Shown here in pieces: positions 1 to 48,354 of a DNA stretch of 48,354 nucleotides. Made by a program: the position numbers and the translations under genes. Each line of letters opens with the position of its first letter. The stretch's first letter is position 1. Source of the stretch: a virus; the IMG/VR virus record IMGVR_UViG_3300005585_000472, positions 1 through 48,354 of that record. One strand, given 5' to 3'. The notes beneath the pieces were generated by a model. It saw only the letters and a program-made list of their open reading frames with translations. It was not told the DNA's origin and ran no database searches.

Positions 1-264
1 ATAATAAAAATTACACCAAAGAAAAATGGTTTATTGAGATTCTCATTTTCACCAAGAGGCGGGGATGGATTACTTGTTTATCAAAATAGAGGTAAAATAT
101 TTATGACAAAGCTTTTACCTGCCAAAAAAGAATATGATGCTCTCTGTATTAGTGTAGATAAGAATAAGCCAGAAACTTTTACTTTTATACCAACAGGAGG
201 CCTTAATTTTCCAATTCAACTAAATTTCAAGTTGACAGATCTTCCAGGTAAAAATATAGCTTGA
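1..264 (+). CDS. hypothetical protein, 5' end outside window
   Basis: The frame is open from base 1 and ends at a TGA at 262-264, so this is the C-terminal 87 residues of a gene that starts upstream. A TTG at 34 could act as a start, but nothing marks it as one. The visible part is a mixed basic sequence with alternating hydrophobic residues and no motif I recognise. It is followed after 10 bases by a small membrane-protein gene on the same strand, so the two are probably co-transcribed. Confidence 0.55.
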   Translation: MIKITPKKNGLLRFSFSPRGGDGLLVYQNRGKIFMTKLLPAKKEYDALCISVDKNKPETFTFIPTGGLNFPIQLNFKLTDLPGKNIA

Positions 265-274
265 AAGGATTGCT

Positions 275-559
275 ATGTTTGCACTTTTGATTTTTATTTC
301 TATCACTGCAGGTTTGGGATTTTTAATGGGTAAGTTTGCAGAAAGTAAAGGTTATGGATTTTGGAATTGGTTTTTTGCATCATCTTTACTTGGAATTGTT
401 TGGCTCTTAGTAATACCAAATGTCAAGAACAATTCTATCAACACTAATGATGAATTAGTTAAAAAGACTAATAGTAGCAATACAGCTGGAATTATTATTT
501 CTGTTATTGGTCAGCTAATTGCTCTTTCACAACTTAGTTCAGTAATGGGGATGAAGTAA
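275..559 (+). CDS. small membrane protein, two or three transmembrane helices
   Basis: A 94-residue protein. Residues 1-17 and about 28-48 are strongly hydrophobic, followed by a polar Asn/Lys/Thr-rich stretch (50-70) and another hydrophobic segment (71-88). This fits a small inner-membrane protein with two or three helices. The start ATG at 275 follows GAAAGGATTGCT, a good ribosome binding site. The stop overlaps the next ATG by one base (TAATG), so translation is probably coupled. Small membrane proteins are common in early phage regions, but no specific function can be read. Confidence 0.6.
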   Translation: MFALLIFISITAGLGFLMGKFAESKGYGFWNWFFASSLLGIVWLLVIPNVKNNSINTNDELVKKTNSSNTAGIIISVIGQLIALSQLSSVMGMK

Positions 560-1071
560 TGTCAGAAAGAAAAGTATCTGGAATTATTCTTTCAGCAGAA
601 GATGCTCAAAAACTAACTGAGCAACTAAATGATGAATTGACACAAATGAGTAATTCATCTCACAATCTTCAATATCATACAGTCACTATTGAAAAAGATG
701 GCCAACTTCATGAAATCGAAGTTCCAATTGATGATATAGATCTTCTAGATGATTTTGATGACGACGACCTAACTGACGAGGGTGAAAGATCTTTGGGTAT
801 TATTAGCCAAGATCACGATTCAACTCAAATGGCTTCTGCTCAAAAATCTTCAAGACAAAGACTCCCTGTTGGCAAAATAAAGCTAATCAAGAAGAATGTA
901 GAGGGAGATTTTATTTCTCCATTAGATGATTTTGAAATTGTTTGCCCATATACACAAAGCAATGAAGTATATCAAATTTCTTCGGGAGTATGGGCTAGCT
1001 ACGAAACAGATCAACCCTTTAGAATTTTAGATGAAATGCCACTAGATTCAGTGATAGATGAGGAAGCTTAG
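559..1071 (+). CDS. acidic hypothetical protein
   Basis: A 170-residue protein with a strongly acidic centre: residues about 57-75 are mostly Asp with Leu/Ile. The N-terminal third is polar and looks helical; the C-terminal third has a more globular mix with aromatic residues. I recognise no family. The start overlaps the preceding stop (TAATG). The gene converges on a minus-strand gene: the two stop codons lie inside one perfect inverted repeat at 1057-1082, and both proteins end in DEEA. Confidence 0.6.
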   Translation: MSERKVSGIILSAEDAQKLTEQLNDELTQMSNSSHNLQYHTVTIEKDGQLHEIEVPIDDIDLLDDFDDDDLTDEGERSLGIISQDHDSTQMASAQKSSRQRLPVGKIKLIKKNVEGDFISPLDDFEIVCPYTQSNEVYQISSGVWASYETDQPFRILDEMPLDSVIDEEA

Positions 1072-1082
1072 GCTTCCTCATC
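1057..1082. terminator. inverted repeat at the meeting point of two convergent genes
   Basis: Arms of 11 bases (1057-1067 and 1072-1082) pair perfectly around a TTAG loop. The arms hold the last codons of both convergent genes, and both stop codons overlap in the loop. There is no T tract on the + side, although GAATAATT-like sequence follows. It could act as a two-way transcription barrier, which is inference. Confidence 0.45.
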
Positions 1083-1301
1083 ATCATCCATAATTATTCC
1101 AAAACCAAAGTTAGATTTTTCTTCTAGAAGATCTAACTTTTTTTGTATCACTTCTATTTCTTTTTCAATTGTTTGTAAAGTGTTTTTGATATCTTTAGAA
1201 TGTTTTGAAATAGAAAGAAGTGCTGCACCAATAATTTCAGCTAACTCTTGATTATTAATATCAGGGTTTGCAAGTAATTCCTCAAGTCTATTATGTGTCA
1301 T
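1068..1301 (-). CDS. small coiled-coil protein
   Basis: A 77-residue protein read leftwards. Residues 1-30 form one or two helices, and residues about 32-63 show a clear heptad pattern of Ile/Leu among Lys and Glu, so a short coiled coil is likely. The tail is acidic (DDDEEA). It starts with ATG at 1301, immediately after the stop of the upstream minus-strand gene, which suggests a two-gene unit. No family recognised. Confidence 0.5.
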   Translation of the reverse strand: MTHNRLEELLANPDINNQELAEIIGAALLSISKHSKDIKNTLQTIEKEIEVIQKKLDLLEEKSNFGFGIIMDDDEEA

Positions 1302-1499
1302 TTATCCTCTCCTTAACTTTGGCTTTGGGTAAGAAGCATTACTTTCAGCTTGAGGAGCGTTCATAACTAAAAATATTAACTCATCAACTAAAACTTCAGC
1401 TTTTTTACCATCATCAGAAAACAAACCCGCTTCTACGACATATTTTTTTATCTCGTATAATTTATTTTGTAATAACTCACGATCGATATTTATTTTCAA
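1302..1499 (-). CDS. small hypothetical protein, TTG start
   Basis: A 65-residue protein on the minus strand. The only workable start is TTG at 1499. It is supported by a strong ribosome binding site, GGGAGGTT, lying about 11 bases upstream on that strand. The N-terminal 45 residues are helical and amphipathic; the tail is Pro/Lys/Arg-rich. The start is only six bases from the start of the divergent gene at 1506, so the two 5' ends nearly abut. Function unknown. Confidence 0.45.
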   Translation of the reverse strand: MKINIDRELLQNKLYEIKKYVVEAGLFSDDGKKAEVLVDELIFLVMNAPQAESNASYPKPKLRRG

Positions 1500-1505
1500 C
1501 TTATT

Positions 1506-1994
1506 ATGAACCTCCCTATGCTATGTAGAATTATAAACGTAAATAATGAAATGATTTCATGCATAGCTAGTCCTGCGCAGTTGTCAGATACTAAATTTAT
1601 TTTTTCAACCAAATATGAAGTGAAAATTCCAAACACTTTATTCATTGAAAACAAAAATATCACATCAAGAAAAGCCTGTTCAACATTTAAAGATTTTTCA
1701 GATAAAACATATCTTAAATTAAAAAATTATGATATTGACAATTCTGCTGGTATTATTATTCCATATTTCAAATCAAGTAACTTCATTTGTTTACATTGCA
1801 ACAAAATGCATGATGGAAAAAGATCATCTAAATGTTGTGAAATGATGAATAGTCCCATAAGATTGAACAGTGCAGAGCTATATAAAATTGTAATTCCTAG
1901 CAGATATGATATAGTATCTGAGCTATCACGAGCAAAAAATGATTTTATAGATTTGCATTTTCCAGATTTATTGTCTACAATACTTTTGAAATGA
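1506..1994 (+). CDS. hypothetical protein with a Cys-rich zinc-site candidate
   Basis: A 162-residue protein. A CxxC at residues 98-101, followed by His and then a CC pair near 114-115, could bind zinc. The C-terminal third is helical. The start is uncertain: ATG at 1506 has no ribosome binding site, because the bases around it are the complement of the binding site of the divergent minus gene; ATG at 1518 and 1551 are alternatives. It ends with an ATGA overlap into the Rad50 N-half gene, so it is probably part of the recombination operon. Confidence 0.5.
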   Translation: MNLPMLCRIINVNNEMISCIASPAQLSDTKFIFSTKYEVKIPNTLFIENKNITSRKACSTFKDFSDKTYLKLKNYDIDNSAGIIIPYFKSSNFICLHCNKMHDGKRSSKCCEMMNSPIRLNSAELYKIVIPSRYDIVSELSRAKNDFIDLHFPDLLSTILLK

Positions 1995-3130
1995 CAAACA
2001 ATACTCATGACAGAAAAATTAAAAGTCTGCAGCTCATCAATTTCTTAAATCATGAAGACACACACATTGATTTTTCAGATGGCTTAAACATTATCACAGG
2101 TTCTTCAAATTCAGGTAAATCAGCAATCACAAGAGCTTTGCATGCAGTATTTTGGAATGAAACTGATAATGAATATGTAAGACGAGGGGCCAAGTTTTAT
2201 AAGATAATAGTTACTTTTTTCAATGGCGATAAAATAACTAAAATCAAAGGCCCTGATAATAACAGAATTGAATTTCAGTATTTTGGTCAACCTGTCCAAA
2301 TATCAGAAAAATTCAAAACAAAATTAGACCAAGAAGTAGTTGACTTTCTTGGATATCAACCTGTCACATCGAGCGGACCACTTTCTCTTTCATTGCAAAA
2401 AAGCGATGCGTTCTTAGTCAATCTTACTAAACAAGAAATTCCAAGAGAAATATCAAAAATTCTTGACATTAATGACCTAGAAAAAGCTGCCACTGTAATT
2501 AATAGCGATATCAATAAGTTTTCTACTGACATTAAATCCAAACAATCTGAATTAACCAATTTAGAAGAAGACTTGAAAAATTATGAAAATCTACCTGAAA
2601 AAAAATTGTGCTTAGAAGAATTTCATAACTCTATTAATGATTACAATTCTTTCTTAAGAGATATTGATGAAAAGAAAAAATTAATTTCAAATTCAAATCT
2701 CAAAAACAAATTATTTACTCAAAAAACTCAAGAAAAAGAAAATCATGAAAAGTTTATAAAAAGTGTAAGCAAGATAGTAAATAAAATATCTGACATTTTT
2801 GATGGTTATAAAATTAAGAACAAAATGTTTGAAGATTTTAACGACAAAGCCTTAAAATTAAACAAAACACGCAAGCTTCTCAAGATACATAAAAGCTTCT
2901 TGAGTGAAGATTTCGTACTATCATTACAAAAAATTGAAAAGTTATTTGATAGTTTTCAAGAGGCAGAATCTTACTTATCAAAGATCACAAAAGTTCATAC
3001 AAAGATTGAATCAACACAAGAAAAAATTGAAAAAGAACACAATAAAATCATTGCAATTAACATTGAACTTGATGAATACAGCAATATAATTTTAGAATAT
3101 CCAGTTTGCCCTACTTGTGGAAAAAGATAA
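1991..3130 (+). CDS. Rad50/SbcC N-terminal half with terminal zinc hook
   Basis: This 379-residue protein looks like the N-terminal half of Rad50/SbcC (T4 gp46 family), the ATPase that works with Mre11 on DNA ends. Residues 9-36 are the usual first strands of an SMC-like ATPase, Walker A is GSSNSGKS at 37-44, and a Q-loop-like LSLQKSDAF follows near 132-140. From about 165 to 365 the chain is long coiled coil. It then ends at CPTCGKR, with Cys373 and Cys376 forming the zinc-hook motif CxxC. The stop comes three codons after the hook; the returning coiled coil, signature motif and Walker B are missing. Those parts are found in the gene at 4405-5115, beyond Mre11. It starts in an ATGA overlap. 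Confidence 0.85.
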   Translation: MTNNTHDRKIKSLQLINFLNHEDTHIDFSDGLNIITGSSNSGKSAITRALHAVFWNETDNEYVRRGAKFYKIIVTFFNGDKITKIKGPDNNRIEFQYFGQPVQISEKFKTKLDQEVVDFLGYQPVTSSGPLSLSLQKSDAFLVNLTKQEIPREISKILDINDLEKAATVINSDINKFSTDIKSKQSELTNLEEDLKNYENLPEKKLCLEEFHNSINDYNSFLRDIDEKKKLISNSNLKNKLFTQKTQEKENHEKFIKSVSKIVNKISDIFDGYKIKNKMFEDFNDKALKLNKTRKLLKIHKSFLSEDFVLSLQKIEKLFDSFQEAESYLSKITKVHTKIESTQEKIEKEHNKIIAINIELDEYSNIILEYPVCPTCGKR

Positions 3131-3134
3131 AGAT

Positions 3135-4124
3135 ATGAATATACTTAGAAAAATTAATGGGATGTTTATTGGAGATCCTCATATTGACGATTTACAACCT
3201 AAAAATAGGCAAGATAGCTATGAAGACGCAACAGTTTTGAAAATGACTGAGTGCTTACAATATGCTGAAAAACATAAGCTTGATTTTGTCTGCATACTTG
3301 GAGATTTATTTGATCGTTATGAGGTTGGGCCAAAGCTTAGAAATAGAATGATTGATCTATTCAAAGGCGGAGCTAACAATGATCTTCCTTGGTCTTTTCC
3401 AATCTATATAGTTGTTGGTAATCATGATATCGATGCTACTGGTAATTTGAATAAAACTACGATTGGCACACTAATACAAAGCAACTTAATAATCAAAAAA
3501 GATTACGAGCCAGAATTTGGTATTTACTTTGGCCATTTTCACAGATCAATTGATGAAGAGGCACAAGAGGGGCATTTTACTAATCATCCAGCAATGATCA
3601 TAGCAGCTCACTCATCAATGTCCACTAAGCCAGATCCATTCAATAAAGATGTTTATTTATTTGAAAACACTCCATTACATGACAATACAAAATTGATTAT
3701 TTGTGGACACTTACATGGAGATATGGAACAGACAAGAGCTGATGGCAAGATTTTCATCAATCCAGGAGCTACAGGTAGAAGATCTGCTAATGATTCAAAT
3801 TTCAAGAAAAAAATTAAAGTTCTTATTTTATCTTACACTTTAGATGGAGATATTCTTGATAGAAAATATTATTTTTTAAAGACTGTGAAACCATCTGAAG
3901 AAGTATTTAAGATGAATGAAATTGCTATTGCCAAACAATCTAAGTCATATTCTCAACAAACAAAAGAGAAAATTGCAAGTATCAGAATTGATAGCTGGGC
4001 ATTTACAAATCTTCAAGACAAAATCAAAGCTTTAGAAAACGCTTGCAAAGAAGCTGATCTTTCTGATAAAGTTTGGGAAATTGTCAAGAAAAATGTTATA
4101 GAAGTTAATGAAAAGGAAGGTTAA
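3135..4124 (+). CDS. Mre11/SbcD-like DNA repair nuclease
   Basis: A calcineurin-type metallophosphoesterase of the Mre11/SbcD/gp47 group, expected to bind two metal ions and cut DNA ends with Rad50. The order of motifs is typical: GDPH at residues 13-16, GDLFD at 56-60, GNHD at 95-98, and a later GHLHGD metal-binding motif near 190. The length (329 residues) fits phage Mre11. I start it at ATG 3135; a GTG at 3117 would overlap the Rad50 N-half but has no better binding site. It lies between the two halves of Rad50, so the three products almost certainly form one complex. Confidence 0.85.
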   Translation: MNILRKINGMFIGDPHIDDLQPKNRQDSYEDATVLKMTECLQYAEKHKLDFVCILGDLFDRYEVGPKLRNRMIDLFKGGANNDLPWSFPIYIVVGNHDIDATGNLNKTTIGTLIQSNLIIKKDYEPEFGIYFGHFHRSIDEEAQEGHFTNHPAMIIAAHSSMSTKPDPFNKDVYLFENTPLHDNTKLIICGHLHGDMEQTRADGKIFINPGATGRRSANDSNFKKKIKVLILSYTLDGDILDRKYYFLKTVKPSEEVFKMNEIAIAKQSKSYSQQTKEKIASIRIDSWAFTNLQDKIKALENACKEADLSDKVWEIVKKNVIEVNEKEG

Positions 4125-4129
4125 AAGTA

Positions 4130-4408
4130 ATGAGCGTAGATTTTGTGGAACTTCAAAAGAAAATTGATGATCTGATAAAAGCCAAAAATAAATCAGAAGG
4201 TGCTATTACAGTTCTTGAAGAGCAAATTTTGGGATATCGGACAGAGATTGCAGATATACAAAAAGAATGCATTGAGAAATTTGAATGCACAATTGAAGAG
4301 CTTGCTGAGAACTTAGGAGCTGATGAAGAAACTCTTGTTAACCTTTTAGATGCTGCAGTGGAAAAATATAATGCTTTTAAGGGATTGAACAAAGCGAGCA
4401 ATTCATGA
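4130..4408 (+). CDS. small coiled-coil protein between Mre11 and Rad50 C-half
   Basis: A 92-residue protein. Residues 3-48 have a regular heptad pattern typical of a coiled coil; the rest is an acidic helical segment. ATG 4130 is preceded by AAGGAAGG, a strong binding site. Its stop overlaps the next ATG (ATGA). Because the Rad50 C-half has only about 50 residues of coiled coil against about 200 in the N-half, this protein may supply part of the missing returning helix or cap the complex. That role is inference from position and predicted structure only. Confidence 0.6.
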   Translation: MSVDFVELQKKIDDLIKAKNKSEGAITVLEEQILGYRTEIADIQKECIEKFECTIEELAENLGADEETLVNLLDAAVEKYNAFKGLNKASNS

Positions 4409-5115
4409 CGATCGAAAATTTAATGCAATTTTATGATGATTTTAAAGAGAGTGTTGTAATTGAAGAAACTAAATTTAACTCTTTGAATGATGAAATTGAT
4501 AAAGCTAAACAATTTATTGCTGAATTAGAAGAAAATAAAAACGATCATAAGCATGCATATATTTTCATAAAGCTTAAAGCTGCAGATACCCGAAAGAAAG
4601 CTATTGAAGCTATAGAGGCAATTGCTACATTAGGTATCAAACAAATCTATGGTGAAGACTATGCTTTTATGTTCAAAATGAAAGATTACAACACTAAAGA
4701 TGTTGGAGAGCAAAATTACAACTACACTATAACTCCTACTATAAGATGCTTACATGGGGGACAATATTGTGAATTTCCTCTTACAAGCTGTGGGGGAGGA
4801 TTGTGTGAAACAGTTAGTATGCTTATCAGATTGGCTGTAATTGAATACAAGCAATTTAGGGGAATGATAGCACTTGATGAGTCTCTTTCTGGACTTTCAG
4901 CAGATGATAAACTTGATCAACTCATATCGTTTTTAGACAATTACATAAAAGATTCCGAATCACAATTTATGCTTATTAGTCATAGGCCTGTTGAATTTTC
5001 TAAAATTTCAAATAAAAACTTTTTAGTTAGCAAAGACAGAGAAGATGATGCTGGTGTGGCTAGGGTAAATTCTGTATCATACGAAGAATTAAAATCTATA
5101 TATGACAAAAATTAA
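4405..5115 (+). CDS. Rad50/SbcC C-terminal half (signature, Walker B, H-loop)
   Basis: This 236-residue protein carries the second half of an SMC/Rad50-type ATPase head. The first 50 residues are a short coiled coil. An ABC signature-like SCGGGLCE lies at 128-135. Walker B with its catalytic acid is GMIALDES at 153-160, the D-loop SGLS follows at 162-165, and an H-loop ISHR is at 191-194. There is no Walker A and no CxxC hook; both are in the gene at 1991-3130. The two products together would make one complete ATP site pair. It starts in an ATGA overlap and its end overlaps the next gene by 14 bases. Confidence 0.82.
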   Translation: MTIENLMQFYDDFKESVVIEETKFNSLNDEIDKAKQFIAELEENKNDHKHAYIFIKLKAADTRKKAIEAIEAIATLGIKQIYGEDYAFMFKMKDYNTKDVGEQNYNYTITPTIRCLHGGQYCEFPLTSCGGGLCETVSMLIRLAVIEYKQFRGMIALDESLSGLSADDKLDQLISFLDNYIKDSESQFMLISHRPVEFSKISNKNFLVSKDREDDAGVARVNSVSYEELKSIYDKN

Positions 5116-5926
5116 TGATCCAACATATGATTTTGTAAGGTCAATTTACATGAAAAACGTGCCTTTGCAGAGTGAATTATCTAATCCTTTTGCTGCTAAT
5201 AAAAGACAAAAGAAAAATCCATTAGCAATTAAGGAATCTAAAGAAAGACCATTAGATATTTCTGATTGGTCCGCTAAACACTTTGTAGATTATTTTTCTG
5301 AAAACTATAAGGCTGTTTATAAGGGCATATATAAAACCACTTACACATCAGATAATAAAATTATAAATATTATTTGTGAGTTTATGGAAGATAATTTGTT
5401 GGTTAAAAATGAAGGTACTAAAAAATTCATTGATTGGTGCTTCTTAAATAAAGAGATAATACAAAAAAAGTCAGGTCACTTTCTTCTAATGGAGTTACCT
5501 CATTTTTTAAATAGATATTATCAAGATGTTATTCTCACTAATTCAACCACATCGCAAATTGAAATATTTTCTGAAATTGAAGCTCTTGCAGCAAATGGTA
5601 GGTCTAAAGAAATTTATGGTAAATATGGCATCCCTGTAGCATGTACTTACTATAAAAACTATAGAGACGTTACGCACAACGATCTAGTAGGAGGAACAAA
5701 GTTATTCTTATCAAATCTTTCAAATGGAAATTCTGATGAGAAAAAACTCTTGAATGATATAGTTCAAAAATCAATTTCAAGATCACCATATATTGCTGGA
5801 TTTGAGTTGACTGATTGGAGAGCTTTATTCTCTGAAATTATTGAAAGATTTAAAGAGGAAACTTGGTGGCGAGATCAGGATTATCCAGGGAATCCAAGAT
5901 TTAAATATGATAAGTTTATAAAATGA
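5102..5926 (+). CDS. hypothetical replication-region protein
   Basis: A 274-residue soluble protein that I do not recognise. After a basic Asn/Lys-rich start (residues 1-50) there is an aromatic-rich helical region (55-150) with many Phe, Tyr and Trp, then a mixed domain ending in a Trp/Pro/Arg-rich tail. There are no nucleotide-binding or metal motifs. ATG 5102 lies inside the end of the Rad50 C-half gene, and its stop overlaps the following AAA+ gene (ATGA). The position between recombination and helicase-loading genes suggests a DNA replication or repair accessory role, but that is context only. Confidence 0.5.
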   Translation: MTKINDPTYDFVRSIYMKNVPLQSELSNPFAANKRQKKNPLAIKESKERPLDISDWSAKHFVDYFSENYKAVYKGIYKTTYTSDNKIINIICEFMEDNLLVKNEGTKKFIDWCFLNKEIIQKKSGHFLLMELPHFLNRYYQDVILTNSTTSQIEIFSEIEALAANGRSKEIYGKYGIPVACTYYKNYRDVTHNDLVGGTKLFLSNLSNGNSDEKKLLNDIVQKSISRSPYIAGFELTDWRALFSEIIERFKEETWWRDQDYPGNPRFKYDKFIK

Positions 5927-7521
5927 ATAGCAAAGAAACAGTAGAAGAAATAGAATTAATCCTTAGATCAAAAAGAACAATTTTGTATCTAGTGTCTCAG
6001 GAAGAAAACCGTGTAATATCAGCTTTGGAATCAATGTGTTCCAAGGCTGATACTAATTGGGACCTTATAAAATGGGACATAGTTTCTGGATTACATTCTT
6101 CTTTTCCAGAATTCATGCCAGTAAAAGAAACTGATAAAAAGCTTGATCAAGAGGAAGTATTAAGTTGGTTTGAAAACTTAATAGTCCCAAAAAATAAATT
6201 CTGCCTTCTTGTTCTTAAGGATTTCCATAAATATTTTGGATCTGGAAATTACAGAGGCCAATTAGAGAACAAGATTATTAGGCATGCTAAAAATTTATCT
6301 TACCTATTCTCCACTGAAAATAAAGCTATCATCATATTATCTTCTCAATTAGAACTGCCCAATGACTTAGAAAAGATAGTTCCAGTAATTGACTTTCCAC
6401 TTCCAACAAAAGAAGAAATTGAGCATAAAATTTTAGAAATGCTCCTTAAAGCATCTAAGAGAAAAGACTTATCTGCCAAATTTCAAACTGAATATGAATC
6501 TTTGGTTTTAGACATAATTGTAAACTCTTTTAGGGGATTAACTATTTCTGAATGTGAACAAGTTTGCACCTATTGCATGATTAAACACACGTCATTAATG
6601 CCAGAAGTAATATCACAACAAAAAAGGGACATAATTAGAAAATCTGGACTACTTGACTGGATTGATGAAAATACATCAATGTCCAAAATTGGCGGCCTAA
6701 ACGGTTTGAAAGATTGGCTTGATAAGAGAAAAGATGCATTTTCAAAAGAAGCATTAGACTATGGCTTACCTCAAAACCCAAAAGGAATTCTTCTAGTAGG
6801 AATTCAAGGTGCTGGTAAATCATTATTTGCAAAAGCTGTTTCTTCTTATTGGAATTTCCCACTTCTTAAATTAGACATGGGTAAAGTTTTTTCAGGTCTT
6901 GTTGGAAGCTCTGAACAAAATATGCGACAGGTTTTTAAGGTTGCTGAATCTGTTGCTCCCTGTATTCTTTGGTGTGATGAAATTGATAAAGGCATGTCCG
7001 GTTCAAGATCATCTTCTTCAACAGATGGCGGAACAACATCAAGAGTTTTAGGTTCTTGGCTTACATGGATGCAGGATAGAAAAGCTCCAGTATTTGTTGT
7101 TGCTACCGCTAATGATGTAACAAATCTACCTCCTGAGTTATTGAGAAAGGGAAGATTTGATGAAATATTTTTTGTTGATCTTCCTAGATATTTAGAGAGA
7201 AAGAAGATATTTTCAATACATTTAGAAAAAAGATCCAGAAATCCAAAAAACTTTAATTTAAACTTCCTAGCTGAAATTACTGAAAGTTACACTGGGGCTG
7301 AAATTGAATCTTCTATTGAGGCAGCATTGTACGAAGCTTTTAGTGACAAAAAGAGAGAAGTAACAAATAAAGACATTGAGACTGCAATCAAAAATTGTGT
7401 GCCTATTTCAAAATTGATGAAAGAAGACATTGAAAATTTAAGGCTATGGGCTAGTGATAGAGCTAGAAATGCCTCTAATTATGATGATATAGTATTGCTT
7501 GACGAAGGTGACGACTTATGA
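5923..7521 (+). CDS. Ycf46-like AAA+ ATPase
   Basis: A 532-residue AAA+ protein. The N-terminal 240 residues resemble the Ycf46 family, starting with a helix and a strand like LRSKRTILYLVSQEENRV and a WDxVSG stretch near 51-56. The AAA module follows: Walker A GIQGAGKS at 293-300, Walker B CILWCDEIDK at 347-356, sensor-1 ATAND around 394-398, and an arginine-finger RKGRFDE at 408-414. The C-terminal helical domain has the GAEIESS motif seen in FtsH/26S-type ATPases. Ycf46 is known from plastids and cyanobacteria, where its role is poorly defined. Both ends overlap neighbouring genes by four bases, placing it in the helicase operon; a remodelling role on replication complexes is possible but unproven. 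Confidence 0.75.
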   Translation: MNSKETVEEIELILRSKRTILYLVSQEENRVISALESMCSKADTNWDLIKWDIVSGLHSSFPEFMPVKETDKKLDQEEVLSWFENLIVPKNKFCLLVLKDFHKYFGSGNYRGQLENKIIRHAKNLSYLFSTENKAIIILSSQLELPNDLEKIVPVIDFPLPTKEEIEHKILEMLLKASKRKDLSAKFQTEYESLVLDIIVNSFRGLTISECEQVCTYCMIKHTSLMPEVISQQKRDIIRKSGLLDWIDENTSMSKIGGLNGLKDWLDKRKDAFSKEALDYGLPQNPKGILLVGIQGAGKSLFAKAVSSYWNFPLLKLDMGKVFSGLVGSSEQNMRQVFKVAESVAPCILWCDEIDKGMSGSRSSSSTDGGTTSRVLGSWLTWMQDRKAPVFVVATANDVTNLPPELLRKGRFDEIFFVDLPRYLERKKIFSIHLEKRSRNPKNFNLNFLAEITESYTGAEIESSIEAALYEAFSDKKREVTNKDIETAIKNCVPISKLMKEDIENLRLWASDRARNASNYDDIVLLDEGDDL

Positions 7522-8309
7522 GTGATTTCATCGAAATATTAGGAATAGCTTCAGTAGAAGCGCTTAGAGAAGGTGCTAAGAATTACAGGAAGAATAGTGG
7601 CAAGGGGTGTGTTCTATGTGACTACTCTGGATACACCACAAACAAATTAGGCAAAGCTGTAATGTGCACTTGTCAAAAAGAAAAGTTCTTAGCTGAACTT
7701 TTTATCAAAGCAAATGTGCCAAAGTCTTTTTATGGAAAATCTGTTGATGATTGGAATACTAGAACAGATTCTGAAGGAAATGATTTAGGAATTCAGCAGT
7801 CAACAAGTGAGAAGATTTTTATTTTCTTGAACTTCTATAATAAGCATCTTAAGAAAATAGTTAATGGTCATTTACCTAGAATAAGGCATGCTGGAAATGC
7901 TGTAAATGAAATTCATTCTTTAATGTTTGAGGGAAGTATTGGCAGCGGAAAGACTTTTATTGCTGCCGTATTAGTTCAATCTGCTATACGTCAGGGGCTT
8001 ACTGCTAAATATTATGACTGGTCTGATATTTTAGACACCATAACAGATTTTAATAAAAAAGATGAAGCTGATACTCTTGTCGAAGAATTTAAGAATTTAG
8101 ATCTCATTGCTATTGATGGAATTGAAAGTTACAACAATTCTCATTCATCATTCATACAAAACTTAGACAGAATATCCAAAGCAAGATTGCATTCTGGTAA
8201 ACCTTCTGTTTTGCTGAGTATTGGAAATGCTAACCAAATTAGTGTAGGATCAGGTTGGAATAGTCTTCTTAGAAATTGTTTGACGATAAGGTTGCCTCAC
8301 ATAAGATGA
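7518..8309 (+). CDS. DnaC/DnaI-type helicase loader ATPase
   Basis: A 263-residue AAA+ protein of the DnaC/DnaI/IstB type. An N-terminal zinc site is suggested by Cys31, Cys34, Cys50 and Cys52. A linker with PKSFYGKSVDDW matches the usual P-x-x-(F/Y) segment of loaders. Walker A GSIGSGKT is at 139-146 and Walker B LDLIAIDGIES near 198-208, with Asp-Gly where most loaders have Asp-Asp/Glu. It directly precedes DnaB and overlaps it by four bases (ATGA), the expected arrangement for a loader and its helicase. It probably delivers the phage DnaB to single-stranded DNA. Confidence 0.78.
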   Translation: MSDFIEILGIASVEALREGAKNYRKNSGKGCVLCDYSGYTTNKLGKAVMCTCQKEKFLAELFIKANVPKSFYGKSVDDWNTRTDSEGNDLGIQQSTSEKIFIFLNFYNKHLKKIVNGHLPRIRHAGNAVNEIHSLMFEGSIGSGKTFIAAVLVQSAIRQGLTAKYYDWSDILDTITDFNKKDEADTLVEEFKNLDLIAIDGIESYNNSHSSFIQNLDRISKARLHSGKPSVLLSIGNANQISVGSGWNSLLRNCLTIRLPHIR

Positions 8310-9868
8310 AATTAGATCAGCAGGAATTAGAAATTTTATGTCTCTCTGCGCTAGTAAAATATCCTAAATGTATGGATAAATTGATTACTCGTGGAATAGG
8401 CGAAGATCATTTTGAATATCAGGCGCAAAATGAGAAAACTTGTTTTACCAGAGCGCTCTATATGCTGATTCATAAGTATTGGCAAGAGAGTGGTGGAAGC
8501 CTTTTTACATCTTATGTTTTAGAGTCAAAATTTCAAGAATATAAAGTTGGTGAAAAAACTAAAATTAAGTTACTTACTTTATGGTCAGAAATTGAAGATA
8601 CTGATGTAGACGAAAATGATTTTTTTGAAATTACAAGTCAAATCAAGCAACGATACTGTTTGAAGCTTTTATCTCAAATGCTGTCTGAGGGATATGATCA
8701 ACTCAATTCAAATGGTTTAGATGATTCTATTAAGGTTATTCAGAAAAAATTAGACCAAATCCAAGAACAAAAAAATGAAATTGGTGGGGATAAACATAGC
8801 TTTGATATTGCTGAGTCCTCAACGTTCTTTGAATCTGAATATGATAAGAGACTTAATCATCCTGAATTATTTAAAGGTATTGAATGTGGAGTCTCAAATA
8901 TAGATGAAAAAACATTTGGTTGGCTTCCTGGTCAGATAGTTGTATTTTTAGCGCCTTCATCTGGTGGTAAGAGTGTTATGCTCTTGAACTCCGCAATTCA
9001 TGCTAACAAGAAATGTGGAAAGAAAGTGCTATATATGTCTTTTGAAATGAATTCATGGCTTTGTTTATTAAGACATGTTTCATTATCATATGAAATTCCC
9101 TATAGCCAAATCAAAGGTAATACCCTTTCATCAGAACAGAAGAAGAAAATTATTGATGGCCTAAAATTAGCAGAAAACGGCCCATATTTTGAATATGATG
9201 TCAACATGGAAGATCCTACTCCAGAATACATCGATAGCAAGATTAGGGACTTAATTGCCACTAAGGGTAAACCAGACATACTTGTTGTAGACTATATCGG
9301 AAACATGACAGTTCGCAATCCTGGTACAGCTAGTAAAGATTGGGAATTACAATCTAAAGCGATTCAACAATTGTTCATCATGGCTAAACGATATAACATT
9401 CCTATCGTTACCGCTCAGCAGATTAACCGAGAAACTATCAGGGACAGCAGAAAGAGCAAAGAAAATAATAAGTTTATGTCCTATGATCAGGCTGCTGCAT
9501 CTGGTGGGCAAAATTTAATGCACTTGTGTACTTATGCTATTGCCATGGAGCCTAATCGTGAAAAGGGCTATTGTATTCTTCACCCTGTTAAAATGCGTGA
9601 TGCTTTCTTTCATCCATTCCCTATTGCTATGGACCCCGAATACAACAAAGTAAGGGAAATGGACAAGGAAGAGCAAGATCAAATTATGGGTCTTCATCAA
9701 ATGAATAATGGGGCAACTACGGTATCAAAACCTGCTGCAACTGACACTGCAACAGAAAAAGTACCAATGAAAAAACGCAACGAATCTAAGGAAGAAAACG
9801 AAGAGATATTTGTTGTTCCTGATAATGATGAAGATGAAATTGAAATTACTGACTGGGTGTTGAGTTGA
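8306..9868 (+). CDS. dnaB: replicative DNA helicase DnaB
   Basis: A 520-residue RecA-fold helicase of the DnaB family that would unwind the fork. The N-terminal domain (1-150) has the usual helical pattern starting with LDQQELEILCLSALVKYP. The C-terminal motor has PGQIVVFLAPSSGGKS with Walker A at 216-223, the SFEM motif H1a, Walker B ILVVDY with Asp329, and a QQINRE H3-type motif. The tail (about 465-520) is acidic and low complexity. I start it at ATG 8306, which makes an ATGA overlap with the loader; a TTG at 8276 would add ten residues. Phage homologues usually work with a DnaG-type primase, here encoded in two pieces. Confidence 0.85.
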   Translation: MKLDQQELEILCLSALVKYPKCMDKLITRGIGEDHFEYQAQNEKTCFTRALYMLIHKYWQESGGSLFTSYVLESKFQEYKVGEKTKIKLLTLWSEIEDTDVDENDFFEITSQIKQRYCLKLLSQMLSEGYDQLNSNGLDDSIKVIQKKLDQIQEQKNEIGGDKHSFDIAESSTFFESEYDKRLNHPELFKGIECGVSNIDEKTFGWLPGQIVVFLAPSSGGKSVMLLNSAIHANKKCGKKVLYMSFEMNSWLCLLRHVSLSYEIPYSQIKGNTLSSEQKKKIIDGLKLAENGPYFEYDVNMEDPTPEYIDSKIRDLIATKGKPDILVVDYIGNMTVRNPGTASKDWELQSKAIQQLFIMAKRYNIPIVTAQQINRETIRDSRKSKENNKFMSYDQAAASGGQNLMHLCTYAIAMEPNREKGYCILHPVKMRDAFFHPFPIAMDPEYNKVREMDKEEQDQIMGLHQMNNGATTVSKPAATDTATEKVPMKKRNESKEENEEIFVVPDNDEDEIEITDWVLS

Positions 9869-10488
9869 AAGAGAAGATAACAAAGCAGTTTATTATCCAT
9901 CTTAATAAAATGGTCAAAATTGATGAATTTATGGAGTCTGAATATGATTCAGACTTTGTTTATTCTAAAAATTCTGAATGGGCTAATACAAACTGCCCTA
10001 TGCCAAATCACAATGATTCCAGCCCCTCTTTTGGAGTAAATTTAGAAACCAATACATATAATTGCTTTGGTTGTGGAGCTTCTGGAGACATTATAAAATT
10101 AATACAATCTGTAGAAGGTTTCAATTTTATAGAAGCTATTCAAAAATTATCCTTAAGTGCTGGCATTGAAGTTGAAACTGTAAATTTAGATATGAAATAT
10201 TTAGTGAATGAATTTCAAAACAAAATTCATGAATATCTAAAAATTGAAAATACTTCTTTGTTTCCTGGTGGCTTGAATGAAATTAGCTTCATGTTTGCAA
10301 TGTCTGAAAAAAGTAAAAGAATTTCTTCCAAGCACAATCAAGATCCTCAAATTATAAAATGGATAGATGAACAGTATAAAATTTTTGATGATTTGATGGA
10401 TAAAAAAGACTACATTAATATCACCACCTTTTGGAAAAATTACAATAAAAATCTTAAAGAGCATGTAAATGAACTCGCAAAAACCTAA
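9865..10488 (+). CDS. DnaG-type primase, zinc-binding domain only
   Basis: A 207-residue protein with the CHC2 zinc-binding domain of DnaG. Zinc ligands are Cys44, His49, Cys67 and Cys70 in CPMPNH and CFGCG, followed by ASGDIIKLI and FIEAIQKLS, the typical helices after the ribbon. The catalytic TOPRIM core is absent; the remaining 110 residues are helical and unlike DnaG. The TOPRIM part is a separate gene at 17992-18750. Start is TTG at 9865 in a TTGA overlap with DnaB; the next ATG (9910) would remove the first helix but keep the zinc ribbon. It probably directs template recognition for priming. Confidence 0.8.
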   Translation: MKEKITKQFIIHLNKMVKIDEFMESEYDSDFVYSKNSEWANTNCPMPNHNDSSPSFGVNLETNTYNCFGCGASGDIIKLIQSVEGFNFIEAIQKLSLSAGIEVETVNLDMKYLVNEFQNKIHEYLKIENTSLFPGGLNEISFMFAMSEKSKRISSKHNQDPQIIKWIDEQYKIFDDLMDKKDYINITTFWKNYNKNLKEHVNELAKT

Positions 10489-10708
10489 TGAAATACATCA
10501 CGAAGACTTACTTAAAGATCTATCAAATTCTCCCACTGAAATTCCAATCAATCTAATCGTTAATGGTACACTAGCCAAGAAGCTCCATTTTGTTATAACT
10601 TTGCTTTCCAAATATTACAACTTGCCAGAAGATGAAATTATCAAATTTATTCTTAGGCAGGGAGTTGAGAAAGAAATAGAAAAAATTGGCAACGTGTTCT
10701 CAGAATAA
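10469..10708 (+). CDS. small ribbon-helix-helix-like protein
   Basis: A 79-residue protein. Residues about 24-40 could form a strand and residues 41-72 two helices, the order of a ribbon-helix-helix DNA-binding fold; the segment LPEDEIIKFILRQGVEKEI is typical of the second helix in such proteins. It overlaps the primase zinc-domain gene by 20 bases and the next gene by 23. A small transcriptional or replication regulator is possible, but the match is by pattern only. Confidence 0.42.
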   Translation: MNSQKPNEIHHEDLLKDLSNSPTEIPINLIVNGTLAKKLHFVITLLSKYYNLPEDEIIKFILRQGVEKEIEKIGNVFSE

Positions 10709-11510
10709 AGATTACATCACAATAAATCCTGAACTAATTCCTCAAATCTTATCTAATAAAGAGTCAGATATTTTTATATTATGGCTTGTTATGAAAAGGG
10801 CTGATAAGAATGGTTCAGGATTTGTTTGTTTTAGCCAGATTTTAGAAGTAGCCAGTACTATTTTTAATTTTCAATCAACTTATGTCTATAAAATTTTCAA
10901 TAAAGGCGTAAATAAGTATTGGTCTGACATTTGCATACATAAAGGCAAGAAGTCAACATCTTTATATGGATTTGGAAAAGTAATAACTAGACTGTCACCA
11001 AAAGTATCAAAGAGCAAATGTATAGCCTTACCATTTTTCTTATTTGAAAATTCTTCAACTAAAACTATTAAGCAAATCTTAATAGCTTTGTTTGCTGCCC
11101 GGTTTGAAGATCCAAATCCTATAAGCATTCTTGCATTATCAAAGATATTACATTTGAGTGAATCTACTATCAGAAATGCAATTAAAGAATGCAATTTAGT
11201 TGATAAGATTTTTAACTTTGAAATTTTAGAAGAAAGCTCATCAAAAGCACCTCTTGTATCAATTATCTTAAATTCAGATCATCCTTGGGGCATGAGGATT
11301 ATAGAACAAGATGAGAAATTTCTTCTAGTAAAACAGATTTCTAATTCATATAAGATAAAGGATTTGAATTTCTTACCGTATGAATATAGACCCAAAGAGC
11401 TCAAGAAAATAGACAAAGCATTACTTGAAATCTTACCTAAAAAACTGTATTCTAGAAAAGATAAAAATATTTTTGCAAACGGCAATAAAGTAATTGCATG
11501 CGAGCAATGA
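10686..11510 (+). CDS. helix-turn-helix protein, possible replication or transcription regulator
   Basis: A 274-residue basic protein starting with TTG at 10686. The N-terminal region (15-70) is helical and resembles a winged-helix domain, and a second helix-turn-helix, ISILALSKILHLSESTIRNA, lies near 148-167. Two HTH-like segments and a long basic tail fit a DNA-binding protein such as a plasmid/phage Rep-like or repressor-like protein. I cannot place it in a family. It ends 56 bases before DnaE. Confidence 0.5.
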   Translation: MATCSQNKDYITINPELIPQILSNKESDIFILWLVMKRADKNGSGFVCFSQILEVASTIFNFQSTYVYKIFNKGVNKYWSDICIHKGKKSTSLYGFGKVITRLSPKVSKSKCIALPFFLFENSSTKTIKQILIALFAARFEDPNPISILALSKILHLSESTIRNAIKECNLVDKIFNFEILEESSSKAPLVSIILNSDHPWGMRIIEQDEKFLLVKQISNSYKIKDLNFLPYEYRPKELKKIDKALLEILPKKLYSRKDKNIFANGNKVIACEQ

Positions 11511-11566
11511 TGACTATGTTAGTAAGTGAATGACTGTCTTTGATGGCGCTTACATGAAAGGTCAAT

Positions 11567-14500
11567 ATGTGTAACAATAAGGATTTTGTGCATCTTCACG
11601 CACACACTCATTTCTCTATACAAGATGCTTTGCCTTCTCCCTCAAAATATGCTTTGAAGGCTAGAGAAATGGGTTTTAGGGCTACTGCTATAACAGACCA
11701 TGGAAAGATGTCTGGTACTGTTGAATTTGTATCTAATTGCAGGAGTCAAATTGATAATCTTGAACAAATTAAACCTATCATTGGGATTGAACTTTATACA
11801 TGTCCAGATAGATTTGATAAAAGCAAGACTGAAGATGGCAAACGACAAAAACTTAATCATTTAACATTATTGGCTCAAAATGAAGTTGGATACAAAAACT
11901 TACTTGCATTATCAGCTTTAGGTAATGACCCAGAAGCTTTTTATTATTCTCCTAGAGTTGATTGGGGATGTTTAGAAAAGCATTCTGAAGGTGTAATTGC
12001 TTTATCTGGATGTTTGGCCTCTGAAGTTAATCAGGCGCTAATGAAAGAAGATATCGACAAAGCTTATTCTACTGCTAGTAAGTTTAAAGATTTATATCAA
12101 GACAGATATTTTGTCGAACTTCAATACCATGGAATTGAAGAGCAAAAAAACAATCTTCATCACTTATTAGATATAGCAAAAAAGCTTGATATTCCAACTG
12201 TTGCATCAAATGACGTTCACTATCTAGATAAGCTTGATTGGAAGCTTCATGATGTCTTGATTCAAATGAGAGACATGCGAGATGAAAAAACTGGCATTAC
12301 TAAAAAGAATGGCAAGAAAGAAGCTTACGGTACGCATCAATTTTATCTAAAGTCACATGATGAAATGATGAAAATTTTTGGCACAGTTCCAGAATGTATC
12401 AAGAATTCTGTTTTGATTTCTGAAATGGTGGATGATTTTTTCAAGTTAGATGTTGAGCACAATCTTCCTAAAGCAATAATTCCAATTGATAATCCTAAGT
12501 TTGCGCAATTTTGGAAAACTAATCTTCCATACAACAGCGCTAATGAAGCTTATTTGGCCTTTAGAGCATTTTCAGGTTTGCAAAATTTAGGTTTCTCTGA
12601 TAATAAAAATTATGTATCAAGATTGAGGTCTGAATTATCTCAAATCTGGTATATGGGTGTAACTGACTACTTCTTGATTCAAAATGAAATGGTTGAGTTT
12701 ATGAAGTCACAAAACATCTATTATGGAATACGTGGATCTGGTGTTGGGTCTCTTGTAAATTATTGCCTTGATGTTTCTTCAGTAGACCCTGTCAGATGGA
12801 ACTTAATGTTTGAGCGCTTTCTCAATCCAGGAAGAGGTACTCAATATAAGATTAACATTTCAGAATATCCAGCCAAACAATGGATACAAGAGAATGGCAA
12901 AATGGAACAAACTAAATACTCTAAAGCCATAACCAAAGTTTGCAAAAATTGGCTTAGTGAAAATCCAGAATATTCTAAATATGAACCTGAGATTTTAAAA
13001 GAAATATGGGTTTTAGAAAATCAAGGTCTTTCATCTTATATTTGTGATTTAGCGAATAATGACATTTCAACAAAAGAAAATGAAAGTAATCTTTGGACTG
13101 CACACATTTTAGGCATTTGTGAAAAAGAGCCTGATGGTGGCTTGCATGTTTCTAAGGTTGCTACTCTTCCTGACGTTGATACAGACATTGATGCTTCTAG
13201 ACGTGCTGAAGTTATTGATTGGGCTGTGGGTAGATTTGGGGCTACTCATGTTGCTCAGATTGGTGCTTGGGGTACTTATGGTGCTAAAGCTGCGGTAGTA
13301 GGATCCTTAAAAACATCTGAACGCTTTAATCAAAAATTTGGCGATAATGTTCATCAAGCTGCTATACAAGTGTCTGCCACTATTCCCAAAGTTCCTGATA
13401 TTACTATTGATGATGCTTTAGTTAATAGTTCGGAATTTAGAAATCATTATAGTTATTGGAAAGAAGAAATTGATATTGCCAAAAAACTAGTGGGGACAAT
13501 TTCAAATTTCTCGGTTCATGCAGCTGGAGTTATTATATGTGGTGACCCTGTAAGCGAACATGCCCCTATTGAAAATTCCAAAGGTAACTTATGTTCTGGA
13601 TTTGATATGTTCAATGTCGAAAGAGTTGGACTTGTTAAATACGACTACCTTGGCTTGAACACTTTTACTCAAATTGCTAATACTATCAAAATGATTAAAG
13701 AGCGTAGGGGTAAAGAAATTGATGTCAGAATCGATATTGATTTAGAAGATCCAAAAATTTACAAATATATTTATGCAAAAGGCAAGACTGCATCTGTGTT
13801 TCAGTTTGCTTCTAGAGGTATGCAAGATGCTCTAAGAAAAGTAAACGCATCAAGCATGGAAGACTTAATTGCTGTCGTTTCTCTCTATCGCCCAGGTCCA
13901 TTAGAATATATTGACACTTATGCTGAAGGTAAGAAAAACCCTGAGGCTGTTGTATACGATGATCCAATTACTAAAAAACATCTTGAAGTAACTTATAACA
14001 TTATGGTTTATCAAGAGCAAGGCATGCAGTTAGCTCGTGATATGGCTGGATTTGATCATAACGAAGTAGATAAATTGAGAAAAGCTATTTCAAAAAAGAA
14101 TGACAAACTTTTTGCTGAAGTTACTGAATTGTTTAGGCAAAAATCACTACAACGTGGTGTTAATGAATCTTCAGTAGAGTCTGTGCTTTCATTAATGTCT
14201 AAGTTTGTTGGCTACGCATTTAACAGATCTCATGCTTGTTCTTATGCAATTCTTTCATTCTGGACTGCTTGGTTGCGCTTCTATTATCCTCATGAGTGGC
14301 TTGCTACATGTATTCATCTGGCAAAAGATGATGAAGATAAGGTTGCTATGCTAAAGAAAGAATGCGATATGGAAAGAATCGTATTAAAAGATCCTAATGT
14401 AAATGAATCAGGCACAACCACTTTAGTAAACGAAAAGAATGAAATTATGCTTCCTCTTTCATCAGTCAAGGGTGTAGGCTCTAGGGCTGAAGACATTGTT

Positions 14501-14830
14501 AATCATCAGCCTTTTGAAGATTGTAAAGATTTGTGTTTAAGAGCAAGGCCAAACAAAGGAATGATTTTTGCACTAGCTAAAGAAGGCGCATTAGATTGTT
14601 TGCCAGACAGTAGAACATTTGAATTTGTTCATGAATTTATGGAATACTGGGACGAGCTAGTAGAAGACAGAATGAAAGAAGAAAGAAATTCTCTACGACT
14701 TAAAAAACTAAAAGAAAAAAATTCTTTATCGTTTCAAGATATAATAAAGAATAAAGTGACAGATAATAAAACGCAATCAGATAAGAGAAAAAGCTTATCT
14801 CAACTTCTGCAAGACGATCTGTTTGATTGA
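11567..14830 (+). CDS. dnaE: DNA polymerase III alpha subunit (DnaE type)
   Basis: A 1087-residue replicative polymerase. The PHP domain begins with HLHAHTHFS at 9-17 and keeps the TDHG and NDVHYL metal-binding motifs that are lost in E. coli, so intrinsic 3'-5' proofreading is plausible. The palm follows FERFLNP (415-421), but about 105 extra residues come before the catalytic PDVDTD at 535-540. Fingers motifs such as SLYRPGPL, YQEQGMQLA, LRKAISKK and GYAFNRSHA are all present. The C-terminal region is shorter than in bacteria, and the chain ends QDDLFD, a good match to a beta-clamp binding motif. Start ATG 11567 has an AAAGG site. No separate DnaQ-type exonuclease is seen in the window. Confidence 0.92.
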   Translation: MCNNKDFVHLHAHTHFSIQDALPSPSKYALKAREMGFRATAITDHGKMSGTVEFVSNCRSQIDNLEQIKPIIGIELYTCPDRFDKSKTEDGKRQKLNHLTLLAQNEVGYKNLLALSALGNDPEAFYYSPRVDWGCLEKHSEGVIALSGCLASEVNQALMKEDIDKAYSTASKFKDLYQDRYFVELQYHGIEEQKNNLHHLLDIAKKLDIPTVASNDVHYLDKLDWKLHDVLIQMRDMRDEKTGITKKNGKKEAYGTHQFYLKSHDEMMKIFGTVPECIKNSVLISEMVDDFFKLDVEHNLPKAIIPIDNPKFAQFWKTNLPYNSANEAYLAFRAFSGLQNLGFSDNKNYVSRLRSELSQIWYMGVTDYFLIQNEMVEFMKSQNIYYGIRGSGVGSLVNYCLDVSSVDPVRWNLMFERFLNPGRGTQYKINISEYPAKQWIQENGKMEQTKYSKAITKVCKNWLSENPEYSKYEPEILKEIWVLENQGLSSYICDLANNDISTKENESNLWTAHILGICEKEPDGGLHVSKVATLPDVDTDIDASRRAEVIDWAVGRFGATHVAQIGAWGTYGAKAAVVGSLKTSERFNQKFGDNVHQAAIQVSATIPKVPDITIDDALVNSSEFRNHYSYWKEEIDIAKKLVGTISNFSVHAAGVIICGDPVSEHAPIENSKGNLCSGFDMFNVERVGLVKYDYLGLNTFTQIANTIKMIKERRGKEIDVRIDIDLEDPKIYKYIYAKGKTASVFQFASRGMQDALRKVNASSMEDLIAVVSLYRPGPLEYIDTYAEGKKNPEAVVYDDPITKKHLEVTYNIMVYQEQGMQLARDMAGFDHNEVDKLRKAISKKNDKLFAEVTELFRQKSLQRGVNESSVESVLSLMSKFVGYAFNRSHACSYAILSFWTAWLRFYYPHEWLATCIHLAKDDEDKVAMLKKECDMERIVLKDPNVNESGTTTLVNEKNEIMLPLSSVKGVGSRAEDIVNHQPFEDCKDLCLRARPNKGMIFALAKEGALDCLPDSRTFEFVHEFMEYWDELVEDRMKEERNSLRLKKLKEKNSLSFQDIIKNKVTDNKTQSDKRKSLSQLLQDDLFD

Positions 14831-14838
14831 GGTGCATT

Positions 14839-15579
14839 ATGTATTATGAAGAAGAAGAAGATGACGAGAACTACGTTAGTGTAGAAAATGACGAAAGTGA
14901 TGAAAATAATCTTATAATTGCAGATATTTTATGGGGACCAAACCCTGAAAATATTGATTGGCAAGATTCTAACTTTGCAAGCGAAATTGTTTCAAGGCTA
15001 AAGGGTGTGACTGAGGAAGGCTTTCAAAAAGAAGTTGAAAGCTGGAGATTAAACATTTCCATATTGCCACATTATGACGAAGTTAATATGCGAAGAGAAA
15101 TTAGAAATTGGGATATAAGTGTACCTTCAAAGCATGAATTTGATTTTGGTAATTTTGCAATCTCATACTCTAAACAAGTGCAGTACAGAAACAGAATTAC
15201 TGAAATGATTTCTGTTGTTTATGCTCATCACGAAATGATTTTTCAAGCTCATAAAAATCTAAAAGAAATGGCAATCAAGCTTACATCTGGAGCAAAACAT
15301 GACAAAGAAGCTACAGCTGCTTTTACAGTTCATAGATTTGTAGTACCAATGTCTCATGCTAAAAGATTCCTTACATATCTTGAGCATGTTTTAAGAAACA
15401 TTGATTTTGCTGCATCTCAAATGGATAGAATGTTGAGAGAACATCAAGCCTTATCAAGAATTAATCAGACATTTAATTCAGAAGGAATGTCTCAATCTTA
15501 TTCTAGGGACACACCTACAAACAGTCAGTATAATAAACCTAGTGTAAAGATCAAAACAAGAAATTCTAGAATAGATTAA
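14839..15579 (+). CDS. hypothetical helical protein next to SSB
   Basis: A 246-residue protein starting at ATG 14839, which has GAGGTG six bases upstream; the TTG at 14827 has none. The first 30 residues are very acidic. Residues 70-230 are mostly helical with many His, Met and Arg, including a repeated pattern of long amphipathic helices. No family recognised. Its place between DnaE and the SSB-like gene suggests a replication or recombination mediator role (the position of UvsY-like proteins in some phages), which I cannot support from the sequence itself. Confidence 0.55.
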   Translation: MYYEEEEDDENYVSVENDESDENNLIIADILWGPNPENIDWQDSNFASEIVSRLKGVTEEGFQKEVESWRLNISILPHYDEVNMRREIRNWDISVPSKHEFDFGNFAISYSKQVQYRNRITEMISVVYAHHEMIFQAHKNLKEMAIKLTSGAKHDKEATAAFTVHRFVVPMSHAKRFLTYLEHVLRNIDFAASQMDRMLREHQALSRINQTFNSEGMSQSYSRDTPTNSQYNKPSVKIKTRNSRID

Positions 15580-15586
15580 ATTTGTA

Positions 15587-15615
15587 TTGACGCTGCCAAA
15601 AACTAATGATATAAA
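15587..15615 (+). promoter_or_regulatory. sigma70-type promoter for the SSB-like gene
   Basis: TTGACG at 15587-15592 and TATAAA at 15610-15615 are separated by 17 bases, close to the bacterial consensus. The start of transcription would fall near 15622, giving a leader of about 35 bases with an AGAGG site before ATG 15657. Confidence 0.65.
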
Positions 15616-15656
15616 GAAACCAAGGGTCCTAAGTGCCCTTTTAGAGGTAACAATAA

Positions 15657-16658
15657 ATGCGATTATCACCATCCAGTCTCTTGAAGACTGAAACAATGAA
15701 GCCAAAAACTTCAAACTCGATGTTCAACTTTAGGGAAGACGTTGTCGATCTTTCCGTAAAGAATTCACCTAAGGTAACTCGTCGATTACGCCTTATTGGT
15801 GATCCTTACATGTTTTGGGAATTTACCGATAAGGTTTATGTTCCTAATCCAACAAATGATCCAGCCCTCCGTGGAAAGACAATCAAAAAAGATTTTCCTG
15901 ATGCGCATATCAAGAAATCCTTTTCACGTATTGGAAATGAGGATCAATCCCAGTGTCCTTGGAAGAAGATGGGTTACATCTGCACAATGCAGTTTGCACA
16001 AAACTGTCTTGAAAAGCAAGAAGATGGTACCTGGAAAGTAAAAGTTCTTAAGAAGGGTAAAGCTATTTTCCACAAGATTGCAGAGGAAATTGCTTTACGT
16101 TATGCAGATGAGACCAATGAAGATGGTGATGGCCGCCACTTTGGAACTCGAAATGCACCATGTGTTAAGATTATTGCTGAAGCAACTGGTAAGCAACCAC
16201 CCCTCTCTGTAGACTACAAGATTCTTTTTGAATCTAAGCCAACTTATATTGATGATGACATGATTGAGCTTTTGCGTAAAGCTGGAGATCCGTCAACTGA
16301 GAAGTTGGTACGTGAGAGAACACGTTATGAGAAAGAGCGCAAGAACGACCCTCTCATGCCTGAATGGGAAGACTTCTTTGTTTATGGATTTTCTCTTGAG
16401 CAGATTTACAAGTTTACACCTGTAGCTTCTGATGAATCTGACACTGTTTCAATTCCTTCCAAACCAGTTGTTGAAGAGGAAGAGATTACTCCAATTATGA
16501 CAAACCTAAAGCCTTTTGCAGCCGATGAGGATGAAGAGGAAGATGAAGGTTTTGTTGTAAAGCCACCAAAGAAGGCTCCTGCTAAAAAGACTGTTGTCAT
16601 TGAAGAAGATGAAGATGATGAAGATGACAATCCTTTAGGCTGGATGGGTAATCGCTAA
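15657..16658 (+). CDS. single-stranded DNA-binding protein (gp32-like)
   Basis: A 333-residue protein whose features fit a phage SSB of the T4 gp32 type rather than the bacterial OB-fold SSB. The N-terminal 250 residues are basic and aromatic. They are followed by a long Asp/Glu-rich tail (about 260-333) broken by a Lys/Pro stretch and ending in DDNPLGWMGNR; acidic tails in SSBs recruit partner proteins. It has its own promoter and ribosome binding site and sits next to RecA. Its Arg codons are often CGT/CGC, unlike the AGA-rich neighbours, as expected for an abundant protein. No gp32 zinc motif is visible, so the assignment rests on tail, composition and context. Confidence 0.62.
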   Translation: MRLSPSSLLKTETMKPKTSNSMFNFREDVVDLSVKNSPKVTRRLRLIGDPYMFWEFTDKVYVPNPTNDPALRGKTIKKDFPDAHIKKSFSRIGNEDQSQCPWKKMGYICTMQFAQNCLEKQEDGTWKVKVLKKGKAIFHKIAEEIALRYADETNEDGDGRHFGTRNAPCVKIIAEATGKQPPLSVDYKILFESKPTYIDDDMIELLRKAGDPSTEKLVRERTRYEKERKNDPLMPEWEDFFVYGFSLEQIYKFTPVASDESDTVSIPSKPVVEEEEITPIMTNLKPFAADEDEEEDEGFVVKPPKKAPAKKTVVIEEDEDDEDDNPLGWMGNR

Positions 16659-16660
16659 TA

Positions 16661-16692
16661 TATTGGGGGATAGATTTTTCTATCCCCCAATA
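16661..16692 (+). terminator. strong hairpin between SSB-like and RecA genes
   Basis: Arms of 14 bases (16661-16674 and 16679-16692) pair perfectly around a TTTT loop. No T tract follows, so this is an imperfect terminator. It could reduce read-through into recA or protect the 3' end of the SSB mRNA. Confidence 0.55.
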
Positions 16693-16705
16693 AGGAATTT
16701 AAAAA

Positions 16706-17917
16706 GTGAAAAAAGAAGAACTGTCAGTACTAATCGACAAAGATCAAGAACGCCTTCTTAAGCAAAAACTTAAAGCACTTGGAATTGATGAGAAGTGTGT
16801 AAAGTCTGGTGATGTAGAGAATATTGAATTTATTCCAACAGGTGTTTTTGAAGTTGATTCAATCCTTGGTGCGGGTATGGGAATTCCTGCTGGTACATTG
16901 ATTGAATTTTGTGGTGAATCACAATCTGGTAAAACTTGGCTTGGTTATAAGCTGATTGCTGAAGCTCAAAAATTAGGTAAGAAGTGTGCTTTCTTCAATG
17001 TTGAGAATTCATATTATCCTATACGTGCTTTATCTTGTGGCGTTAACACTGCTCAACTTTTACTTGTTGAAAATGTTGGCTCCGCAGAAAAGTATGGTGA
17101 ATTACTCAAGTTTATGGTTGAAACTGGAGACTATTCTGTAATTGTTGTTGACTCTATTTCAGCAATGATACCAAATGATGAATTAGTGAAATCTATGGAG
17201 CAAGTTCAGACTATTGGACTACATGCACGATTTGTAAAAAGATTGACTAAAGATTTAACTGCTAAGACTGCTGCATCTGGAACTATTGTTGTACTTATCA
17301 ACCAGCTTTATATGGGTGCTGGAGTAATGCCAGGAACCATGGCAAAAACTGCTTCTGGCGGTAATGCTATGAACTATTTCACTCATATGCGTCTGTGGAT
17401 TAATAAGATTAATGGTGCTTCTGGGCAAGTTACCAAAAAGGATGCTGAAGGTAAAGATGTCGTAATTGGTGGCAAGAGCAAAGTTCTTGTTATGAAGACT
17501 CGTTATGGTCAGCCTGGTCTTACTGGTGAATTTAAAATTATGTTCACTGATGATGAAACTACTAATCCTGTTGATGAATTTCTTTACAAGGCTAAGGCTA
17601 AGGGATTTGAATACGTCAAGGAAGTTCGTAAGAAGTTTATTTACACGAATATTGATACTGGAGAAGTTATTGAATCTAAAGACCCATATGAATTCTGTAA
17701 TCTCCTAATGACTCAACCAGCTCCCGAAAAGCGTACTCGTGGTGATAATTCAGCCACAGCTTTTGAATATGTCTGTGGAAGATTGAAAGTGGTTGGAAAA
17801 CCTCTCACTGACCTTATTGAAGCAATTAAAAAAGGCCCTGAATCTGATGAAATTGACGATTTAGAGGATGATGATGGCATTTCATTTGATGAAGCTGCAA
17901 AAGCAATGTTAGACTAG
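16706..17917 (+). CDS. recA: RecA recombinase
   Basis: A 403-residue RecA-family protein. The core has FIPTGVFEVDSILG at 42-55, Walker A GESQSGKT at 70-77, a FFNVEN segment in place of the usual FIDAEH, Walker B VIVVDSIS near 143-150, and the helix IGLHARFVKRLTKDL matching RecA. A C-terminal domain of about 90 residues ends in an acidic tail. GTG at 16706 follows AAGGAATT. It would drive strand exchange, probably with the SSB-like protein and RecJ. It is more RecA-like than UvsX-like in overall pattern. A rho-independent terminator follows. Confidence 0.87.
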   Translation: MKKEELSVLIDKDQERLLKQKLKALGIDEKCVKSGDVENIEFIPTGVFEVDSILGAGMGIPAGTLIEFCGESQSGKTWLGYKLIAEAQKLGKKCAFFNVENSYYPIRALSCGVNTAQLLLVENVGSAEKYGELLKFMVETGDYSVIVVDSISAMIPNDELVKSMEQVQTIGLHARFVKRLTKDLTAKTAASGTIVVLINQLYMGAGVMPGTMAKTASGGNAMNYFTHMRLWINKINGASGQVTKKDAEGKDVVIGGKSKVLVMKTRYGQPGLTGEFKIMFTDDETTNPVDEFLYKAKAKGFEYVKEVRKKFIYTNIDTGEVIESKDPYEFCNLLMTQPAPEKRTRGDNSATAFEYVCGRLKVVGKPLTDLIEAIKKGPESDEIDDLEDDDGISFDEAAKAMLD

Positions 17918-17945
17918 AAAAATCCCCTCTTTTGAGGGGATTTTT
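17918..17945 (+). terminator. rho-independent terminator after recA
   Basis: A 12-base stem (17918-17929 with 17934-17945) with a TTTT loop and a GC-rich core CCCCTC/GAGGGG, running into a T tract. A standard intrinsic terminator. Confidence 0.85.
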
Positions 17946-17956
17946 TCTATTACTGT

Positions 17957-17984
17957 TTGCTTGATTTACAATAACTGATAAAAT
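17957..17984 (+). promoter_or_regulatory. promoter for the TOPRIM primase gene, probably leaderless
   Basis: TTGCTT (17957-17962) and TAAAAT (17979-17984) are 16 bases apart. The -10 ends only seven bases before ATG 17992, and no ribosome binding site is present, so the transcript may start at or next to the start codon. Confidence 0.45.
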
Positions 17985-17991
17985 ACTTGAT

Positions 17992-18750
17992 ATGTCTAAC
18001 CGTGAGCAGAATTACAATCAATTCATAAGAAATTTTAAAGAGAATAATTCTGTCCAAAATTATTTCTCTTCTAGAAATCTTTCTCAAAAATTAATTGAAA
18101 ATAACTTGGTGGGATTTTGTCCTGTTTATTCAAGTTATGAATTTCCGTTACTTAGGGGAAGATTGATTGTTCCTATAAGAGATGTTCACGGTAATGTTAT
18201 TGCAATGGCTGGTCGTCAAATTCCACAACTAATGGAACAAACAGTGGAATCATTTTGGGAAACTTATGGCAAAGAACCAGCAAAATGTTTAGAAAGAATA
18301 TCTAAATGGAAAAAAGGTAAGTGGATTAATGAGCCTTACCAGAGAAATAAAAATTTATTCTTTTTAGACAAAGCTAAGGATGCAGCTAGAAAGAAAAATT
18401 ATCTTGTTTTAGTTGAAGGGTATTTTGACGTTTACAGCTTTTATTCTAATGGCTTTGAAAATGTAAGTGCTTTGTGTGGCACTTCTATTTCAGATTATCA
18501 ATTAGCTTTATGTGCTAGATATTGCGACAACATTGTATTGATACTTGATGGTGATGAACCTGGAAGAATAGCTGGTGAAAAAATATTTAAAAAGATTCAA
18601 GAACTTGGCATAAATTGTCTTATCATTTATTTGCCAGATAGTATGGATCCAGATGATTTTGCTTTTTCATTTGATTTAGAAGCTCTTGATCTTGCAATAA
18701 AAGACTCGTTAGAAAATAGTAAAAAAATTCTTAAGATTAAGGTATCTTGA
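17992..18750 (+). CDS. DnaG-type primase, TOPRIM catalytic core only
   Basis: A 252-residue protein matching the catalytic core of DnaG. Residues 20-75 have YFSSRNLSQKLI and GRLIVPIRDVHGNVI, the N-terminal part of the core. The TOPRIM motifs are LVEGYFDVYS with Glu142 and ILDGDEPG with acidic residues 186-189. An extra 35-40 residue stretch lies between GRQIP and KNLFFL. No zinc ribbon is present; it is encoded separately at 9865-10488. It lacks the C-terminal helicase-interaction domain of DnaG. The short distance from its -10 box to ATG suggests leaderless expression. Confidence 0.84.
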   Translation: MSNREQNYNQFIRNFKENNSVQNYFSSRNLSQKLIENNLVGFCPVYSSYEFPLLRGRLIVPIRDVHGNVIAMAGRQIPQLMEQTVESFWETYGKEPAKCLERISKWKKGKWINEPYQRNKNLFFLDKAKDAARKKNYLVLVEGYFDVYSFYSNGFENVSALCGTSISDYQLALCARYCDNIVLILDGDEPGRIAGEKIFKKIQELGINCLIIYLPDSMDPDDFAFSFDLEALDLAIKDSLENSKKILKIKVS

Positions 18751-20540
18751 TGCGAAATATTAGCACTGTTTGGAATATTAGACCTTGTGACAATTCAGTT
18801 TGTGGTGAATTGGCATACGAACTTGAAATACCCACTCCTGTAGCAAGAGTTATGGCTACACGGGGTATTGATAGCATTAAGAAAGCAAAAAGTTTTACCA
18901 CCTTAAAAATTGAAAAACTCCACAATCCATTCTCGCTTCCTGATGCACAAAAAGTAATCGATAGAATTAATAAAGCTATTGATACAGGAGAGAAGATTTT
19001 TGTTTGGGGTGATTACGATGTTGACGGTATTACATCTACCGCAATTGTCGTAACAGCACTTAAGAAACTAGGTGCAAATATTGAATATAAAGTTCCTCAC
19101 AGAATGGAAGATGGATATGACATCAAAGTTCATTCTGTTGATGAAGCTCTACAAAGAAATGCTCAATTATTAATGAGTGTTGACTGTGGAATTGTTGCAT
19201 TTGAAACTTCTGAATATGCTAAGAAATGCAACTTGGATTTGATTATCACAGACCACCACCATCCTTCACATGATGGAAAAATTCCTGATTGCATAGGTGT
19301 AGTAAATCCTAACAGAGATGATCCACATTATCCAGGTGAGCATTTTGCATCTTATAAAACAGAAAATTTCAATAGATATCCTTGTGATTTTCTTGCTGGC
19401 TGCGGAATTGCCTTTAAGTTAATGCTGGCTTTAGCAAGTTCTAGGAAAGCAGATATTTTCGAATTCGTTGATGACTTAATTGAATTTGCAGCTCTTGGAA
19501 CAGTAGCTGACGTTGCTCCTATGATTGATGAAAATAGAATCATAGTTAATTATGGTTGCCAAGTATTATCAAGAAGTACAAAACCTGGCATCAAAGAATT
19601 GCTTAGGATTGCTGGCGTAAAGGAAGTATCAACCACTTCTATAGGCTTTCAAATTGGCCCCAGAATCAATGCTATAGGACGTTTAGCTGATGCTGGTACT
19701 GCCTTGAGTCTTTTGCTAGCTGAAGATGACATTACAGCCAATTTATTAGCCAATCAATTGAACAATGCAAATACTAAGAGACAAGAACAACAAGAAAAAG
19801 CAACAACTGAAGCAATTCATTATGTTTCAGAAAATTTTGATTTAGAGAACGAACATATTCTTATTGTTGGAAGAGAAGAATGGCATCCGGGTTTGATTGG
19901 TTTAATAGCTGGAAAACTAGCAGAAACATTTAATAAACCCACATTAGTTTGTTCTTATAAAAAAGATGGTTACGCCAAAGGTTCATGTAGGTCAGTAAGA
20001 GATTTTAATATTCTTGAAGCTTTAAAATCTGAAAAAGCTTGGGCATTATTTAAGAAAAGAGCTGATGGTTCAACTGTTTGTGGTGGGCATGCTTTTGCTG
20101 CTGGTTTTGAGCTTTCCATAGATAACATTCCTGCAATGCGTTTAGCCTTGAATGAATTTGCAAAAGACAAACTAGGCGAGCCGTCTCAAGAGAAGGTTAT
20201 TGACATTGATTCTCTTATGTCTTTTGTAGATTTAAACATAAAAACATACAACCACCTACTGAAACTATCTCCTTTTGGATCAGGTAATCACAATCCAGTA
20301 TTCTTGACCAAAAACATGACCATTGTAGATTGTAAGTTGATGACAAACGGTAAGCATGCAAAAATTAAACTGAGCAATGGTGAAAAGTCTTGGATTACTG
20401 CTAATGCTTGGAGGCTTGGAGAAGTTTGTAAAAATTTCAAGCAAGGCGATAAAGTTGATGTCGTTTACAGTTTGGATATAGATACTTGGTCTGGAACTAA
20501 CTCTCTTGTCATGATTGTGCAAGATATAAAAATAATCTAA
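18750..20540 (+). CDS. recJ: single-strand exonuclease RecJ
   Basis: A 596-residue DHH-family 5'-3' exonuclease. GDYDVDG at 87-93 and ITDHHHP with DHH at 168-170 are the Mn2+-binding motifs. They are followed by AALGTVADVAPM, a DHHA1 motif CGGHAFAAG near 448-456 and a C-terminal OB-like region with LSPFGSGNHNPVF. Length and motif order fit bacterial RecJ. I start it at ATG 18750, one base inside the previous stop, with AAGGT upstream. In this phage it may resect ends for RecA loading or degrade host DNA. No RecBCD-type nuclease is seen. Confidence 0.88.
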   Translation: MRNISTVWNIRPCDNSVCGELAYELEIPTPVARVMATRGIDSIKKAKSFTTLKIEKLHNPFSLPDAQKVIDRINKAIDTGEKIFVWGDYDVDGITSTAIVVTALKKLGANIEYKVPHRMEDGYDIKVHSVDEALQRNAQLLMSVDCGIVAFETSEYAKKCNLDLIITDHHHPSHDGKIPDCIGVVNPNRDDPHYPGEHFASYKTENFNRYPCDFLAGCGIAFKLMLALASSRKADIFEFVDDLIEFAALGTVADVAPMIDENRIIVNYGCQVLSRSTKPGIKELLRIAGVKEVSTTSIGFQIGPRINAIGRLADAGTALSLLLAEDDITANLLANQLNNANTKRQEQQEKATTEAIHYVSENFDLENEHILIVGREEWHPGLIGLIAGKLAETFNKPTLVCSYKKDGYAKGSCRSVRDFNILEALKSEKAWALFKKRADGSTVCGGHAFAAGFELSIDNIPAMRLALNEFAKDKLGEPSQEKVIDIDSLMSFVDLNIKTYNHLLKLSPFGSGNHNPVFLTKNMTIVDCKLMTNGKHAKIKLSNGEKSWITANAWRLGEVCKNFKQGDKVDVVYSLDIDTWSGTNSLVMIVQDIKII

Positions 20541-20569
20541 TTTACATTTTTTTAATTTTTACATATAAT
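20541..20569 (+). promoter_or_regulatory. sigma70-type promoter
   Basis: TTTACA at 20541-20546 and a perfect TATAAT at 20564-20569 are 17 bases apart. The leader contains TTGGGGAG before the GTG start at 20596. Confidence 0.7.
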
Positions 20570-20595
20570 TACAATATCGTTGGGGAGATTACATT

Positions 20596-21573
20596 GTGAC
20601 TGATGATATTTTAAAACAATTAAAAATTAAGACTCAGGAAAATTTAGAAAAAGCAATCTTGAAATATCAAAGCGCTTTACTTACTGATAATAAATGGGTC
20701 ATTGATAAAAGCTACAAAGAAATTTGTAAAATTTATCCACCTTATTTACACATGCAAGAATGGTGGAATCAATATCATTACTTATATGACTCTCAAGAAG
20801 ATTTTGCGTCAGACTATATAAAGATTTTTTGTAATGTCTTGTCTAACTGGAAGCCTAGATCAACTCGTAAGTTATCAAGGTATGGTGGAAGTGGGGAGTT
20901 TAAAAATTATTTTATTGGCGCTCTTCAACATAATTACATCAATCTAGTAAAAGCTGATAATGCTGGAAAAAGAAACCCAACTCAAAAATGCCCAGTTTGT
21001 GAAAAGTGGGTAAATCCATTATCAACACACATCCTTCATCATCACGCAGATATTCTTTGGAAGCACTTACTATCTACAGGCATTAAGTTAGAAGAGCTTG
21101 AAAGATGTGGTTTTTGTAAATCGCATAAAATGCCAAGATCTTATGAGTGTTTAGAAGATTGTAATGATAAAAAAGAAACTGCTTGTGAGAAATGTTTAGT
21201 TTCACAAAGAACAGCTGTAATCAAGAAGCATATTTTATCAAAGCATTCTTCTTTACTATTTCAAAAATTTAATGAGCTATATCCTGATCACCAAACAGTA
21301 TCCCCAAGGGCTTTGAGTGTTTATTTATCTGATGAAGATGATGGAGAGGGTGTTTGTTACTATGATAGCTTGAAAGATGACAACAAAGTTGGAAACTTTC
21401 TTAAATTAGAAATGAATGATGTTGAATCAAAAATAATTAAGAATATTTTAAATGGAAATCTCAAAATAAAGTATGATCCTAAGTTGTATCAATGCTCGAT
21501 CTCTGAGTTTAATATTGCTGTAGAAAATATAAAGAATAAGATGTCAATAGCTGGCATAGAAGGTAATTTATAA
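20596..21573 (+). CDS. zinc-finger protein with sigma-region-2-like start
   Basis: A 325-residue protein beginning with GTG at 20596 after a GGGGAG site. Residues about 60-120 (SQEDFASDYIKIFCNVL and later FKNYFIGALQHNYINL) look like region 2 of a sigma-70 family protein. The next 120 residues are rich in Cys and His: CPVC near 136, a His cluster, CGFC, a further Cys pair and CEKC near 196, enough for two or three zinc sites. The last 80 residues are helical, but a region-4 helix-turn-helix is not clear. It may be a divergent transcription factor; the sigma link is inference from the pattern. Confidence 0.5.
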   Translation: MTDDILKQLKIKTQENLEKAILKYQSALLTDNKWVIDKSYKEICKIYPPYLHMQEWWNQYHYLYDSQEDFASDYIKIFCNVLSNWKPRSTRKLSRYGGSGEFKNYFIGALQHNYINLVKADNAGKRNPTQKCPVCEKWVNPLSTHILHHHADILWKHLLSTGIKLEELERCGFCKSHKMPRSYECLEDCNDKKETACEKCLVSQRTAVIKKHILSKHSSLLFQKFNELYPDHQTVSPRALSVYLSDEDDGEGVCYYDSLKDDNKVGNFLKLEMNDVESKIIKNILNGNLKIKYDPKLYQCSISEFNIAVENIKNKMSIAGIEGNL

Positions 21574-21956
21574 TGGAAAATATTGATGAACCAGTTACTA
21601 CTGTGGTAACAAACGAAAAGAAAGCAACAGCTAACGATCCTAGAATTTTAAGAGCTCGTGGTGGAGATTTTAATAATCCTGATCCTTCCAAAAGACCAAC
21701 TGATCCTGTCGGCTTATCCAGAAGTATTCTTCATGTACTTAAAGATTATGAATATGTTAGAGTTTTGTCTGTAGGCCCAACAGCATTATCTTCTGTTATG
21801 ACCGCATATCGTTTTGCATCAAGAGAAGTGGAATCACTTACAAATGGATCTGTACTTGTATTAAGACAGTCTGAATATAATGCTGAAATTGCCGGAAAGA
21901 AAACTAAAGGCATTTCAACAAGAATTTTTGCAATTGACATTAAATTTGCATTGTAA
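21573..21956 (+). CDS. SpoVS-like (Alba-fold) protein
   Basis: A 127-residue protein. Residues 45-127 match the pattern of stage V sporulation protein S: a helix LSRSILHVLKDYEYVRV, the strand and loop VLSVGPTALSSVMTAYRFA, and a strand-rich end. SpoVS in Bacillus affects sporulation and cell division, and related Alba-fold proteins bind nucleic acid. The N-terminal 40 residues are extra and polar. Its start overlaps the previous stop by one base (TAATG). A regulator or nucleoid-type role is possible. Confidence 0.6.
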   Translation: MENIDEPVTTVVTNEKKATANDPRILRARGGDFNNPDPSKRPTDPVGLSRSILHVLKDYEYVRVLSVGPTALSSVMTAYRFASREVESLTNGSVLVLRQSEYNAEIAGKKTKGISTRIFAIDIKFAL

Positions 21957-21959
21957 GAA

Positions 21960-22403
21960 ATGAACAAAGACAGCTGGATCAAAGCAAAAAAACAAATCCT
22001 TATCAACCATTTTTTTAACAATAAACAAGAAAATCTTAATAATCTATCTCAGGAAACACTTACTCAGAATCAGAATAAGACAATAACAAAGTTTACTACT
22101 TGGGCTGAATTAATAGATCAGGCTAAAACTTGTAATTCAGAAATAATTCAATCATCTCTTGACATGAACGTTTGTGGTTTTAAGTTGTCAGACAAAAGAT
22201 CACAATTAATTCTAGACATTGCATTTGAAAGAAAAGTTTATGAAATTTTACAGGAACTTAATTTAGATTATGATAACTTTGAAAGCGCAAGAGAGGCAAT
22301 TGTTGATAGTATTTTAGCCTACAGATGGGATAAAAGAAAACTTCATGAATTGGTTAAAAAGATAAGATTTTTAGATCTAGACGAGTTGCCAAAAAACATT
22401 TAA
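21960..22403 (+). CDS. hypothetical helical protein
   Basis: A 147-residue mostly helical protein with no cysteine motif and no recognised family. It starts three bases after the SpoVS-like gene and is the last gene before a terminator, so it probably belongs to the same transcript as the zinc-finger and SpoVS-like genes. Confidence 0.5.
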   Translation: MNKDSWIKAKKQILINHFFNNKQENLNNLSQETLTQNQNKTITKFTTWAELIDQAKTCNSEIIQSSLDMNVCGFKLSDKRSQLILDIAFERKVYEILQELNLDYDNFESAREAIVDSILAYRWDKRKLHELVKKIRFLDLDELPKNI

Positions 22404-22430
22404 TAGCTCATAATACAAAAGGAAGGGATA

Positions 22431-22466
22431 AAAATATCTGATCGATTTCTTTCAGATATTTTTTAT
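22431..22466 (+). terminator. rho-independent terminator before nrdB
   Basis: AAAATATCTGA (22431-22441) pairs with TCAGATATTTT (22452-22462) around a 10-base loop, followed by a T-rich end. The AT-rich stem makes it moderately strong. Confidence 0.65.
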
Positions 22467-22475
22467 TGTCAAAAT

Positions 22476-23432
22476 ATGGAAAAAATTTTACAAGAGAACA
22501 AGAACAGATTTGTTTTGTTCCCGATAGAGCATCACGATATTTGGGATTACTACAAGAAGGCTCAACAAGTTTTTTGGACTGCGGAAGAGATTGATTTAGC
22601 TCAAGATCTTACTGACTGGGAGAAGTTAAATGAGGGTGAGCAGCACTTTGTCAAACATATTTTAGCTTTCTTTGCTGCTTCAGATGGAATTGTAAATGAG
22701 AATTTAGCTGAGAACTTTGTTGCTGAAGTACAGTATACAGAGGCGAAATTCTTCTATGGTTTCCAGATTATGATGGAGAACATTCACTCCGAGACATACT
22801 CTCTCCTCATTGATACATATATCAAAGACAAAGAAGAGCAAAACCATCTTTTTAATGCAATTGATACAGTTCCTGCAGTTCAAAAGAAAGCAGAATGGGC
22901 CATTAAGTGGATTGGCTCTGAATCTTTTGTCGAGCGCCTTATTGCCTTTGCTGCTGTCGAGGGAATTTTCTTCTCTGGATCTTTCTGTTCAATTTTCTGG
23001 TTGAAGAAGCGTGGGTTGATGCCAGGTCTTTCATTCTCTAACGAATTAATTTCTCGTGATGAAGGACTACACACTGACTTTGCAGTGCATCTCTACAAGA
23101 ACCACATTGAGAATAAACTTTCTCGTGAGCGCATTCTCGAAATTATTGATTCAGCTCTCAATATTGAAAAAGAATTTATTACAGAAGCACTCCCTGTTAG
23201 TTTAATCGGAATGAATTCTGAATTAATGAAGCAATATCTTGAATATGTTTCTGATCGTTTGTTGATGGATATTGGCGTTGGTAAGGTTTACAACACTGAA
23301 AATCCGTTTGACTTCATGGCTAATATTGCACTTCAGAATAAGACCAATTTCTTTGAGAAGCGTGTTGCGGACTATGTCAAGAGTGGCGTAGGTGAAGTGC
23401 AAGAACAAATTTCATTTGATGAGGATTTTTAG
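22476..23432 (+). CDS. nrdB: class I ribonucleotide reductase small subunit, eukaryotic type
   Basis: A 318-residue R2 protein. The radical and metal-site residues are all there: Asp44, Glu101, His104 and Tyr108 in MENIHSETY, then Glu in AAVEGIFF and Glu/His in RDEGLH. Long stretches read like eukaryotic RRM2, for example [15 protein letters not shown] and [12 protein letters not shown], and the tail ending FDEDF resembles the RRM2 tail that docks on R1. It supplies the tyrosyl radical for making dNTPs. No ribosome binding site precedes the ATG. Arg codons are often CGT/CGC. The stop is three bases from nrdA. Confidence 0.93.
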
Positions 23433-23434
23433 TA

Positions 23435-25879
23435 ATGGATATAGTCAAGCGTAATGGGACAACAGAGCCCCTTAAATTAGAAAAAATTTCATCCCGCATC
23501 AAAAAACTAACATATGGCCTCAACGAAAGAGTTGACCCTGATAAAGTCAGCACTAAAGTAGTTTCTGGGCTATATGATGGTGTTTCTAGCACTGAACTTG
23601 ATCAGCTCAGTTCTGAGACTGCTGCATCAATGGTAACGGTCCATCCTGACTTTGGTAAATTAGCAGCTAGGATTGCTATAACTGCACTTTACAAGGATGT
23701 TGAAAAAGATTTTTCAGTGGTTGCTAAGAAGCTTTACGACTATATCAATCCAAAAACTGGTGACAGTGCAGGAATGATATCTGATGAAGTTTATAGTGTG
23801 ATTCAAAAAAATTCTCAAGAATTAGATGCAATGATTGTGCATGATAGAGATTTTAATTTTGATTACTTTGGATTCATGACCTTACGTAAATCTTACCTCT
23901 TGAAGGTAGATGGGAAAGCAGCTGAAACACCACAGCATCTTTACATGCGTGTTGCTGTTGGTATTTGGCGTGATAACTTAGAAATGGTTCAAAAGACTTA
24001 TGACATGTTGTCTCAAGGTCTTTTCACTCATGCAACTCCAACTCTTTTCAATGCATCAACCAATCGCCCTCAATTATCATCGTGTTTCTTGCTTGACATT
24101 GATGACGACAGCATTCCAGGCATTTACAAAACACTCTCAGATTGTGCTTTAATTTCTCAATCTGCTGGCGGAATTGGCATAAACATTCATAAGATTCGTG
24201 CTAAGGGTAGCTATATCAAGGGTACTAACGGACATTCTAATGGAATTATTCCAATGCTCAAAGTATTCAATGAAACTGCACGATATGTTGATCAGGGTGG
24301 CGGAAAGCGTAAGGGTTCAATTGCTATTTACCTTGAGCCTTGGCACGGAGATATCTTTGACTTTCTTGAACTTCGCAAGAATCAAGGCAAGGAAGAATTA
24401 CGTGCTAGAGACTTGTTCTTAGCTATGTGGATTCCTGACCTATTTATGAAGCGTGTTGAAGCTGATGGCAATTGGTCTTTATTCTCCCCTGATCAAGCTC
24501 CTGGTTTGATTGATGCTTATGATACACCAGACAAGAAATCTTTTACTGAACTTTTTGAGAAGTACGAATCAGAAGGCAAAGCGCTTAAAACCATTAAAGC
24601 TCGTGAATTATGGGAAAAAATTCTTGATTCACAGGTTGAGACTGGCACTCCTTATATGCTTTACAAGGATGCATGTAATTATAAGAGTAATCAGAAGAAT
24701 CTTGGGACAATTAAGTCTTCAAATTTGTGTACAGAAATCCTAGAATACACAGACAAAAATGAGATTGCTGTTTGTAACCTTGCGTCTATTGCATTACCGA
24801 AGTATGTACTTATTCCATCTGGCAAAGTTCGTGAGAAGGATAAGAAATTACGCAAATATGATTTTAAATTTTTATATGAAGTTGTTTACCAAGCAACAGT
24901 TAATTTGAATCAGGTTATTGATGTAAATTTCTACCCTACTCCTGAAACAAAAGCATCAAATCTTAAGCATCGTCCTATTGGTTTAGGAGTTCAAGGTTTA
25001 GCAGACACTTTTGTAATGATGGGTCTTCCATTTGAATCAGATGAAGCACGTAAATTGAACAAGGATATCTTTGAAACAATTTACTTTGCTGCTCTTACTG
25101 CATCTAAGGATTTGGCAAAGAAACATGGCTCTTATGCGTCATTTGAAGGATCTCCAGCATCTCAAGGTTTATTACAATATGACTTATGGGGACTTACTGA
25201 AAATGATCTTTCCGGTATGTGGGATTTTTTAGCGCTCAAAGAAGAAATCAAGCAATTTGGTTTGAGAAATTCACTTCTTGTTGCTCCAATGCCTACCGCT
25301 TCAACAGCACAAATTCTTGGAAATAACGAGTGCTTTGAGCCTTTTACTACCAATCTATATAAACGCAATACATTGAGTGGTGAATATGCTGTTATCAATA
25401 AGCATTTAGTAGAAGATCTAGTCAATCTTGGTATCTGGAGTGACAATGTGAGATTGAAATTATTCAATGAGAATGGTTCAGTTCAAAACATCCCTGAAAT
25501 TCCTACAGATATCAAAGAAGTTTACAAGACAGTTTGGGAGATGAAGGGTAAATCTCTTCTTGATATGGCCCGTGATCGTTCATACTTTATTGATCAATCA
25601 CAATCATTGAATATGTTTATGGCTGATCCAACTCCAAGTAAATTATCTTCTGCTCATATGTATGGTTGGAAATTAGGGCTGAAGACAGGTATGTATTATT
25701 TACGTGTCAAGCCTAAAGCACAAGCATTAAAGGGTCTTGGAATCGATCTTTCAAGTGCATCAATCCAAGAAGTAGAAAAACCCAAGGAAGTAGAACAATT
25801 AAAGGATTTTGATAATAATGAATTTGCTGCTAAAGTATGTTCATTAGATAATCCAGATTGCGAAAGCTGTGGAGCATAA
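23435..25879 (+). CDS. nrdA: class I ribonucleotide reductase large subunit, eukaryotic type
   Basis: An 814-residue R1 protein. The N-terminal ATP cone is present (1-95, starting MDIVKRNGTTEPLKLEKI), so dATP/ATP control is likely. Active-site motifs are RPQLSSCFLL with Cys217, SNLCTEILEY with the radical Cys, AVCNLAS, and PMPTASTAQILGNNE. The chain ends in a CxxC redox tail (CESCGA) that must be reduced by thioredoxin or glutaredoxin. Many segments, including ARYVDQGG and QSLNMFMADP, look like eukaryotic RRM1. It forms an operon with nrdB and ends at a strong two-way terminator. No intein or intron is seen. Confidence 0.93.
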   Translation: MDIVKRNGTTEPLKLEKISSRIKKLTYGLNERVDPDKVSTKVVSGLYDGVSSTELDQLSSETAASMVTVHPDFGKLAARIAITALYKDVEKDFSVVAKKLYDYINPKTGDSAGMISDEVYSVIQKNSQELDAMIVHDRDFNFDYFGFMTLRKSYLLKVDGKAAETPQHLYMRVAVGIWRDNLEMVQKTYDMLSQGLFTHATPTLFNASTNRPQLSSCFLLDIDDDSIPGIYKTLSDCALISQSAGGIGINIHKIRAKGSYIKGTNGHSNGIIPMLKVFNETARYVDQGGGKRKGSIAIYLEPWHGDIFDFLELRKNQGKEELRARDLFLAMWIPDLFMKRVEADGNWSLFSPDQAPGLIDAYDTPDKKSFTELFEKYESEGKALKTIKARELWEKILDSQVETGTPYMLYKDACNYKSNQKNLGTIKSSNLCTEILEYTDKNEIAVCNLASIALPKYVLIPSGKVREKDKKLRKYDFKFLYEVVYQATVNLNQVIDVNFYPTPETKASNLKHRPIGLGVQGLADTFVMMGLPFESDEARKLNKDIFETIYFAALTASKDLAKKHGSYASFEGSPASQGLLQYDLWGLTENDLSGMWDFLALKEEIKQFGLRNSLLVAPMPTASTAQILGNNECFEPFTTNLYKRNTLSGEYAVINKHLVEDLVNLGIWSDNVRLKLFNENGSVQNIPEIPTDIKEVYKTVWEMKGKSLLDMARDRSYFIDQSQSLNMFMADPTPSKLSSAHMYGWKLGLKTGMYYLRVKPKAQALKGLGIDLSSASIQEVEKPKEVEQLKDFDNNEFAAKVCSLDNPDCESCGA

Positions 25880-25881
25880 AT

Positions 25882-25911
25882 AAAAAAGAGGGGAGAAATC
25901 CCCTCTTTTTT
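25882..25911. terminator. two-way terminator between nrdA and the minus-strand cassette
   Basis: A perfect 13-base stem (25882-25894 with 25899-25911) with a GAAA tetraloop, flanked by A and T runs on both sides. It can end transcription from nrdA and from the convergent cassette. Confidence 0.9.
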
Positions 25912-26715
25912 TTAGTAATCTGTATCTATGTTTTGTCTATTTACAGTAGTTTTGTAAAATGTTATGTCGTTATTTGAGAATTCTACATCTGGGATTTTTG
26001 TCCATGTAAATCCTCCGCCTCTTTCATAAATAAAAGGGCTTAAATCTATAATGACCAATTCAACTAGATCATTGTTTTCATCATCTTCATCATATAATAT
26101 ATCTGGTTCAATGTTATAAACGATGGTCTCTACGTGCTGTATATCGTCTCTTGTAAATGTTGTTGCAGTATAACTTGGGTAGTTTTTGTTTATAATTTCA
26201 ACAAAAGAATCTGCAATGAGGTGACAAATACCCCCACCAGCATATACATCAGGATTCTCATCCCAATCATCATAAATTTGTTGTGCAGCATCTACAAATT
26301 CCGAAGTAAGCCTTTCTAAACTATTTTCAAAAGAATTGGTAGACGCTATTATTTCTTTAGGTTTATAATACATAGTTCTTGAAAATGTATCTGATAAATC
26401 AAAGTCCTTTTTTCTTCCAGCATTATCTACAAATTCATTTCTTTCATAAAATCTTTGTAGTGCTCCCTTTTTACCTTTTTCAGGTTCAGGGTTAAGAACA
26501 ATTGGCTTGCCCACTCTTTGACTGTATTCTTTAAGGGAAGTAATAATTTCTGTTCCTATACCTATTCCCCTCATTTCTTTAGGAATGAATATTTTATCTA
26601 ATTTGATTTTATTTTCGTATTCATTTATTCTTAAGACAATTTCAGGATACTTATTTAAGAAATAAATTATTAATTCTTTAATACCATTTTGTTCATGAGC
26701 AAATTTATACCACAT
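25912..26715 (-). CDS. MWYK-tagged GNAT acetyltransferase fused to a possible cysteine peptidase-like domain
   Basis: A 267-residue protein with two parts. Residues 1-6 are the MWYKFA peptide shared by its neighbours. Residues 30-120 fit a GNAT acetyltransferase: MRGIGIGTEI at 48-57 is the acetyl-CoA loop and LQRFYERNEF at 86-95 the usual C-terminal motif. Residues 125-267 form a second domain with GGGICHL (Cys164), QHVETIVY (His194) and VIIDLSP (Asp224), an order seen in papain/transglutaminase-like folds; that part is inference. GGAGAA precedes the ATG on the minus strand. It is the last gene of the four-gene unit and overlaps the preceding stop by one base. Confidence 0.6.
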   Translation of the reverse strand: MWYKFAHEQNGIKELIIYFLNKYPEIVLRINEYENKIKLDKIFIPKEMRGIGIGTEIITSLKEYSQRVGKPIVLNPEPEKGKKGALQRFYERNEFVDNAGRKKDFDLSDTFSRTMYYKPKEIIASTNSFENSLERLTSEFVDAAQQIYDDWDENPDVYAGGGICHLIADSFVEIINKNYPSYTATTFTRDDIQHVETIVYNIEPDILYDEDDENNDLVELVIIDLSPFIYERGGGFTWTKIPDVEFSNNDITFYKTTVNRQNIDTDY

Positions 26716-27350
26716 TATAAATTTCTCCAGCGGGATATATCTGAGACATATTTTGGTGGGCCAGTAACCATGAAACTTTTCATATCTTCATTATAATCAT
26801 GGACTCTATCAATATCATAAGCTTTTTCAAATTTGCCCTTATTAGAATTGATTATAAATACTACATCTTGAGGCTGTAACCTATGTATGATTTCAAAAAT
26901 TTTGGCATTTTGCTCATCTGAAGGGGGTGCAAAGGCATTTATTGTCATAGTGCTTCCCATTTTACTAATTCTAATGCCTCTGTCAAAATATTTATGAAGA
27001 ATCTCTGTTACGGCATCTTCTGAATTGTATCTTGGCCCTAATTTCTCTCTTCTTCTTTGTACTAAATCTTCAGGCCCAAATGCATATTCTGGAAGTGCAG
27101 AAATATTATACTTCTCTCTAACTTCAGGATTTTGGCTTACACTGTTTCTTGCGCTTTCTAAGACTCTATCAAGAAACAAACTATGGCTTACTGCTTGATG
27201 TACGTTTTCATCACCAGAAAGAATCAAATGCTCACTTCCTGAACCTGTCCATATATCTGAGACAGGAATAGGTTTAGGAGTTTTTTCTTTTACATGTTGT
27301 TCAAAAACATTATCAGGTACATTTGGTTTTATAGCTAATCTATACCACAT
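26715..27350 (-). CDS. MWYR-tagged hypothetical protein
   Basis: A 211-residue soluble protein beginning MWYRLAIKPN. Apart from that peptide it has no similarity to its neighbours that I can see. The centre (75-135) is charged and helical; the C-terminal part alternates strands and helices. No motif recognised. Its start lies directly after the stop of the upstream cassette gene, with GGATA as a possible ribosome binding site. Confidence 0.55.
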   Translation of the reverse strand: MWYRLAIKPNVPDNVFEQHVKEKTPKPIPVSDIWTGSGSEHLILSGDENVHQAVSHSLFLDRVLESARNSVSQNPEVREKYNISALPEYAFGPEDLVQRRREKLGPRYNSEDAVTEILHKYFDRGIRISKMGSTMTINAFAPPSDEQNAKIFEIIHRLQPQDVVFIINSNKGKFEKAYDIDRVHDYNEDMKSFMVTGPPKYVSDISRWRNL

Positions 27351-27821
27351 TTAAATATCCAACTTACCTTGAGAGTAATCTAATTTATATTCGTGTAAAG
27401 AGCCTTTAATGTCTGGCTCTCCAAGTATTTTTTCTCTTATTCTTTCTGCTGCTGAATTAATTAGATAACTAACTAACCATTCAGGTTTTCCAAAATTCTC
27501 AAAGTTATATTTAAGCCATTTATAAAGATTAGTAGCAACACCCATGCCTTCATACCAATCAGCAGTTCTTACATGCTTAAGTTCAAGTTGATTTCTGCCT
27601 GAAGCGTAAAAACTTACATCAAATTCCATTTTTCCAACTGGCATTTCTCTCTGTCTATCTTCTAAATCATAAGCTTTTAAGACATATGAAATTGATCTCA
27701 CTCTTCGTTCAGAAGGATCTCTGTCACTTTCGTCACTATCTTCAGTTTGCTTCAATTCATAACTTAGATCATTAAAATCATAGTATGCTTTGTGACCTTT
27801 AAGAGCAATTTTGTACCACAT
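27351..27821 (-). CDS. MWYK-tagged GNAT-like acetyltransferase
   Basis: A 156-residue protein beginning MWYKIALKGH. Residues 60-120 resemble a GNAT core: strands, then HVRTADWYEGMGVATNLYKW, where EGMGVA stands in the acetyl-CoA binding loop (R/Q-x-x-G-x-G/A), followed by a helix. The length suits a minimal GNAT. The target is unknown; phage GNATs may modify host proteins or antibiotics-like small molecules. It is the second gene of the leftward unit, two bases after the first. Confidence 0.55.
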   Translation of the reverse strand: MWYKIALKGHKAYYDFNDLSYELKQTEDSDESDRDPSERRVRSISYVLKAYDLEDRQREMPVGKMEFDVSFYASGRNQLELKHVRTADWYEGMGVATNLYKWLKYNFENFGKPEWLVSYLINSAAERIREKILGEPDIKGSLHEYKLDYSQGKLDI

Positions 27822-27822
27822 G

Positions 27823-28308
27823 TTATTTGTCTCTTTTTTCCATAGCTAAAAAGTTAGCTCTTACTTTACTTAAGAACGAGCCAACAGTTGAAGATCTAGC
27901 ATTATTTAAAACTCCAGAGTTCTTAAATGGTGGTATTTCATAATGAAAATCTAATCCATTTATATGATGATCTTTTATGGAATTTATTTGATCTAATGTT
28001 GGAGCTTTCCAAATTTCAACACGCCATTCATTATCTATTCTAGAAACTCTAATTGAATTGGTTTCTTTTAAAAATGGTATTACATAATCCCTAGAATCAT
28101 TAGGAATTTCATTATCTAAATTTTGAACAGGTGGCATTACTTCAAAGATTTGTCCATGAAGAAATCTATCTCCCTGAAATCTGTCATAAAAGTTTAATAA
28201 TTGACCTTCTGGTAACACATAGGCAGCTTTTTCAGGGTCATCAGTTGTGTCAAATCTTTTTAAGGCTTTGTCTATATATTCATTATTTATTGCAAATTTG
28301 TACCACAT
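27823..28308 (-). CDS. MWYK-tagged hypothetical protein, first gene of the leftward cassette
   Basis: A 161-residue protein beginning MWYKFAINNE. The middle is strand-rich and aromatic (VRVEIWKAP-type segments); the C-terminus is a basic helix. No family recognised. It leads the minus-strand unit, so the promoter must lie in the 40-base gap shared with the rightward gene at 28350; TATAAT runs into the ATG on this strand. Confidence 0.55.
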   Translation of the reverse strand: MWYKFAINNEYIDKALKRFDTTDDPEKAAYVLPEGQLLNFYDRFQGDRFLHGQIFEVMPPVQNLDNEIPNDSRDYVIPFLKETNSIRVSRIDNEWRVEIWKAPTLDQINSIKDHHINGLDFHYEIPPFKNSGVLNNARSSTVGSFLSKVRANFLAMEKRDK

Positions 28309-28314
28309 TATAAC

Positions 28315-28343
28315 TTTACTTTTACTTCAAAATTGGGTAAAAT
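28315..28343 (+). promoter_or_regulatory. promoter in divergent gap, probably leaderless
   Basis: TTTACT (28315-28320) and TAAAAT (28338-28343) are 17 bases apart. The -10 ends six bases before ATG 28350 and no ribosome binding site lies between, the same layout as at 17992 and 32801. Confidence 0.42.
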
Positions 28344-28349
28344 CCTTGT

Positions 28350-28667
28350 ATGGCTAATCCTACTATAAGAGAAGTAAAAATTTTAGATGCAGTATTGAAA
28401 GAAGATGAAGGTACAGACGATGAACCTACAATCATTCAATATATTTGGCTTCAACTTCAAGATGTAAAAACAGAAAGAGTTTATACTGCAGTTTTATCTC
28501 TTGATGATATAAAAGAAATAACCAAAATGAGTAGATATCTAGAGGGTAGGGAATTAATTAATTTTTCAATTGCTTTGAAAAATAGAGAGCATCCATTATC
28601 TTTGATTTTCAACCCAGATGATCAAGAAATTACATTTGATATGATTAAGAATGAGGAAGGTATTTAA
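28350..28667 (+). CDS. hypothetical protein upstream of dUTPase
   Basis: A 105-residue acidic protein, probably alpha/beta, with no recognised motif. It opens the rightward unit that continues with dUTPase; the dUTPase start codon lies one base past its stop, so the two are coupled. Possibly leaderless (see the promoter at 28315-28343). Confidence 0.5.
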   Translation: MANPTIREVKILDAVLKEDEGTDDEPTIIQYIWLQLQDVKTERVYTAVLSLDDIKEITKMSRYLEGRELINFSIALKNREHPLSLIFNPDDQEITFDMIKNEEGI

Positions 28668-28668
28668 T

Positions 28669-29187
28669 ATGGCAGCATCAGGAAGTGGACAGGTTACAGT
28701 ATCAGGCCCTAGTGGTTACAAAGCAACAGTTGAAATTAAAGCTTTCAAGGAAGGAGCTACCATTCCAAAGAAGGCTACAGAAGGTGCAGCAGGATATGAC
28801 TTGTGTGCATGTATTTCTGAGTTTACAAGTGGATTGATGATTCATCCTCACAGCAGCATGATTGTTCCAACTGGATTGAATGTAAATATTCCTGAAGGAT
28901 ATGAAATTCAAATCCGACCACGTTCAGGTTTAGCTGCTAAGCATGGTGTTACGGTCCTCAATACGCCAGGAACAATTGACAGTGACTATTCCGGTGATGG
29001 AGAAGAATTTGAACTTAAGGTAATTCTTTTCAATCACAATAAAATCCCATTTCCAATTAATCATGGTGATCGTATTGCACAAATGGTTGTAGCAAAATTA
29101 GCAGAACATACACTTGTTGAAGTTCAAGAATTTGGTCAATCCAACAAGACATCTCGTAAGGGCGGTCTTGGAAGTACAGGTAAATAA
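28669..29187 (+). CDS. dut: dUTPase
   Basis: A 172-residue trimeric-type dUTP pyrophosphatase that keeps uracil out of DNA and supplies dUMP. All five motifs are visible: AAGYDLCA (1), RPRSGLAAKHG (2), NTPGTIDSDYSGD (3), NHGDRIAQMV (4) and the Gly-rich GGLGSTG near the C-terminus (5). The first 20 residues are an extra Gly/Ser-rich lead. I start at ATG 28669, which has AGGAAGG eight bases upstream; the ATG at 28651 contains that site and is less likely. It forms a nucleotide-metabolism group with the HAD gene. Confidence 0.92.
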   Translation: MAASGSGQVTVSGPSGYKATVEIKAFKEGATIPKKATEGAAGYDLCACISEFTSGLMIHPHSSMIVPTGLNVNIPEGYEIQIRPRSGLAAKHGVTVLNTPGTIDSDYSGDGEEFELKVILFNHNKIPFPINHGDRIAQMVVAKLAEHTLVEVQEFGQSNKTSRKGGLGSTGK

Positions 29188-29564
29188 TGGATCATAATCT
29201 TGATCAATCAAATAAAAGCTACACCATCTTTTTGGATTTAGACGCTACTGTTTGGGAGCAAGGCGATCCAGTTGAAATTTCTAAACCAGGATATCAACCA
29301 AAGATGATTTTTGGTGTTCTGGATAAGATTAGACAATGGGATAGTAAAAATTATAATATAATTCTCACTACAGGGCGCAAAGAAAGCTTGAGAGATGTAA
29401 CAATAAAACAGCTTTCTTATGCTGGAATTATTTATGATCAACTAGTAATGGGTATTGGTGGCGGAGATCGTATTTTGATTAACAACAAACGCAGAAACGG
29501 TGATATTTCTGCTAAAGCCATATGTCCAGATTACAATGAGGGAATTGGTAAAATTGATTTATGA
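29187..29564 (+). CDS. HAD-superfamily phosphatase
   Basis: A 125-residue minimal HAD enzyme. Motif I is FLDLDATVW with Asp17 and Asp19, motif II is the Thr in ILTTGRKE, and the later acidic motif is less clear (VMGIGGGDRILINNK), where GGGDR supplies an Asp. No large cap domain is present, so a small or macromolecular substrate is possible (nucleotide, or 3' phosphate on DNA). The start overlaps the dUTPase stop, suggesting a role in nucleotide metabolism. Confidence 0.7.
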   Translation: MDHNLDQSNKSYTIFLDLDATVWEQGDPVEISKPGYQPKMIFGVLDKIRQWDSKNYNIILTTGRKESLRDVTIKQLSYAGIIYDQLVMGIGGGDRILINNKRRNGDISAKAICPDYNEGIGKIDL

Positions 29565-29893
29565 TTTATCCTGAATTCAAAAAATTTGTCAATTTGATTG
29601 GTCATGAAATTACGATTTCAGGTTACGCAACTTTACCTAAGTGTGAAAAGCCTTGTCGTATAGATACCCAAGAAAGAGTAATTGGAAAGTTATCAAATAT
29701 TCCAATTGTTAAAACTTATTTCAAAGGAATCACTAATCTTCCTGATCCTGAAGAAGGTACATATTTTATTGTCAATAGAATTATAATGGATTATATTCCT
29801 ATTCTAAGAGAAGATGTATTTTGTGTAGATACCGGCCCAACAGCAATTAGAGAAAATGGTCAAGTTGTTGCTGTAACACAATTATCAATATGA
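29561..29893 (+). CDS. hypothetical protein, phage/bacterial conserved type
   Basis: A 110-residue protein beginning with a VNLIGHEITI-like strand, then IGKLSNIPIVK, LPDPEEGTYFIVNRI and a final GQVVAVTQL. This order resembles a small family seen in phages and actinobacteria (proteins starting NLTPHEI and containing EGT.yiVSrlv). Its function is not known to me. It overlaps both neighbours by four bases (ATGA). Confidence 0.55.
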   Translation: MIYPEFKKFVNLIGHEITISGYATLPKCEKPCRIDTQERVIGKLSNIPIVKTYFKGITNLPDPEEGTYFIVNRIIMDYIPILREDVFCVDTGPTAIRENGQVVAVTQLSI

Positions 29894-30366
29894 GTGAACC
29901 AGATTTCATAGAGTCACAAGAATGTCTCGACATTGCTCAAAAACTTGTTGAAAAATACTATATGTTTATTGGGTATGTTGACTTAGATTTAGTTCATTTT
30001 GTTGAAATGGATGGCTATAAGAGCAAGAGCGCCCCGGCATGTGTAATGTCGGGGCTTACTCAATCATGGGCAAGAGATATATTGAGAACATCAGGAAGCA
30101 ATAAAACATATTGTTTTGCTGTTTGGTCAGAAATTTGGGAACAGACTGAAAAATCAAAAAAAGAATGGCTTGTTTTTCGGTCACTTTATTCTATCAGCCC
30201 AGCACTAGATGGTAAAATAAGAAACTTCGATGTACAGGATTACGGGTTCATTGTAGAATATTTTGTCAGAAGTGGCTATGGGCCTTATTGGACTGAAAAA
30301 GACAATTTGCCTTCTCTTCTTGATAACGATATTTCACTTATAGTCCCAATGAATGATGATGATTAG
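29890..30366 (+). CDS. putative metallopeptidase-like protein with lost active site
   Basis: A 158-residue protein whose layout recalls the phage putative-metallopeptidase family: an N-terminal helix, a strand with W-x-x-IW, and a C-terminal stretch like FDVQDYGFIVEYFVRSGYGPYW where the family has HDV-x-(D/E)F. At the place of the family's HExxH-type motif this protein has VFRSLYSIS, and the HDV is FDV, so the metal ligands seem lost. The family link is from memory of the pattern. A GC-rich hairpin (30031-30055) lies inside the gene. It overlaps dnaX by 14 bases. Confidence 0.5.
   Translation: MSEPDFIESQECLDIAQKLVEKYYMFIGYVDLDLVHFVEMDGYKSKSAPACVMSGLTQSWARDILRTSGSNKTYCFAVWSEIWEQTEKSKKEWLVFRSLYSISPALDGKIRNFDVQDYGFIVEYFVRSGYGPYWTEKDNLPSLLDNDISLIVPMNDDD
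30031..30055 (+). other. GC-rich hairpin inside a coding region
   Basis: GCCCCGGCAT (30031-30040) and ATGTCGGGGC (30046-30055) pair with one G-U wobble around a 5-base loop. It is by far the most GC-rich short segment in the region and sits inside the gene at 29890-30366. Confidence 0.6.
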
Positions 30367-31420
30367 CCAAAGTTTTTACAATAAATATCGTCCTACAGAG
30401 TTCAAAGATCTCAAAGGATGTATGGCAGCACAAATTCTTGATTTACAAATTAAGAACAATAAAACCACACATGCTTATATACTTTCAGGCCCTCCTGGTA
30501 CTGGAAAAACAACTTTGGCACGTATTGCTGCTATAAAGTTATTATCAAGCAATGAAGCTGATAATAATACTAAGCAAATGGTTATAAATGATTCACATCC
30601 GGACATTTATGAAATCAACTGTGCTGTAAATAATGGTGTTGATCATATACGAGAAAATGTCATTCAATTCTCTAGGCTTTCACCAATATCAGGTAAATAT
30701 AAAATATTTATTTTAGATGAAGCTCAGATGCTTACAAACCAAGCTCAGACATCCTTGATCAAATTAACAGAAGAGCCGCCTCAATTTGTAAAGTTCTTCT
30801 TTTGCACAACTGATCCACATAAAATATTAAGAGCTATACATACTCGCTGTCAAACATTAAATTTGAAAAAACTATCTGATTCAAATTGTCTTGAGTTACT
30901 TGAAGATATTTGCCAAAAAGAAAGTTTAGATTATGACATTGAAGCCTTAAATCTTATTGTCAAAGAATCAGATGGTAGTGCTAGAAATGCATTATCTATA
31001 TTAGAGCAAGTTTCTGTTACTGAAATTTCTGACTCAAATGTAAGAGAAATTTTAGGAAAATCTCCAAAGCATATTTCTATGAATTTAGCATTATCTATAC
31101 TGGATATCAATTATGCTGATTCAATGAGAATTATTCAAACATCTCAAGCTGAAGGTAGAAGCTTGACTGGTCTTCTCGTTGATACTTCACGCATTTTCTT
31201 AAAAGCATTTGAATATGTAGTTTTGAAAATAAAAAAGGTAGATAGAGATCCTCAGATAGAAAATATAGCAAAATCTATCAATACTTTGCATTTATTAATG
31301 CTTACTGAAGATTTGTATAACATATCTAATAACACAAGGCAAACTGTATCTGAGGACATACTGGCAATAACTGGAGTTCTCAAAGTTATTGAAAAGTACG
31401 CAAAATTATCTGATGCGTAA
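30353..31420 (+). CDS. dnaX: DNA polymerase III clamp-loader subunit gamma/tau (DnaX)
   Basis: A 355-residue clamp-loader ATPase. It opens with YNKYRPTEFKDL, then Walker A GPPGTGKT at 46-53, Walker B IFILDEAQ with DEAQ at 121-124, LTEEPP, and the arginine-finger motif TRC at 163-165. The lid and C-terminal collar domain follow. The four cysteines of the bacterial DnaX zinc module are missing; that stretch is shorter. No tau extension is present, so it resembles gamma. It would load the DnaN-like clamp with the delta-like subunit. Several in-frame ATGs (30353, 30356, 30359) could be the start. Confidence 0.87.
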   Translation: MMMISQSFYNKYRPTEFKDLKGCMAAQILDLQIKNNKTTHAYILSGPPGTGKTTLARIAAIKLLSSNEADNNTKQMVINDSHPDIYEINCAVNNGVDHIRENVIQFSRLSPISGKYKIFILDEAQMLTNQAQTSLIKLTEEPPQFVKFFFCTTDPHKILRAIHTRCQTLNLKKLSDSNCLELLEDICQKESLDYDIEALNLIVKESDGSARNALSILEQVSVTEISDSNVREILGKSPKHISMNLALSILDINYADSMRIIQTSQAEGRSLTGLLVDTSRIFLKAFEYVVLKIKKVDRDPQIENIAKSINTLHLLMLTEDLYNISNNTRQTVSEDILAITGVLKVIEKYAKLSDA

Positions 31421-31457
31421 AAAGAATTAAAATTGAAATTTGCCCTCAGGAGATTTG

Positions 31458-32141
31458 ATGGCATCTGAAAATCCAAGAATTGTAAGAATAGTAAATAAAG
31501 CAAAAGGAGGCGATGAGGCTTCTTTTAAAAGACTTTTAAAAATGGTAGAGCCTGATCTCAAGAAAATTGCTCCGCATTTTTTTATTGTTGGTGGCGATCG
31601 TGAAGATGTCATGCAAGAATTAAGATTGGGCGTTTATAAAGCTGTTAATTCTTATGACTGTACCAAAGACACAACTTTCAAAAACTTCTGTGTTAATTTA
31701 GTTTGCAAAAGACATCTTGCCACAGCTATAGCTTCGGCAAAAAGAATGAAAAATTCAGCGTTGAATGATTCAATTTCTTTAGATGCACCATTTATTTTAA
31801 ATGATGATGGAAATTTTCATACTTTAGGAGATTATATTCCTGAGAAGAAAAATCCTTATGATGAATCTCCTCCTGTTAATTTACTTGAAGACATTATCGT
31901 CAGAGAAGAATTAGAAATAAACTCATCTTTGTTGCTTGAAAAGCTTACCCCTTTAGAAGCTGACATTTTTGTAGAGTATTGTTTAAGATCCTCTTACAAA
32001 GATATTTCAAACTCACTAAATGTTCCAGCTAAATGTGTTGATAATGCACTCACAAGAATACGCAAAAAAGCCACTGAAGTTTATACGCAATTTAGGACTG
32101 ACGAGAAAGAGGATGCGTCACATAATTTACCAAAAAAGTAA
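31458..32141 (+). CDS. sigma factor, SigH-like
   Basis: A 227-residue sigma-70 family protein. Region 2 reads DREDVMQELRLGVYKAVNSYD and TFKNFCVNLVCKRHLATAI, followed by ALNDSISLDAP, very like sporulation SigH (sigma-30). Region 4 is LTPLEADIFVEYCLRSSYKD with helix-turn-helix VDNALTRIRKKA; the VDNALxR segment is typical of SigH. It should redirect host RNA polymerase to phage promoters. ATG 31458 has CAGGAG six bases upstream; the TTG at 31440 is less likely. It comes 37 bases after dnaX. Confidence 0.85.
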   Translation: MASENPRIVRIVNKAKGGDEASFKRLLKMVEPDLKKIAPHFFIVGGDREDVMQELRLGVYKAVNSYDCTKDTTFKNFCVNLVCKRHLATAIASAKRMKNSALNDSISLDAPFILNDDGNFHTLGDYIPEKKNPYDESPPVNLLEDIIVREELEINSSLLLEKLTPLEADIFVEYCLRSSYKDISNSLNVPAKCVDNALTRIRKKATEVYTQFRTDEKEDASHNLPKK

Positions 32142-32144
32142 TAT

Positions 32145-32762
32145 ATGAGACACATATTGCGCTTGGCTTCATTTTTAGATCAAGTTGGAAAATATAAATT
32201 AGCAGATAAAATAACTAAAATTGCTATCGATCAAAGTGATTTTGAATTACCAAAAAAACCTATTACGTTTTCAGATCACGTATTAGACAGATCAAGGTCT
32301 ACTGGTAAAGATCCGTTGGATGTAATTGATAAAATGACTACAGACAACGTAGCTGAAGCTGATTATAGTTTTTCTGACTATAGAAGATTTTTTGAAATTT
32401 ATTCACAAATTTTCATATTTGCAAAAGATGGTGTTTGGAAATTTTCATTTATAGACCCACTGTCTTTGCAAGGTTTAGCAAAAATGTCAGATAAAGAAGG
32501 CAAATTGCTCACTGACCAACTTTCAGTTCCAGGATTAGAAGAGCTGTATAGTAGTGAAGAAGATCTTGAAAAAATAACATATGATGTTCTTTATTCAACA
32601 AATTTACCGATTGAAGATTACACAGCTGAAGAAGCAGAAGAATATGTTAGAGAAAGATTCCCATATGCTTCAATTGATGTAATGACGGGTGATTATGAAG
32701 TTGACAAGAATGAAAATTTATATGATGCTGAAAGAGACTTACCTGAAAGAGACTTGTCATAA
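32145..32762 (+). CDS. hypothetical protein with an LDxxGxxxxAD N-terminal motif
   Basis: A 205-residue protein. Residues 4-28 (ILRLASFLDQVGKYKLAD and following KITKIA) form an amphipathic helix pair also seen at the start of the gene at 41965. The rest is acidic and mixed helix/strand with no recognised family; the tail repeats PERDL. It lies three bases after the sigma factor gene and is followed by the purA promoter. Confidence 0.55.
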   Translation: MRHILRLASFLDQVGKYKLADKITKIAIDQSDFELPKKPITFSDHVLDRSRSTGKDPLDVIDKMTTDNVAEADYSFSDYRRFFEIYSQIFIFAKDGVWKFSFIDPLSLQGLAKMSDKEGKLLTDQLSVPGLEELYSSEEDLEKITYDVLYSTNLPIEDYTAEEAEEYVRERFPYASIDVMTGDYEVDKNENLYDAERDLPERDLS

Positions 32763-32764
32763 CT

Positions 32765-32794
32765 CTTGCTAAAAATCTTACAATGTAGTAAGAT
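32765..32794 (+). promoter_or_regulatory. promoter for the PurA/PurZ gene, probably leaderless
   Basis: TTGCTA (32765-32770) and TAAGAT (32789-32794) are 18 bases apart. The -10 ends six bases before ATG 32801, leaving no room for a ribosome binding site. Confidence 0.45.
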
Positions 32795-32800
32795 TTGCAT

Positions 32801-33796
32801 ATGGAAACTTCAATTGTTGATGTAGTTATCGGTATGCAGTATGGTGATGAAGGCAAAGGTAAAATTGCCTATCAATTAGTAATTACTGGTGAATATGACT
32901 ATGTATTCCGATTCAATGGAGGCGGAAATGCAGGTCATACAATTTACCTCAATGGAGAGAAAATTGTTACACATCTTGTTCCTTGCGGTATTCTGCATGG
33001 TATTCCTAGTATCATCGGTAATGGTTGTGTTATCAATACGCAAAAATTATTTGACGAACTTGAATATCTTAAAGGATTTGGGTTTGACACATCAATCCTT
33101 AAAATAGCAGAAAACGCACATATAATTACCCAAGATCACATTGACGAAGATTCCAAAGATACAAAGATTGGAACAACTCGCACTGGAAATGGACCTTGTT
33201 ATCGAGACAAGTTTGCCCGTACAGGTCTTCGTGCCAAAGATGTTCCAGAATTAGCACCATATCTTGTTGATATGCACAGTATTATTCATTCTTCCCCAAA
33301 TAAATTTTTAGCTGAAGGAGCTCAAGGATATTGGCTTGATGTTGATTTTGGTGATTATCCTTTTGTTACCTCATCAAATACAGGTGTAGGAGCAGTATTA
33401 AACAATGGTTTCAATTATAAGCAAGTACGGAATGTTGTCGGGGTTATCAAGTGTTATTCTACCTATGTTGGAGCTAAAGGATACCAAAAAGATGACGATC
33501 GATTTGAACAGCTCAGAGAAATTGGTCAAGAATACGGAGCTACAACAGGACGACCAAGACAAATAGACTGGCTCAACATCCAAGAAGTGATTACTGCTTG
33601 CCAAATGAATGGTGTTACAAAGCTTATTATCAACAAAATGGATGTTCTTCGACAAGTGACTAGTGCTTGGAATTATTATGAAAATGGAATGTTGATATCT
33701 TGTTCTGATGAAGATACATTCATTTCTAATATCTTGAAAGAAATAAAGATTTGTCTTACTAATACTGAAGTTGAATTCCAAGGACAACTACATTGA
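32801..33796 (+). CDS. adenylosuccinate synthetase family enzyme (PurA/PurZ)
   Basis: A 331-residue enzyme that would join aspartate to a purine nucleotide using GTP. Key motifs are GMQYGDEGKGK at 11-21 with the catalytic-base Asp16, NAGHT with His46, IGTTRTGNGP at 123-132, AEGAQGYWLDVDFG at 171-184, EYGATTGRPRQ, and the guanine-binding NKMD at 278-281. It is about 100 residues shorter than bacterial PurA, like archaeal PurA and phage PurZ. PurZ, which makes the precursor of 2-aminoadenine, is reported to lack the Asp that is kept here, so the substrate is open. The start is ATG 32801; a TTG at 32795 is the alternative. The end overlaps the clamp gene (TTGA). Confidence 0.88.
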   Translation: METSIVDVVIGMQYGDEGKGKIAYQLVITGEYDYVFRFNGGGNAGHTIYLNGEKIVTHLVPCGILHGIPSIIGNGCVINTQKLFDELEYLKGFGFDTSILKIAENAHIITQDHIDEDSKDTKIGTTRTGNGPCYRDKFARTGLRAKDVPELAPYLVDMHSIIHSSPNKFLAEGAQGYWLDVDFGDYPFVTSSNTGVGAVLNNGFNYKQVRNVVGVIKCYSTYVGAKGYQKDDDRFEQLREIGQEYGATTGRPRQIDWLNIQEVITACQMNGVTKLIINKMDVLRQVTSAWNYYENGMLISCSDEDTFISNILKEIKICLTNTEVEFQGQLH

Positions 33797-34914
33797 AATT
33801 TAAGCTGAACAAAACTGAGCATTTGTCTAAGATTCAGTTAATAAATAAAATATCTAAAAATAAAATAACCTTAAATGAAAACAAGGCTATTTCTAGTGAC
33901 TCTTTATCATTCTATTGTTTGAATGATAGGGTGTATATTTATTGTTCAAATTCTATAAGTTCTTCTTTAATTTATTTATGTGATTTTCAAGAAGAATTTG
34001 TTAACTTTGGAATTGAATCTAGCTTATTTTGTAATGCTTTTTCTAATTTTCCAGCAGATGATGTTCAGTTTGTTTTTTCTAATGAAGAAAATCAATTAGT
34101 CTTTGGCAATAAAAAAACTAGAGTGTCTCTTAAGACTTCAAAAGCAAATAGCATTAAGGAAATTTTGAGTAATGAATTTTACCAAGATGAAAACCTTAAT
34201 TTTCAAAAATTAGATATTGAAAGAATCATAAATCTAATTAAATTTACATCATTTTCTTGTGCTCCTGATTTTGATGAACATCCATATTCTTCAATAATGA
34301 TGTTCACAAGCAAGGATAGATTTAATTCTCAATCTTCTGACAAGCATAGAATTTCAATATTTGGCTCTAGATTTAACAGCGAGCCATCATTCTTGCTTTC
34401 TAAAAATCAAGCTGAATTATTACTAAACTTCTTAGACAAAGATCAAGAATATTCTTACTGCATACATAAAAATAAATTTATCATTAAATGGAATGATAAT
34501 GTTTTTGTAACATGCTTAGAAAATAATTCATTTCAAAGTGTCTACAATTCATTCAATAAGTTTTTTGATGAATCTGAACATATAACTTCTTTCTCGGTAG
34601 ATAAAATTCAAATTATCAAATCTCTTAAATTCATATCCAACATCACTAGCTCTCATACATTCAATCTTAGATCTTCTAGTAATACTTTGATCATTTCAAG
34701 TTCTAGAGATGATAAAGGGGCTGTGGCTGATAAGATTTTATTAGATAAAGAAATTGAAGATTTAGATGTATCTTATTTGATCAATCATTTTATTAAAGTG
34801 CTTGAATTAGTAAGCATGGATCAAATTAATCTTGTTTTCAAAGATTATAATGGATATACTATCTGTGTCTTAGAAGATACTGATTTCAACCATATCATGT
34901 TTCCTATGGAGTAA
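33793..34914 (+). CDS. DNA polymerase III sliding clamp (DnaN-like)
   Basis: A 373-residue protein, the length of a beta clamp, with three repeats of mixed strands and helices and no catalytic motifs. The end, FNHIMFPME, resembles the conserved MPM-R/L terminus of DnaN, and the pattern of KxxLxxILxxI-like helices in each third fits. Identity with bacterial DnaN is low, so this rests on length, the terminus and its place between PurA/PurZ and a delta-like subunit. It starts with TTG in a TTGA overlap. The DnaE C-terminal QDDLF could bind it. Confidence 0.65.
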   Translation: MKFKLNKTEHLSKIQLINKISKNKITLNENKAISSDSLSFYCLNDRVYIYCSNSISSSLIYLCDFQEEFVNFGIESSLFCNAFSNFPADDVQFVFSNEENQLVFGNKKTRVSLKTSKANSIKEILSNEFYQDENLNFQKLDIERIINLIKFTSFSCAPDFDEHPYSSIMMFTSKDRFNSQSSDKHRISIFGSRFNSEPSFLLSKNQAELLLNFLDKDQEYSYCIHKNKFIIKWNDNVFVTCLENNSFQSVYNSFNKFFDESEHITSFSVDKIQIIKSLKFISNITSSHTFNLRSSSNTLIISSSRDDKGAVADKILLDKEIEDLDVSYLINHFIKVLELVSMDQINLVFKDYNGYTICVLEDTDFNHIMFPME

Positions 34915-34915
34915 A

Positions 34916-35911
34916 ATGTTACCGAGAATTTATTTTGGATCTAGATATCTTTATATGAGTCAAATTAAGGAAGCTTTTTCTGGTGCTAATCTCATATTTA
35001 TAGATAATATTGACAAGCAATTATCTAGTCATTCTCCTTTCTTTGATTCAAATAACATTTATCTTTATGATAATCCAAACACAGAAACAATAAAGAAAAT
35101 ATCTGGTTTTATTGACAAAAAAATTGAGAAACATATTCTTCTATTTGATGATGATGGATTTGATGGCAGAATATCACTCATTCAAAAAATCAAAAAAGCC
35201 AACAGTATTTTTTCCACTATTTATCCTGTTTTAGGTGACACAAATGTATTGAAGAATATCATATACAAACACTCTAAATTACTCAATATTAGTATCAAAA
35301 GTGATTGTATTGAATGGTTAGTATCTAATTGTCCAATTATAAAGATAAAGAATAAAACAACGAAAAAAGAAGTTCTTTATTATGACATTGACATACTACT
35401 AAAAGAAATTGAAAAGGTATCCATATTAGATCAAACCTTATCAGTAGAGCATTTTAATAATTCAGATTTTAATGAAGAGCATGATATATTTGAATATTTT
35501 AAAAAATTATTCAGTAAAGATATTAATTACATTAATTCTAATTTAGATAAAGTGATTGAAGAGTTTACCACTCAAGGATTTTTTCTAATACTTCTTCAAC
35601 AATTGTATTTTTTACTTGTAATATCTGAATGTCAAAAGAATAAGATATATTCTCCTGAAAAAGTGCAAGAAATTTTAGAACTGCGAGACATTGGTAATAA
35701 ATATCTTTCTGATGATTATGAAGAAGTAAACACATCTTTGAAATCACATAATCCAATCAGAATAAAAATAGCCCTTAGTGAAAATAAAATCCCAACTAAT
35801 AAAATAAGCGAAATGATATCTCTTGTAACACAGCATATAAGTGATGCAAGATTTTTTGGTGAGAATAATGTAGCTAATACTCTCACGATTAATAAACTAG
35901 CAAATGTATAA
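34916..35911 (+). CDS. DNA polymerase III delta-like clamp-loader subunit
   Basis: A 331-residue protein with the general shape of HolA: an N-terminal alpha/beta domain without a working Walker A (IYFGSRYLYMSQI), a middle helical domain, and a C-terminal collar-like part with FFLILLQQLYFLLVISECQK, where delta subunits have an LLW-x-L-x-R-x-LR-type helix. It follows the clamp gene by one base. Sequence similarity is weak; the call depends on fold pattern and neighbours. If right, the phage has both an opening subunit and a motor (DnaX). Confidence 0.5.
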   Translation: MLPRIYFGSRYLYMSQIKEAFSGANLIFIDNIDKQLSSHSPFFDSNNIYLYDNPNTETIKKISGFIDKKIEKHILLFDDDGFDGRISLIQKIKKANSIFSTIYPVLGDTNVLKNIIYKHSKLLNISIKSDCIEWLVSNCPIIKIKNKTTKKEVLYYDIDILLKEIEKVSILDQTLSVEHFNNSDFNEEHDIFEYFKKLFSKDINYINSNLDKVIEEFTTQGFFLILLQQLYFLLVISECQKNKIYSPEKVQEILELRDIGNKYLSDDYEEVNTSLKSHNPIRIKIALSENKIPTNKISEMISLVTQHISDARFFGENNVANTLTINKLANV

Positions 35912-35918
35912 ATAAGAT

Positions 35919-36482
35919 ATGGATGAAAAGTATGAGCAAATAAATGATTTAGTAATTAAAACTAAGTCAGGGGATATGGATTCTCTTTTTGAGCTATTTA
36001 AATTTTACAAGCCACTTCTTTACTCTTCAATAAAAAGATGTATTATAAAAGACCCTAGACTATCTGTTCATAGGGAAGATATGTTTGAAGAATCATTATT
36101 TGTTCTTCAAAAAATTATTAATCAGTATGATCCAGACCTTACTTATTTTTCTTATTTTATTTCAACTAGAATAGACATTAATTTATTCAGGCATGTGTCA
36201 GAAAAATACATCAAAGAAGAAGATAGAATTCAGAACAATTTTTCTAACGAAATTTCTTATGATCCATTTAATAAAATTGATACAATTATTTCAATTCAAA
36301 ATGCAATGCAGCTATTGAATGAAAGCGAATCTGATATCATTCAACTTTACTTCTTTGAACAGTACAGTCAGCAAGAAGCTGCAGAAATGCTTGGAATAAC
36401 ACAAGGGGCATTTTCTAAAAAATTATCCAAAACCCTTGATCAATTAAAGAGCATTCTGGGAGAAGACTTCCTACTCGATTAA
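35919..36482 (+). CDS. sigma factor, UviA/SigI-like
   Basis: A 187-residue two-domain sigma factor. Region 2 covers about 10-90 (SGDMDSLFELFKFYKPLLYS through YDPDLTYFSYFISTRI). Region 4 ends the protein with ESDIIQLYFFEQYSQQEAAEM and ITQGAFSKKLSKTLDQLKS, a clear helix-turn-helix. It lacks regions 1 and 3 and resembles the small sigma factors of Bacillota such as UviA/TxeR or SigI-like types. It is the second clear sigma factor and is the last gene before the late module. Confidence 0.78.
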   Translation: MDEKYEQINDLVIKTKSGDMDSLFELFKFYKPLLYSSIKRCIIKDPRLSVHREDMFEESLFVLQKIINQYDPDLTYFSYFISTRIDINLFRHVSEKYIKEEDRIQNNFSNEISYDPFNKIDTIISIQNAMQLLNESESDIIQLYFFEQYSQQEAAEMLGITQGAFSKKLSKTLDQLKSILGEDFLLD

Positions 36483-36533
36483 ACATGGAATAATTTTTAA
36501 ATATTTTTGTACTATATATTTATGTTCCACCTA

Positions 36534-36569
36534 AACTCCTAAGACTCAAAACTCAGTCTGGGGGTTTTT
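36534..36569 (+). terminator. rho-independent terminator before late module
   Basis: AACTCCTAAGACT (36534-36546) pairs with AGTCTGGGGGTT (36555-36566), with one bulge and a mismatch, followed by five Ts. It separates the replisome/sigma operon from the late genes. Confidence 0.7.
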
Positions 36570-36594
36570 ATTTTTAAAAGGGGAGATTATTGCA

Positions 36595-37308
36595 GTGGCT
36601 GAAAATAACTTATCCGAAGACATGATTTACAACTGGAGAAACGAATTACGCTCACATAATGATGGCGTATTTGTAGTGGCCAGTTCCCAAGCTCAAAAAT
36701 ATAAAAATCAAGGTTTTGATAAATCAGAAGTAGTTGAACTTTTAGCAGCAGACAATTATGATTTAGAAGTTGCAAATAGAGTTGCATCTAATCTATTTGA
36801 TAGTGATGATATCATAACTGTAAAACAGGCTATTGAAGTTGCAGTAGTCCCAACTAAGTATTCTGATTGTTCGCCAATTATTGAAAAAACACTTGAAAAA
36901 TTTTCTGCAAAAGACTTTGTTAGAAAACTTACTCTTGGTGAGCATTCTATTGTAAAAACAGATAGCAAGGGTGTTGAAAGCTGGCTATCATTAGTCAAGA
37001 TGGCAAAAGACAATTCAAATATGAGAATTGCCTTACACAAAGAGCTCAAGCCATGGATTGAAGAAGCTTTATTGAATTCTGTTCTTAAGGCTCAATCAGA
37101 AAAACCATTAGTGGAAGCAAAGAACAATAAAGTAATTGTTTCAATGAAGAAAGGTACTGCAGAAGTAGATTTACATAATGCTACTTCAACTAGTGATAAA
37201 TTTATTGAAGGCAATTATGCTTATTTTGGATTAGCAGATGAATACATGGTTTCAGCAGCAGACAGTGTTTCCCCATATGCTAGACTCAAAAGAGCTTTGA
37301 AAGACTAA
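36595..37308 (+). CDS. hypothetical protein opening the late module
   Basis: A 237-residue protein starting with GTG at 36595 after GGGGAGATTATTGCA, nearly the same leader as the gene at 20596. The first 160 residues are helical; the last 70 have strands and aromatic residues. No family recognised. It is followed by an 18-base-pair hairpin, so it may be made in different amounts from the terminase genes. Confidence 0.5.
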   Translation: MAENNLSEDMIYNWRNELRSHNDGVFVVASSQAQKYKNQGFDKSEVVELLAADNYDLEVANRVASNLFDSDDIITVKQAIEVAVVPTKYSDCSPIIEKTLEKFSAKDFVRKLTLGEHSIVKTDSKGVESWLSLVKMAKDNSNMRIALHKELKPWIEEALLNSVLKAQSEKPLVEAKNNKVIVSMKKGTAEVDLHNATSTSDKFIEGNYAYFGLADEYMVSAADSVSPYARLKRALKD

Positions 37309-37320
37309 TTTTTACTCAGG

Positions 37321-37361
37321 ACAAGCAAAACAAGCCGCTTTATGCGGCTTGTTTTGCTTGT
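37321..37361. terminator. perfect 18-base-pair hairpin upstream of terminase genes
   Basis: Arms 37321-37338 and 37344-37361 are exact complements around a TTTAT loop, with a GCCGC/GCGGC core. There is no T tract after it. It could be a terminator, an RNase III site or an mRNA-stability element; the sequence alone does not decide. Confidence 0.65.
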
Positions 37362-37373
37362 ATAACACAATAA

Positions 37374-38048
37374 ATGGAAGATAATAAAAGTAAGGTTGAT
37401 TCTCTCATTGTAAACGATCCCAAGAAGCCTTCAAGGATGTTTGCACATTTAAAAGAAGGAGAAATACCCTTAGTTCCTTTACCTCAAGACAACATGAGTG
37501 ATATTAGCTATCCTCAGTTTGTTGAACCTAGATGCACCATTTGCACTTCTACTTTTAGAGATTTAGCAGAACATGTTTATTTAGAAACTGGTAAAAAGGC
37601 ACAATCAGTAATTAATTTTTTTGCAAAACATTATGACGCTAAACTTAACTGGATGCAAGTTAACACTCATATGGAACAGCATTGTGATTTTAAGAAGATT
37701 TCCACATCAGGTCTTAAGAATTATGAGCAAAGAGAAGAGCTAATTACTCCTTGGATTTTTAGAGAACAACAACTGGCATTAACGGCTTTATTGGTTGAAT
37801 TAGATGATGTAAGAGGAATGGACTGTAGCAAAAATAATGATCTTAAATTAAGAAGAGCTGCTATGGTTGAAAAATTAATTTCTAAAATTTTATATCTTAA
37901 AGAAAGTAGAGATAATGCCGGAATATATGCTATAAATATTTTTGAAATTCTTTCAAAGCTTCATAATGAGATGGAAACTGAAGCAGATAAAAAAAGAATT
38001 AGAGATGAAATGCAATTTTTACGACAAAAGATACAGCAGGATAACTAA
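37374..38048 (+). CDS. zinc-binding protein, terminase small subunit candidate
   Basis: A 224-residue protein. CTIC near 52-55 with a His pair and Cys near 100-105 (THMEQHC) could form one zinc site, followed by about 110 residues of helix. The position, a short distance upstream of the terminase large subunit with one gene between, and the helical C-terminus suggest the small subunit, which binds DNA and recruits the large one. No direct family match. Confidence 0.45.
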   Translation: MEDNKSKVDSLIVNDPKKPSRMFAHLKEGEIPLVPLPQDNMSDISYPQFVEPRCTICTSTFRDLAEHVYLETGKKAQSVINFFAKHYDAKLNWMQVNTHMEQHCDFKKISTSGLKNYEQREELITPWIFREQQLALTALLVELDDVRGMDCSKNNDLKLRRAAMVEKLISKILYLKESRDNAGIYAINIFEILSKLHNEMETEADKKRIRDEMQFLRQKIQQDN

Positions 38049-38809
38049 TGTTTTTTAGCTTTGACAATGATGAACTGAGCGATTATTTAGAAATGCTTTA
38101 TGAAGAAACATCATATGGTACTTCAGATTACGACAGACAAGATCTAAATCCTTTATATTGGGACATTTTATTAAAACCAATATCATCAAATCCAGAATAT
38201 TGGAATGACAAAAAAGCTTTAGATTTTGGTACTTCAAGAGGTAGAAATCTAAAAAATATTGACAATTTGGCAAAATGGAAAGAGCTGCATGGAGTTGATC
38301 TAAGTAAGAAAAATATTGATGAAAATATCAAAAATTTTCAAGATACTAAATATCATTTTCATAAAACCTCAGGCAGAAATCTTAAGAAATTTAATGATGA
38401 ATCTTTTGACTTTGTAATATCTACTTTAGTATTTCAACATATTCCAATTTATGATTTCAGACTTTCATTACTTAAAGAAATTTATAGAGTAATGAAGAAG
38501 GATGGAGTTTTTACTTTTCAAATGGGTTTTGGTGATAATCTTAAAGATAGAGGTTATCCTAATCATTGGTTTGTTAGAATGAAAAGTCAAGTAGGTATAT
38601 TTCCAAGCCAACTTCCAATGGCCGGATACTATGACAATATTTACAAGGCATCAGGCTCTCATGGGGAGCATGATGTTAGAGTGACAGATCCAAATCAAAT
38701 ATTTGGAGATTTGTCTAATATTGGATTTAAAAAGATAGATTGTTCAATTGAAAATGCTTACGATGAATATATGCATAAATATTGGATATATGTTACTTGT
38801 TATAAATAA
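38048..38809 (+). CDS. class I SAM-dependent methyltransferase
   Basis: A 253-residue methyltransferase. Motif I is KALDFGTSRGRN near 56-67, the ribose-binding acid follows in LHGVDLSK, and DESFDFVISTLVFQHIP is motif IV; LKEIYRVMKKDGVFTF is motif V/VI. There is no DPPY/NPPF motif, so DNA base methylation is less likely than a small molecule, protein or RNA target. It overlaps the genes before and after it by one base, so it is cotranslated with the terminase pair. Confidence 0.78.
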   Translation: MFFSFDNDELSDYLEMLYEETSYGTSDYDRQDLNPLYWDILLKPISSNPEYWNDKKALDFGTSRGRNLKNIDNLAKWKELHGVDLSKKNIDENIKNFQDTKYHFHKTSGRNLKKFNDESFDFVISTLVFQHIPIYDFRLSLLKEIYRVMKKDGVFTFQMGFGDNLKDRGYPNHWFVRMKSQVGIFPSQLPMAGYYDNIYKASGSHGEHDVRVTDPNQIFGDLSNIGFKKIDCSIENAYDEYMHKYWIYVTCYK

Positions 38810-40932
38810 TGAGAAAAATAAATACTGCAAAGCAAAATCATATTGACTATAAAACACAGCTTTTGCAGCAAGCAAATGATATTACAGAACTTTTCAAAGA
38901 CACAGAATATGCTGCTGACTTTGAGGATGAAATACGCCCTCAAACTAGAACTGAAGTATCACCTCCTGTTACTCCTGAAAAAACAAGATTTAACCCTGAT
39001 CAAATTGTAGATATTGTTACTTTTATTGAGCATCCTTTTTTCTGCAATTTAAAACCCCACCCATGGCAAAGACTTATATTGAAATGTTTTTATATGGGAC
39101 AAGAAGGCAATACAAATATTATATTTAATGATGTTCCAGTTGAAGAAAGAACTTCTTGTAAAGGATGTGTCTGGGAACATATTAGTAAAAATGAAATAGA
39201 TGTAATGAAAAAAAGAAAAGAAGGCAAATTTATCAAGCCTCTTTTTACAGTTGAAAATTCACCTTGCTTAACATGCAATAAGCTTCCAGAAAATGTAAGA
39301 CAAGAAAGATATGATGTAGCAAAAGAAGAAGCTACAAACCCTGATTCCGAAAGAATCATTTTAGAATTGTCCCAAAGACCAATTATTGAAAATTACCAAT
39401 CAGAAAGAGATTTATTTTTTGCAGAAGAGCTTGATCCAAAAGTAAGAAAACAAATCTTAGATAAATGCGAAAAAAGATTTAAATTTCAAGAATTAGTCTT
39501 GGTACTTGGTAGACGTTCAGGTAAATCATTCCTTGTTTCAGCTATTGCTCTATATGAACTTTATAGATTGATAGCGATGGGGCATCCTCAATCTAGATAT
39601 GGATTGATGGAGTTTGATCAAATTACTCTTCTTAATGTTGCTAAAAATGAAGAACAGGCTAAAAATGCCATCTTCGCAAAAATAAAAAATACTGTTTTGT
39701 CATCTCCATTTTTTCAACCATATATTGGTAAAGACAATGAACTGGAGATGCGCTTTTATACTGAGAATGACAGAAAAGAAAATGACAGAAGAATAAATCA
39801 AGGAATGAATCCTTTTTCGGGTTCCTTAGTACTAAAATGTGGTTCTAGTAGCGCTTCAGGTCTTGTTGGTTTAACTTGTTGGTGCATCATTATGGACGAA
39901 ATTGCTGCTATGGCTGGTGATAGTCCTGATTCTGGTGTTGACTATGCTTTATATAATGATTTAAAGCCATCTTTAGCCACATTTGGTAGAGATGGAAAGA
40001 TTATGATGCTCTCCAACCCTAAAGGACCAATAGGATTACTTTATGATTTACATGAGAATAGACTAGAAGATCCCTCTACTCTGATAATGAGAATGCCAAC
40101 CTGGCTTTCAAATCCTAATATTGATAAAGAATATCTTGAGGGAGAAAAAAAGAAAAATCCAGTTGAGTACCAGATGCAGTATGGAGCTGAGTTTGGAGCT
40201 GCATCCTCAGACCCAATGTTTTCTCCTGATGACATACAAAGAATGTTTAGTTCTATGTCAATGATTCCTAGAAAAGAAAAATCTGATGGTTTGCATGAAT
40301 ACTATTGCCATCTAGATCCTGCAAGAACATCTGATTATTACGCTTTAGTAATTACCCATGCGGAAAGTATATATAACACAGTTGGTCCAGATTTTAAACC
40401 TCTGAAACGTGTTGTAATAGATCATATTCATTTTTGGAATCCGATATCAAAAAATCAACCTATTTCTGAAAGAGAAGTTGAAGAATATGTTATAAGCCTG
40501 CATGCAAAATTTAGATTTAGGCAAGTTAGTATTGATCAGTGGAATTCTCAAACTTCTTTAATCAAACTTCAAGGTCGTGGAATTCCTATTGTTGAAAGAC
40601 AATTCAATAAAGAATATAAAGAAAAAATTTATTCAGAATTAGCCCAGCTTATTAGAGAAGACAGAATAGACGTTTATGATTTATCTTCTGGATTTTACGA
40701 AGATGCTTCTGGTAAGAAAATAGATCTTAATGAGGTTCAAGAAGCCAAAATTCAATTTCAGTATCTTCAAAAAATTTGGAAAGGTAAAAGATTCTTTATC
40801 CAAGCTCTTAAAGGATATAAAGATGACATTTGTGATGCTGTTGCTGCAGCTTCATATGAGTGCACTGTTTCAAAAATTGTATCAAAACTTCCAAGTTCAA
40901 AGTTAGTGAATTTAGGTGGAAGGTTTAGATAA
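38809..40932 (+). CDS. terL: terminase large subunit
   Basis: A 707-residue packaging motor and nuclease. Walker A GRRSGKS is at 234-240, Walker B CIIMDE with Asp363/Glu364, and LSNPKGP as the coupling motif. The nuclease domain begins with CHLDPARTSDYY (Asp503), has a SIDQWNSQ motif, and ends with YKDDICDAVAAA, the third metal-binding acid. An insert between about 110 and 160 has CxxC at 117-120 and CLTC at 153-156, a possible zinc ribbon ahead of the motor. This is longer than many TerL proteins. It identifies the genome as a tailed phage. Confidence 0.92.
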   Translation: MRKINTAKQNHIDYKTQLLQQANDITELFKDTEYAADFEDEIRPQTRTEVSPPVTPEKTRFNPDQIVDIVTFIEHPFFCNLKPHPWQRLILKCFYMGQEGNTNIIFNDVPVEERTSCKGCVWEHISKNEIDVMKKRKEGKFIKPLFTVENSPCLTCNKLPENVRQERYDVAKEEATNPDSERIILELSQRPIIENYQSERDLFFAEELDPKVRKQILDKCEKRFKFQELVLVLGRRSGKSFLVSAIALYELYRLIAMGHPQSRYGLMEFDQITLLNVAKNEEQAKNAIFAKIKNTVLSSPFFQPYIGKDNELEMRFYTENDRKENDRRINQGMNPFSGSLVLKCGSSSASGLVGLTCWCIIMDEIAAMAGDSPDSGVDYALYNDLKPSLATFGRDGKIMMLSNPKGPIGLLYDLHENRLEDPSTLIMRMPTWLSNPNIDKEYLEGEKKKNPVEYQMQYGAEFGAASSDPMFSPDDIQRMFSSMSMIPRKEKSDGLHEYYCHLDPARTSDYYALVITHAESIYNTVGPDFKPLKRVVIDHIHFWNPISKNQPISEREVEEYVISLHAKFRFRQVSIDQWNSQTSLIKLQGRGIPIVERQFNKEYKEKIYSELAQLIREDRIDVYDLSSGFYEDASGKKIDLNEVQEAKIQFQYLQKIWKGKRFFIQALKGYKDDICDAVAAASYECTVSKIVSKLPSSKLVNLGGRFR

Positions 40933-40954
40933 TTTTATATAAGAAATAATAGCT

Positions 40955-41965
40955 ATGTCTAAGAATTTAAAAACAGCTTCTGGATTTGGCGGCGTTGGAG
41001 GTGGCTATCAACCTTCAGCGTATTCGCCTGGAAATACTCCTTTTGGAATAAGCGGCAAAAATAGGGGTGGAAGTGGAATCAATCCATATATAAATGAAGA
41101 AGATTCTTTTACTCAGCTCTTAGAAAAAATGCGTCAAGGTGATGATCAATCAGATTTATCAATAGAAGCAAAATTACTTAAATTTCATAAAAATAATATT
41201 GAGTCGGACACCATTCCTTATCTCTTAGATGACCCAGTTGCTAGAAGAAGAGCAAAATTAAGAAGACAGATTAATGATTATAAACTTGGTTTAGAACAAG
41301 AAGCAGATAGTATATTTAAAAACACTGCGGCTTATATCAATAAAAATACAAAAAACGATCCTGATCATTTCAGAACTATTGAAGAAAGTTTAGAAGCTTC
41401 AAAAAAACATAAATATAAACCATTTCAAAAATTTGAATTTGAAGATGATATTCCTGAGCAGATAAAGCCTGAAAGATATCATTATTCAAGCAAAAATAAT
41501 TTAAGAATCTCTGAAGGCCCTAGTCAAAGAGGAAGAATTACCAGAGATCATCCTGAAGATGCAGCAAATGGCAATAGAAATGTTTATGATGAAAAAAGAT
41601 TTAATACTTTTCCAGAAGCTAGTTATCCACTACTCGCAGGTGAAGATGGCTTTCCTGGACTTAATAATTACTTAAATAAAGCTCAAGAATCAAACCAAGA
41701 CCATAGAGGCACTTCTGGTTATAGCGAGCCTGTTGGCTATGACGGTGTTCCTAGTGACACAAAAGCAAATGTTAATCCAAGATCTGAAATGTCTAACACT
41801 CCTTTATTATTAGATGTAAATGAGCCTTTAGAAACTAATTTAAACGGTAAAAATAATAGAAAAACAATACAAGAAATTAACAATCAATCTTTCAATGAAC
41901 AAAATTCAGGTTTAGAAAAACAATACAATACATTTGGTATTGGAATTCATGGAAATAGCTTCTAA
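40955..41965 (+). CDS. late hypothetical protein, Gly/Asn-rich
   Basis: A 336-residue polar protein. The start is Gly-rich (GFGGVGGGYQPSAYSPG), the middle is charged and helical, and the second half is Asn/Glu/Ser-rich with little hydrophobic core, so much of it may be disordered. No family recognised. It follows TerL by 22 bases, where phages often keep portal or head-assembly genes, but it does not look like a portal protein. Confidence 0.5.
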   Translation: MSKNLKTASGFGGVGGGYQPSAYSPGNTPFGISGKNRGGSGINPYINEEDSFTQLLEKMRQGDDQSDLSIEAKLLKFHKNNIESDTIPYLLDDPVARRRAKLRRQINDYKLGLEQEADSIFKNTAAYINKNTKNDPDHFRTIEESLEASKKHKYKPFQKFEFEDDIPEQIKPERYHYSSKNNLRISEGPSQRGRITRDHPEDAANGNRNVYDEKRFNTFPEASYPLLAGEDGFPGLNNYLNKAQESNQDHRGTSGYSEPVGYDGVPSDTKANVNPRSEMSNTPLLLDVNEPLETNLNGKNNRKTIQEINNQSFNEQNSGLEKQYNTFGIGIHGNSF

Positions 41966-42423
41966 TGAGACCAAATATTAATTCGTTAATCAAAATTTGT
42001 AATATTTTGGACAAAATTGGGGAATTCAAAAAATCTGACAACTTGTTCTTGAAAATTTCATACTATTATCCTGATCAAAGTGATTACACAGGTGAAAGAA
42101 AAGTTGATTATGCAGATATAGAACAAGAATTACAAAGTGATGATAAATTTAGACAAACTGATAAGCCGAACAAAGTAAAAAAAGAATACTTTCCTCTTCC
42201 TGGTAATACAGATGAAGAAAAGGCACAAAGCATTTTTTCTATAAATAACAAAGATGATGCAGTGCCTGGTCCTGCAGCTGTTGATCCAGTATCAGCTGCT
42301 AGTAGCCCATCTCAGGGATTAGCTTATGGAGATGCCTCATTAGATGATTACACATACGAAGCCACTAACGAACAAAATGTTCAAGATGGAAATACTTGGA
42401 AAAATAGATTACCAAACAGATAA
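41965..42423 (+). CDS. late hypothetical protein with LDxxGxxxxAD-like start
   Basis: A 152-residue protein. Residues 7-33 (SLIKICNILDKIGEFKKSDN and following) match the N-terminal helix pattern of the gene at 32145; Ser replaces Ala in the AD position. The rest is polar, with Asp/Pro/Ala-rich low-complexity sequence, probably disordered. The start overlaps the previous stop by one base. Function unknown. Confidence 0.5.
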   Translation: MRPNINSLIKICNILDKIGEFKKSDNLFLKISYYYPDQSDYTGERKVDYADIEQELQSDDKFRQTDKPNKVKKEYFPLPGNTDEEKAQSIFSINNKDDAVPGPAAVDPVSAASSPSQGLAYGDASLDDYTYEATNEQNVQDGNTWKNRLPNR

Positions 42424-42434
42424 GGAATAAAATT

Positions 42435-42923
42435 ATGCCAATACCAATCAAACCAGTTCATTCTTTAGACTTACACGCAGAATTATTTGATGGACCTTCA
42501 ATGGAGGGTTTAGGATTATCTGATATTCAGATTCAATTACTCGGTGTAAATTCACAACCAAAAAAAGAAGCAATGAAATTAAGTAACAAATATATTGACA
42601 TGCTCAAACAAATTGATTCAAATGCTGACGAGGTTGTTACTGCCGCAAGCCAAATGACAGTAAATTCTGAAATAAAATATTGCAACGTTCCAAATCAAAT
42701 AAATGACAATGACTTGTTTGCATTAAAGACTTCAGGATTAATTAAAGGCTATGGTAGGTCAGTAGAATTAACTCAAAAGGCAAAATTAGCCTTAAGAGAT
42801 CATTATTTAAGCCAAGAAACGGTTAATGAATTTAGAAAAGTCAGAACAAAAGATAGATTTGATTTAGAAGAAGCAAGAAGCGTAAAGGCTTCTAGCAATA
42901 AATTTGTCAAAACTTCTAAATGA
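42435..42923 (+). CDS. late hypothetical protein
   Basis: A 162-residue mostly helical protein with a basic C-terminus; no motif recognised. Its TGA stop (42921-42923) is followed in the same frame by an open stretch of more than 80 bases that runs into the DUF192-like domain, with CTG A directly after the stop. Either the two products are separate, or some ribosomes read through. Confidence 0.55.
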   Translation: MPIPIKPVHSLDLHAELFDGPSMEGLGLSDIQIQLLGVNSQPKKEAMKLSNKYIDMLKQIDSNADEVVTAASQMTVNSEIKYCNVPNQINDNDLFALKTSGLIKGYGRSVELTQKAKLALRDHYLSQETVNEFRKVRTKDRFDLEEARSVKASSNKFVKTSK

Positions 42924-43007
42924 CTGACTAGTAATGAACATCAAAGTTTTGATGGAAAATTACAAATTAGGTTTATAGCAAAAAATGATTCATCACGTTC
43001 AAAAGGA

Positions 43008-43313
43008 TTGATGAATGCAAAACCTTTGGACAAAAAAGAAGTAGCTTTCTTTATATTTGATACACCAGATAATTATTGTTTTTGGAATAAAAATGTTGAC
43101 TTTGATTTATCTTTAGCATTTTTAGATAAAGATTACAAAATATTAGAAATTAAGGATATGGAAGCTCAAAGTGAAAAATCATGTTGCCCAAAATCAAACA
43201 ATGTAAAGTTTGTTGTAGAAGCAAATAAGGGAACATTTGATGATTTAGGTATAAAAATTGGTAATAGCTTTGTTTTGAAGGATCAAATTTTAATTTTAGA
43301 TAAAACAATATAA
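43008..43313 (+). CDS. DUF192-family protein, true N-terminus unclear
   Basis: The visible ORF from TTG 43008 has 101 residues. FIFDTPDNYCFWNKNVDFDLSL followed by AFLDKDYKILEI and IKIGNSFVL fits the DUF192 pattern (FWMKNT...LDIIFID...GIKxGD). The family's RxxGLM motif lies across the nominal start: in frame upstream one reads IAKNDSSRSKGLMN. The domain therefore begins at about 42945, yet no ATG, GTG or TTG precedes it in frame back to the TGA of the gene before. A rare start (CTG 42924, ATT 42966), read-through or a sequence error would explain it. Its role in phage is unknown. Confidence 0.62.
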   Translation: MMNAKPLDKKEVAFFIFDTPDNYCFWNKNVDFDLSLAFLDKDYKILEIKDMEAQSEKSCCPKSNNVKFVVEANKGTFDDLGIKIGNSFVLKDQILILDKTI

Positions 43314-43391
43314 ATATAATACGTTAAAGGTGATCATATAAATTATTTAGAAATCACTTAATGTATTCTTTCTTGAGGAGAAAAAATAATT

Positions 43392-44357
43392 ATGGCAGAT
43401 AGAATTTTCCCTAACAGAATTCAAGAAGAGGCTCTTGATTCTGACCTTGTATTTCAAGGGATTGATTGGGACAACTTTAATGAAAGACTAGCCAAAGCCA
43501 AAGAGCCTAAGAAAATGGATGATGAAACCAAAGAAATGCTCAAAGGTCTAAGCGACAAAAAGAAACCATCAGAAGAAGATAGAAAAAAACTTGATGATGT
43601 TCCACCACAATTTCTTGATAATGTCAAGAAAAATAAGAAAATGCACGAAGATGATGAAACTGAAGAAGAAGAATCAGACGAGCATGATCACGAAGACAAT
43701 GAAGACGATGAAGATGATGAGAAAGATGGTAAAGGCCCAATGAAGAGAAAAGGCCCTAAATCTAAAGATGAAAAGAAGAAATCTTATGCATTCAATCATC
43801 CATCACAAATCAGTGCAGAAGCTATTGAAACAGCTTTAGCAAATGGTGATCAAGAACTTGCTAACGTCATTCTTGCAGTCAGACATGAGAGAAGAGTTAG
43901 ATTGGCTGAGAAAATTGAAAGACAAATCGTAGCTCAAAATACTCAAAATGTTAAATTGGCTCAAAGAAAAGCTTATAGACAAAATATCGTCAATAGCTTA
44001 CCAGTAGGAACTTCAAAGAAAGAAGTTGCCAATTCTGATGAGTTTGTAAAGGTTTCTTCAATGAATAATTCAGCTAGAAAAGCTTTTGCAGCAAAAGCTA
44101 TCGAAAATGGTTTTCCAGCTGAGTATGTTCAAGCAATGTTAGGCGAGACGGTAAAGGTTGATAAGTTATCTGACATCAAGAAAGTTATGGCTTCTGAGTT
44201 AGAGCCTAATGTAAAAGTTGCAGCAATCAAATCAATGACAAAAGTTGCTACACTTACAAATGACGACTATAAGAGACTCAAAGACTACTGGAAGAATGAG
44301 CTCGGATATGCTGAAGCATGGGTAGATGAACTCTTTACCCAAGAATACGATAAGTAA
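43392..44357 (+). CDS. late protein with Asp/Glu-rich centre
   Basis: A 321-residue protein starting at ATG 43392 after TTGAGGAG. Residues about 75-135 are an extreme acidic tract of Asp/Glu with Lys/Pro, likely disordered. The C-terminal 185 residues are helical and Ala/Lys-rich. It might be a scaffold or internal head protein, judging from composition and place; no family match. Confidence 0.52.
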   Translation: MADRIFPNRIQEEALDSDLVFQGIDWDNFNERLAKAKEPKKMDDETKEMLKGLSDKKKPSEEDRKKLDDVPPQFLDNVKKNKKMHEDDETEEEESDEHDHEDNEDDEDDEKDGKGPMKRKGPKSKDEKKKSYAFNHPSQISAEAIETALANGDQELANVILAVRHERRVRLAEKIERQIVAQNTQNVKLAQRKAYRQNIVNSLPVGTSKKEVANSDEFVKVSSMNNSARKAFAAKAIENGFPAEYVQAMLGETVKVDKLSDIKKVMASELEPNVKVAAIKSMTKVATLTNDDYKRLKDYWKNELGYAEAWVDELFTQEYDK

Positions 44358-44366
44358 GTAAAATCC

Positions 44367-44411
44367 TCAAGAAAAAAAGTCCCAGGTTTAAATATCTGGG
44401 ACTGTTCTTGA
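44367..44411 (+). terminator. two-part hairpin between late genes
   Basis: An inner 8-base-pair stem (44378-44385 with 44396-44403) is enclosed by a 7-base-pair outer stem (44367-44373 with 44405-44411). No T tract follows. It may be a weak terminator or RNA-processing site. Confidence 0.5.
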
Positions 44412-44432
44412 AATTCATACTAGGATAAAAAT

Positions 44433-45248
44433 ATGAGTTTATTTAGAAAAGTAAGAGAAATTGACAATATTCCTAGCTTTATAGAAAAAAGATTTGTTGG
44501 ATCTCAAGTAGATATTGATGAAGATCCATATGCTGAATTGAAAAACAATAGTTCTGAAAACAGAATTAAAATTTCTAAGCAACAAATTGGATTTACAAAA
44601 GAAGCTACATCATTGAATAAATCTTGGGAAAAGATTTCAGGCGCTTCAACATATCAAGACTTAAGAACTGATAGTATTGAAGACAGAATTTTATCACAAG
44701 AATTAAATGCTATTAAGAGAGCTGACTATGGTACAGATTCTGGACTTAATGCTAGAACAACAACCAGTAATCTCAAAGCATATTCTTCTGACGAATACAT
44801 GGATTGTCTCTTAAGAGGTTCTGCTAATATTTTTAATCCTGATATGATTAATATTACAGAAGAGTTCATGAATAGCCAAATCTCATCTTCTGAACAATCA
44901 AAAGCTGAACTTTCTGCAAAGAGAGAGGCACATGCTTCAAGACATGCTAGCTGGGAAGAAAAAAATCTTAATTCAATTAGAGAAAAGAATGTTGTTTCTT
45001 CAAGAGCACATTCGATTTTAAGAACTTCTTCTGATGTTGAACATACATCACAATTTGGAATGATTGACCCATCAGCTCTCGATGATAGAGAAAGCAAAAG
45101 AATTGCTATGCAAAATCAATCTAGAGAACAAAGACTTGCTATTAAGAAAAACGTTCAAAATGGACTTAACGAAAGGTCTACAAATAGAGCGCAAAATCTT
45201 TCAGATATTTACAATAGTATTTCTTTAAATATGGACATAGAAGATTAA
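44433..45248 (+). CDS. late hypothetical protein
   Basis: A 271-residue Ser/Glu/Arg-rich helical protein without recognised motifs. Composition suggests a structural or assembly role rather than an enzyme. It follows a hairpin and is 5 bases from the next late gene. Confidence 0.5.
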   Translation: MSLFRKVREIDNIPSFIEKRFVGSQVDIDEDPYAELKNNSSENRIKISKQQIGFTKEATSLNKSWEKISGASTYQDLRTDSIEDRILSQELNAIKRADYGTDSGLNARTTTSNLKAYSSDEYMDCLLRGSANIFNPDMINITEEFMNSQISSSEQSKAELSAKREAHASRHASWEEKNLNSIREKNVVSSRAHSILRTSSDVEHTSQFGMIDPSALDDRESKRIAMQNQSREQRLAIKKNVQNGLNERSTNRAQNLSDIYNSISLNMDIED

Positions 45249-45253
45249 ATAAA

Positions 45254-46222
45254 ATGTATAGAATCTCTAACTTTAATGCACCAATGGCTTCAAATCCTGC
45301 TAATGGAATAAATAATATTGCATTGGGTGGTGAAGAAAGTAAGGGAATTACTAGGAAAGATCTTAAAAAACTTATTATTGATGTTAAGAGCTGTGATGAT
45401 TCAGACAGACAAGCAATATGCGATAGAATTTCTGAAATTTCTGATAATGTGAATGATAAAAGATTGAGAGCAAGACTTAATAAACTATCAAGCGCACTCA
45501 TGATGGCAAATGATCCAAAGAAAAGAACCAAAGATCCAGATACAGGAAAGTATGATCCTACATATATAGATATTGCTCATAAAATTGAAGAAGAATATTT
45601 ATCGACAAAGGAAAAAAACAAAGTGTACAATTTCAGAGAAGCACAAATTACTAAAAGAAAGAAAAAAACTAGAGGCAACCCTTTTAGAGTCTTGATGGGT
45701 AAAGTTGGCAAGCTTCTTGATCATGGAATTGAAAAAAACGACATAGTTAGATACATAGGTAAATTAAAATTCTGGAATAAAGAAACAATTGAAAGAGCGG
45801 TTGATATTGTAAGAGATTACAACAAGAAGAAGAAATCTAAGGAAGATGATTCTTCTGAAAAAAACGTCAGAAAGAGTGTTTCAACTGATGATCTAGTCAA
45901 TGATGTAAGAGAAATAGCAGACGGCAAACAAGAACTTAATGATGCTATAAAAGAAATACAAGAAATTGATAAAAGATTAAGCCAAGCCTCCCTCGATTAT
46001 GACAAAAAACCAGACTATTCAAAGAGATCCACTCCTGAGTTAATTATGAGAGCTTGTTTTTTAATAGATTTGCAAGATTATGACAAAAACACCCCTCAAG
46101 GCGATCGCAAAGACGCTGCTGACAAAAAGGGTGTTAAGCAAGAAATTAAATTAATCAAACAAGCTTTAATTGCAAGAAACTTTGATAAAGAAGACTTAAA
46201 AAACTTAGGACTTGGTGATTAA
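45254..46222 (+). CDS. late hypothetical protein, Lys-rich
   Basis: A 322-residue highly charged protein, basic in the centre (TKRKKKTRGNPFR near 135) and helical throughout. Its Lys/Asp pattern could fit a scaffold or DNA-associated head protein. No family recognised. It ends directly before the next gene. Confidence 0.5.
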   Translation: MYRISNFNAPMASNPANGINNIALGGEESKGITRKDLKKLIIDVKSCDDSDRQAICDRISEISDNVNDKRLRARLNKLSSALMMANDPKKRTKDPDTGKYDPTYIDIAHKIEEEYLSTKEKNKVYNFREAQITKRKKKTRGNPFRVLMGKVGKLLDHGIEKNDIVRYIGKLKFWNKETIERAVDIVRDYNKKKKSKEDDSSEKNVRKSVSTDDLVNDVREIADGKQELNDAIKEIQEIDKRLSQASLDYDKKPDYSKRSTPELIMRACFLIDLQDYDKNTPQGDRKDAADKKGVKQEIKLIKQALIARNFDKEDLKNLGLGD

Positions 46223-46237
46223 ATGGAAGGATATAAA

Positions 46238-47788
46238 ATGACAGAAAAATCAAAAAAGAGTAAAATGCACTCACCTTCCTTAAACGGCGTAAGTATCACG
46301 AGAATATTTGAAGATATCATTGAAGAATTACAACAAAATAAAGGAAGATTTAATCCTAAAGAGATGCTTTCTTATGTTGATGAAGATAATTTATGTGATG
46401 ACGGCGTAACTCAAGAGTTTAGAAAAGATGGCGGACCTGAAGAAGTGATTCATATAATATCACTCCCAGGCAATATGGCTTTTCCTACCTTAGCTTCTAG
46501 ATTGCGTAAATATAAAACAATTTTGGCATCTGATCTAAGAAATAATTATAGATTCTCCTATATGGCTCTTCAAAACTTTTTGGATAAAAATAACGATGCT
46601 GCAAAACTTGAGAGAGTTGCGTCAAAAAATGATGATAAGTCTGCTGGTTATTGGCAAATTAAGTCTTTAGAATCTTTAGACAAATTATCTAGCCTTGTAG
46701 ATAATATTGAAAGAATTACTATAGCAAATCTTAGATCTAATATTCTTTCAGGTGACAGAAAAGAGCTTTTATACGCTAAAGATTATGTAAAAGCATGCTA
46801 TGAAGCCCTTACCCCTAAAGAAACTAGAAGGCTTGCTTATACCTCATTATCAACACAAGATAATGAACCTTACCTCATGTGTCCTAAAGGTAAATATGTA
46901 TTTGGAAAGCCAGTTGCTATGGAAGTTTCTAAATGTAGATTTAACTGCATTGATTCAAGAGTAGCTGAAGATGGTTCAGTCACTTGCGCTTATCAAGATT
47001 GGCTTAAAGTGGCATTCATTTCTCATGATGAAACATTTGCTAGACTTGATGTTCATAGAAGTTCAGACAATGACACGAACATCAACTTGAGCGAAGGACA
47101 AAGATCCAAAGATGTTACAGATGCAGATAACACATACGAGATGATGTTTGATAAAAGCACTCAAGGCGCAAATTCCATGAGAGATAAATCAAACTATGAC
47201 GATAGTATTCAATCACAACTTTCTTCAATGAAACCTTCTCAATACGGGCATACTGAAGAAAAGAAATCTAAGAATACAAAAACTTCTCAAACAGATCACA
47301 ATAAAGTAATTGATCAGCAATTACCAAGAACAAACAGTACTTCAGTTCTTACATTAGAAGAATTGTTGAGAAATATTAACAATACTGAATCTGACACTGA
47401 TACCGTAACAGAAGAATTATTACAAAACGCTGACATGATGGGGCACAGAGGAGAAATGGAAGTTTCTTACGCACATCAATTAGCAGATAATGATTCAGAT
47501 TATAAGCATATTAGCAGCGAAATAAATGATAAAGCTGAAGATGGTGATGATATGACTGTATCCCAACATCTTAATAAAACTGCTAAAAAAGTAGAAAAAG
47601 ACTTATCATTCGATTCACATCTTGAAGATAGCAGAACTAATTCTGAGTCTGATCTTGATAAAACTATCGAGCAATTACTTTCAGACACAGATGAAGATTC
47701 TTGGGGACATCAATTCTCAGAAGAAGATTTAAAACATTTTGCATCTGAATTAGGATTAGATAGTTTATTAGAAGAATCTAGAGAATAA
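46238..47788 (+). CDS. late hypothetical protein with Cys cluster and acidic tail
   Basis: A 516-residue protein. I start it at ATG 46238 because GGAAGG lies just upstream; the ATG at 46223 has no site. Residues 1-230 look folded. Residues about 220-255 carry a CP-x-GKY and later C-x3-C and a fourth Cys, a possible zinc site. From about 270 to the end the sequence is Ser/Asp/Asn-rich, low in hydrophobics and probably disordered, with repeated short LxxLL-type segments (SLDKTIEQLL, EDLKHFASEL). No portal motif is seen. Confidence 0.52.
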   Translation: MTEKSKKSKMHSPSLNGVSITRIFEDIIEELQQNKGRFNPKEMLSYVDEDNLCDDGVTQEFRKDGGPEEVIHIISLPGNMAFPTLASRLRKYKTILASDLRNNYRFSYMALQNFLDKNNDAAKLERVASKNDDKSAGYWQIKSLESLDKLSSLVDNIERITIANLRSNILSGDRKELLYAKDYVKACYEALTPKETRRLAYTSLSTQDNEPYLMCPKGKYVFGKPVAMEVSKCRFNCIDSRVAEDGSVTCAYQDWLKVAFISHDETFARLDVHRSSDNDTNINLSEGQRSKDVTDADNTYEMMFDKSTQGANSMRDKSNYDDSIQSQLSSMKPSQYGHTEEKKSKNTKTSQTDHNKVIDQQLPRTNSTSVLTLEELLRNINNTESDTDTVTEELLQNADMMGHRGEMEVSYAHQLADNDSDYKHISSEINDKAEDGDDMTVSQHLNKTAKKVEKDLSFDSHLEDSRTNSESDLDKTIEQLLSDTDEDSWGHQFSEEDLKHFASELGLDSLLEESRE

Positions 47789-47789
47789 C

Positions 47790-48164
47790 ATGTGGTACAG
47801 AGTCGTAAAGGCTTCATTTGGTGTCGCTGATAAGAATGAAGAATCTAGCAGCGATACCACTGTAGCCGTTTTGTCCCCAGAAAATATAAATATTCTAAAC
47901 CCTGGAAGAATTTCAATAGTCAACACAAACATTGATGATGAAGTAATTGAAACTGCAAAGCCTATTGAATTATCTCCAGAAAATCTTACTACTGAACAGC
48001 AACTCAGAATGAACTTTCCAGATAATGAAAGCTCATTAAAAAATACTTTAAATCCCAAAGATGCTGATATAAGCATGTTTAATGGCGAAGGATATTATTT
48101 AGCTCTCAGGAACAAGGGAATATTCACGGACAAAAGTGCTCCATCATCACAAAGTTGGGTATAA
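47790..48164 (+). CDS. MWYR-tagged late hypothetical protein
   Basis: A 124-residue protein beginning MWYRVVKASFG, the same MWY[K/R] start as the four minus-strand cassette proteins, but located among late genes. The rest is polar and strand-poor with a Pro/Asn-rich centre. Function unknown; the shared start suggests a common sorting or packaging signal. Confidence 0.55.
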   Translation: MWYRVVKASFGVADKNEESSSDTTVAVLSPENINILNPGRISIVNTNIDDEVIETAKPIELSPENLTTEQQLRMNFPDNESSLKNTLNPKDADISMFNGEGYYLALRNKGIFTDKSAPSSQSWV

Positions 48165-48172
48165 TTTAAGTT

Positions 48173-48354
48173 ATGGCAAATAGAACATCTTTGGCAGCTG
48201 CTATAAGATCCTCAGCAACACAAGTTGCTAGCGATACATCATCTGCAGGTACAAAATCTGAACAAAGATACGCTAGTAGTAGAATTGGATTAGGCTTGGG
48301 ACCTTCTGTATCAAGAACTTCAAGCATGAACACAATTACCACTGCGCCGAACTT
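48173..48354 (+). CDS. late protein, 3' end outside window
   Basis: An ORF opens with ATG at 48173 and is still open at the end of the window (60 codons). The visible part begins MANRTSLAAAIRSSATQVA and is Ser/Thr/Ala-rich. It starts nine bases after the previous gene and probably continues the late operon. Nothing more can be said from this fragment. Confidence 0.5.
   Translation, partial: MANRTSLAAAIRSSATQVASDTSSAGTKSEQRYASSRIGLGLGPSVSRTSSMNTITTAPN

Follow-up and report, generated by a model that had tools for sequence, protein, structure and literature searches.

An N-terminal MWY[KR]xA peptide on unrelated proteins of a jumbo-phage clade as a candidate capsid-targeting tag

Five proteins encoded by a 48,354-nt stretch of viral DNA (IMGVR_UViG_3300005585_000472; the whole stretch is hereafter called the window) start with the peptide MWY[KR], which is well supported as a genuine, selected, modular and swappable N-terminal tag. 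The peptide, in the form MWY[KR]x(x)(x)A, is probably a capsid-targeting signal analogous to the capsid targeting sequence (CTS) of bacteriophage T4, which the head protease would probably trim. The first-pass annotation of this DNA had proposed a sorting tag, and the modular tag itself stands; a link to the phage head has circumstantial support from a tagged protein encoded directly before the portal gene, from a motif at the end of the tag which is enriched in head proteins and from the similar anatomy of a different tag in Bacillus phage G.

Results

Tagged proteins in the window

Four adjacent minus-strand genes, flanked by plus-strand nucleotide-metabolism genes, encode the proteins P1 to P4 (Table 1), with the four starts that the first-pass annotation had listed (MWYKFA, MWYRLA, MWYKIA and MWYKFA). 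The fifth start that it had placed at 47790 was also present, as MWYRVVKA, with Ala at position 8 and not at 6; the form common to the five proteins is MWY[KR]x(x)(x)A. The pattern ATGTGGTAYARR has five sites only in the 48,354-nt window, which are these five starts, and a reversed control pattern had 0 matches in the same sequence. MWY[KR] starts were thus found in 5 of the 57 window proteins (0.003 expected), and internal WY[KR] in none (0.8 expected).

The bodies behind the peptide had been described as completely different, and in pairwise BLASTP the common part was indeed residues 1-6 (to 9) only. The best body-to-body pair was P1 with P3 (E = 0.028), both GNAT-like, and this weak similarity, with nothing more, speaks for the duplication of whole genes to which the match might have been due; the tagged bodies gave no alignment.

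The GNAT domain of P1 matched Pfam Acetyltransf_7 at 2.9e-4, under the curated cut-off, and its top PDB match in Foldseek was the anti-CRISPR acetyltransferase AcrVA5 (1.1e-4). The second domain has a conserved GGIC..IA and is possibly papain-like, as judged by eye. Because residues 1-9 of P1 had pLDDT values below 50 in an AlphaFold2 model, the tag is predicted to be flexible. P2 and P4 had no match in Pfam or PHROG; the family of P4 carries the tag in other clade members too. By eye, no common hydrophobic core of a Sec/Tat or lipoprotein signal peptide follows MWYKxA, the bodies diverging at once. The hairpin at the end of the cassette is a probable terminator common to the tagged genes and the converging RNR gene.

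Elsewhere in the window, a homolog of adenylosuccinate synthetase (32795-33796) scored far under the curated cut-offs for PurA and PurZ and is a possible relative of the 2-aminoadenine pathway. A SigH-like sigma factor (31440-32141; best 1.4e-30) was under the equivalog cut-off and passed that of sigma70-ECF.

Table 1 Features of the window, with positions, strand and the match or count on which each row draws
Feature	Position	Strand	Remark
Hairpin and T-run between RNR gene and converging tagged cassette	25883..25914	.	
P1, 267 aa, tag + GNAT acetyltransferase domain + second domain	25912..26715	-	
Tag MWYKFA of P1	26698..26715	-	
P2, 211 aa	26715..27350	-	
Tag MWYRLA of P2	27333..27350	-	
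P3, 156 aa, weakly GNAT-like	27351..27821	-	Acetyltransf_CG E = 0.084
Tag MWYKIA of P3	27804..27821	-	
P4, 161 aa, family xYGxTxDPxKAGYVLxxGKxLDxSEG	27823..28308	-	
Tag MWYKFA of P4	28291..28308	-	
Helical module LRLASFLDQVGKYKLADKITKIA, 205-aa protein	32145..32225	+	module HMM
Terminase large subunit (TerL)	38809..40932	+	phrog_2 6.8e-28
Helical module IKICNILDKIGEFKKSDNLFLKIS, head-region protein	41965..42060	+	module HMM
Acidic head-region protein, ortholog of G005 125597	43392..44357	+	[KR]hA 5 vs 1.3 shuffled
Head-region protein	46223..47788	+	[KR]hA 5 vs 0.95 shuffled, p 0.0005
P5, 124 aa, pre-portal protein	47790..48164	+	synteny with G005 130051
Tag MWYRVVKA of P5	47790..47813	+	
Portal gene, 5' part, cut off at window end	48173..48352	+	start resembles G005 130575 (by eye)

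Enrichment of the tag in related phages

The window belongs to a clade of jumbo phages with genomes larger than 300 kb, and its TerL has 184 relatives in viral contigs, up to a contig of 315,852 bp (G005). The first-pass annotation had allowed that related genomes might show no enrichment of the motif; among the relatives it is strongly enriched. M(x)WY[KR] starts were found in 11 of the 331 proteins of G005 (0.018 expected), internal WY[KR] being near chance there (8, with 5.2 expected), and each large genome has 8-10 tagged proteins where about 0.01 would be expected. A 17-base pattern for the tag had 29 matches in 30 TerL relatives and 41 in 12 further records, its reversed control 0 in both sets; the 12 were picked partly for having the motif, and only the comparison with the control is valid there.

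In an unbiased N-terminal scan, based on three-residue words within positions 2-8, MWY..A ranked first in G005 (8 proteins, 0.010 expected, p 1.9e-21); in G034 the top word was MWYR (10 proteins, p 3.6e-29). With T4 as a check, the known CTS came out top. Chance, or whole-gene duplication, as the source of the common start has a practically negligible probability, set against p values of about 1e-21 to 1e-29 and 0 control matches against 29 and 41 real ones. In Tunturi_5 the scan detected no tag, and in LR745208 its best candidate was weak; the phenomenon is therefore lineage-restricted. One peptide of LR745208, MxTLRSKLxRLAH (L371-L390, four proteins), appeared to be one family and was not counted as a tag; it is possibly that phage's own N-terminal module.

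Bacterial genome contigs had 8 matches to a stricter DNA pattern, MWYK[FILM]AQ with K as AAA, none of which was a convincing gene with the tag start; the peptides from six were no longer than 23 aa, the other two lay inside longer open frames, and a bacterial origin was rejected. MWY alone was also rejected as a signature, since a generic scan for ATGTGGTAY with an upstream Shine-Dalgarno sequence matched mostly unrelated starts (such as tail-like MWYREGT..) and MWY alone is therefore not diagnostic. What marks the jumbo clade is MWY[KR]xA on many bodies within one genome.

Selection on the peptide and range of tagged proteins

The codons of the tag vary among the window copies (TAT/TAC, AAA/AGA, TTT/TTA/ATT, GCT/GCA). 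With one representative per tagged cluster, Tyr was encoded by TAT in 31 cases and by TAC in 30, and Ala by GCT in 26, GCA in 25, GCG in 6 and GCC in 4. Since the Tyr and Ala codons vary freely, selection is on the peptide, and a DNA-level element was ruled out by this synonymous variation. The position exactly at the start codon would suit an element of expression, such as a translation start context, an mRNA structure or an N-degron-type stability signal, but besides the free codons, the sequence upstream of the start codon differs from family to family, an unrelated tag of the same anatomy occurs in phage G and a 29-residue helical module can replace the peptide (both described below); such an element is very improbable. 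Still more improbable is a cassette for recombination or gene capture, in which the common start would be exchange homology with no protein function. The variable site of the tagged genes, four in the window and one in G005, would fit such a cassette, but DNA identity extends over only about 15 bp, with synonymous drift, and yet many families retain the same residues.

The 110 distinct tagged proteins fell into about 65 k-mer clusters, of which some small ones are chance or non-jumbo. They span 74-914 aa, mostly with one or two domains, among them GNAT, ART-PolyVal (2.9e-12), NUDIX, NUDIX with HAD_SAK_2, PcfJ, DnaJ, NlpC/P60 and Peptidase_M23; most of the tagged families have no assigned function. 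ART-PolyVal, PcfJ and the AcrVA5-like GNAT are, by domain similarity, the domains of injected effectors. Among relatives of P1, the tag precedes a lone GNAT domain in L169 and L218 and a lone second domain in L214 and L227; L204 and L138, like the window, have it on the fusion of both.

The pre-portal protein and the head genes

The window stops within the portal gene, and the gene at 47790-48164, encoding P5, is therefore the pre-portal gene; the G005 counterpart of the truncated gene (130575) is a portal by PHROG and Pfam (phrog_16240, 2e-35). About 30 orthologs of the pre-portal protein were found, and nearly all of the approximately 20 listed have an MWY[KR] start. The head module of G005 begins with TerL, several proteins without function by annotation, the pre-portal protein and the portal, and continues with a 1405-aa protein, the acidic protein 137421 and the small protein 139052. 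The 1405-aa protein has a head-maturation protease domain (phrog_18299, 3e-16), which on reading of the sequence appears to be HK97-type. In the relative G001, the gene after the equivalent of 139052 encodes a 284-aa putative major capsid protein, similar in size and start to gp27 of phage G; by eye, no obvious tag or propeptide was seen on it.

Several other features were observed. A DUF192 protein (2e-16) is encoded amid the head genes of the window (43008-43313). The C-terminus of the portal protein is a DUF559/MTES_1575 restriction-endonuclease-like domain (L308:10575-12917, 5e-8; L223:19339-21699, 3e-9), which is unusual on a portal. A RuBisCO large-chain-like protein (L309:2397-3572, corresponding to G005 142397; Pfam 6e-33) is encoded on a phage contig amid sugar-metabolism genes, its nearest NCBIfam model being type III RuBisCO, under the cut-off. 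A protein of 900-940 aa, encoded near the head module in G005, starts with a variant of the tag, MWNYKRSKRIVEA or MWYSRIIES..AWDVLS (L307:15344-18160, G034 61590 and homologs in G018 and G014); the G005 copy had no Pfam match.

The [KR]hA motif

Many tags end in [KR]hA, where h is a hydrophobic residue. As a calibration, the T4 cleavage motif [LI]xE was counted in gp22 (16 forward, 6 reversed, 5.7 expected); it was also enriched in gp21 and not in gp20 or gp19. Counted in the same way, [KR]hA had 17-20 occurrences in the protease-scaffold protein from each of five phages, with 1-4 for the reversed motif and about 5.5 expected; the five are relatives, so that these counts are not independent. 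It occurred 9 times in G005 137421 (1.4 expected) and 7 times in G005 125597 (0 reversed, 1.7 expected), and two head-region proteins of the window were similar (Table 1); two replication proteins had no excess. Over six clade records the motif was concentrated in the first 10 residues of the proteins, with a frequency there of 7.75 per 1000, compared with 2.7 for the reversed motif.

Among 45 MWY proteins of six genomes, Ala was at position 6 in 26 and at positions 7-9 in 11, and 8 had no suitable Ala; a strict rule of cleavage after A6 was rejected, as some members do not obey it. The tag of the pre-portal protein mostly lacks [KR]hA, its Ala being placed later. Cleavage may therefore not be universal, and it is the weakest link of the capsid-targeting account; the enrichment of [KR]hA could instead reflect docking or helix preferences.

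Exchange with a helical module

In the AQDMSVP.. protein family, three contigs have an MWYR[FLK] start and others a 29-residue N-terminal module predicted to be helical, MYxxxLLxxAxKLDxxxxYKLADKxxRx. The body is conserved across the swap, as is the upstream DNA in the contigs for which it was inspected, and both modules join the body at the same point, with [KR]hA directly before QDMSVP. An HMM of the module, of the general form LxxAxxLDxxGxYxxADxh...[KR]h[AS], matched 95 otherwise diverse N-termini, 89 of which have [KR]h[AS] near the module end, including two in the window (Table 1) and others in L354, L356, L357, L360, L277 and further contigs. An AlphaFold2 model of one such protein, in which the module scored poorly (pLDDT about 35), gives weak support to two helices. 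The module is taken to be a longer, interchangeable version of the MWY tag. Some bodies behind it are Glyco_hydro_108.

The tag could also be purely a processing site of the head protease or a trigger of maturation, with no targeting information, and both the end of the two interchangeable modules in [KR]hA ahead of the same residue and the enrichment of this motif in head proteins accord with that. We consider it improbable, because M-W-Y is kept at the extreme N-terminus, which is more than a [KR]hA site requires, and several MWY proteins lack the site.

A different tag in Bacillus phage G

The nearest isolate by portal is Bacillus phage G (29.6 % identity, E 6e-59). In its genome (JN638751) MKRL is the commonest N-terminal word, found on at least 11-13 proteins where about 0.2 would be expected, while internal KRL is not in excess (36, with 41 expected); the tag has the form MKRL(x)KK[AS] on at least 11 unrelated proteins (L343-L353). 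Carriers include gp13, encoded directly upstream of the portal gp14; gp38, starting MKRLIKKASV; gp53, starting MKRLVKAEQQ, which is PARP/ART-like (PARP E 2.5e-4, under the cut-off); gp251 and gp610, ART-like by an HGT[SD] motif seen by eye; gp284 (ParB_N); gp346 (ferritin-like); and gp334, which resembles nucleoside deoxyribosyltransferases and has been listed in the ARC superfamily (PMC7824862). The head proteins of phage G contain [KR]hA 26 times (2 reversed, 9.1 expected).

Phage G thus resembles the clade in that its tagged proteins include the one encoded before the portal as well as ART-like and other enzymes, and differs in the peptide, MKRLxKK[AS] being unrelated to MWY[KR]xA. The two tags may have evolved separately or may have diverged past recognition. 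That two unlike peptides occur in one and the same arrangement points to function rather than descent. The MKRLxKK[AS] N-termini were not found in the open-access literature searched.

The short, aromatic and basic peptide at a flexible N-terminus might also dock the tagged proteins to a partner outside the virion, such as the replisome, a phage compartment, the membrane or a host protein, with the pre-portal protein sharing that partner for another reason. This would suit the tagged genes outside the late region and enzymes that could act anywhere, but the single carrier that can be assigned a place in the structure belongs to the head region, a placement that recurs in phage G with a different peptide, and the end motif of the tag is specifically enriched in head protease and scaffold proteins. 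Docking outside the virion is, on these grounds, unlikely.

Discussion

If the peptide is a capsid-targeting signal, its first 6-9 residues would be a flexible handle, recognised at prohead assembly by one partner inside the head, for which the core under assembly (scaffold/protease or portal vertex) is the most plausible candidate. Unrelated tagged proteins would be packaged alongside the DNA and injected into the next host. Trimming after Ala by the HK97-type head protease is probable in many carriers because many copies end in [KR]hA, which is enriched in the phages' own protease and scaffold proteins, and the 29-residue helical module would substitute for the tag. We infer the receptor, packaging, cleavage and injection, as well as a role for the cargo in countering defences or taking over the host.

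In T4, an N-terminal peptide sends proteins into the head for packaging and injection (PMC3012670, PMC5694885), and propeptides of 10-20 N-terminal residues are cut off by gp21 (PMC5694885). Like the MWY tag, the CTS of T4 (IPI-III, Alt) is a short N-terminal peptide common to otherwise diverse proteins. The CTS terminates in the cleavage motif of the T4 protease, as the MWY tag may do for its own protease in the many carriers with [KR]hA. Inhibitors of host defence and an ADP-ribosyltransferase (Alt) carry the CTS, and the MWY carriers (ART-PolyVal, AcrVA5-like GNAT, NUDIX, PcfJ) resemble these by domain similarity only. The sequences (MKTYQEFIAE, or MKTYQEF[I/T]xE, in T4 and MWYKxA here) have no resemblance, the MWY tag is shorter (6-9 residues), the putative cleavage motif is [KR]hA instead of [LI]xE and the protease domain is HK97-like, whereas that of T4 is gp21. 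Unlike the CTS, the MWY tag is found on the pre-portal protein and on far more families and is exchangeable with a helical module.

The N-terminal regions of the ejection proteins of phiKZ and SPN3US are thought to target the prohead and are removed by the head protease (PMC5694885). These propeptides are mostly longer than 100 residues, are cut after xxE and have no short peptide common to unrelated accessory enzymes, whereas the common part of the MWY tag is 6-9 residues with no xxE.

The GNAT domain of P1 matches polyvalent DarB-like and PLxRFG proteins and phrog_10691, and polyvalent proteins also have ART-PolyVal, as does a tagged protein here. A polyvalent protein is, however, one giant polypeptide, whereas here the domains are on small separate proteins, each with its own tag. 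In the staphylococcal phage 80alpha and in ribosomal protein L27, a short N-terminal extension is cut off by the prohead-type protease Prp; this extension differs from the MWY tag in its sequence, its few known substrates and its lack of a known cargo function.

An N-terminal capsid-targeting peptide is already known as a kind of signal. The open-access literature searched described neither the MWY peptide nor the wide range of proteins that carry it, the helical module that can replace it or the similar tag of phage G; a search for MWYK found nothing relevant, in agreement with the first-pass annotation, to which no earlier description of such a tag was known.

Several jumbo lineages may use a general code for cargo loading, each with its own short address (MWY[KR]xA, MKRLxKK[AS] and perhaps others) besides the interchangeable helical module. 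The head core close to the portal would read these, so that mobile effector genes would yield packaged proteins by acquiring the local address; we put this forward tentatively, as a real possibility. If it is true, the tag would list the injected arsenal of a giant phage from sequence alone. A readable address would give lists of candidate injected proteins from metagenomes, likely to be early anti-defence enzymes. The tag would also be a small portable label with which proteins could be loaded into very large capsids, and the idea is directly testable in cultured Bacillus phage G.
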